A stretch of 36,509 nt of DNA from an uncultured Synechococcales cyanobacterium (GTDB taxonomy: Bacteria > Cyanobacteriota > Cyanobacteriia > CAIUCS01): NCBI GenBank assembly GCA_903897715.1, contig CAIUCS010000201.1:1-36509 (forward strand), written 5' to 3'. The stretch's first letter is position 1; every line of letters starts with the position of its first letter. The notes below the pieces were generated by a model. The model worked only from the letters and a program-made list of their open reading frames with translations, was not told the DNA's origin and did no database searches. Of the stretch, positions 1 through 36,509 are shown piece by piece. Both the position numbers and the translations under genes were made by a program.

Positions 1-98
1 CAGACGGAGATGCTAAGAATTGTAGCCATAGGGTATCGTTTGGAGAAGGTATTAGCCTATTTACGTTTTTTCCATAGTTGTAAATGATGGTTTTCAGT

Positions 99-344
99 AT
101 GAAACTTGTTTTAACTTCATTAATTCAGGGCTATCGTTGGCTCATTTCCCCATTATTATTACCAACGTGCAGATTTCAACCCACTTGTTCCCACTATGCC
201 CTAGAGGCGATCGCTCGCTTTGGTTCATGGCAAGGTTCTGTTCTGGCAATTCGTCGAATTTTACGTTGCCATCCCTTTCATCCCGGTGGTTATGACCCGG
301 TTCCTTCCTTGTACTGCCACCATAAGCCTAGCCCTCACGAGTAA
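99..344 (+). CDS. yidD: YidD family membrane protein insertion efficiency factor
   Basis: A protein of 81 residues with the YidD hallmarks: an N-terminal amphipathic stretch ([10 protein letters not shown]), then [15 protein letters not shown] and [14 protein letters not shown], with the usual conserved cysteines. YidD proteins sit at the inner face of the membrane and assist YidC-dependent insertion. I chose the ATG at 99 because family members normally begin MK a few residues before the LIxGYxxxISP segment. In-frame ATGs at 84 and 87 would add five or four residues, and no clear ribosome binding site separates them. In many bacteria yidD lies beside rnpA and yidC; those would have to be left of the window. 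A HAD phosphatase gene follows 47 bases downstream on the same strand. Confidence 0.93.
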
Positions 345-391
345 ATTCGTTATTTCTTCCCCCACCCTTACCCATTGCCTACGGATTCGCT

Positions 392-1063
392 GTGAGTCAT
401 CATTTCCCTCCTCCTCCACTGCCGGTTATTGTGTTTGACTTTGATGGCACTATTGCGGACACCCTTGATGCAATTGTAACCATCGCTAATCGGCTGGCAC
501 CCGAATTTGGGTTTACCCCAGTCAGCCAGAGGGAGGTTGAAAGCTACCGTAACTTAAATGCTCGGGAGGTCATTCGGCGATCGCGAATCCCATTGGTCAA
601 AATTCCATTTTTAATTCGTCGGGTTCAAGCTGAATTAAATCGAGAAATCCAACATCTCAAGCCCATCATCGGCGTGATGTCCGTGTTAACAACTCTACGA
701 CAGAGGGGACATCGGTTAGGTATTGTGACATCCAATTCATCGGTCAACGTTACCACTTTCTTGAAGAAACAGGGATTAGAGAGTATGTTTGACTTTATTC
801 ACTCTGGTGCCACCCTGTTTGGAAAAAGTCGAATTATGAAACAATTGCTAGCCCGGGAGGGGCTCACTCCTGGCGAGATTATTTACGTTGGAGATGAAAC
901 CCGAGATATTGACGCTGCCCAAGCAGTTAAGATTAAGATGATTAGCGTGGCATGGGGGTTTAATACAGCTGAAACCTTAGCCCGGCATCACCCTGACTTT
1001 TTAATTCATCATCCCTATGAATTATTAGAACTATTGGATCATAATCGACCTCGCTTCCCCTAA
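392..1063 (+). CDS. HAD superfamily hydrolase, phosphoglycolate-phosphatase-like
   Basis: A 223-residue haloacid dehalogenase family phosphatase. Motif I is DFDGT at residues 16-20 (nucleophile D16, general acid D18). Motif II is the VTSNSS segment near residue 114. The conserved lysine lies in FGKSR, and motif III is YVGDETRDIDAA. The helical cap between motifs I and II is of the small C1 type, as in Gph and PpaX. It probably dephosphorylates a small phosphorylated metabolite; 2-phosphoglycolate is a plausible substrate in an oxygenic phototroph, but the sequence does not decide it. The start is GTG at 392, as no ATG lies upstream of motif I in this frame. It follows yidD closely and may be cotranscribed. 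Downstream lies a palindromic repeat that could also act as a terminator. Confidence 0.88.
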   Translation: MSHHFPPPPLPVIVFDFDGTIADTLDAIVTIANRLAPEFGFTPVSQREVESYRNLNAREVIRRSRIPLVKIPFLIRRVQAELNREIQHLKPIIGVMSVLTTLRQRGHRLGIVTSNSSVNVTTFLKKQGLESMFDFIHSGATLFGKSRIMKQLLAREGLTPGEIIYVGDETRDIDAAQAVKIKMISVAWGFNTAETLARHHPDFLIHHPYELLELLDHNRPRFP

Positions 1064-1076
1064 TGAGGGTTACACC

Positions 1077-1244
1077 CTAGACCCTGATTGACTGACAAAA
1101 CTTCTCAGCCAAAACCCCGAAAGCCCTCACCCTAGCCCTCTCCCGATGGGAGAGGGAACCGGAGGGGTGGATCGGCTCCCCTCGCCCCCTGGGAGAGGGG
1201 TTGGGGGTGAGGGCGTACACCTTTTGTCAGTCAACCAGTCCTAG
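1077..1244. repeat. Palindromic repeat element (MITE-like), copy 1
   Basis: This element occupies most of the 250-base gap between the HAD gene and the permease gene. Its outer arms are the perfect 13-base inverted repeat TTGACTGACAAAA (1088-1100) and its complement (1222-1234), and CTAG stands outside each arm (1077-1080, 1241-1244). The inner arms are GC-rich, GCCCTCACCCTAGCCCTC and its near complement (1123-1150 against about 1187-1214). A separate perfect 9-bp hairpin, CCCTCTCCC-GAT-GGGAGAGGG, sits at 1136-1156. There is no ORF inside. A related core recurs at about 34,560, and repeats of this style are scattered through many cyanobacterial genomes. It could work as a bidirectional terminator in place. 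Confidence 0.75.
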
Positions 1245-1313
1245 CCCTGTTGATTCTTCCCCTGAACGGGGGACGAATGTACTCATATTTTTTAATATCT
1301 CTGGAGCATCGCC

Positions 1314-2336
1314 ATGGTTCAACTTCAAAAAGGGTTTACTCTCTTCCTTAGTCTTTTAGTAGAAGCATTTCCATTTTTACTGTTGGGAGTTCTATTTTCC
1401 AGCCTGTTGTTGTTTTTTGTAGATGAACGTAAACTAATTGCTTATTTGCCAAAGCATGCATTTTGGGGAGCATTGGCTGGGAGTATGGTTGGCTTCCTAT
1501 TCCCAGTGTGCGAATGTGGTAATGTTCCTGTGGCAAGACGATTGTTGATGCAAGGGGCTCCCTCTCCAGTTGCCATTGGCTTTTTACTGGCGGCTCCGAC
1601 GGTCAACCCCATTGTGTTATGGTCCACTTGGACAGCATTCCGGGATCAACCGGAAATAGTGGTTTTACGCTTATTCTTGTCCTTAACCATTGCAACCATT
1701 GTAGGTTGGGTGTTTAGTGCTCAAACCGATTTACGCCCCCTTTTACAACCATCCGTTGCCAGGGCTATGCCTCGGTTGGCGGATAACCAATCGAATCAAC
1801 CAAACCAATCCTTATCCCCTTTATTGCAATCCGGTACTTTTTTGTTAGGGCAAGCAGGAACAACTCCCGTCCGGCTGGATACCATGGTTCCCTCCCTTAG
1901 TTCTAGTAACCCCGCCCTGCCTTTTTCCCCCCGGTTGGGTCTTTTTGTGGAAAATACTATTCAGGAAGTGAGAGAACTGGGAGGGGTGCTGGTATTGGGT
2001 AGTGCCATCGCTGCCTTTATTCAAATTTCTGCTCCCCGTGAATTGGTACTGGGACTTGGTCAGGGTCCTGTCACTTCCATTTTAGCCATGATGCTTTTAG
2101 CGGCATTAGTTTCAATTTGTTCCACCGTGGATTCTTTTTTTGCCCTATCCTTTGCCGCCACATTTACCAGTGGCTCGTTATTGGCTTTCCTTGTCTTTGG
2201 TCCTATGATTGACCTCAAAGGGATAGGACTAATGTTATCAATCTTTAAAACTAGAGCCGTGGTATATTTATTTGCTTTAGCTGCCCAGTTAACTTTTTTG
2301 GCAACCCTGTTTATTAACTTAAAAGTTGGCTCTTAA
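1314..2336 (+). CDS. Permease of the YraQ/ArsP (DUF318) family
   Basis: A 340-residue integral membrane protein with about eight to ten hydrophobic helices. Family hallmarks are the CECGN motif at residues 66-70, followed by VPVARRLL...GAP...[10 protein letters not shown], and the second-half repeat [12 protein letters not shown]...[11 protein letters not shown]. The two halves are related and are separated by a long hydrophilic loop at roughly residues 140-215, rich in Gln, Asn, Ser and Pro. Some relatives (ArsP) export organoarsenicals; many have unknown substrates, and the cysteine motif would suit a thiophilic ligand. I do not assign a substrate. The ATG at 1314 has a CTGGAG ribosome binding site about 10 bases upstream. 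No arsR-like gene is next to it. tRNA-Ser follows on the same strand. Confidence 0.87.
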
Positions 2337-2401
2337 ATAGAAAAGTAGATGTTCTAATTAATTCCCATAGAAAATATGGTATAAGTGATTTAGATTTTGT
2401 T

Positions 2402-2486
2402 GGAGAGGTGGCAGAGTGGTCGAACGCGCTCGACTTGAAATCGAGTGAACCGAAAGGTTCCGTGGGTTCAAATCCCACCCTCTCCG
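2402..2486 (+). tRNA. tRNA-Ser (anticodon UGA)
   Basis: A type II tRNA with a long variable arm. The acceptor stem GGAGAGG (2402-2408) pairs with CCTCTCC (2479-2485), with discriminator G2486. The anticodon stem CTCGA/TCGAG encloses the loop CTTGAAA (2434-2440), giving anticodon TGA at 2436-2438, which reads UCA and probably other UCN codons. The variable arm is the hairpin GAACCGAAAGGTTC. The T loop contains GGGTTCAAATCCC. The 3' CCA is not encoded: the sequence continues with TTTTTT, which may help end transcription. All stems pair as expected, so the gene looks functional. Confidence 0.97.
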
Positions 2487-2709
2487 TTTTTTCTAGTGCC
2501 AATAAGGTCATAATTTTTGGGTATGGTTCACTGTTTTTTCTGTCTGGGCTGAGGTTTACAGTTGAATTTCATCTGTTTAATTCGGGTGCCCAGTAAAAAT
2601 TCCAAAAAGGATGGATAAATCTACTGGTTTATCAGAAAAAGTGAGGAAATCATATCTTAAAATAAATATATGTAAAATTTCTTAACTAAATGCCGGGGTC
2701 GGCTTATCC

Positions 2710-3684
2710 ATGACTTCAGCTACTACTCTTTTTTTCCCTGTCGAAAAAGATTTACTGCAACTTACGGAAAATCTTAAAAACTTAGTTGGTATCCGCCATC
2801 CAATTTTATATGCTGCCGCTGAACATCTGTTTAGTGCTGGAGGAAAGCGGATTCGACCTGCGATAGTGTTGTTGGTCTCGCGGGCAACATTGCCCCCCAA
2901 CCAAGACATCACTCCCCACCATCGACGTTTGGCTGAAATTACTGAAATGATTCATACCGCTAGTTTAGTCCATGATGACGTTGTGGATGAAGCTAACACC
3001 CGTCGTGGTGTACCAACGGTTCATAGTAGTTTTGGCAACCGGATTGCGGTGCTAGCGGGTGATTTTCTATTTGCTAAATCCTCTTGGTACCTTGCCAATC
3101 TCAATAACCTTGAAGTTGTTAAATTACTGTCCCAGGTAATTATGGACTTGGCTGAGGGAGAAATTCGTCAAGGCTTAAAGCGATTTGATACGGCTTTATC
3201 CATTGATGATTATCTTGAAAAAAGTTATTACAAAACTGCATCTTTAATTGCAAATAGTGCCAAAGCCGCTGCTTTACTCAGTGGTTTATCTGCTAGCAGG
3301 TCAGAAAATTTGTATCTATATGGTCGCCATATTGGTCTTGCATTTCAAATTGTAGATGACATATTAGATTTCACAGGTTCTTCCGAAACGTTGGGTAAAC
3401 CAGCCGCCTCTGATTTGCAAGATGGCAACTTAACTGCCCCCATACTCTATGCATTAGAACAGCAACCTGCCCTAGAGTTACTCATTGAACGGGAATTTGC
3501 TCAACCCGGTGATTTAGAACAGGCGATCGCCCTTGTCCGTTCTAGTGATGGTATTGATCGATCCCGTCATCTTGCTGCCCATCATCGGCAGTTGGCAATC
3601 CAGTCCTTGGCTGACCTTCCACCCTCAGAGTCCCATACCACCTTAATTGAATTGACTGATTACGTCCTAAGCCGTTTATACTGA
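2710..3684 (+). CDS. sds: Solanesyl diphosphate synthase (long-chain polyprenyl synthetase)
   Basis: A 324-residue trans-isoprenyl diphosphate synthase. Both aspartate-rich motifs are intact: DDVVD at residues 89-93, followed by RRG, and DDILD at 216-220. GGKRIRP at 44-50 is the substrate-binding region. The family condenses isopentenyl diphosphate onto an allylic primer; by its length and its [19 protein letters not shown] context it fits the cyanobacterial enzyme that makes the C45 tail of plastoquinone. Product length cannot be read with certainty from the sequence. A GGPP synthase (crtE) is the main alternative, but those usually carry a different first-motif region. The gene is convergent with selO, and the two coding ends overlap by 9 bases (3676-3684). 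Confidence 0.9.
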
Positions 3685-5157
3685 CCAATGTTGAAGCTGG
3701 GTTTTAGTTTGAATTGCGGCCACTAACAAATTAAATGGTTCCCAGTCATTATTCTGGTCAATGGCTTCCCATACTGTTTCAATGGTTGGACGTAACAAAT
3801 AGGTTTGTGGGTTATGTCGTCGCAATCGCTCCCCAATGGTTGGTAATTCGCTGAGTGGTACTTCCAATAAAGCTCGGTGGTAGATCTGTTGCCATTGTTC
3901 AAATAGGAACTGATGTTCAGTATTCAGGTGGACTCCGCTCTCTGTCAACTCCCCTAGTATTGTGTCCCATCCATTACGCCAACCAGGGTTAAACGTACTA
4001 CTCAGGGTTGCAAAAAAACCAGGGTAACTCACCTGACTGGCGAACAGAAAATTAAGAGTATGCTCTAACAAATCAGTTGCAATTGGAATGGGAAGTTGGT
4101 CAAAACCAAGTTTGAGTAACATGAATCGGGAATACTCACCAAGATAGTAAGTTTCGAATTCATCTAAACTAGACTTCAACTCCCCACTGGAAATAATCAC
4201 TTCCAGTGGACGTTGCAACATTTCTAAGTTCCAACGACACACTTGAGGTTGGTTCCCATAGGCGTACCGACCAAAGTGATCGAAGTAGGCAGCGGTAAAT
4301 CGAGGGTTGTAGCTGGGAATAAAAGCATAGGGTCCATAATCAAAACTTTCCCCAGAGATGGACATGTTGTCGGTATTAAGAACACCATGACAAAACCCTG
4401 CTGCCATCCACTGTGCGGCTAGATGGGCAATCCGCTTCACCAGTTGGTGATAAAAAGCAATATAGGCATCCACTTGTCCCTGAAGTTGAGGGTAATACTG
4501 GTCAATAACATGGTCTAGCAGGGGAGAGATTAGGTCGTGGCGACCAATGGCTAACAGGCGTTCAAAAGTGCCAAAACGAATATGGGAACGAGAAAAACGA
4601 ACCATAACAGATGAACGGGTCGGTGATGGTTCATCGCCGCGCCATAATTGTTCTCCTGTTTCAATAAGGCTTAGACAGCGGGAAGTATAGACACCTTGAC
4701 TATACAAGGATTCTGCCGCTAATACTTCCCTTACCCCCCCCTTTAATGTGAGTCGTCCATCTCCGCCCCGGGAATAGGGGGTGGTGCCTGAGCCCTTAGT
4801 ACCTAAGTCATATAGTTTCCCATCTATTCCCCGCACCTGTCCATACAAAAATCCCCGTCCATCTCCTAAATACGGATTATATTCACCAAATTGATATCCA
4901 TGGTACCGCAGGGCAAGAAATGGACCCCGACCTTGAAATTGACCAAAGGCTTGAATCAAGTCTGCATCGCTGACTTGATTGGGGTTCAACCCAAGGAAAG
5001 CAAGTAATGGGTAATTACAAAACCGTAGCCTATGCTGTGGAAATTCAGCAGCATAAACGGGATCATAGTAGTCGGAACCCAACTTTTCTAAAACGGGTTC
5101 ATAAGGAAGATTCAGGAGTGGATTTAAGTGATTTTCTAGCAATATGCCCCCAGACAA
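3676..5157 (-). CDS. selO: Protein adenylyltransferase SelO (YdiU/UPF0061 family)
   Basis: A 493-residue SelO pseudokinase, full length compared with the 478-residue E. coli protein. SelO transfers AMP from ATP to Ser, Thr or Tyr of target proteins, reportedly as part of redox stress responses. Visible family segments are [19 protein letters not shown] (nucleotide-binding loop), [14 protein letters not shown], and the active site [25 protein letters not shown] with its metal-binding Asn and Asp. The extreme C-terminus ([11 protein letters not shown]) has no cysteine, so the redox Cys/Sec seen in some homologues is absent. The start is probably TTG at 5157, with AAGGGA about 8 bases upstream; TTG at 5142 is the alternative. 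It is transcribed away from murI. Confidence 0.95.
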
Positions 5158-5470
5158 AGTACGTTTCCCTTAAGGCTATTTTACTGAGTTTTTCTCCAAA
5201 CTAAACAGATGATTGTCCTTAACCTAACCTCCTTAGTATCACTAAACCATGAATTCACAGGGGGACGGGGTAGTCCTTGGTGATTGGGTCTGTTCATCCA
5301 TTCAATCTTTTGAATAAGTTGTTTAAATCATGGTTTGACTAAATTCAACCCAACTAGACCTTTATCTGAGAGAATGCTATATATTACAAAAGTTAAATTA
5401 TTTGTTTTTTTATTACAACGTGTCCAATCTTTTTCGTGGTGAAAGTTGTCATCAGACAACAGTTGAAAAT
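5158..5470. promoter_or_regulatory. Divergent intergenic region between selO and murI
   Basis: About 310 bases without a gene between two divergently transcribed genes, so promoters for both must lie here. I cannot place a convincing -35/-10 pair. A nested structure is present: AAACCATGAATT (5244-5255) is nearly the complement of AAATCATGGTTT (5325-5336, 11 of 12), enclosing a perfect 6-bp hairpin, ATTCAA-tctt-TTGAAT (5300-5315). If murI starts further upstream (TTG 5402 or GTG 5420), the right end of this region would be coding. Confidence 0.4.
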
Positions 5471-6355
5471 GTGAAAAATTTTCCGATTGGAATGTTTGAC
5501 AGTGGACTTGGGGGTCTAACAGTCCTTAGAGAACTTTACCGACAATTACCCAATGAATCGATTCTGTATTTTGGGGATACAGCCCGGTTACCCTACGGTA
5601 CACGCTCCCAGACTGAAATCATCCAGTTTGTCAGAGACATCATTGCATGGATGACTCTTACGGGAGTAAAGATGGTGATTATGGCCTGTAACACCAGTTC
5701 CGCATTGGCATTAGACACTATCCGGAGTGAATTTGATATTCCCATTTTAGGGTTGATTCTACCCGGATCCAGAGCAGCCGTTGGTCAGGGAAAACGAATT
5801 GGTGTGATTGCCACTCCCGCCACAACCGCGAGTAATGCTTATAAACAAGCAATGTTAGAGATTGATCCAGCAGTCACCATTTGGCAAGTAAGTTGTCCCG
5901 AATTTGTTCCTTTAATTGAACAGGGACGTATTCATGACCCTCTGACCCTCCAGGTTGTTCGAGGTTATATCGATCCTCTTCTAGCATTAGGAATGGATAC
6001 CTTGGTTTATGGCTGTACCCATTATCCCCATTTAGCACCAATTCTTAAGACCTTTTTGCCCCCATCCGTTACGACGGTTGACCCTGCCGTCTATGTGGTT
6101 CATTCAGCGGTACAGGAATTGGATTCTTTGAATCTCCGCAATTCTTCCTCTCTGACTCCGTCAACCCACTTTTATGTCAGTGGTTCAGGGGAGCACTTTG
6201 CTCAATTAGCTTTGCCTTGGTTGGGGTATCTAGCGAAGGTTGATCATGTAAAGTTGTCCAGAAATTCAGGAGTGGAACATACTGGAGAGAACAGTCTCAA
6301 AAGAGAGGTGGTGACGGAAAAGGAAAATGGGGCTCCAGTCAATTTATTTACCTAG
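5471..6355 (+). CDS. murI: Glutamate racemase
   Basis: A cofactor-independent glutamate racemase that supplies D-glutamate for peptidoglycan. The N-terminus GMFDSGLGGLTVLREL is diagnostic. The two catalytic cysteines are present in MACNTSSA (C73) and VYGCTHYP (C182), counted from the GTG at 5471, giving a protein of 294 residues. That start is chosen because the family begins only a few residues before the FDSGxGG motif. The frame stays open to a TTG at 5402 and a GTG at 5420, but none of the candidates has a clear ribosome binding site. The last 30 or so residues are a hydrophilic tail beyond the usual fold. cobQ starts 14 bases after the stop, so the two are probably cotranscribed. Confidence 0.95.
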   Translation: MKNFPIGMFDSGLGGLTVLRELYRQLPNESILYFGDTARLPYGTRSQTEIIQFVRDIIAWMTLTGVKMVIMACNTSSALALDTIRSEFDIPILGLILPGSRAAVGQGKRIGVIATPATTASNAYKQAMLEIDPAVTIWQVSCPEFVPLIEQGRIHDPLTLQVVRGYIDPLLALGMDTLVYGCTHYPHLAPILKTFLPPSVTTVDPAVYVVHSAVQELDSLNLRNSSSLTPSTHFYVSGSGEHFAQLALPWLGYLAKVDHVKLSRNSGVEHTGENSLKREVVTEKENGAPVNLFT

Positions 6356-6369
6356 ATTAAAAAGAATTC

Positions 6370-7857
6370 ATGAAAGCTTTAATGGTTGTGGGGACAACTT
6401 CCTATGCCGGCAAATCGTTGATTACAGCTGCATTATGCCGCATCCTACACAAGCAAGGGTGGCGAGTAACTCCTTTTAAGGGACAAAATATGTCCCTTAA
6501 TGCCTATGTGACGGCCAATGGGGCGGAAATTGCTTATGCCCAGGCAGTGCAAGCATGGGCGGCTGGCATCCTTCCCCGTGTGGAAATGAATCCAATTTTG
6601 CTCAAGCCCCAGGGAGATATGACATCCCAAGTCATCCTGAATGGTAACGTACAGGGACAGGTTGGAGCCGAAGAATATTATGAACAATTCTTTGATCGGG
6701 GTTGGCAGGAAATCCAGCGGTCCCTCAACTATCTAACTGCCAATTATGACATCATCGTTTGCGAGGGGGCTGGTAGTCCAGCGGAAATTAATCTTAAGCA
6801 TCGGGATTTAACCAACATGCGGGTAGCTAAGTACCTCAATGCTCATACCATCTTAGTTGTTGATATTGAACGGGGAGGAGCATTTGCCCATGTGGTTGGC
6901 ACCCTGGAACTCCTAGAACCTGAAGAACGTGCCTTGATCAAGGGGATCATTATCAATAAATTTCGCGGGCGGCGATCGCTCCTCGATTCAGGAATTACTT
7001 GGCTGGAGAACCGGGTTGGGATTCCCGTCATTGGTGTTATCCCTTGGTTAGACCATGCCTTTCCATCAGAAGACTCTTTAGACTTATGGGAACGTCGGAA
7101 TGATAAAAGTAGTAGCGACCTAACCATTACCGTAATTCGTTTACCCCGCATCTCAAACTTTACTGATTTTGACCCCTTGGCGGCCGAACCAAGTGTCAAC
7201 CTAAAGTATTTGGGTCTCAGGGACACCTTAGGTCGTCCTGATGCCGTCATTATCCCAGGGACAAAAACCACCATTTCTGACCTGTTGGCAATGCAAAAAA
7301 CCCAACTAGCGGCACAAATCCGTGACTATGTTCTTTCCGGCGGCACCCTGTTAGGTATCTGTGGAGGATTTCAAATGATGGGTGAAACCATTGCTGATCC
7401 TGAAGGTACAGAGGGGTTAGAGGGTCGTTTTATAGGTCTTCAATTGTTACCCCTGAAGACAACCATCAGCGGGACAAAAATTACCCGTCAACGGCAGGTC
7501 TACTCCCTTTATCCCCAGACCGGACTCCCTATCAGTGGTTATGAAATTCATCAGGGACGCACCACTCCTATCAGCGGTGGCACAAAAAACCCTCCCCTCA
7601 CCATGATGCCATTATTTGACGATGGAACTCTGGGAATGGTAGACAGCAGCCAATGCCTCTGGGGTACTTACCTCCATGGTATTTTTGAGAATGGTTGTTG
7701 GCGGCGGGCATGGTTAAACCGCCTTCGCCAACAACGGGGGCTGAAGTCTTTACCCACGGGTATCCCTAATTTCCAGGAACAACGGGAAGCCAGTCTGGAT
7801 ATTTTGGTAAATACCATTGAAGCAAATATAGACTTAATGAGGGTGATGCCCCGTTAG
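6370..7857 (+). CDS. cobQ: Cobyric acid synthase (adenosylcobyrate amidase)
   Basis: A 495-residue enzyme that amidates the b, d, e and g carboxylates of adenosylcobyrinate a,c-diamide, using glutamine and ATP, in cobalamin (here probably pseudocobalamin) synthesis. The N-terminal DTBS-like ATPase domain carries the P-loop GTTSYAGKS (residues 8-16) and KGQNMSLNAYVT. The C-terminal class I glutaminase domain carries GICGGFQMMG with nucleophile C331 and LHGIFEN with H436. It lies directly downstream of murI with no other cobalamin genes nearby, which is common in cyanobacteria. A small hairpin, GCCCC-gtta-GGGGC (7848-7861), overlaps the stop codon; with no T-run after it, it is not a classical terminator. 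Confidence 0.96.
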   Translation: MKALMVVGTTSYAGKSLITAALCRILHKQGWRVTPFKGQNMSLNAYVTANGAEIAYAQAVQAWAAGILPRVEMNPILLKPQGDMTSQVILNGNVQGQVGAEEYYEQFFDRGWQEIQRSLNYLTANYDIIVCEGAGSPAEINLKHRDLTNMRVAKYLNAHTILVVDIERGGAFAHVVGTLELLEPEERALIKGIIINKFRGRRSLLDSGITWLENRVGIPVIGVIPWLDHAFPSEDSLDLWERRNDKSSSDLTITVIRLPRISNFTDFDPLAAEPSVNLKYLGLRDTLGRPDAVIIPGTKTTISDLLAMQKTQLAAQIRDYVLSGGTLLGICGGFQMMGETIADPEGTEGLEGRFIGLQLLPLKTTISGTKITRQRQVYSLYPQTGLPISGYEIHQGRTTPISGGTKNPPLTMMPLFDDGTLGMVDSSQCLWGTYLHGIFENGCWRRAWLNRLRQQRGLKSLPTGIPNFQEQREASLDILVNTIEANIDLMRVMPR

Positions 7858-7920
7858 GGGCAGTAGGGAAGGAGGATGATCCGTTTATCCAAGGCATATT
7901 AGTTTATTGAGGTAATCTCC

Positions 7921-8886
7921 ATGTTCCCAATTATTTATACTGATGAATTCCTTGAACATGATACAGGTCTTTTTCATCCAGAATCGTCAAAACGATTAAC
8001 TGCAATTGTAAATCGACTGAAAGCGTCTCCAGTATCCCACCAATTGGAATGGCATCTCCCCACCCCCATTAGTCCATCGAACCGTAACCGAGTGCTATCA
8101 GCAATTCGTCAGGTGCATACCGATGCTTATATCAGCCAAGTTCAACAGACAGCTCAACAAGGAGGGGGCTATCTTGATCCCGATACTCCCATCTGTCCCC
8201 GTACCTATGACATTGCCTTATTAGCAGTTAGTGCCTGGCTGGATGGGGTGGATAGGGTACTCACCACCAACCATCCAGTTTTTATTTTAGCCCGTCCCCC
8301 CGGGCATCACGCCCTAGCTAACCAAGGTATGGGGTTTTGTGTATTCAATAATGCTGCCATTGCTGCCCACTATGCCCTAACCCAACCCCATATCCACCGG
8401 GTAGCCATTTTAGATTGGGATGTTCACCATGGGAATGGCACCCAGGCAATGGTGGAGAAAAATCCCCAACTGTTTTTTTGTTCCCTGCACCAATCACCCG
8501 GTTATCCCCATACTGGATCACCCCACGAAAAGGGGTGGCACCATAATGTATTGAATCTGCCGATGGACTCTGGTAGTACCATCCAAGCCTATGAAGCTGC
8601 TTTCACCCATCATGTGATTCCCTTTTTAAAAAACATCAAACCCGATTTGTTACTGGTGAGTGCCGGATACGATGGGAATGACGATGACCCTTTGTCGAGT
8701 ATTTCATTGTATCCTGAGGATTTTGCTCTTCTTTCCCGACTAACCCTTTCAGTCAGTCATCGGGTTGTATTTGGGTTGGAAGGGGGATATGACCTTCAAT
8801 CCTTGAGTAATTCCATCCTTCAAACCATTCAGCCCTGCCTTGAAATATCCCGCGGATTCAATGGATCTGAGTGGAAAAAAGCATAA
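7921..8886 (+). CDS. Histone deacetylase family protein (AcuC/acetylpolyamine amidohydrolase type)
   Basis: A 321-residue zinc amidohydrolase of the arginase/deacetylase fold. The catalytic pair H129-H130 is in RPPGHHA. The zinc ligands D167 and H169 are in DWDVHHGNGT, with the third, D251, in SAGYDGNDDDPL. The closing EGGYDL motif supplies the catalytic-region tyrosine. Bacterial members remove acetyl groups from polyamines, acetoin-pathway proteins or other small amides; the sequence does not say which. It has a good Shine-Dalgarno-like GAGGT 7 bases before the ATG. It stands between cobQ and the ATP synthase operon, with about 115 bases before the next gene. Confidence 0.92.
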   Translation: MFPIIYTDEFLEHDTGLFHPESSKRLTAIVNRLKASPVSHQLEWHLPTPISPSNRNRVLSAIRQVHTDAYISQVQQTAQQGGGYLDPDTPICPRTYDIALLAVSAWLDGVDRVLTTNHPVFILARPPGHHALANQGMGFCVFNNAAIAAHYALTQPHIHRVAILDWDVHHGNGTQAMVEKNPQLFFCSLHQSPGYPHTGSPHEKGWHHNVLNLPMDSGSTIQAYEAAFTHHVIPFLKNIKPDLLLVSAGYDGNDDDPLSSISLYPEDFALLSRLTLSVSHRVVFGLEGGYDLQSLSNSILQTIQPCLEISRGFNGSEWKKA

Positions 8887-9001
8887 TCTTCTTGGAAATT
8901 AAGGATTGTTCCCTTGACATGGTATGATAAATGTCGATTAAGGAATTGGTGAATCTCACCAGCTTTAACCCAAATGATTGCTTTTTTGAAATTCTGACAG
9001 G

Positions 9002-9430
9002 ATGACCACCGATTTATCGTCAACTAATTCACCCCCGGAAGCACTGTCACCAGTTACGAACCCAATGGCAGATTATTATCGCCTGAAGCAACAACTGGTA
9101 CTATGGACAGGGGGCATAGCAGCAGTTGTCTTTATTTCTGTCTGGTTGACTTACTCCTTCAACATTGCTCTGAATTATTTACTTGGAGCAGGAGCGGGAT
9201 TAATTTACCTAAGATTACTCGCTAAAAATATCGAACGTCTTGGGGATCAAAACCGTAAACTAGGAAAGTCCCAATTAGTCATCTTTATTGGCTTGATTAT
9301 AGTAGCAACTCAATGGGAGCAGCTACATATAGTACCCATTTTTTTAGGTTTCCTAACCTATAAAGCCGCGATTTTAGCTTACACCTTACAAATAGTTGTT
9401 TTGCCAAATCGCTTATTCAAGTCTGGTTAA
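9002..9430 (+). CDS. atp1: ATP synthase subunit I (Atp1/UncI-like assembly protein)
   Basis: A 142-residue membrane protein with four predicted helices (about residues 33-52, 54-72, 88-106 and 110-136) after a Ser/Pro-rich hydrophilic N-terminus. Position and topology identify it as the gene that opens cyanobacterial atp operons. In other bacteria the related UncI helps assemble the c-ring. The ATG at 9002 is the longest choice; Met22 (9065) would remove the hydrophilic leader. A small hairpin, GGTGA-atc-TCACC, lies about 50 bases upstream in the presumed leader. Sequence conservation in this family is weak, so the assignment leans on context. Confidence 0.85.
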   Translation: MTTDLSSTNSPPEALSPVTNPMADYYRLKQQLVLWTGGIAAVVFISVWLTYSFNIALNYLLGAGAGLIYLRLLAKNIERLGDQNRKLGKSQLVIFIGLIIVATQWEQLHIVPIFLGFLTYKAAILAYTLQIVVLPNRLFKSG

Positions 9431-9653
9431 ATGGTCTAGCTTGGTTAAGTTGTTTTATGAAGTTGACTGGTGACCCTCTTGTTCACCACTACTCCTTCAC
9501 CTTGGGAATCAGTTTTCATCGACTATGGTTCTCTTGCCAAGGAATGTAAGTGGGGTTCAATGGTGGGGCAGTCGTTTCTAGACAAAATTTCCAATTTGGT
9601 TCTGGATCACTTTCACCAGTATCTTTGCTCAACTCCGCAGAACTCGGATGGAA

Positions 9654-10406
9654 ATGCTGAATTTTCTGATTCCTGTCTCTATGCCATTAGCCAGCTTGGA
9701 AGTGGGACAACACTTTTACTGGCATCTTGGTAACTTGAAAGTTCATGGTCAAGTTTTGATCACCTCTTGGATCGTCATTGGACTACTCGTGATTGCTTCC
9801 TTAGCGGCAACTCGTAATATCCAAAGAATACCCAACGGGATTCAAAATCTGATGGAATATGCTTTAGAGTTTGTCCGTGAGCTGACCCGTAACCAACTTG
9901 GAGAAAAGGAATACCGACCATGGGTACCATTTATTGGTACACTATTTTTGTTCATTTTCATCTCCAATTGGTCTGGTGCTTTAGTTCCCTGGAAATTAAT
10001 TAAGCTTCCTGAAGGTGAACTGGCAGCCCCCACTAACGATATCAATACGACGGTGGCTCTTGCTTTGCTGGTTTCCCTAGCTTACTTTTATGCAGGGTTT
10101 AAAAAGGCTGGTCTCAATTACTTTACCAAGTATATCAAACCAACCCCTGTTCTCCTTCCTATTGCCATACTGGAAGATTTTACCAAGCCTCTTTCCCTAA
10201 GTTTTCGGCTTTTTGGAAACATCTTAGCTGATGAATTGGTAGTGGCTGTGCTGGTACTACTGGTTCCCCTGTTTGTGCCCTTACCCGTAATGCTCTTAGG
10301 GTTATTTACCAGTGCAATTCAAGCTTTGGTCTTTGCCACCTTGGCAGCGGCATATATTCACGAGGCAATCGAGGTTGGTGAAGAACATGAGGAGCATCAT
10401 TCTTAA
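9654..10406 (+). CDS. atpB: ATP synthase F0 subunit a
   Basis: A 250-residue proton-channel subunit of the thylakoid F0 sector (atpI in older cyanobacterial naming). The essential arginine is in [12 protein letters not shown], in the fourth or fifth membrane helix. The C-terminal helix [18 protein letters not shown] and the N-terminal [13 protein letters not shown] are typical of cyanobacteria and plastids. I prefer the ATG at 9654 because homologues begin MLN; an ATG at 9648 would add two residues. The 217-base gap after atp1 holds no credible gene. Subunit a works with the c-ring encoded next to convert proton flow into rotation. Confidence 0.97.
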
Positions 10407-10450
10407 TCCCTCATCTTCTACCCTCATCTTATAATTTTGTTTTCGTTTAA

Positions 10451-10732
<282 letters not shown>

Positions 10733-10754
10733 TCTCTCCGTTGGATTGGGTTCG

Positions 10755-10810
10755 GGTAATGGGGTTTTATGGAGGGGCTAAGTCGCTTTAGTTTGATTCC
10801 TCCCATTACC
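10755..10810 (+). promoter_or_regulatory. Intercistronic stem-loop between subunits c and b'
   Basis: A perfect 9-bp stem, GGTAATGGG (10755-10763) with CCCATTACC (10802-10810), encloses a 38-base loop. Inside, GGAGG can pair in part with CCTCC, and CTAA with TTAG, so a nested structure is possible. A pyrimidine-rich segment with CCCTTTTT follows. The location directly after the high-copy c-subunit gene suggests partial termination, processing or protection of the upstream transcript. This is an inference from position. Confidence 0.6.
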
Positions 10811-10867
10811 TTCACCCTTTTTAGCCATAGGATTTGGGTCGGTTATTCAGTCCAGGTTTAAGCAAAT

Positions 10868-11299
10868 ATGTTTGATTTTGATGCGACATTACCCGTGATG
10901 GCAGTACAGTTCTTACTACTTGCCGTCGTGCTGAATGCAATTTTCTACAAGCCACTAACCCAGTCATTAGATGCTCGTAGCGAGTATATCCGCACCAATG
11001 AGGTGGATGCAAACGATCGGTTAACGAAAGCCGAAGCACTTGCCAAGCAATATGAGCAAGAATTGGCAGAGGCAAGACGTAAGTCTCAATCTGTTATTGC
11101 AACTGCTCAGGCTGAAGCTCAAAAGGTGACAGCAACATTAATTGCAGAGGCTCAGCAACAAGCTCAATTAGAGCGGGAAAATGCTCAAAGAGAGATTGAT
11201 CAACAAAAACAGACAGCCTTGGCTAGTTTGGAACTGCAAGTCGATTCTCTTAGCCATCAGATTTTACAAAAACTTCTCGGTCATGAATTGGCTGGTTAA
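10868..11299 (+). CDS. atpF2: ATP synthase F0 subunit b' (AtpF2)
   Basis: A 143-residue peripheral-stalk subunit, called atpG in older cyanobacterial naming. It has one N-terminal membrane helix (about residues 8-27, [21 protein letters not shown]) and then a long charged coiled coil rich in Ala, Glu, Gln and Lys that reaches up to F1. Phototrophs have two different b-type subunits forming a heterodimer; this is the diverged copy, without the longer N-terminal leader seen in the b subunit downstream. The gap to the b gene is 51 bases, consistent with one operon. Confidence 0.96.
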
Positions 11300-11350
11300 G
11301 GAACGGTTTACCGTTAGATTTGATAAATTTCTGATTTTAATGGCATTGGT

Positions 11351-11902
11351 ATGAACGCAGTGATGAATAGTTTTTTAATTTTGGCAACCGAAGTTGCTGA
11401 GGAAGCATCTGGAGGATTTGGTCTCAACTTTGATATTTTTGAGGCTAATTTAATCAATCTTGCTATTGTAATCAGTGTTTTAGTTTATTTTGGTCGTAAT
11501 GTTTTGAGTAAGACCCTTGGCGATCGCCGGTCAGCCATTGCTGAAGCAATTGAATCTGCTGAGGAACGAAAAAAAACTGCCGCCGTAGCTTTAGCTGAAC
11601 AACAGCAAAAGTTAGCACAAGCCCAGAAGGAAGCCGAACATATTCGGATAACGGCTGAAGCCAATGCTAAGTCGGTGAAAGATGCCATCCTATCCCAAGC
11701 TGCGGTTGATGTGGAAAGGCTACGGGAAACTGCTGCAAAGGATCTGGAGGTGGAACAAGCGAGGGCGATCGCCCAGTTAAGGCAGCAGGTGGTGGCGTTA
11801 GCCATTCAACGAGTTGAGGGACAGTTGGTGGATCGATTAGATGCCGTTGCTCAACAACAACTCATTGACCGCAGTATTGCCATGTTGGGAGGTAAGGCAT
11901 GA
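11351..11902 (+). CDS. atpF: ATP synthase F0 subunit b
   Basis: A 183-residue peripheral-stalk subunit. A short N-terminal extension (through GGFGLNFDIFEANLINL) precedes the single membrane helix (about residues 33-51), followed by the conserved RNVLSKTLGDRR and a long coiled coil. It pairs with b' to form the stator that holds F1. The ATG at 11351 is the first candidate and Met5 (11363) the alternative. The stop overlaps the start of the delta gene by four bases (ATGA), so the two are translationally coupled. Two HIP1 octamers lie within the gene. Confidence 0.97.
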   Translation: MNAVMNSFLILATEVAEEASGGFGLNFDIFEANLINLAIVISVLVYFGRNVLSKTLGDRRSAIAEAIESAEERKKTAAVALAEQQQKLAQAQKEAEHIRITAEANAKSVKDAILSQAAVDVERLRETAAKDLEVEQARAIAQLRQQVVALAIQRVEGQLVDRLDAVAQQQLIDRSIAMLGGKA

Positions 11903-12450
11903 AAGGGAATGCTTTTATTGCACAAGTGGTTGAACCCTATGCCCAAGCATTAATGGCGGTTGCCCAATCTCAGAATTTAGTTGATAAATTTGAGGAGGAC
12001 ATCCAAATTCTACTTGGTCTTTTAGATAATTCAGCCGATCTAACTCAATTAATTGGTAGTCCTTTAATTAAACCAGAGCAAAAAAAAGTTGTGCTCCAAC
12101 AGTTGTTGGCTCAGCAAATTCATCCATTAATGACCAATTTTTTGATGTTGCTAGTGGATCGCCGTCGCATTCAATTAATTCAAGGTATTGGTAACTATTA
12201 TCAAACTTTGTTACGCAAACTACGTCAAACGGTTCTGGCTGAAGTAACTTCTGCTGTTACTCTCACAGAGCAACAGTGCCAAGAAGTTGCACGGAAAGTC
12301 ACTGCCATCACTGGTTCTCTCCACGTTGAACTGGACACTAATGTTGATCCCGATTTAATTGGCGGGGTGATTATTAAAGTAGGTTCCCAAGTGTTAGATG
12401 CCAGTATCCGCGGTCAGCTTCGACGTATTTCACTTGGTTTAGGTTCATGA
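11899..12450 (+). CDS. atpH: ATP synthase F1 subunit delta
   Basis: A 183-residue OSCP/delta subunit (atpD in older cyanobacterial naming) that links the stator stalk to the top of the alpha3beta3 head. It has the N-terminal helical domain (VVEPYAQALMAVAQ...) and the conserved C-terminal segment DLIGGVIIKVGSQVLDASIRGQLRRI that defines the family. Its ATG overlaps the stop of the b-subunit gene. After it comes a 215-base spacer, the longest after the gene for subunit a, containing a nested RNA stem. Confidence 0.97.
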   Translation: MKGNAFIAQVVEPYAQALMAVAQSQNLVDKFEEDIQILLGLLDNSADLTQLIGSPLIKPEQKKVVLQQLLAQQIHPLMTNFLMLLVDRRRIQLIQGIGNYYQTLLRKLRQTVLAEVTSAVTLTEQQCQEVARKVTAITGSLHVELDTNVDPDLIGGVIIKVGSQVLDASIRGQLRRISLGLGS

Positions 12451-12482
12451 CCAGGGTGATCAGGCATGTCTTGTTCCCCTTG

Positions 12483-12535
12483 TATGAACTTTAATCAACC
12501 GCATAAGGGCTTAATTCCCTTAGGTTTGGTTCATA
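12483..12535 (+). promoter_or_regulatory. Nested stem in the delta-alpha spacer of the atp operon
   Basis: Two perfect nested inverted repeats lie in the 215-base spacer: the outer TATGAAC (12483-12489) with GTTCATA (12529-12535), and the inner TAAGGG (12504-12509) with CCCTTA (12517-12522) around a 7-base loop. No long T-run follows, so a simple terminator is unlikely. An RNA processing or pause site, or the leader of an internal promoter for alpha and gamma, would fit. The function is inferred from placement only. Confidence 0.5.
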
Positions 12536-12617
12536 AGTTGGTAGGCTGTTGGTTTTAGGGTGGGAGCTAATCCCCCGATGGCATTTTCCATATACCCTCC
12601 ACCACCTCACCGATTAA

Positions 12618-14183
<1,566 letters not shown>

Positions 14184-14256
14184 TTATCTCAGCCCATGGT
14201 TGAATTGGGGAGGTTCTCCCCTCCCCTATCCGCTATCCTCTATCCAATCTATTTCT

Positions 14257-15207
14257 ATGGCTAATCTGAAGGCAATACGCGATCGCATCCAGTCGGTCAA
14301 AAATACAAAAAAAATTACGGAAGCAATGCGTTTAGTGGCTGCGGCAAAGGTTCGTCGTGCCCAAGAACAGGTTATTGCTACTCGTCCATTTGCAGATCGG
14401 TTGGCACAGGTACTCCATGGGCTGCAAACCAGACTAAAGTTTGAAGAGGCTGACCTACCCTTACTCAAAAAACGAGATGTAAAGACCGTCGGATTGTTAG
14501 TTATTTCTGGCGATCGCGGTTTATGTGGTGGTTACAATGGCAACATTATTCGTCGGGCAGAAAACCGAATTAAGGAACTTAAAGCTGAAGGGCGGGATTA
14601 TCAGCTTATTTTAGTTGGTCGTAAAGTGTCTCAATACTTTCAACGACGGCAGCAACCCATTGCTAAAACCTACACTGGTTTAGAACAAATCCCCACCGCT
14701 GCCGAAGCATCCCAGATTGCTGATCAACTACTTGCCTTATTTTTATCGGAAACCGTAGACCGGGTAGAACTAATTTATACTCGATTTGTCTCCCTCATCA
14801 GTTCGCGACCCATTGTTCAAACCCTCCTTCCTTTAGATCCCCAGGGTTTAGAAGCTGAAGATGATGAAATTTTCCGTTTGACTACCCGTGGTGGACACTT
14901 TCAGGTAGAACGGGAAAAATTAATATCTACTGCTTCAACCATGCCCCAAGAGATGATTTTTGAACAAAATCCTGTTCAGATTTTAGATGCTCTGTTGCCT
15001 TTATATTTGAATAACCAGCTATTAAGGGCTTTGCAAGAATCGGCAGCCAGTGAATTGGCTTCCCGAATGACAGCTATGAATAATGCAAGTGAAAATGCCA
15101 GCGACTTAATTACCCAGTTAACTTTGGTGTATAACAAAGCACGGCAGGCATCCATTACTCAGCAAATTTTAGAGGTAGTGGGTGGGGCTAATGCCTTAAA
15201 AGGGTAA
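14257..15207 (+). CDS. atpG: ATP synthase F1 subunit gamma
   Basis: A 316-residue rotor shaft (atpC in older cyanobacterial naming). The N-terminus [27 protein letters not shown] is diagnostic, so the ATG at 14257 is used although the frame is open from 14200. The mid-protein insertion typical of phototroph gamma is present (roughly residues 195-230). It lacks the disulfide-forming cysteine pair that makes chloroplast gamma thioredoxin-sensitive; this is the normal cyanobacterial state. The C-terminal helix [17 protein letters not shown] is conserved. It is the last gene of the operon and is followed by a strong terminator. Confidence 0.98.
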
Positions 15208-15220
15208 TTACTCCATGGAT

Positions 15221-15259
15221 AAAAAGGTGGGGGTGGCAGATGCCATCCCCACCTTTTTT
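15221..15259 (+). terminator. Rho-independent terminator of the atp operon
   Basis: AAAAAGGTGGGGGTGGCA pairs with TGCCATCCCCACCTTTTT, with one G-T wobble, and a run of six T closes the stem. It begins 14 bases after the gamma stop codon. The near-symmetric A- and T-runs mean it could also work on the minus strand. Confidence 0.92.
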
Positions 15260-15295
15260 ATGATTACGAAGCTGAATTTGATTGTTTTTATCATC

Positions 15296-15329
15296 GAAAC
15301 CGGTGACCCCCATGGGGGTCACCGGTTTC
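15296..15329. terminator. 34-bp perfect palindrome after psbY
   Basis: The half-site GAAACCGGTGACCCCCA (15296-15312) is followed immediately by its exact complement (15313-15329), centred on CCATGG. It starts 8 bases past the psbY stop on the minus strand and about 37 bases past the atp terminator on the plus strand. In RNA it would fold into a very stable hairpin. No T-run follows on either strand, so it is either a 3' stabiliser/terminator of psbY or a protein-binding palindrome. The palindrome itself is certain; its role is not. Confidence 0.6.
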
Positions 15330-15337
15330 AGTCTAAA

Positions 15338-15460
15338 TCAAGACTTACTTAAAAAAGCTTGAATTTGTCTAATAGCGACCTGACCAATGTTGTAGACCGC
15401 CCAACCGCCAGCCAAGATGACCGGGAGTAAAACGACTATGAGTCGTAGATCGAGATCCAT
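15338..15460 (-). CDS. psbY: Photosystem II protein PsbY
   Basis: A 40-residue protein, read on the minus strand from the ATG at 15460 to the TGA at 15338. It starts MDLDLRLIVVLLPVILAGGW and continues AVYNIGQVAIRQIQAFLSKS. The single membrane helix (about residues 6-23), the LLPV(I/L)LAxxWAV core, the following NI and the amphipathic basic C-terminal helix match cyanobacterial PsbY, a peripheral photosystem II subunit near cytochrome b559. Length is exactly that of the family. It stands alone, convergent with the atp operon, and a 34-bp palindrome follows the stop. It was found by translating the gap, since it is too short for routine ORF calling. Confidence 0.88.
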   Translation of the reverse strand: MDLDLRLIVVLLPVILAGGWAVYNIGQVAIRQIQAFLSKS

Positions 15461-15678
15461 GAACGCTGCTCCAAGCAAAGTATTGATAAGAGTTTTACAC
15501 CTAGTTTTATTGTCTGATGAATTGACCTTCTTGACTAGGGGATTCTCAAAATTCAGGAGATGAAATTTGATTTTCAGTGGACTCTGTTGGCAGGGAAAAT
15601 GACTCTTAGGTTACAATCGTGATCAGGGGAATAAACGTAAAATAAAACTCGTTGCCACATCTTTTTCCGGCGGAGGGT

Positions 15679-15906
15679 ATGTTAGTTATTTTTACAGATA
15701 ACCAAATTTTATCTACCCAGACCATCTGCCATAGCTGTCCATTAGCTGACCAAAATGGTCAGCCTCGATGGCGGCAGGGGGTACTGCAATGCGGACATCC
15801 ATTACATCAGTGTTCTTCTGAACAACAGGTCAACCAGTATGAATGCCAGATGGGATTCCTCTTGGTATATTTGACACTCCCTCGCTTAAAAGACGAGGAA
15901 TTCTAG
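15679..15906 (+). CDS. Small cysteine-containing cyanobacterial protein of unknown function
   Basis: A 75-residue protein that I cannot assign to a function. It contains ICHSCPLAD, then PRWRQGVLQCGHPLHQC, and YECQMGF: five cysteines and two histidines spaced like a small metal-binding or redox domain (CxxC, CGH, C, C). The LPRW-like/CGH/YECQMGF layout resembles short conserved hypothetical proteins of filamentous cyanobacteria. I prefer the ATG at 15679; GGAGGG lies just upstream but unusually close. A TTG at 15652 would add nine residues. A hairpin with arms CTAGAGGTCGTCTC and GAGACGATTTCTAG (15903-15953, 12 of 14 paired) follows the stop and may end the transcript. Confidence 0.6.
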   Translation: MLVIFTDNQILSTQTICHSCPLADQNGQPRWRQGVLQCGHPLHQCSSEQQVNQYECQMGFLLVYLTLPRLKDEEF

Positions 15907-16552
15907 AGGTCGTCTCTACGGGGGTTAAAGCCTTCCTTCGAGACGATTTCTAGGTACTCAGCCCGCTATTGCTAATGATTAGGGCACCTAACCCTGGTGA
16001 CAACTCCCACCGTCAACCGCTAAGAGCAGTCTGGTGGGGGTACTCCCTAGTTTAGATGGCTCACTACTGATTTTACGGAAAGTTTTGGGTTAATACTGAT
16101 AATTCCAGAGGTTTTCTGGAATCGTTCTCAATTAATACCGATTTTGGGCAATTAAACCGATACCTTCTACATATTCTTACCTCGTGAGATGGGTGCCGCA
16201 GAGCTGGCAATTGACTTCAAAGTCCCTCCCTCAAAACAGAATCAGGCATTCAGTGCGCTGACGTACAAAAGCACTAAATAGTTCACTCTTGATGCACCAC
16301 TAAATAAAAGACAAAATCTGAAACAGTCTATAATTATTTAATGAATTGTAGACTACACTTGTGTGTTAACATTCATAAAGATAATTTGTAATGAATGAAT
16401 GCCGCGATCGCGAATTGGAGTCCTCATCGAGTTCTTCATGGTTTCCAGTCTTGGGAGTTGATCCGTTCTAGGAGTGATCGCAGCCGGTTCAACGATTAAT
16501 TCGTATAGAGCCTATCCTCCTTAAACTTAATGCTTTTCTTATTCAAAACTGC
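15907..16552. other. Long non-coding gap with a candidate structured RNA
   Basis: About 645 bases with no credible gene on either strand. The first 150 bases are rich in secondary structure. A closing stem CTAGG (15950-15954) with CCTAG (16046-16050) encloses the hairpin TTAGG-gca-CCTAA (15979-15991) and the 8-bp stem CTCCCACC (16004-16011) with GGTGGGGG (16033-16040). GGTGAC and GTCAACC offer a competing pairing. Further on is a hairpin TTCCAGA-ggttt-TCTGGAA (16103-16121) and loosely repeated TTAATACCGAT-like words. The last 150 bases presumably contain the rimO promoter. I do not recognise a known RNA family here, so this is a candidate only. Confidence 0.4.
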
Positions 16553-17932
16553 ATGGGTCAATCAATTGCTATCTCCCATTTGGGCTGTGAAAAAAACCGA
16601 ATTGATACGGAACATATGTTGGGTTTGTTGGCACAAGCTGGGTACATCATCTCCATCGATGAATCCACTGCCGACTATGTTATTGTCAATACCTGTAGCT
16701 TTATTCAGTCGGCTCGGGAAGAATCTGTCCGCACCTTAGTCGAGTTAGCCGAAGCCAATAAAAAGATAATTATTACTGGCTGCATGGCACAACATTTCCA
16801 AGAGCAACTGTTGGAGGAATTACCCGAAGCTGTTGCTGTAGTCGGTTCTGGCGATTATCATAAAATTGTTCAAATCATCCACCGGGTTGAAAAGGGGGAT
16901 CGGGTCATCGAGGTTACCCCTGAACCCACCTACATTGCAGACGAACTTGTTCCTCGTTATCGAACCACTACGGAGGGGGTTGCCTACTTACGAGTATCTG
17001 AAGGCTGTGATTATCATTGTGCCTTTTGCATTATTCCCAAACTGCGAGGGAAGCAGCGGTCCCGTTCCATCGAGTCTATTGTCACTGAGGCTCATCAACT
17101 GGCTGCCCAAGGGGTGCAGGAATTGATTTTGATCTCTCAAATTACCACCAATTACGGAGCTGATTTATATGGTATCCCCCAATTAGCAAATTTACTGCGG
17201 GCACTCGGACAGGTGGATGTTCCCTGGATTCGGATGCATTATGCCTATCCCACCGGATTGACCCCAGATGTGATTGATGCAATTCAGCAAACACCCAATG
17301 TTCTTCCTTATTTAGATTTACCGTTACAGCATTCTCATCCCCACATTCTCAGGGCTATGAATCGTCCTTGGCAAGGACGAGTGAACGATAACATCATTGA
17401 ACGAATCAAAACAGCAATCCCCCAAGCAGTTTTACGAACTACCCTGATTGTTGGGTTTCCCGGGGAAACAAATGATCATTTTGAACACTTACACCAATTT
17501 GTGCGTCGCCATGAATTTGATCACGTTGGGGTTTTTACCTTTTCGCCAGAGGATGGTACTGCTGCCTATGACCTGCCGAATCCGGTTCCACCAGCTATTA
17601 TGGAAGACCGACGTGACCGTCTAATGCAGACACAACAGGCAATTTCCTGGAAAAAAAATCAAGCTGAAGTCGGCAAGGTGGTGGATGTTTTAATTGAACA
17701 GGAACATCCCGAAACGGGTCAACTGATTGGTCGTTCTGCTCGGTTTTCCCCAGACGTGGATGGTTTAGTTTATGTTCAAGGTTCAGCTCGTCTAGGTTCA
17801 ATGGTGCCTGTAAAAATTACGAATGCTGATATTTATGACTTGTATGGTGAAACACAAAAAACGACCAATGAATTCCCCTATTCAACGCTTTCCAATTCCT
17901 CCGCCCCCCATCCTTCCTATGCCATCCCTTAA
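16553..17932 (+). CDS. rimO: Ribosomal protein S12 methylthiotransferase RimO
   Basis: A 459-residue radical-SAM methylthiotransferase that adds a methylthio group to the conserved aspartate of ribosomal protein S12. The N-terminal UPF0004 domain carries the cluster ligands C12 ([11 protein letters not shown]), C48 (NTCSF) and C77 (TGCMAQ). The radical SAM motif CDYHCAFC supplies C152, C156 and C159, followed by [15 protein letters not shown]-terminal TRAM-like domain lies around residues 375-440. [19 protein letters not shown] and the RSRS motif favour RimO over the tRNA enzyme MiaB. The last 20 or so residues are a low-complexity Ser/Pro tail. The upstream gap is long (about 645 bases). Confidence 0.96.
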
Positions 17933-17999
17933 CTGAACAATTTATGGATACTCATTGTCTTGGAATAGCTGGGAACTCTATCCCTCCTAACCATGGGGA

Positions 18000-18019
18000 A
18001 ACAGCTAGTTAACGCTGTT
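18000..18019 (+). promoter_or_regulatory. Hairpin in the leader of the RNA helicase gene
   Basis: AACAGC-tagttaac-GCTGTT is a perfect 6-bp stem in the 119-base rimO-helicase gap, ending 32 bases before the helicase ATG. It could be the end of the rimO transcript or part of the helicase 5' leader. Leaders of cyanobacterial cold-induced helicases are known to matter for their regulation, but this stem alone does not show that. Confidence 0.35.
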
Positions 18020-18051
18020 CAACTATTTAATTTTTTATTTCTGGAGAATCA

Positions 18052-19515
18052 ATGTCTATTTCGTTTACTGCTCTTGGATTGTCTGAAGTTACAGTTCATC
18101 ACCTAGAAAAATTAGGATTTACCACCCCTACAGCCATCCAGTCTGAAGCTTTACCCCATCTTTTATCCGGACGGGATGTGGTGGGGCAAGCCCAAACAGG
18201 TACAGGGAAAACTGCTGCCTTCTCTTTACCGATTCTAGAACGTATTGATCCCCATACTCCGGCAGTACAGGCTCTGATTCTGACTCCCACCCGTGAACTG
18301 GCGATGCAGGTATATCAAGCGATTGTCAGTTTTAACGTTCATGAACGGTTACGGGTATTACCCGTATATGGCGGGCAAGCCATTGAACCACAAATACAAA
18401 AATTACATCGGGGGGTTCATATTGTAGTAGGCACTCCGGGGCGAGTTCTAGACTTACTGAGCCGGGGTAGTTTAAAGCTGAATCAACTGAGTTGTTTGGT
18501 ATTGGATGAAGCTGATGAAATGTTAAATATGGGATTCATTGAGGATGTGGAAACGATTTTAAGTCATGCTCCAGCGGAGAGGCAAACAGCTTTCTTCTCT
18601 GCCACCATGGCACCACCAATTCGGGAATTAGCCACTAAATTCCTGCGATCCCCCATTACCGTTACCATTGAACAACCCAAGGCCACTCCCACCCAAATTG
18701 ATCAAGTTGCCTATATGATTCCACGGGGATGGTCTAAGTCTAGGGCTTTACAACCAATTTTGGAATTAATTGATCCTGAGTCAGCCCTAATCTTTGTTCG
18801 TACCCGTAAGTCTGCCGCAGAATTGACCAGTCAACTGCAAGCAGCTGGCTATAGTGTGGATGAATACCATGGTAATTTAACTCAATCCCAACGAGAAAAG
18901 TTGTTATTAAGGTTCCGTCAACGTCAGGTGCGCTGGGTCGTAGCAACTGATGTGGCAGCACGGGGGTTACATGTGGATCATCTCACCCATGTGATTAATT
19001 ATGATTTGCCCGATAGTACAGAGAATTTTGTCCATCGAACTGGACGAACCGGACGTGCTGGCAAAACAGGTACAGCCATTTCCCTAATTCATCCGTTAGA
19101 CCGTCGTAAACTACGAGATATTGAACGCCACATTCGACAGTCACTGGAAGTACGTTCGGTTCCTACCAGGGCTCAAATTGAAGTTCATCGCTTAGAAAAG
19201 CTGGAAAATGAGTTGAGAAATGCCCTTGCAGGTGAACGGATGGCTTCCTTCTTGCCGATTGTGGCTAAATTAGCAGAGGAATTTGAGTCCAATATGTTGG
19301 CGGCAGCGGCTTTACAAATGGCCCATGATTATAGTCGCCCAGCCTGGATTCAATCTAATGTGGAGGTATTTGATGGTGAGGAAGACCATAAGGTTGTGAT
19401 CAAGTCAGGTCGTCGCCATGAACGGGGCGATCGCCATGAAGGAGAGGATCGAGGGCGTCCCAAACCAAAACCAGTGAAGCGCTCAAATTTACAAGCTCAT
19501 GCAGGGCGGGAATAA
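18052..19515 (+). CDS. crhR: DEAD-box ATP-dependent RNA helicase (CrhR-like)
   Basis: A 487-residue DEAD-box helicase with the full motif set: the Q motif FTALGLSE...GFTTPTAIQ, Walker A AQTGTGKT (residues 47-54), PTRELA, DEAD in VLDEADEMLNMGF, SAT in FFSATM, and HRTGRTGRAG (motif VI). The C-terminal extension ends in a basic, Arg/Gly/Asp/Glu-rich tail. Length and layout match the redox- and cold-regulated CrhR of Synechocystis, which unwinds and anneals RNA and edits the cold response. RhlE-type relatives are the alternative. The start has the ribosome binding site CTGGAG 8 bases upstream. A terminator follows 8 bases past the stop. Confidence 0.9.
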   Translation: MSISFTALGLSEVTVHHLEKLGFTTPTAIQSEALPHLLSGRDVVGQAQTGTGKTAAFSLPILERIDPHTPAVQALILTPTRELAMQVYQAIVSFNVHERLRVLPVYGGQAIEPQIQKLHRGVHIVVGTPGRVLDLLSRGSLKLNQLSCLVLDEADEMLNMGFIEDVETILSHAPAERQTAFFSATMAPPIRELATKFLRSPITVTIEQPKATPTQIDQVAYMIPRGWSKSRALQPILELIDPESALIFVRTRKSAAELTSQLQAAGYSVDEYHGNLTQSQREKLLLRFRQRQVRWVVATDVAARGLHVDHLTHVINYDLPDSTENFVHRTGRTGRAGKTGTAISLIHPLDRRKLRDIERHIRQSLEVRSVPTRAQIEVHRLEKLENELRNALAGERMASFLPIVAKLAEEFESNMLAAAALQMAHDYSRPAWIQSNVEVFDGEEDHKVVIKSGRRHERGDRHEGEDRGRPKPKPVKRSNLQAHAGRE

Positions 19516-19523
19516 CTGTTCAG

Positions 19524-19549
19524 AAAGATGGAGCCGTCCCTCCATCTTT
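19524..19549 (+). terminator. Terminator after the RNA helicase gene
   Basis: A perfect 9-bp stem, AAAGATGGA (19524-19532) with TCCATCTTT (19541-19549), has an 8-base loop and ends in TTTT. It lies just after the helicase stop codon and fits an intrinsic terminator, although the T-run is short. Confidence 0.75.
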
Positions 19550-19940
19550 TCCCACATAATGGCATCATTGATGGGATCACATGAAAGATGGAAGAGCCAA
19601 CACCCCTGTCCACGCAAACTGTTGCCAGGGATCCACTCCAAAAACCATGGGTTTTTCTGGCGGATAGGGATGTTTTCCGGCGACTAATCGGCGACGTTAT
19701 TCCGGGGTGAGGTGGAACAGTAGGGCAATATGGTCGTGAGGGACGGGATGGGCGTGGGTCACCCCCCATTCACCATCCAGGCATTCCAATCAAATATCGT
19801 TGTGAAGGATGTGGAAACGATCCTTAGCAGGGATGTTAGACTGGGGGCATGTTGCTTTCCACAAAGAATGGATGCTGGCTATAGCCCCCAAGTACCCATT
19901 CAGATAAAATAGAACATACTGTTGTTCCGAAAGAATAAAC
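19550..19940. other. Non-coding gap upstream of the Nudix gene with alternative stems
   Basis: About 390 bases without a believable gene. A 7-bp hairpin, AAAAACC-atg-GGTTTTT, lies at 19640-19656. Nearer the Nudix start, two stems compete: GTGGAAA (19811-19817) with TTTCCAC (19856-19862), and TGGGGGC (19842-19848) with GCCCCCA (19884-19890). They interlock, so both cannot form as simple nested hairpins. ATCC/GGAT (19820-19834) forms a small inner hairpin. The Nudix ATG is about 50 bases past the second stem. The region may be a long 5' leader or a separate small RNA; I recognise no known family. Confidence 0.35.
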
Positions 19941-20453
19941 ATGGTTTATGATCAGGCATTCGGATTGATCCCGGTATTGATCAATAATAATCACTATCAG
20001 TTTCTGTTGATTCAACATCAGGGAGGGCACTGGGGATTTCCCAAAGGTCATGCTGAGGCAGGTGAATCCCCCGTTCAGTCAGCATGTCGGGAATTCGAGG
20101 AGGAAACAGGGATTACCCAATATGAAGTGAATGAAGGGGTTTCTCTTATTGAACAGTATCAGTTTGAAGTCCGAGGAACCCAGGTTGATAAACGAGTCAC
20201 TTATTTTCTTGCTTGGATCCAACCTATTTTAATGCCCCCCTCCCCATCTGAGGGTCATGATTTAGACTTTAATGTAACCGTAGCTCCACCCGTTTCCATC
20301 CAACTGAAAGAAATTCAAAATTATGCCTGGGTGAATTATGAGCATGGGGCTAACTTAATTACTTTTCCAGCCGCTCGTCAAATTTTGCATGATGCCCATG
20401 AATACCTGCTTCAACAGAAAATTGATCATTCCAAATTGTTTTATCGCAATTAA
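19941..20453 (+). CDS. Nudix hydrolase, Ap4A-hydrolase-like
   Basis: A 170-residue Nudix hydrolase with a perfect box (GX5EX7REUXEEXGU) spanning residues 36-58: GHAEAGE, then REFEEETGI. The preceding GGHWGFPKGH and the VTYFLAW segment resemble the asymmetric diadenosine tetraphosphate hydrolase subgroup, which cleaves Ap4A to ATP and AMP. Other nucleoside diphosphate-linked substrates are possible. The catalytic glutamates are intact. The next gene, a metallo-beta-lactamase-fold protein, begins 53 bases downstream on the same strand. Confidence 0.88.
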   Translation: MVYDQAFGLIPVLINNNHYQFLLIQHQGGHWGFPKGHAEAGESPVQSACREFEEETGITQYEVNEGVSLIEQYQFEVRGTQVDKRVTYFLAWIQPILMPPSPSEGHDLDFNVTVAPPVSIQLKEIQNYAWVNYEHGANLITFPAARQILHDAHEYLLQQKIDHSKLFYRN

Positions 20454-20506
20454 CACCATCCATTTTTCTTAAAACATAAAATCTTACAAGGGGTTCAATT
20501 GAGCCA

Positions 20507-22204
20507 GTGGTAGAACTGAATTGTTTACCCTATGGAACTGGACAAGAAGAAGGAGTTTGTTTACAAGTTCAGTTGGGTCCTTATCGCATTTTGTTAGATT
20601 GTGGACTCCATGACCTTTCCATTTGGTATGAAGAGTTAGTGGCACCCGGCACCCCGGTGGACTTGGTAATTTGTAGTCATGCCCATCCTGATCATGCCCG
20701 AGGGTTGTGGGATTTTCATCAGTTATTCCCCACTGTTCCCATCTATGCTAGTGAGGTAACGACCCAACTCCTGCCCCTTTACTGGACTCATCTCCAACCC
20801 CCATCCGCTTCAACCCCCTTCTTTTGTCAGGCACTACCTTGGCGATCGCCCTTGGAATTTCTTGATGGATTGACCATAGAGCTATGGCCCGCAGGGCACT
20901 TATTAGGTGCTGCTGCCATTTTGTTAAGCTACACTCCCTTCCCCCATAGTTCTAATACAGAAGTTAGACCCTACACTGTATTTTATACGGGAGACTTTTT
21001 TTTATCCAACACCCGATTGGTTCAGGGGCTACCCTTGGAAGAACTGAGGGGATTGAAGCCAGATGTTCTCATCCTAGAGGGAAGTTATGGCACAACCCGG
21101 AATATCCATCGTCGCCAACAAGAAAACCAATTGTCTGAACGAATTTATCGGGCAATTGAAGAGCACCAATCAGTTTTAATACCAACCCCCGCCATTGGCT
21201 TGGGTCAGGAAATATTGATGCTGCTGCGCAGTCATCATTTATTTACTGGTAAAGATATAGATATTTGGGTAGACGGGATGGTAGCCAATGGATGTGACAT
21301 TTATCTATCTCTCTTACCCTACTTACCAGCTTCAGTGCAGAATTTTGCCCGTCACCAACCCTTGTTTTGGGATGACCGGGTACGTCCACGGGTGCGTCGT
21401 CTCAACCCGGAGCAACGACGTTTCTTAGGGGAACCACCCTGCATTATCTTAACGGATGAAGTCATTGATTTCGCCGAATATTGCCATGATTCAGATGCCA
21501 ATTGGCTCATTTTATTACCCCATTATCCCGGCTATCCATCCCTAGGTGATCCCTTGCAAATTTTGGCAATGGTTAACCATTCTTCTCCCTTGGATCCCTC
21601 CCCCGCAACCCATTCATCATTGAAGTTAAATTTAGACTATTATTTTCTAGCTGATCATTGCGATGGGTCTACTACACTGCAATTAATTCATAACCTACGA
21701 CCTCAACATGTATTATTTGTGCACACCCCATCTCCATTTTTAACTGACCTGATGTCCTTGGATGAACTCAATAGTCGTTATCATCTGCATATTCCAACAT
21801 CGGGGATCCTAGTTGAACTTCCCATCGGAGATCAATTCTTACAACCCCCCGCCCCAGACACCCGTTATGAAGGAGAGGTAAAGGAAGATGGAACAGGAGT
21901 GATAATTTCCTTGCCAGTCCATCTTTTAGAGGATCCGCGTTGGTCATCTTTTGCCGATACAGGCATCGTGACCATCCGTTGGCAGGGGGAAGAATTAGTA
22001 ATCCGGGGTATGACCCAACGGGAAGTTTCAAATCTGGGGCGAGACATGCCCGCCTCCCCCGATTTAGAATGCTGCCTGAATTGTGTTCATTATCGTCGGC
22101 ATCGGTGTTGCCACCAATCCTCCCCGTTATTCGGATTCAAAGTCACACCAGATGGGTTTTGTCCTGCACACACCCCAGCCCAGACAGACGACCTGGATAT
22201 TTGA
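20507..22204 (+). CDS. MBL-fold beta-CASP-type hydrolase with C-terminal cysteine cluster
   Basis: A 565-residue protein. The metallo-beta-lactamase motif SHAHPDHARG supplies H58, H60, D62 and H63. Further metal-site segments are PAGHLLGAAAILL and YTGDFFLSNTRLV. ILEGSYG and the following IPTPAIGLGQEILMLL match the beta-CASP domain found in RNases and mRNA 3' processing enzymes, so nuclease activity on RNA is plausible. The last 45 residues contain C522, C523, C526, C534, C535 and C552 (CCLNC...RCC...GFCPAH), which could bind a metal or an Fe-S cluster. The start is GTG at 20507; no ATG is available nearby. It probably shares a transcript with the Nudix gene upstream. Confidence 0.85.
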   Translation: MVELNCLPYGTGQEEGVCLQVQLGPYRILLDCGLHDLSIWYEELVAPGTPVDLVICSHAHPDHARGLWDFHQLFPTVPIYASEVTTQLLPLYWTHLQPPSASTPFFCQALPWRSPLEFLDGLTIELWPAGHLLGAAAILLSYTPFPHSSNTEVRPYTVFYTGDFFLSNTRLVQGLPLEELRGLKPDVLILEGSYGTTRNIHRRQQENQLSERIYRAIEEHQSVLIPTPAIGLGQEILMLLRSHHLFTGKDIDIWVDGMVANGCDIYLSLLPYLPASVQNFARHQPLFWDDRVRPRVRRLNPEQRRFLGEPPCIILTDEVIDFAEYCHDSDANWLILLPHYPGYPSLGDPLQILAMVNHSSPLDPSPATHSSLKLNLDYYFLADHCDGSTTLQLIHNLRPQHVLFVHTPSPFLTDLMSLDELNSRYHLHIPTSGILVELPIGDQFLQPPAPDTRYEGEVKEDGTGVIISLPVHLLEDPRWSSFADTGIVTIRWQGEELVIRGMTQREVSNLGRDMPASPDLECCLNCVHYRRHRCCHQSSPLFGFKVTPDGFCPAHTPAQTDDLDI

Positions 22205-22431
22205 TTAAAATTGATTTATCATTCCATGAATAACAACCATGATTTTGGTGAAATCAACTATAATTAGTAAGGTAATTGATTGTTGTTTAGGAGTAACCGT
22301 TCAGGGAATCCTTTCTAGGAGATGGTTCATGGGAAGTCAACTCGTTCTCTAGTTTTTTCCTAAGAATCCACTCCCAGGATAGTTTCAAAGTGAAGTCTAT
22401 ATGTTTTTAATCGTTTACCAGGTATATTTCT

Positions 22432-23394
22432 GTGTTTGCCACATTGCGTCCCCCCATCGCCCAACCAGCTATTCCAATTGATTTGGTCGAAGCTATCCAC
22501 AGCCTGAAACGAGATTTAAATGCCGTCATCCTTGCCCATTATTATCAGGATTCAGATATTCAAGATGTGGCAGATTATCTAGGCGATTCCCTCGGCTTAT
22601 CCCAGCAAGCAGCGAACACCAAAGCAGATGTTATTGTCTTTGCTGGTGTTCACTTTATGGCAGAAACCGCTAAAATCTTAAACCCTACAAAATTAGTCCT
22701 ACTCCCTGATGTCAATGCAGGGTGCTCCCTGGCAGATGGCTGTCCCCCAGATGAATTTGCTCGGTTCAAGAGTCTTCACCCCGAACATTTTGTAATTTCG
22801 TATATTAATTGCACGGCTGAAATTAAAGCCATGAGTGATTTAATTTGCACCAGTTCTAATGCAGTGCGTTTGGTGGAACAAATTTCCCCTCATCAACCCA
22901 TTTTATTTGCTCCCGATCAACATCTGGGACGCTATGTGATGAATGAAACTGGTCGAAACATGGTGTTATGGCCAGGTAGTTGCATGGTGCATGAAAATTT
23001 TTCTGAAAAGAAGATTGCACAATTACAGATGTCCCATCCCGACGCTGGGGTAATTGCCCATCCAGAATGCGAGATTGGGGTACTACGCCATGCCCATTAT
23101 GTAGGTTCCACCACGGCTTTATTAAAGTATGCTCAAGAATCTGACTGGAACACGTTGATTGTCGTAACAGAGCCGGGGATCATCCATCAAATGCAAAAAC
23201 AATCGCCCCAAAAACACTTTATTCCGGCTCCACCAATGGGTAATTGCGCCTGTAATGAATGTCCCCACATGCGGCTTAATACGTTAGAAAAGTTGTATCT
23301 ATGTATGAAGAACAAAAGTCCGGAAGTTACTCTACCAGAATCTATTCGCAGGGAAGCTCTCCGCCCCATTCAACGTATGTTAGCAATGTCTTAA
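22432..23394 (+). CDS. nadA: Quinolinate synthase A
   Basis: A 320-residue [4Fe-4S] enzyme that condenses iminoaspartate with dihydroxyacetone phosphate to quinolinate in de novo NAD synthesis. Conserved parts are [31 protein letters not shown] (C98), HPECEIGV (C213) and CACNECPHM (C277); the three numbered cysteines are the likely cluster ligands by analogy with characterised Nad[14 protein letters not shown] and TSSNAV are also present. The start is GTG at 22432. The roughly 225-base upstream gap holds no gene and no structure I would name. It is convergent with recQ, with 37 bases between the two coding ends. Confidence 0.97.
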
Positions 23395-23431
23395 TTTTTT
23401 ATTTGACTCCCGGCAGGATTTAATCTGACTC

Positions 23432-25657
23432 TCAGCGCTGAAGTTGCTGGCATCGAACCCACCCCCGTACCAGTTTAATGTCATCATAACTGTAGCGACC
23501 CTGAAGATATTTCCGGACAGGAGCCAGGTAATGTTCTCCGGTAATGCTCATAGCTTGCTGAATTTCAGTTTGTGCTGTTAATGATACTAATGTATTTATA
23601 TCCACAGCATATCCTGCTTCTAATAGGATGGTTAGGTGTTCAATGACTCGATCGACACGAATCGATTTTTTGTCGGCAATTTCAATGGGGGTTAGTCCAG
23701 CCTGATGGAGTTGAAGGGTGTCTAGATAAGTCTCTGAAATTTCCTGATTTCTCGGTAATGGCTTAGGGGGCGCAGTGACGGGAGTGGTGAGTTCATGGTC
23801 TTGACAATATTGATGGATTAATTCGGTAAAGCGATCGCCATACAACACCAATTTTTGTTGTCCTACCCCAGAAATATGTTTAAATTCCTCCAAGGTTTGA
23901 GGGCGATACTGAGCCATGAGGCGGAGGCTGTTGTCATGGAACACCATAAATGGGGGAAGATTTTGGCTATCTGCCAATTGTTTACGTAATGTCTTCAAAA
24001 GTGCCAACAACTCTTCCTCCTCCTGTGGTAAAGCATTAGACGGTTGAACAGGATTGAGGAGGGTAGGTAAAGATACTTGGACAGGGCGTTGCTTCCGCAA
24101 TACCTCCCAACTTCCCTGATTGAGTGATAAGGTTGCAAAATCATCTGTACTTTCGTTTAATAACCCTAACTGGATGAGAGTACGCCCCAATAACCGCCAT
24201 TCATCCACTGACCGATCCTTTCCAATTCCATATGTAGAAATCCGTTCATGTCCATGTTTCCTCACTTTATCCTTGCGAGAGCCTCTTAATACATCAATAA
24301 TGTGGGTCATCCCAAAACGCTCCTGACATCTTGCCACACAGGATAAAAATTTTTGTGCCTCTACTGTCCAGTCCTCCACTGGACGGGGATAACGGCAATT
24401 ATCACAGTGTCCACAATTTCCGGAAAAAGATTCCCCAAAATATCCTAATTGCACCGAACGACGGCACACTGTACTTTGGGCATAATCAATCACTTGCCGA
24501 AGTTGTTGACGGGCGATTTGTTGCTCCCCTATCAAGGGCTCTCCTGAAGTTGGATCCAGTTTTTGTTCAATCATCCACTCAATGGTTTTTATATCCTTCA
24601 GATTAAAGAAAAGGGTGCAGCGGGCCAGCTCCCCATCCCGACCAGCTCGTCCCGACTCCTGGTAGTATGCCTCAATATTACGAGGCAAATCATAATGCAC
24701 AACAAACCGGACATCAGGTTTATTGATTCCCATTCCAAAAGCAATGGTGGCAACCATAACCGGGATATCATCCTTGGTAAACCTGATTTGATGGTCTAAT
24801 CGGGATTGGTCATCCATACCGCCATGGTAGGGGAGAGCCATGATACCGTCCTGTTGTAATTGCCGTGCCAGTTGTTCAACTCGCTTGCGGCTAAGACAGT
24901 AAATAATCCCCGACCCCTTCACCCCTCGGATCAGTTGAACCATTTCTTGATAGGCATTTTTACCTTTTCCGCGGACTTCATAGTAAAGATTAGGACGATT
25001 AAAACTAGCAATATGGATAAATGGATTATTAAGACCTAACTGTGTCTGGATGTCTTGCCGAACCCGTTGGGTGGCTGTGGCAGTTAATGCCATGATTGGG
25101 ATATGGGAATAGCGTTGACGTAATTTAACCAACTGCCGATATTCCGGGCGAAAATCATGCCCCCACTCAGAAACACAATGGGCTTCATCAATCACCCATC
25201 CTGCCAAACCAACGCAGCTTTCCATTCGTTCCAAGAAGGGTGTAAATGTATGATTCATTAGCCGCTCAGGGGCAACATACACTAATTTAATCAATCCATT
25301 CAAAATATTTGTTTGTCGTTGTTGAACCTCTATCGCAGACAAACTACTATTCAAAAAAGTGGCTGGAATCCCATTATTAACTAGTGCTCCCACCTGATCT
25401 TCCATGAGAGCAATCAATGGAGATACCACAATAGTTATCCCACTTTTGAGTAGAGCCGGAAGTTGAAAACAAATAGATTTCCCTCCACCAGTGGGCATAA
25501 TGACCAACACATCCCGGTTATCCATCGCAGCAGTAATAATTTGCTGTTGTCCGGGACGGAAAGAGTCATAACCGAAAAAATCTTTGAGGGCAGCTTCCAG
25601 GGATGAAAATTGGGATGATGTGGACTGCCGGTTGATATTCATACTCAATGGCTTCAT
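23432..25657 (-). CDS. recQ: ATP-dependent DNA helicase RecQ
   Basis: A 741-residue 3'-5' DNA helicase of the RecQ family, active in recombination and fork repair. Walker A is MPTGGGKS (residues 54-61), with DEAH in VIDEAHCVSEWGHDFRPEY and the aromatic-rich loop intact. Motif VI lies in YYQESGRAGRDG. The zinc-binding RecQ-Ct subdomain has C...CGHCDNC; a winged helix and an HRDC domain (around ALPQEEEELLALLKTLRKQL) follow. A further C-terminal helix-turn-helix-like domain (LHQAGLTPIEIADKKSIRVDRV) is found in a subset of RecQ proteins. I use the ATG at 25657; TTG 25705 and ATG 25642 are alternatives. It lies 105 bases downstream of the amidase gene. Confidence 0.95.
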   Translation of the reverse strand: MKPLSMNINRQSTSSQFSSLEAALKDFFGYDSFRPGQQQIITAAMDNRDVLVIMPTGGGKSICFQLPALLKSGITIVVSPLIALMEDQVGALVNNGIPATFLNSSLSAIEVQQRQTNILNGLIKLVYVAPERLMNHTFTPFLERMESCVGLAGWVIDEAHCVSEWGHDFRPEYRQLVKLRQRYSHIPIMALTATATQRVRQDIQTQLGLNNPFIHIASFNRPNLYYEVRGKGKNAYQEMVQLIRGVKGSGIIYCLSRKRVEQLARQLQQDGIMALPYHGGMDDQSRLDHQIRFTKDDIPVMVATIAFGMGINKPDVRFVVHYDLPRNIEAYYQESGRAGRDGELARCTLFFNLKDIKTIEWMIEQKLDPTSGEPLIGEQQIARQQLRQVIDYAQSTVCRRSVQLGYFGESFSGNCGHCDNCRYPRPVEDWTVEAQKFLSCVARCQERFGMTHIIDVLRGSRKDKVRKHGHERISTYGIGKDRSVDEWRLLGRTLIQLGLLNESTDDFATLSLNQGSWEVLRKQRPVQVSLPTLLNPVQPSNALPQEEEELLALLKTLRKQLADSQNLPPFMVFHDNSLRLMAQYRPQTLEEFKHISGVGQQKLVLYGDRFTELIHQYCQDHELTTPVTAPPKPLPRNQEISETYLDTLQLHQAGLTPIEIADKKSIRVDRVIEHLTILLEAGYAVDINTLVSLTAQTEIQQAMSITGEHYLAPVRKYLQGRYSYDDIKLVRGWVRCQQLQR

Positions 25658-25761
25658 AGATAACTTCAAAAAATGTTTTAAGGGTATGTGGGTGAATATA
25701 CCCAATTTTTTTTAATTTTTATCCATAAACTCCACTATTGCTACTCATAGCAGCGATCAAT

Positions 25762-27171
25762 TCACCCTGAACCAAGATACAGCAGAATTCCACGAGCAAT
25801 CGCATTTGCCATTTGAGTACGAAAGTTATCGGTAGCTAAGAGTGGAGCATCATTTTGTCCAGTCAAGTAACCGGTTTCAATTAAAATTGAAGGCATAGAT
25901 GTTTCCCGTAATACATAAAAACGAGCGGTTCGTACCCCGCGATCGCCAATCTTGACATTTTGTAAAATCGTTCGATGAACCATTTGGGCTAAACCATCAC
26001 CTGTTGAATAATAAAAAGTTTCAAGCCCATTAATATCTGGTTGATCCATACGGAAGGCATTCGCATGGATACTGACAAATAGAGTGGCATTGACTTGTTC
26101 CGCTAATTGTACCCTCGGTTCTAAATCCACATCGGAATCATCGTTGCGGGTCATGACCACCTCAATTCCCTGTTGTTGCAAAAGTGCTGCCACTTGCTGG
26201 GAAATAGACAGCACCACATCTTTTTCCCTAACTCCTCCAATCCCAATCGCCCCTGGATCTGGTCCGCCATGACCAGCATCAATCACAACTACAAACTTTG
26301 CATGAGGGGTAACGGGTATCGGGATACCAGGACTACTCCCTCCTGGTTGACCAATGGGAAGCAAGGAACGTCGCAGGGTTAATACTAACGTTTTTGCATC
26401 TATTAGCATTAGATCTCCAATCCGTGTCCCAGAGGAGGGCTCCACCATTATTGTCACTGTTTGTGAGTCATCCTGTCGCAAACGAAGTCGGGTTACTGGT
26501 GAACTGGGAGTTAGCTGTGGACCTGTCACATTGTCAGCAAGACGGGCATTATTTAGAATAATGTGATACTCCGAACCTTGCAAATGGGTGCCATAGGTGA
26601 GGGCTTGATCCCCACGAATAATTAATCGTCCAGAGTTGGGCTCAATTTCAATGGACTGAATCGTAGATTGGGGTGAAGCTGGAGACGGTTTGGATATGCC
26701 TGGAACGGGGGAAGATAGACTAATTGGAGTTGGTTCTTTTTCAGTGGGAATGATGGGCGGGGTAGCTGGATTCAATTGAGGCTTTGGGAGTTGTACTGAC
26801 CACTGAACGTTTGATACCCCTCGAATTTGAATTAACTTGGGATCTAAGTTATAACCCAATGCCATTTCAATGACCATTCGGGTAGTTTGAGGGTCAAATT
26901 GGGAGACCCTCATCCCTTTAATAGCTCCTCCAATCGGTTGATTCATCAAAGGTTTATTCAATTTGATCCCTGGTAAATCCACCACCAACCGCGTAGGGTT
27001 TTGAATTAATTGGGCACGGGGGCGAATATTAACATCCGTTTTAAATTCTAATCGGTTTAAATTGCGATCAAACCGCCACGATTCTAATCGAGCTGCCATA
27101 GCAGGAGTTACCCCCAACATCATACCCATGAATCCGGGCATGAACCCTAGAAGCAGCCAAATGGTTTTCAA
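25762..27171 (-). CDS. amiC: N-acetylmuramoyl-L-alanine amidase with AMIN domains (AmiC type)
   Basis: A cell-wall amidase that splits septal peptidoglycan during division. The TTG at 27171 is preceded at 9 bases by a clean GGAGG, and gives 469 residues starting with a signal peptide (KTIWLLLGFMPGFMGMMLG, cleavage near AMAA). One AMIN domain follows (RLESWRFDRNLNRLEFKTDV...). A Pro/Ser-rich linker and a second AMIN-like segment come next, then the zinc amidase_3 domain with VVVIDAGHGGPDPGAIG, FVSIHANAF and SILIETGYLTG. Longer readings (TTG 27234, ATG 27222) would bury the signal peptide. The protein is exported to the periplasm. In filamentous cyanobacteria AmiC-type enzymes also perforate septa, but filament growth cannot be inferred here. 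Confidence 0.94.
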   Translation of the reverse strand: MKTIWLLLGFMPGFMGMMLGVTPAMAARLESWRFDRNLNRLEFKTDVNIRPRAQLIQNPTRLVVDLPGIKLNKPLMNQPIGGAIKGMRVSQFDPQTTRMVIEMALGYNLDPKLIQIRGVSNVQWSVQLPKPQLNPATPPIIPTEKEPTPISLSSPVPGISKPSPASPQSTIQSIEIEPNSGRLIIRGDQALTYGTHLQGSEYHIILNNARLADNVTGPQLTPSSPVTRLRLRQDDSQTVTIMVEPSSGTRIGDLMLIDAKTLVLTLRRSLLPIGQPGGSSPGIPIPVTPHAKFVVVIDAGHGGPDPGAIGIGGVREKDVVLSISQQVAALLQQQGIEVVMTRNDDSDVDLEPRVQLAEQVNATLFVSIHANAFRMDQPDINGLETFYYSTGDGLAQMVHRTILQNVKIGDRGVRTARFYVLRETSMPSILIETGYLTGQNDAPLLATDNFRTQMANAIARGILLYLGSG

Positions 27172-27454
27172 TTTTAAATTCCTCCATCTTACGTTATTGG
27201 GTTTAGTTAAGAAAGTCCCCATCTCTGGGTACAAACGAATCCATACTTCAGAATTAAGATTAATGAAAATCTAAATTTTCTTCTCGTTGACATTTCTTAT
27301 GTGTATTATTTGTTGAGACTGTTTTTATTCATAAATGTTTCGCTCTCCTATCCCAAAACCATGATAACCGCAATCTAATGGTTCAAATTCAAGGTGAAAC
27401 AACCACCCCAAATTATCAACCCTTGCACTATTCTTATTTGATCCCACTATCCCC

Positions 27455-27961
27455 ATGTCCGATCTATATATTTCGTGGAGTGATTACCACCGCATCATTG
27501 AACAACTGGCAGTAACAATCTACCGATCCAACTGGGAATTTGATCAAATTCTCTGTTTAGCTAAAGGAGGGCTGCGAGTAGGTGATGTTTTGGCGCGACT
27601 ATACGATAAACCTTTAGCAATCCTGTCTGTTTCATCCTATGGTGGTACAGGCGGTCAGGTTCGGGGTCGAGTAAGATTTGCCAAGCACATTACGATGACT
27701 ACAGAAACCCTTGGTAGTCGTATTTTACTGGTGGATGACTTGGTGGATTCAGGGCTATCGTTGCAATACACCGTGGATTGGTTAGAGGAGTATTGCCAAA
27801 CAATAATAGATTTGCGCACGGCTGTACTATGGTATAAAGCAATCTCAGTATTTAAGCCCTACTATTATGTTGATTACCTGACAGACAACCCTTGGATTCA
27901 TCAACCATTTGAACGGTATGAAAAAATGTCGCCGGCTGACCTGAGTGCAAAGTGGGAGTAG
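27455..27961 (+). CDS. Phosphoribosyltransferase family protein
   Basis: A 168-residue type I phosphoribosyltransferase. The PRPP-binding motif ILLVDDLVDSGLSL is at residues 90-103, preceded by CLAKGGLRVGDVLA, the usual pyrophosphate-loop region, and a flexible loop (SYGGTGGQVRGRVRF). Closest in style to hypoxanthine/xanthine phosphoribosyltransferases of the Hpt/Gpt group that recycle purine bases, but substrate residues are not decisive. It starts at ATG 27455. A glutamine amidotransferase gene begins 17 bases after the stop, suggesting cotranscription and perhaps a linked purine reaction. Confidence 0.87.
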   Translation: MSDLYISWSDYHRIIEQLAVTIYRSNWEFDQILCLAKGGLRVGDVLARLYDKPLAILSVSSYGGTGGQVRGRVRFAKHITMTTETLGSRILLVDDLVDSGLSLQYTVDWLEEYCQTIIDLRTAVLWYKAISVFKPYYYVDYLTDNPWIHQPFERYEKMSPADLSAKWE

Positions 27962-27978
27962 TGGAGTTCGGAGAGCGA

Positions 27979-28716
27979 ATGGTAAAAATTCATTATTTAC
28001 AACAGGTTCCATTTGAAGGATTGGCTCAAATAAAACCATGGGCTAATGATGGGAATCATCAACTAGAGGGTACCCATTTGTATAAAAATGAACCCCTCCC
28101 CCAATGTGATCACTTTGATTGGTTAATTATTCTAGGGGGACCAATGAACATATATGAAGAGGAAACTTACCCCTGGTTAGTGGAAGAAAAACGCTTGATT
28201 GAGGAAGCGATCGCTCACCATAAAACTGTCCTTGGTATTTGTCTGGGTGCCCAACTTATTGCACATGTTTTGGGTGCCAGGGTATATCCCGGTGTCTATC
28301 CAGAAATAGGTTGGTTCCCAATCACCAAAACAGCCCAAGCATCCCATCATTCAGTATTCTCTTGGTTGCCAAATAACTTTAATGCTTTTCACTGGCATGG
28401 GGATACATTTGATATTCCCCGATGCGCCACCCATTTAGCCTATAGTGGGGGTTGCCAGCACCAGGCATTTGCCTATGGTAATCAGGTTTTCGGGTTGCAG
28501 TTTCATCTAGAATCTACTCAGCAGAGCATCCAACAATTACTTTACCACTGTGGGGATGACTTACAAAAAGGACCTTATGTCCAAACGATTCAAGAAATTC
28601 TTTCAGATGAGGGGCAGTTCCAATCAACTCACTCCACCCTTGATATTTTTTTAAACCAACTGATCAACCATACACCTCATCAATACCTTCCTTCTGATTC
28701 CTATAATCGTCTCTAA
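27979..28716 (+). CDS. Class I glutamine amidotransferase (GMP-synthase-like GATase)
   Basis: A 245-residue stand-alone glutaminase-type domain. The nucleophile C88 is in LGICLGAQLIA; H176 and E178 are in LQFHLEST; LIILGGPMNIYEE provides the oxyanion region. The triad is complete, so it should hydrolyse glutamine or a related gamma-glutamyl compound. Family members include the glutaminase half of GMP synthase and gamma-glutamyl hydrolases of small molecules (YfeJ-like). The substrate is unknown. The ATG at 27979 has GGAG a few bases upstream, so I prefer it to the longer reading from 27952. It follows the phosphoribosyltransferase gene closely and is convergent with def. Confidence 0.87.
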   Translation: MVKIHYLQQVPFEGLAQIKPWANDGNHQLEGTHLYKNEPLPQCDHFDWLIILGGPMNIYEEETYPWLVEEKRLIEEAIAHHKTVLGICLGAQLIAHVLGARVYPGVYPEIGWFPITKTAQASHHSVFSWLPNNFNAFHWHGDTFDIPRCATHLAYSGGCQHQAFAYGNQVFGLQFHLESTQQSIQQLLYHCGDDLQKGPYVQTIQEILSDEGQFQSTHSTLDIFLNQLINHTPHQYLPSDSYNRL

Positions 28717-28750
28717 CCCAGCCATTCGTAAACGGGGGTTTGGCTACCAT

Positions 28751-29314
28751 TTATCGGGGATCAGATAAGCTTAAATCCAGCGGGTTTAACTGATTATTCA
28801 TCCCCCGATACTCCCCTTCGGAAATGGGCTGATCCCAGGGTTCCATGCGGTCTAAAAAGAATAAACCCTGTAAATGGTCGCATTCATGCTGAATGATACG
28901 AGCCACAAAGCCATTAAAGACCCTTTGTTCTTGGCTTCCCCTGGGGGTAAGATACTCTACAGAAATAGATTCATAACGGGGAACTAAACCCCGTTGCCCG
29001 GGAACACTCAAACAACCTTCCCATCCCTTTTCCACTTGTTGAGAATGGTGAACAATCCATGGATTTATCATCACCACCGGATCCATGGCAGGGGCATGGG
29101 GGTAACGGGGATTGGGATGAGAGGCAACAATAATTAATTGTAAAGATTGACCAACTTGGGGAGCAGCAATACCAACACCGTTGGAGGATGTTAAGGTTAT
29201 GAGTAGTTGGGCAACCAATTCCTGAAAAGCAAGTTCTTGGATTTCAGATACTGTAACGGTTTGTGCTGTTTGCCGCAGTAGGGGATGACCAAGGTAAGTC
29301 AGGGGTAAGGTCAT
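28751..29314 (-). CDS. def: Peptide deformylase
   Basis: A 187-residue metal hydrolase that removes the formyl group from the N-terminal methionine of new proteins. All three motifs are present: GVGIAAPQVG (residues 46-55), EGCLSVPG with metal ligand C101, and QHECDHLQG with H143 and H147 and catalytic E144. Fe2+ is the usual metal. The ATG at 29314 is clear. It lies 57 bases downstream of the DUF3177 gene on the same strand and is probably cotranscribed with it. Confidence 0.97.
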   Translation of the reverse strand: MTLPLTYLGHPLLRQTAQTVTVSEIQELAFQELVAQLLITLTSSNGVGIAAPQVGQSLQLIIVASHPNPRYPHAPAMDPVVMINPWIVHHSQQVEKGWEGCLSVPGQRGLVPRYESISVEYLTPRGSQEQRVFNGFVARIIQHECDHLQGLFFLDRMEPWDQPISEGEYRGMNNQLNPLDLSLSDPR

Positions 29315-29371
29315 AATTAAAGAACGGTTGGGTTTTCGTCATGTCAATGAAAATCAATGGGTTCCAACTCC

Positions 29372-29971
29372 TTAATGACCACTGGCAGAGCGACCCTGTT
29401 TCCCAAGACGTACCAGTACAAAATGACCTAAATATCCCATATAAATCGCCAAACCAACTATCCCCAGAAAACCTAGGAAACTGGGACGGGTGTTAGCATG
29501 GAAAAATTCACGAAATTGATAAGGAGCCTCTAACCAAAGAGAACATACAGAGTTCTTCAACAGTTCTGTTTGGGGAAGGATGCTACAGGGTAAGGACGAA
29601 ACTTGATTAACAAGCCCCAGCCCACAGTAAACGGTAATAGCCCACCTCCAAGCAGTAAATACGAACTTTAAGGGATTGCGATCGGGTAATTCATCTAATT
29701 CTTCATTCAAATCAACCCAGAACCACAATCCGATGGGGATGAGAATCCGAGCCAGAAATCCAGAAATAAACGCAATGGGAATTGCAGCAATCATTAAATA
29801 CACGGTAATTACCAATAAACTGGCTACCCGCCAATAAATTGTTAACAAGAGTTGAATGGAGTCGGATTTACAAATAAATGCCCAGACTAGTAGGATTAAG
29901 GGGAAAATAACTGTTAGCAATACCGCCAATCGATAATCTGTCCATACTAATCCGACTAACCAAGGCTGCAT
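29372..29971 (-). CDS. DUF3177 family membrane protein
   Basis: A 199-residue integral membrane protein conserved in cyanobacteria, function unknown. It opens PWLVGLVWTDYRLAVLLTV, as is usual for the family. About five hydrophobic helices are visible, near residues 15-33, 40-66, 70-86, 105-125 and 162-187, with a charged cytoplasmic stretch (DLNEELDELPDRNPLK) between the third and fourth. No enzyme motif is visible. The neighbours are def downstream and CP12 upstream. The family name is from memory of the N-terminal pattern; the membrane topology is seen directly. Confidence 0.8.
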   Translation of the reverse strand: MQPWLVGLVWTDYRLAVLLTVIFPLILLVWAFICKSDSIQLLLTIYWRVASLLVITVYLMIAAIPIAFISGFLARILIPIGLWFWVDLNEELDELPDRNPLKFVFTAWRWAITVYCGLGLVNQVSSLPCSILPQTELLKNSVCSLWLEAPYQFREFFHANTRPSFLGFLGIVGLAIYMGYLGHFVLVRLGKQGRSASGH

Positions 29972-30002
29972 AAAAAATCCTGGACTCTTAAATGTTTAAT
30001 TG

Positions 30003-30066
30003 AAAAACTTACTTCGCCAGCAAGGAGAGAGAGAAAATAGATCAGAAGACTCCTAAGCGAAGTAAG
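30003..30066 (-). terminator. Terminator-like inverted repeat after CP12
   Basis: CTTACTTCGC (30008-30017) and GCGAAGTAAG (30057-30066) form a perfect 10-bp stem; on the minus strand it is followed directly by TTTTTC. The loop is about 39 bases. It lies about 100 bases past the CP12 stop and about 30 bases before the DUF3177 start, so it may separate the two transcripts. Confidence 0.6.
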
Positions 30067-30164
30067 CTTGGGACTGTTTTCCGGCGGGGTTGGTATTAAT
30101 TCTTTACCCTAACCTTACTGAATAAGGTTCGTCGAAAAAACAACACTGAATCTAAAACCAAGTA

Positions 30165-30389
30165 TTAATCATCATACACTCGGCATTCCGCCGCATCTGG
30201 ATTTTCAGAGCAATACTGCTCTAAAGAATTTTTCACCACGGACTCCCGTTGGTGTGATGCTTCAGCCTGTAACTCTTCAACCGCATCCCAAGCAGCGGCA
30301 CATTCACCAGATTCAACTCCATTAATGTCACAAACCTGACGAGCATTAGCGAGTTCTTGTTGAATTGTTTGATGGATATTATTTGTCAT
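30165..30389 (-). CDS. cp12: Calvin cycle protein CP12
   Basis: A 74-residue intrinsically disordered redox switch. In the dark, oxidised CP12 binds GAPDH and phosphoribulokinase into an inactive complex; thioredoxin reverses this in the light. Both cysteine pairs are present: C20/C30 (VCDINGVESGECAAAWD) and C60/C69 (YCSENPDAAECRVYDD). The core AWDAVEELQAEASHQ is the family signature. The start is the ATG at 30389, although the frame is open to 30461. A 12-bp palindrome, AACCATATGGTT, lies 40 bases upstream of the start (30429-30440). The gene is transcribed away from the receiver-kinase gene. Confidence 0.95.
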   Translation of the reverse strand: MTNNIHQTIQQELANARQVCDINGVESGECAAAWDAVEELQAEASHQRESVVKNSLEQYCSENPDAAECRVYDD

Positions 30390-30428
30390 ATTGATCCCTA
30401 AGTTCACTAGGAAGGATAATGGCTTGAA

Positions 30429-30440
30429 AACCATATGGTT
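30429..30440. promoter_or_regulatory. 12-bp palindrome upstream of CP12
   Basis: AACCATATGGTT is a perfect palindrome 40 bases upstream of the CP12 start codon, in the region shared with the divergent receiver-kinase gene. It could be an operator, or in RNA a weak hairpin in the leader. The palindrome is seen; the role is a guess. Confidence 0.3.
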
Positions 30441-30580
30441 AAAATACATGACTTCAACCATTGTTTTTAAATTCTAAACTGTATCTTAATAGATTGGGTT
30501 TAATATTGAGATAGGGCAAATTGATTTGTAAATTATGAATCATTCCAGTTAACCATTGTCTCGCCATTCCCTCCAGTCCA

Positions 30581-31726
30581 ATGATGCCGTTTTCCATTCT
30601 GGTGGTAGATGATGAACCTGATAACTTCGATGTCATCGAGGCTTTTTTGACGGGTGAACCCTACTGCCTTAGCTACGCATCCAGTGGTTCAACCGCGATC
30701 GCTACTTTAGAGACCTTTGAACCAGATGTGATTTTACTGGACATCATGATGCCAGAGTTAGATGGGTTAATGGTTTGTCAACACCTTAAAGCCGACAACC
30801 GATGGAAAAATATACCAATCATTATGGTAACTGCCCTCCGCACTAAGGAGGACTTAGCCCATTGCCTCCAAGTGGGTGCTGATGACTTTATCAGTAAACC
30901 AGTCAACCGCATAGAGTTAAAGGCAAGGATACAGTCAATGGTTCGGATAAAACAACAATACGATAATATTAGCAATCACTATCGGATTCAGGAAAAAACA
31001 ATCAACCTTTTGAATAATACCTTGAATGAATTGCGGGGAAATTTAACCAGTCGTTTCTCCCATGAGATAAACACCCCCCTGAACGGAATTCTTGGCAGCC
31101 TCAGTTTGTTGAAATCCACCTATACTGACAGCACTCCCTATGAGTCCTATGAATTATTAGAGATGGCTTATCAATCTGCCTGTCGATTAGAGCAACTCAC
31201 CCAAAAATTTTTAGTGTATTTGCAAATAGAAGTTAGCCGCAGCTACGAAAATACCATTACTGATCCAGGGTGTTCAAACTTACCAGTATTCATCACTCAA
31301 TTATGTGAATCCCAAGCTAAGCAGTGGCAACGCTTGACGGATCTGTACTTATCCATCCAATGTGAAAAAGGATTTATTTCCCACCATCATCTTCACTGGT
31401 TAATCACGGAATTGATGGAAAATGCATTTAAGTTTTCCTTTCCCTCCACCCCTGTGAATGTAAATGCCAGCGTTTGCAATGATCAATTTATTTTTTCAGT
31501 TCACAACTTGGGGCTAGGCATGACCCCTGAACAAATTTCCATGGTAGGAGCATTCATGCAATTTGAACGTGCATACCATCCTCAACAGGGAATGGGTATG
31601 GGACTCAAGATTGTCCAAAGTATCGTAGCCCTCTATGGAGGTAACCTGAAGATTACGAGTCAATACAGACAAAATATCACTGTCGAAGTCCATATCCCGT
31701 TGAGTAAAACCGTAATTCACTCATAG
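30581..31726 (+). CDS. Receiver-histidine kinase (response regulator fused to sensor-less kinase)
   Basis: A 381-residue cytoplasmic two-component protein. An N-terminal receiver domain carries D10/D11, the phosphorylation site D54 (LLDIMMPELDG), T84 and K106. A coiled linker follows, then a HisKA domain with H161 in FSHEINTPLNGILG. The HATPase domain has N281 (ELMENAFKFS), a G1 box altered to HNLGLGM (Asn in place of the usual Asp, residue 309) and G2 GMGMGL (337-342). It lacks membrane and sensor domains, so input probably comes by phosphotransfer to the receiver. It is divergent from CP12 and convergent with apcC. The start may be Met1 (30581) or Met2 (30584). The target is unknown. Confidence 0.9.
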   Translation: MMPFSILVVDDEPDNFDVIEAFLTGEPYCLSYASSGSTAIATLETFEPDVILLDIMMPELDGLMVCQHLKADNRWKNIPIIMVTALRTKEDLAHCLQVGADDFISKPVNRIELKARIQSMVRIKQQYDNISNHYRIQEKTINLLNNTLNELRGNLTSRFSHEINTPLNGILGSLSLLKSTYTDSTPYESYELLEMAYQSACRLEQLTQKFLVYLQIEVSRSYENTITDPGCSNLPVFITQLCESQAKQWQRLTDLYLSIQCEKGFISHHHLHWLITELMENAFKFSFPSTPVNVNASVCNDQFIFSVHNLGLGMTPEQISMVGAFMQFERAYHPQQGMGMGLKIVQSIVALYGGNLKITSQYRQNITVEVHIPLSKTVIHS

Positions 31727-31736
31727 AACTCTACAT

Positions 31737-31819
31737 CTCCCACGCGCGTTAGCGGTGGGAGTCGGGTATGGGGTTCCTAATGGGGAATAGGTTTCATGAT
31801 GGTTAATTTACTGGAACCC
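31737..31819. terminator. Inverted repeats between the kinase gene and apcC
   Basis: Two separate stems lie in this convergent gap: CTCCCAC (31737-31743) with GTGGGAG (31755-31761), just past the kinase stop, and GGGTTCC (31771-31777) with GGAACCC (31813-31819), just past the apcC stop on the minus strand. Neither has a strong T-run, so they are probable but weak terminators or 3' stabilisers for the two converging transcripts. Confidence 0.5.
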
Positions 31820-32022
31820 TACAGTAATCCTGTATTGCGTCCGGGCTTACCAGTGGCAAGCTCAACTTTAACAATCTTTCCTCCCATCTTCATAATCCGT
31901 TGCTGTTCATTAAACCAGTTATCATAGGGAACCAATTTAGTGAAGAAGGTATTTTGTAATTCCCGTTGGGTACGGATGCGGGACTTACTGGGTACACAGG
32001 CAGTCACTTTAAATAATCTCAT
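31819..32022 (-). CDS. apcC: Allophycocyanin core linker polypeptide (LC7.8)
   Basis: A 67-residue small linker that caps and stabilises the trimers of the phycobilisome core cylinders. MRLFKVTACVPSKSRIRTQRELQNTFFTKLVPYDNWFNEQQRIMKMGGKIVKVELATGK is essentially a single CpcD/ApcC domain, the correct length for the family. It is the last gene of the apcA-apcB-apcC order, separated from apcB by 307 bases with a long inverted repeat, so it is expected at lower levels than apcA and apcB. Confidence 0.97.
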   Translation of the reverse strand: MRLFKVTACVPSKSRIRTQRELQNTFFTKLVPYDNWFNEQQRIMKMGGKIVKVELATGKPGRNTGLL

Positions 32023-32329
32023 TGATATTTCTCTCTCAACAACAAAGGAAAAATTAATTTCTAAAAGAATAGGAACTTATTCAGGTAAAGACAAGACTAA
32101 AGCATGGAAACAATAACTGCTAACTTTCGTTTAATTGATTATTCAACTCAGGAGATTAAAGTCTGAAAACCAAAAGCCCGTTGGGGGCTACCATAACCAG
32201 CCTGAACAAATAACTAGCTACGGGTAGACCACCAATAAAACCCTTGGCTTTCAGACTTTAACCAATGATTCAGCGATAAAACAAGAGGGAATTAGCCTGA
32301 TTAGTAGACGAAAGACTCTATAGGTCTGA
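32023..32329 (-). promoter_or_regulatory. apcB-apcC spacer with long inverted repeat
   Basis: A 307-base gap with no gene. A perfect 13-bp inverted repeat, TTAAAGTCTGAAA (32156-32168) and TTTCAGACTTTAA (32249-32261), extends inwards with CCAA pairing after one mismatch. Inside is a small hairpin near AGCCCGTTGGGGGCT. In studied cyanobacteria (Calothrix PCC 7601) apcAB and apcABC transcripts both occur, with the shorter one ending between apcB and apcC. This stem is well placed to make that partial stop or to protect the apcAB 3' end. Confidence 0.65.
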
Positions 32330-32815
32330 CTAGCTCAAGCCAGATGAGATGTAGTCAAAATACACGCCCATTTCTTTACCAGCATCAGAGCCAACTAAGC
32401 TAGCGGTTACTTCTTTCATTGCCTGAATGGCTTGAATGGTAGATGAAATAGGAACCCCTAAGGAATTATAGGTTTCCTTAAGACCATTCAACACCCGCTC
32501 ATCAAGGATGGAAGGATCCCCAGCTAACATAGCATAAGTGGCATAGCGCAGGTAGTAGTCTAAGTCACGGATACATGCAGCATACCGACGAGTCGTATAC
32601 ATGTTGCCGCCGGGACGGGTGACATCTGAATACAACAGTGACTTCGCCACAGCTTCTTTAACAATAGCGGCAGCATTAGCACTGATGGTAGTAGCGGCAC
32701 GCACCCGAAGTTCGCCTGTGCCAAAATAAGCTTTTAACTTGTCAAGAGCGGAACCGTCCAAGTACTTACCTTGAACGTCAGAAGCATTAATTACAGCAGT
32801 AATAGCGTCTTGCAT
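32330..32815 (-). CDS. apcB: Allophycocyanin beta subunit
   Basis: A 161-residue phycobiliprotein. C81, in [22 protein letters not shown], carries phycocyanobilin; N71, in GGNMY, is the asparagine methylated in beta subunits. The sequence [20 protein letters not shown] matches the family from the first residue. It pairs with the alpha subunit to form allophycocyanin trimers in the phycobilisome core, which pass energy to the photosystems. It lies 125 bases downstream of apcA and is surely cotranscribed. A putative Shine-Dalgarno site is AAGGATAG, about 6 bases before the ATG. Confidence 0.99.
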
Positions 32816-32940
32816 CGTAGTCTATCCTTACGTTTTTTTAGTCTCAGAGATGGTAATTGCTTGTATCAGAAGTTTTAAACCGGAAACGGGTTGACCCTAG
32901 AATAAAGTTCAAAAGATGCAACCAGTACAATGGACTTTGC

Positions 32941-33426
32941 TTACTGCATAGCACCGATTACATAGTCAAAATAGGAAGAGGCTTCTGCTGCGTCATCACC
33001 GGAAAGGAGAGAAGACGCAACATTCTTCATTGCCCGAATCCCTTCAGCGACGGCTTCTACAGGAGTACCAAGGGATTTGTACATTTCCCGAACACCCACA
33101 ATTCCAATTTCTTCAATGGGGGTTACATCACCTGAAACCACACCATAGGTAACCAATCGTAAGTAGTAGTCTAAGTCACGCAAGCATGTAGCGGTCATTT
33201 CTTCCCCATAGGCGTTACCACCGGGAGAAACCACATCAGGGCGCTTCTGAAATAATTGATCACCAGCTTGTTTGACAATCCGTTCTCGTGAGTCGGTGAG
33301 AGTTTGGGCAATTCTTAAACGACGTTCACCGCTGGTGACAAAACCCTTAATCCGATCCAGTTCGCCAGGGCTGAGGTAACGGGCTTCTGCATCAGCATTC
33401 ACGATTGACTTCGTGACGATACTCAT
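32941..33426 (-). CDS. apcA: Allophycocyanin alpha subunit
   Basis: A 161-residue phycobiliprotein. C81, in [23 protein letters not shown], binds phycocyanobilin. [26 protein letters not shown] is the usual start. Together with apcB it forms the core trimers of the phycobilisome. The ribosome binding site is GGAGG, nine bases before the ATG. It is the first gene of apcA-apcB-apcC; apcE is not adjacent within this window. The leader upstream contains a GAAA-tetraloop hairpin. Confidence 0.99.
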
Positions 33427-33747
33427 TGATGAATTCCTCCGATAAAAAAAGTAGCCAAATATGTGTACGGTTGTTCTTTCGAACTAATTTGTTTGGGAAT
33501 TACTTTCCCGAGGTACAGATTCTGAGTGAATGTGGGTTTTCATCGTACCAGATATGAAAAAACCCATCCTAGGAAGGTATGTTTCAAAAAAATGGAACTC
33601 CGCTATTCACTCATTCAAAGACCCTAGGAACTATTCTCAGGCATGGGATTGATCCTTAAAGGAATAGCGTAATAGTTTGTAATATTCCATCCATTCTCTG
33701 GAATGGAGAGAGTCAATGATTGTTCATCGTTCAACCTGATTGAGAGG
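33427..33747 (-). promoter_or_regulatory. Promoter and leader region of apcA; 3' end of nusB
   Basis: A 321-base gap. On the minus strand the apcA leader contains GTTC-GAAA-GAAC (33473-33484), a stem with a GNRA-type tetraloop, and a second small stem GGGAA/TTCCC near 33496-33510. Further upstream the 8-base word CCTAGGAA occurs twice (33568-33575 and 33623-33630), 55 bases apart. Nearer nusB, GGAATA/TATTCC (33660-33687) and a perfect hairpin of CCATTC with GAATGG just beyond it could end the nusB message. I could not fix a -10/-35 pair. Confidence 0.5.
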
Positions 33748-34392
33748 CTAGGATTCAACGGACATAGCTTCCAACAATACTGATTTCCGACGATTACTAA
33801 TTTGTCGTAAAATCCCATTGATCAGCCGAGATCCATCCTCATCACTATACCGCCTAGCCAATAGCACGGCTTCACTAATGGCTACTTGCTCAGGGATGTC
33901 TAAATAGGTGAGTTCAGTCACTGCAATTCTTAATACATCTTGATCAGACCTAGGAAGACGACTTAAGGTCCAAGCAACCATGACTTTATTGAGGGACTGA
34001 TCCACAGCTTCTCGATGTTCAATGTAGGTTTGCATGATTTGGATGGCATAGTCACGTACCTGGGTTTGATTGGCAAGTTGGATTATTTCTGGTAGTTCTA
34101 AGGAAGTACCTAAACGATTGATGGCTGTCTGAGTGAGTTGAATTGCTTCCTTAACCATCACTCTGGCTTCATGAATGTCGGATGCGCCAACTTCACTTTT
34201 CAACAATCGTTCACTCCCCCGATTTAACTCATCTGATGCAATTTCAATGGCATCTTGAATTTCTGAAGTTAAAGTGCGAACTGCCATTACAACGATATTC
34301 TGGAGTTGATGTTGTTCCAACTTTTCCGGTTTATTGGGCAATTGGCTTAAACTAAGAAATGCTAATTCTCTGGCAATGCGTCGGGGTTGCAT
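33748..34392 (-). CDS. nusB: Transcription antitermination factor NusB
   Basis: A 214-residue all-helical RNA-binding protein that joins NusE (S10) at boxA to prevent early termination in rRNA operons. The start MQPRRIARELAFLSLSQL is the usual RxxARE(L)AxxxLxQ motif. The C-terminal half has LSRLPRSDQDVLRIAVTELTYLDIPEQVAISEAVLLARRYSDEDGSRLINGILRQI. It is longer than the roughly 140-residue E. coli protein because of a helical insertion in the middle, which is normal for cyanobacteria. It stands upstream of apcA on the same strand. Confidence 0.96.
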   Translation of the reverse strand: MQPRRIARELAFLSLSQLPNKPEKLEQHQLQNIVVMAVRTLTSEIQDAIEIASDELNRGSERLLKSEVGASDIHEARVMVKEAIQLTQTAINRLGTSLELPEIIQLANQTQVRDYAIQIMQTYIEHREAVDQSLNKVMVAWTLSRLPRSDQDVLRIAVTELTYLDIPEQVAISEAVLLARRYSDEDGSRLINGILRQISNRRKSVLLEAMSVES

Positions 34393-34746
34393 GGTACTTC
34401 TATGGACAAGGGCTACGTTTTTTAATTCTCTACAGCTTTAGCTTACCGTAGTTCCCTGGGGAAACAATAACAAGGAGGGAATTGTCCTCATAAATTTAGC
34501 ATCCCATCCAATCCTCTACAAATTCGATTCGAGAGTATCCCAATTTTGCACGTTTGTCCTCATCCCCTAACCCCTTCTCCCTTTTTGGGAGGAAGGGAAC
34601 CGGGTTCAAAATCCCTCTCATGTTCTGGGATAGGGAATTAGGGTGAGGACTGCAAAATAGGGATTCATCTTTCCATTCTGGTACTGTAAATAGTTATTTT
34701 ACTGTTCATGTTCCTTTTGACTTCATTCATACCATCATAACAACCC
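34393..34746. other. Intergenic region between nusB and the polyphosphate gene
   Basis: About 350 bases between divergent genes, so both promoters must lie here. Most of the middle is a palindromic repeat element (see the separate entry at 34537-34664). The last 80 bases before the phosphotransferase ATG are AT-rich. I see no gene on either strand. Confidence 0.5.
34537..34664. repeat. Palindromic repeat element (MITE-like), copy 2
   Basis: The outer arms ATCCCAATTTTGCA (34537-34550) and TGCAAAATAGGGAT (34651-34664) pair at 13 of 14 positions. Inside, TCCTCATCCCCTAACCCC on the left matches the complement of AGGGTGAGGAC on the right, and CTTCTCCC-ttttt-GGGAGGAAG forms a local hairpin. The core resembles that of the element at 1077-1244, but the outer arms differ. 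It lies between the divergent nusB and phosphotransferase genes and has no ORF. Confidence 0.7.
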
Positions 34747-36252
34747 ATGCTGGATACCTTGAACCTTAAATTGTCCTTAGATAAACCCACCTATCGCTTA
34801 CGGGTTGAACAACTAATGGAACAGTTGCGTTTTCTTCAGGAAAACTGTTGGCACAAAAAACTACCCTTTGTCGTCGTTTTAGAAGGCTGGGCAGCTTCAG
34901 GGAAGGGAGCAATTGTGAAAAAAATGATTCGTTACATGGATCCCAGGGGGTTTGTTGTATATCCTATTTTATCTCCTTCACCGGAAGAACAGCGTTATCC
35001 ATTTTTATGGCGTTTTCATAAAACAATGCCCGCCAAGGGGAATATTAGTGTTTACTACCATAGCTGGTACACCCACCTTTTAGAAGATCGCTTATTCCAG
35101 CGGATACCAGAAACTAAAATCCCGGAAATCACCCAACACATTAATGCGTTTGAGCGTCAATCAGTGGAGGATGGAACTGCGATCGCTAAATTCTGGATTC
35201 ATATTAGTCAAAAAGAATTAAAGACCCGTCTCAAGGACTATGCCGATGATCCACTGCAATCTTGGCGGATACGCCCCGAAGATTGGCATCAACACCACCA
35301 CTATTCCCACTACTGTACCTACGCTGAAGAAATGATCACCTTAACCAGCACTGGAACAGCGCCATGGATTTTAGTAGAAGGCACCTGTCAGCGATGGGCG
35401 CGGGTAAAGGTACTACAATCAGTGGCAGCAACCCTCACCGAAGTCCTCGATCGCGAGCATGTAAGACTACCCCCACCCATCCTTCCTCCCCCAAAAAAAC
35501 TAGAACCCTTTGAACCTGACCTACTGGTTCAGGCTGATCTCAGCCTCAACTTAACGGAGAAAGACTATAAACGACGACTCGCAAAGGAACAAATAGAATT
35601 ACGAAGATTACAACTGGACATTTTTCAAAATCAAATACCAGTACTGATTCTATTTGAGGGTTGGGATGCCTCTGGCAAGGGGGGAGCAATCAAACGTTTG
35701 ACCGATATTCTAGATCCCCGTAGTTATGTCGTTCATGCCTTTTCAGCGCCCTCAACCATGGAAAAAGACCATCATTACCTATGGCGCTTCTGGCAACGAT
35801 TACCCACCGCAGGAACAATTGGGATTTTTGATCGGAGTTGGTACGGTCGGGTGTTGGTGGAGCGCGTGGAAAACTTAGCCACCGACACTGAATGGCGTCG
35901 TGCCTATCGTGAAATTAATGAATTTGAATCACAACTCACCGGAGCCGGTTATATTTTAATCAAGTACTGGCTTCATATCAGTCCAGAGGAACAATTACAG
36001 CGATTCAAGGAAAGAGAATACGATACCCTGAAACAGCATAAATTAACCAACGAAGACTGGCGCAATCGAGAAAAATGGGATTTTTATTACACAGCTGCCA
36101 ATCAAATGATCCAACGCACCAGCACCCCCACTGCCCCATGGAATGTGATTCCTGCCAATGACAAGTATTACGCTCGAGTCAAAATCGTACAAACCGTGGT
36201 TGAGTCAATTCGCACTGGATTGAAACGCCCCTATGCACATGCGGAGCATTAA
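34747..36252 (+). CDS. pap: Polyphosphate:AMP phosphotransferase (two-domain PPK2, Pap)
   Basis: A 501-residue tandem of two PPK2 domains, roughly residues 10-235 and 265-495. The second domain has the active layout: Walker A GWDASGKG (305-312) and FDRSWYGR (361-368) with its catalytic Asp. In the first domain the same places read GWAASGKG (47-54) and YYHSWYTH (103-110), so two Asp residues are lost. This matches the known class II arrangement, in which only the C-terminal half is catalytic. The enzyme should phosphorylate AMP to ADP using polyphosphate, tying phosphate stores to adenylate balance. The ATG at 34747 follows an AT-rich region with no clear ribosome binding site. Confidence 0.93.
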   Translation: MLDTLNLKLSLDKPTYRLRVEQLMEQLRFLQENCWHKKLPFVVVLEGWAASGKGAIVKKMIRYMDPRGFVVYPILSPSPEEQRYPFLWRFHKTMPAKGNISVYYHSWYTHLLEDRLFQRIPETKIPEITQHINAFERQSVEDGTAIAKFWIHISQKELKTRLKDYADDPLQSWRIRPEDWHQHHHYSHYCTYAEEMITLTSTGTAPWILVEGTCQRWARVKVLQSVAATLTEVLDREHVRLPPPILPPPKKLEPFEPDLLVQADLSLNLTEKDYKRRLAKEQIELRRLQLDIFQNQIPVLILFEGWDASGKGGAIKRLTDILDPRSYVVHAFSAPSTMEKDHHYLWRFWQRLPTAGTIGIFDRSWYGRVLVERVENLATDTEWRRAYREINEFESQLTGAGYILIKYWLHISPEEQLQRFKEREYDTLKQHKLTNEDWRNREKWDFYYTAANQMIQRTSTPTAPWNVIPANDKYYARVKIVQTVVESIRTGLKRPYAHAEH

Positions 36253-36423
36253 TGCTAAAACACTAAATTTTGTAAAGGGTCGTGGATTGAGTAATGCAAT
36301 GATGATTAACTTTTATTAAGTAAAACCCGTTAATTTTCTATCAAATTGTGTCAATAATCCCTTGAAGGCTGAATCGGGGCTTATTTTTTGATACAACCCT
36401 CAATACAGGGGATGGCAAGCAAA

Positions 36424-36445
36424 CGTAAAAACCATGGTTTTTACG
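36424..36445. repeat. 22-bp perfect palindrome near the right edge
   Basis: CGTAAAAACCA (36424-36434) is followed directly by its exact complement (36435-36445), again centred on CCATGG. It lies about 170 bases past the phosphotransferase stop and about 65 bases before the window ends. The window ends in GAAGGAG, which looks like a ribosome binding site for a gene starting just outside. Confidence 0.6.
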
Positions 36446-36509
36446 AAACCACCCCGCCATCGACCTGGAAATTTTGGTCTGTCTAATTTCTTAGCGGCTT
36501 TAGAAGGAG

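Follow-up and report, generated by a model that had tools for sequence, protein, structure and literature searches.

IS608 carries TCAA at its right end, and HEARO RNA is associated with mobile elements whose nuclease is RNA-guided. In an excerpt of PMC8612924, IS608 is said to target TTAC, and an RNA of ~150 nt is described which matches the 3' end of tnpB together with the right end (RE) of the element and continues into ~16 nt of adjoining DNA serving as a guide.

The locus described here can be compared with these systems. As in the tnpB elements of the IS200/IS605 type (ISDra2, IS608), an RNA scaffold overlaps the tnpB 3' end and the RE in a repeat termed block C, and as in ISDra2 and IS608 there is a hairpin at the end, directly followed by variable host DNA. 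Unlike in those elements, only ~109 bases are kept, with no tnpB body, left end or adjoining tnpA. The block C RNA resembles HEARO in its association with a mobile element that has an RNA-guided nuclease, whereas HEARO is not among the Rfam matches of the window. A second repeat, block B, is similar to solo IS200 ends, REP/RAYT sequences and MITEs, as it is short, dispersed and palindromic and shares the ends of Y1 elements; it differs from them in being a left/right hybrid, of which five solo copies were recognised, including the one in the window. We consider it very probable that the structured stretch is the relic of two IS200/IS605-type elements, namely the RE of a TnpB element on the minus strand and an IS200-like end-hybrid. 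The locus is an ordinary relic of known element types.

A folded gap upstream of a rimO-like gene

The window, which is the whole stretch of 36,509 nucleotides that was analysed, constitutes contig C201 of a 2.86-Mb genome in 207 contigs (hereafter the own genome, G000). Its genes are cyanobacterial, as are the named relatives of the gene at 16553-17932, which is rimO-like and is here called rimO, the name given to it in an earlier sequence-only reading. A 46-aa ORF further upstream (15338-15478, minus strand) presumably resembles the photosystem II protein PsbY. The features discussed below are as follows.

15679-15906, plus strand: conserved small cyanobacterial gene, its last codons and stop displaced by the RE (from homologues)
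15855-15870, minus strand: host flank abutting the RE, putative position of a ~16-nt guide (boundary from copies)
15871-15979, minus strand: block C, RE of a TnpB-type element of the IS200/IS605 superfamily (model R1, 128.6 bits)
15880-15898, minus strand: terminal hairpin of the RE, CCTCGTCTTTTAAGCGAGG (repeat search; covariation helix 6)
15903-15953, minus strand: scaffold helix of the omega RNA (reRNA), 15903-15916 with 15940-15953 (fold; covariation helices 2-5)
15950-15979, minus strand: end of the tnpB-like frame, IISNSGLST and a TAG stop
15997-16059, plus strand (tnpA sense): block B, solo left/right end hybrid of an IS200-like element, ~63 bp (solo copies)
16264-16393, no strand given: block A, a repeat with one other copy (118/130 bases) at the edge of contig C46
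16553-17932, plus strand: rimO-like gene (Pfam UPF0004, radical SAM and TRAM domains)

Between the stop of the upstream ORF (15906) and the start of rimO (16553) lie 646 bases. This gap had been called unusually long, which holds in so far as 15208-16552 (1,345 bases) is the longest stretch of the window without an ORF of at least 100 aa, followed by stretches of 609 and 603 bases; shorter ORFs were ignored in this ranking, and small ORFs fill part of 15208-16552.

The sequence-only reading had proposed a structured RNA at 15903-16130, built from a closing stem, a hairpin with a 3-base loop and a GC-rich stem of 8 bp. The stems do exist. For the stretch 15872-16130, none of 200 dinucleotide-shuffled sequences folded as well as the original on either strand (z = -3.43 on the minus and -3.39 on the plus strand), and the predicted plus-strand fold contains the closing stem as a 14-bp helix (15903-15916 with 15940-15953), the 3-base-loop hairpin inside 16019-16027 and the GC-rich stem, with 10 bp rather than 8, at 16003-16012 and 16032-16041. 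The proposed span fared less well: the stretch is indeed structured, but its true start is at 15871, inside the preceding ORF, and although the folding is real the span joins at least two unrelated repeats. On the minus strand, the predicted fold shows a 9-bp hairpin at 16101-16123. The near-repeats TTAATACTGAT and TTAATACCGAT flank this hairpin within 16087-16159.

We found at least 47 places in the own genome, the window included, that match 15870-16552, and they fall into the three blocks C, B and A; this number is a lower bound because 40 of 63 first-look candidates were scored. Matches at the DNA level to 15600-16552 were present in four of 39 genomes, which were the own genome and 38 others of its class. 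Besides the own genome, each of the three with a match contributed a single stretch of 29 bases, which fell within the small gene in two cases and within block B in the third. The own genome is also rich in decayed transposase genes, with 18 matches to Y1 transposases and seven to PF01385, many of which are partial or interrupted by stops.

Block C and the small gene next to it

The copies of block C resemble each other up to about TCAA (on the minus strand, ending at 15871), beyond which their flanks are unrelated, and at the other side the likeness ends at ~15979. A search for the terminal hairpin with at most three mismatches recovered 13 places in the own genome, including the window (reversed control: 0), and TCAA itself is present in ten of these 13 copies. 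One copy of the scaffold (L010, contig C17) is without the terminal hairpin. No left-end context surrounded any of the 13 hairpin copies, nor was a left end recognised for the element in the window; GTAA at 16388-16391 might be the target beside it, but as a candidate it is weak.

To compare block C with sequences elsewhere, a covariance model, R1, was built from seven aligned copies, among them that of the window. It matched 14 places in the own genome, which comprise the seven members of the model and seven new ones. The search of 193 other genomes, run with stricter filters than that of the own genome and with at most 19 scored candidates per genome, yielded at least 11 places in three genomes; under these settings matches were absent from the other 190. 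At nine of the 11 places an open frame terminates within the R1 match. The remaining two are L153, which has no frame of at least 60 aa at the match, and L154, for which 55 bases of upstream sequence were covered. The Pfam domain PF07282 (Cas12f1-like/TnpB domain, Cas12f1-like TNB) scored above its cut-off in eight of the nine frames and PF01385 in five, although the frames are not independent, as L149 and L151 are identical and four copies of genome G067 are 92-95% alike. The ninth frame (L156), a fragment of 100 aa where a contig ends, reached 22.2 bits for PF07282 against a cut-off of 26.3. The TAG stop occupies bases 29-31 of the match in the TnpB gene of G170 and bases 28-30 in the window. 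All four near-complete relatives in G067 have TTAC immediately before their left boundary and TCAA immediately before their right boundary, with a similar hairpin at both ends; in following TTAC they are like IS608 as described in the excerpt of PMC8612924. The RE at L153 (G128) is ~91% identical over 188 bp to the RE of complete elements in the same genome.

The stems of block C are conserved as structure. For the covariation analysis we used 25 R1 matches, representing 21 distinct rows (alignment A3). Changes on both sides occurred in 21 of 28 pairs and 93.3% of the cells were paired, figures that lean upwards because A3 was fitted to the R1 structure and its rows are related. The observed values were reached by none of 500 shuffles, and sliding the partners by one to three columns lowered the pairing to 45-50%. 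In helix 6, the terminal hairpin, every one of the eight pairs was changed on both sides in some row.

Within the own genome, little of the corresponding protein was found. On contig C115, the block C copy has ahead of it a stretch with 62% identity to residues 318-401 of the G170 TnpB. Most copies of block C show no clear TnpB reading upstream of the last codons. A 402-aa TnpB query recovered three pieces only, which are residues 318-401 and 288-311, near one another on C115, and residues 19-84 on C10, interrupted by two stops; a full-length TnpB of the type of block C was not found in the own genome with this query. None of the open frames that hold the seven PF01385 matches is longer than 331 aa, and Pfam gave no match at E 0.01 for two frames beside weaker R1 matches (L141 and L143).

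As judged from its sequence, block C is shown by homology to be the remnant of an RE that comprises the end of a tnpB frame, an omega-RNA scaffold and a terminal hairpin ending in TCAA. This bears out one of the suggestions of the sequence-only reading, a decayed mobile-element end accompanied by its RNA, for which the R1 matches, the tnpB frame ends, PF07282 and the covariation all speak. Against it count the missing left end, in contrast to the hairpins at both ends in G067, the lack of a clear TnpB reading above most copies in the own genome, the two frames there that gave no Pfam match, the 190 genomes in which R1 matched nothing under the settings used, the copy that has no terminal hairpin, and the stretches 15980-15996 and 16060-16263, to which nothing convincing is similar. 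By analogy with the described systems, 15855-15870 would be the guide site in such an omega RNA.

The RE also reaches into a gene. The small gene at 15679-15906 belongs to a family with matches in 73 of 96 genomes, the own genome included. We read the 3' ends of the best-scoring 29 homologues, of which 21 end four residues past the aligned part, mostly in the manner of CQMGFRIANIE, while three have a 13-residue tail. In the window, the gene reads CQMGFLLVY and then continues into the element-encoded LTLPRLKDEEF before the stop. Block C thereby provides the small gene with a tail of 11 residues and a TAG stop.

Block B, block A and the sequence between them

Block B lies 17 bases further in from block C. 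In longer copies of it, the left end resembles 15997-16040 and the right end 16008-16059. These two ends are fused into a unit of ~63 bp in the window, and the same holds for at least four further solo copies, the flanks of which are unrelated. Ten Y1 transposase loci, two of them overlapping, were fetched from the 18 matches. Ends of the B type were present at six of the ten, and at three of these six both ends were found. The locus L031, which holds the sole near-full-length Y1 match in one open frame, has no B-type ends.

In the IS200-like left ends (window 15997-16059 and L016-L024), CGTC is located just before the palindrome ACCGCT-AAG-AGCGGT. According to an excerpt of PMC3733652, CGTC-tagged repeats seem to be without a dedicated transposase. 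We considered the palindrome of block B as a REP of the CGTC type and rejected this, since it does not fit the features that the same excerpt gives (a loop of 4-5 bases, a stem starting with AT); because these features do not fit, the CGTC link is a lead only.

The possibility that block A represents the left end belonging to the TnpB element was considered and discarded: the terminal hairpin is missing from it, and where it ends cannot be defined, as its only other copy runs up to a contig edge. Joining the host flanks at 15870/16388 keeps an open frame, with a tail unlike that of most homologues, and a four-base target is prone to occur by chance; this junction is a weak lead. No convincing relatives were found for 15980-15996 and 16060-16263, and a frame at 16076-16216 (minus strand), tried as a coding remnant, had no Pfam match.

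Other readings and the fate of the element

The sequence-only reading had also suggested a small RNA or a long leader of rimO. A stable plus-strand fold and a location upstream of rimO would suit a long structured leader or a stand-alone small regulatory RNA, yet the remaining evidence makes either very improbable. No Rfam family, HEARO included, reached its gathering score in the gap, and the four weak matches obtained there at E values up to 10 did not include HEARO. Across the whole window, the single match at gathering scores was a tRNA at 2402-2486, and a tRNA/tmRNA search gave only tRNA-Ser at 2401-2487. A type-P3 twister ribozyme on the minus strand (16159-16087) scored 19.6 bits against a gathering score of 39.9, with an E value of 0.51, and was rejected as a chance match. 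Terminator-like sites were absent from the gap (0 against 0.7 expected) and promoter-like sites were at chance level (3 against 2.3 expected). Furthermore, blocks B and C are dispersed repeats which recur in the own genome away from rimO, and the covarying stems sit at the 3' ends of tnpB frames. The gene order upstream argues against a leader as well: the neighbours on this side (the small gene, the psbY-like ORF and atpG) were found in none of the flanks of 80 named relatives, which extend over at most 5 kb and are in some cases shorter, whereas the DEAD-box helicase gene downstream was present in 77 of them. Most likely, the folded stretch is not a new regulatory RNA.

It is similarly doubtful in the extreme that block C is a working orphan omega RNA, guided by minus-strand 15870-15855, which matches the 3' end of the small gene, with either a TnpB or a nuclease-dead relative of it acting in trans. 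The preserved sequence of the scaffold helix, the hairpin and the boundary would favour this, but the likeness to other copies stops at 15979, while the reRNA in the excerpt of PMC8612924 measures ~150 nt, and the own genome offered only pieces to the 402-aa TnpB query and PF01385 frames that do not exceed 331 aa. Hardly any greater credit can be given to the idea that such a minus-strand RNA, running antisense to the small gene at its 3' end, regulates this gene together with a TnpB-like protein in trans; if true, a regulator of a conserved small gene would have arisen from a transposon relic. The least plausible reading is that the stems of decayed DNA pair by chance, for although 16060-16263 is without convincing relatives and the DNA fold of 16240-16400 stands out only weakly from shuffles (z = -1.67, matched by 11 of 200), none of the 200 shuffles matched the fold of 15872-16130 and the pairs of block C change on both sides across copies and genomes.

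For the preferred reading, a relic of two IS200/IS605-type elements, the following course may be proposed. A TnpB element would have come to lie in minus orientation within the last codons of the conserved small gene. Of the inserted element, ~109 bases at the RE persist, and the rest was presumably lost by deletion. Following a proposal published for TnpB, the intact element would have given rise to an RNA from the same strand, made up of the scaffold and a guide of ~16 bases copied from the adjacent host DNA, and this RNA would direct TnpB to the emptied donor site, where a cut could lead to restoration of the element from the sister copy. Guide-RNA activity has most likely been lost at the locus in the window, to judge by the DNA, since only a truncated element is present and the genome search recovered no TnpB of this type at full length. 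The present effect would be a passive one, confined to the new 11-residue tail and stop codon of the small gene.

One candidate for a new RNA is thus struck off, and the ends of transposons can mimic such an RNA. The locus also offers an example of how TnpB elements decay, in which scattered solo REs outlast the nuclease gene, and one such solo RE furnishes a conserved gene with a new tail and stop codon.
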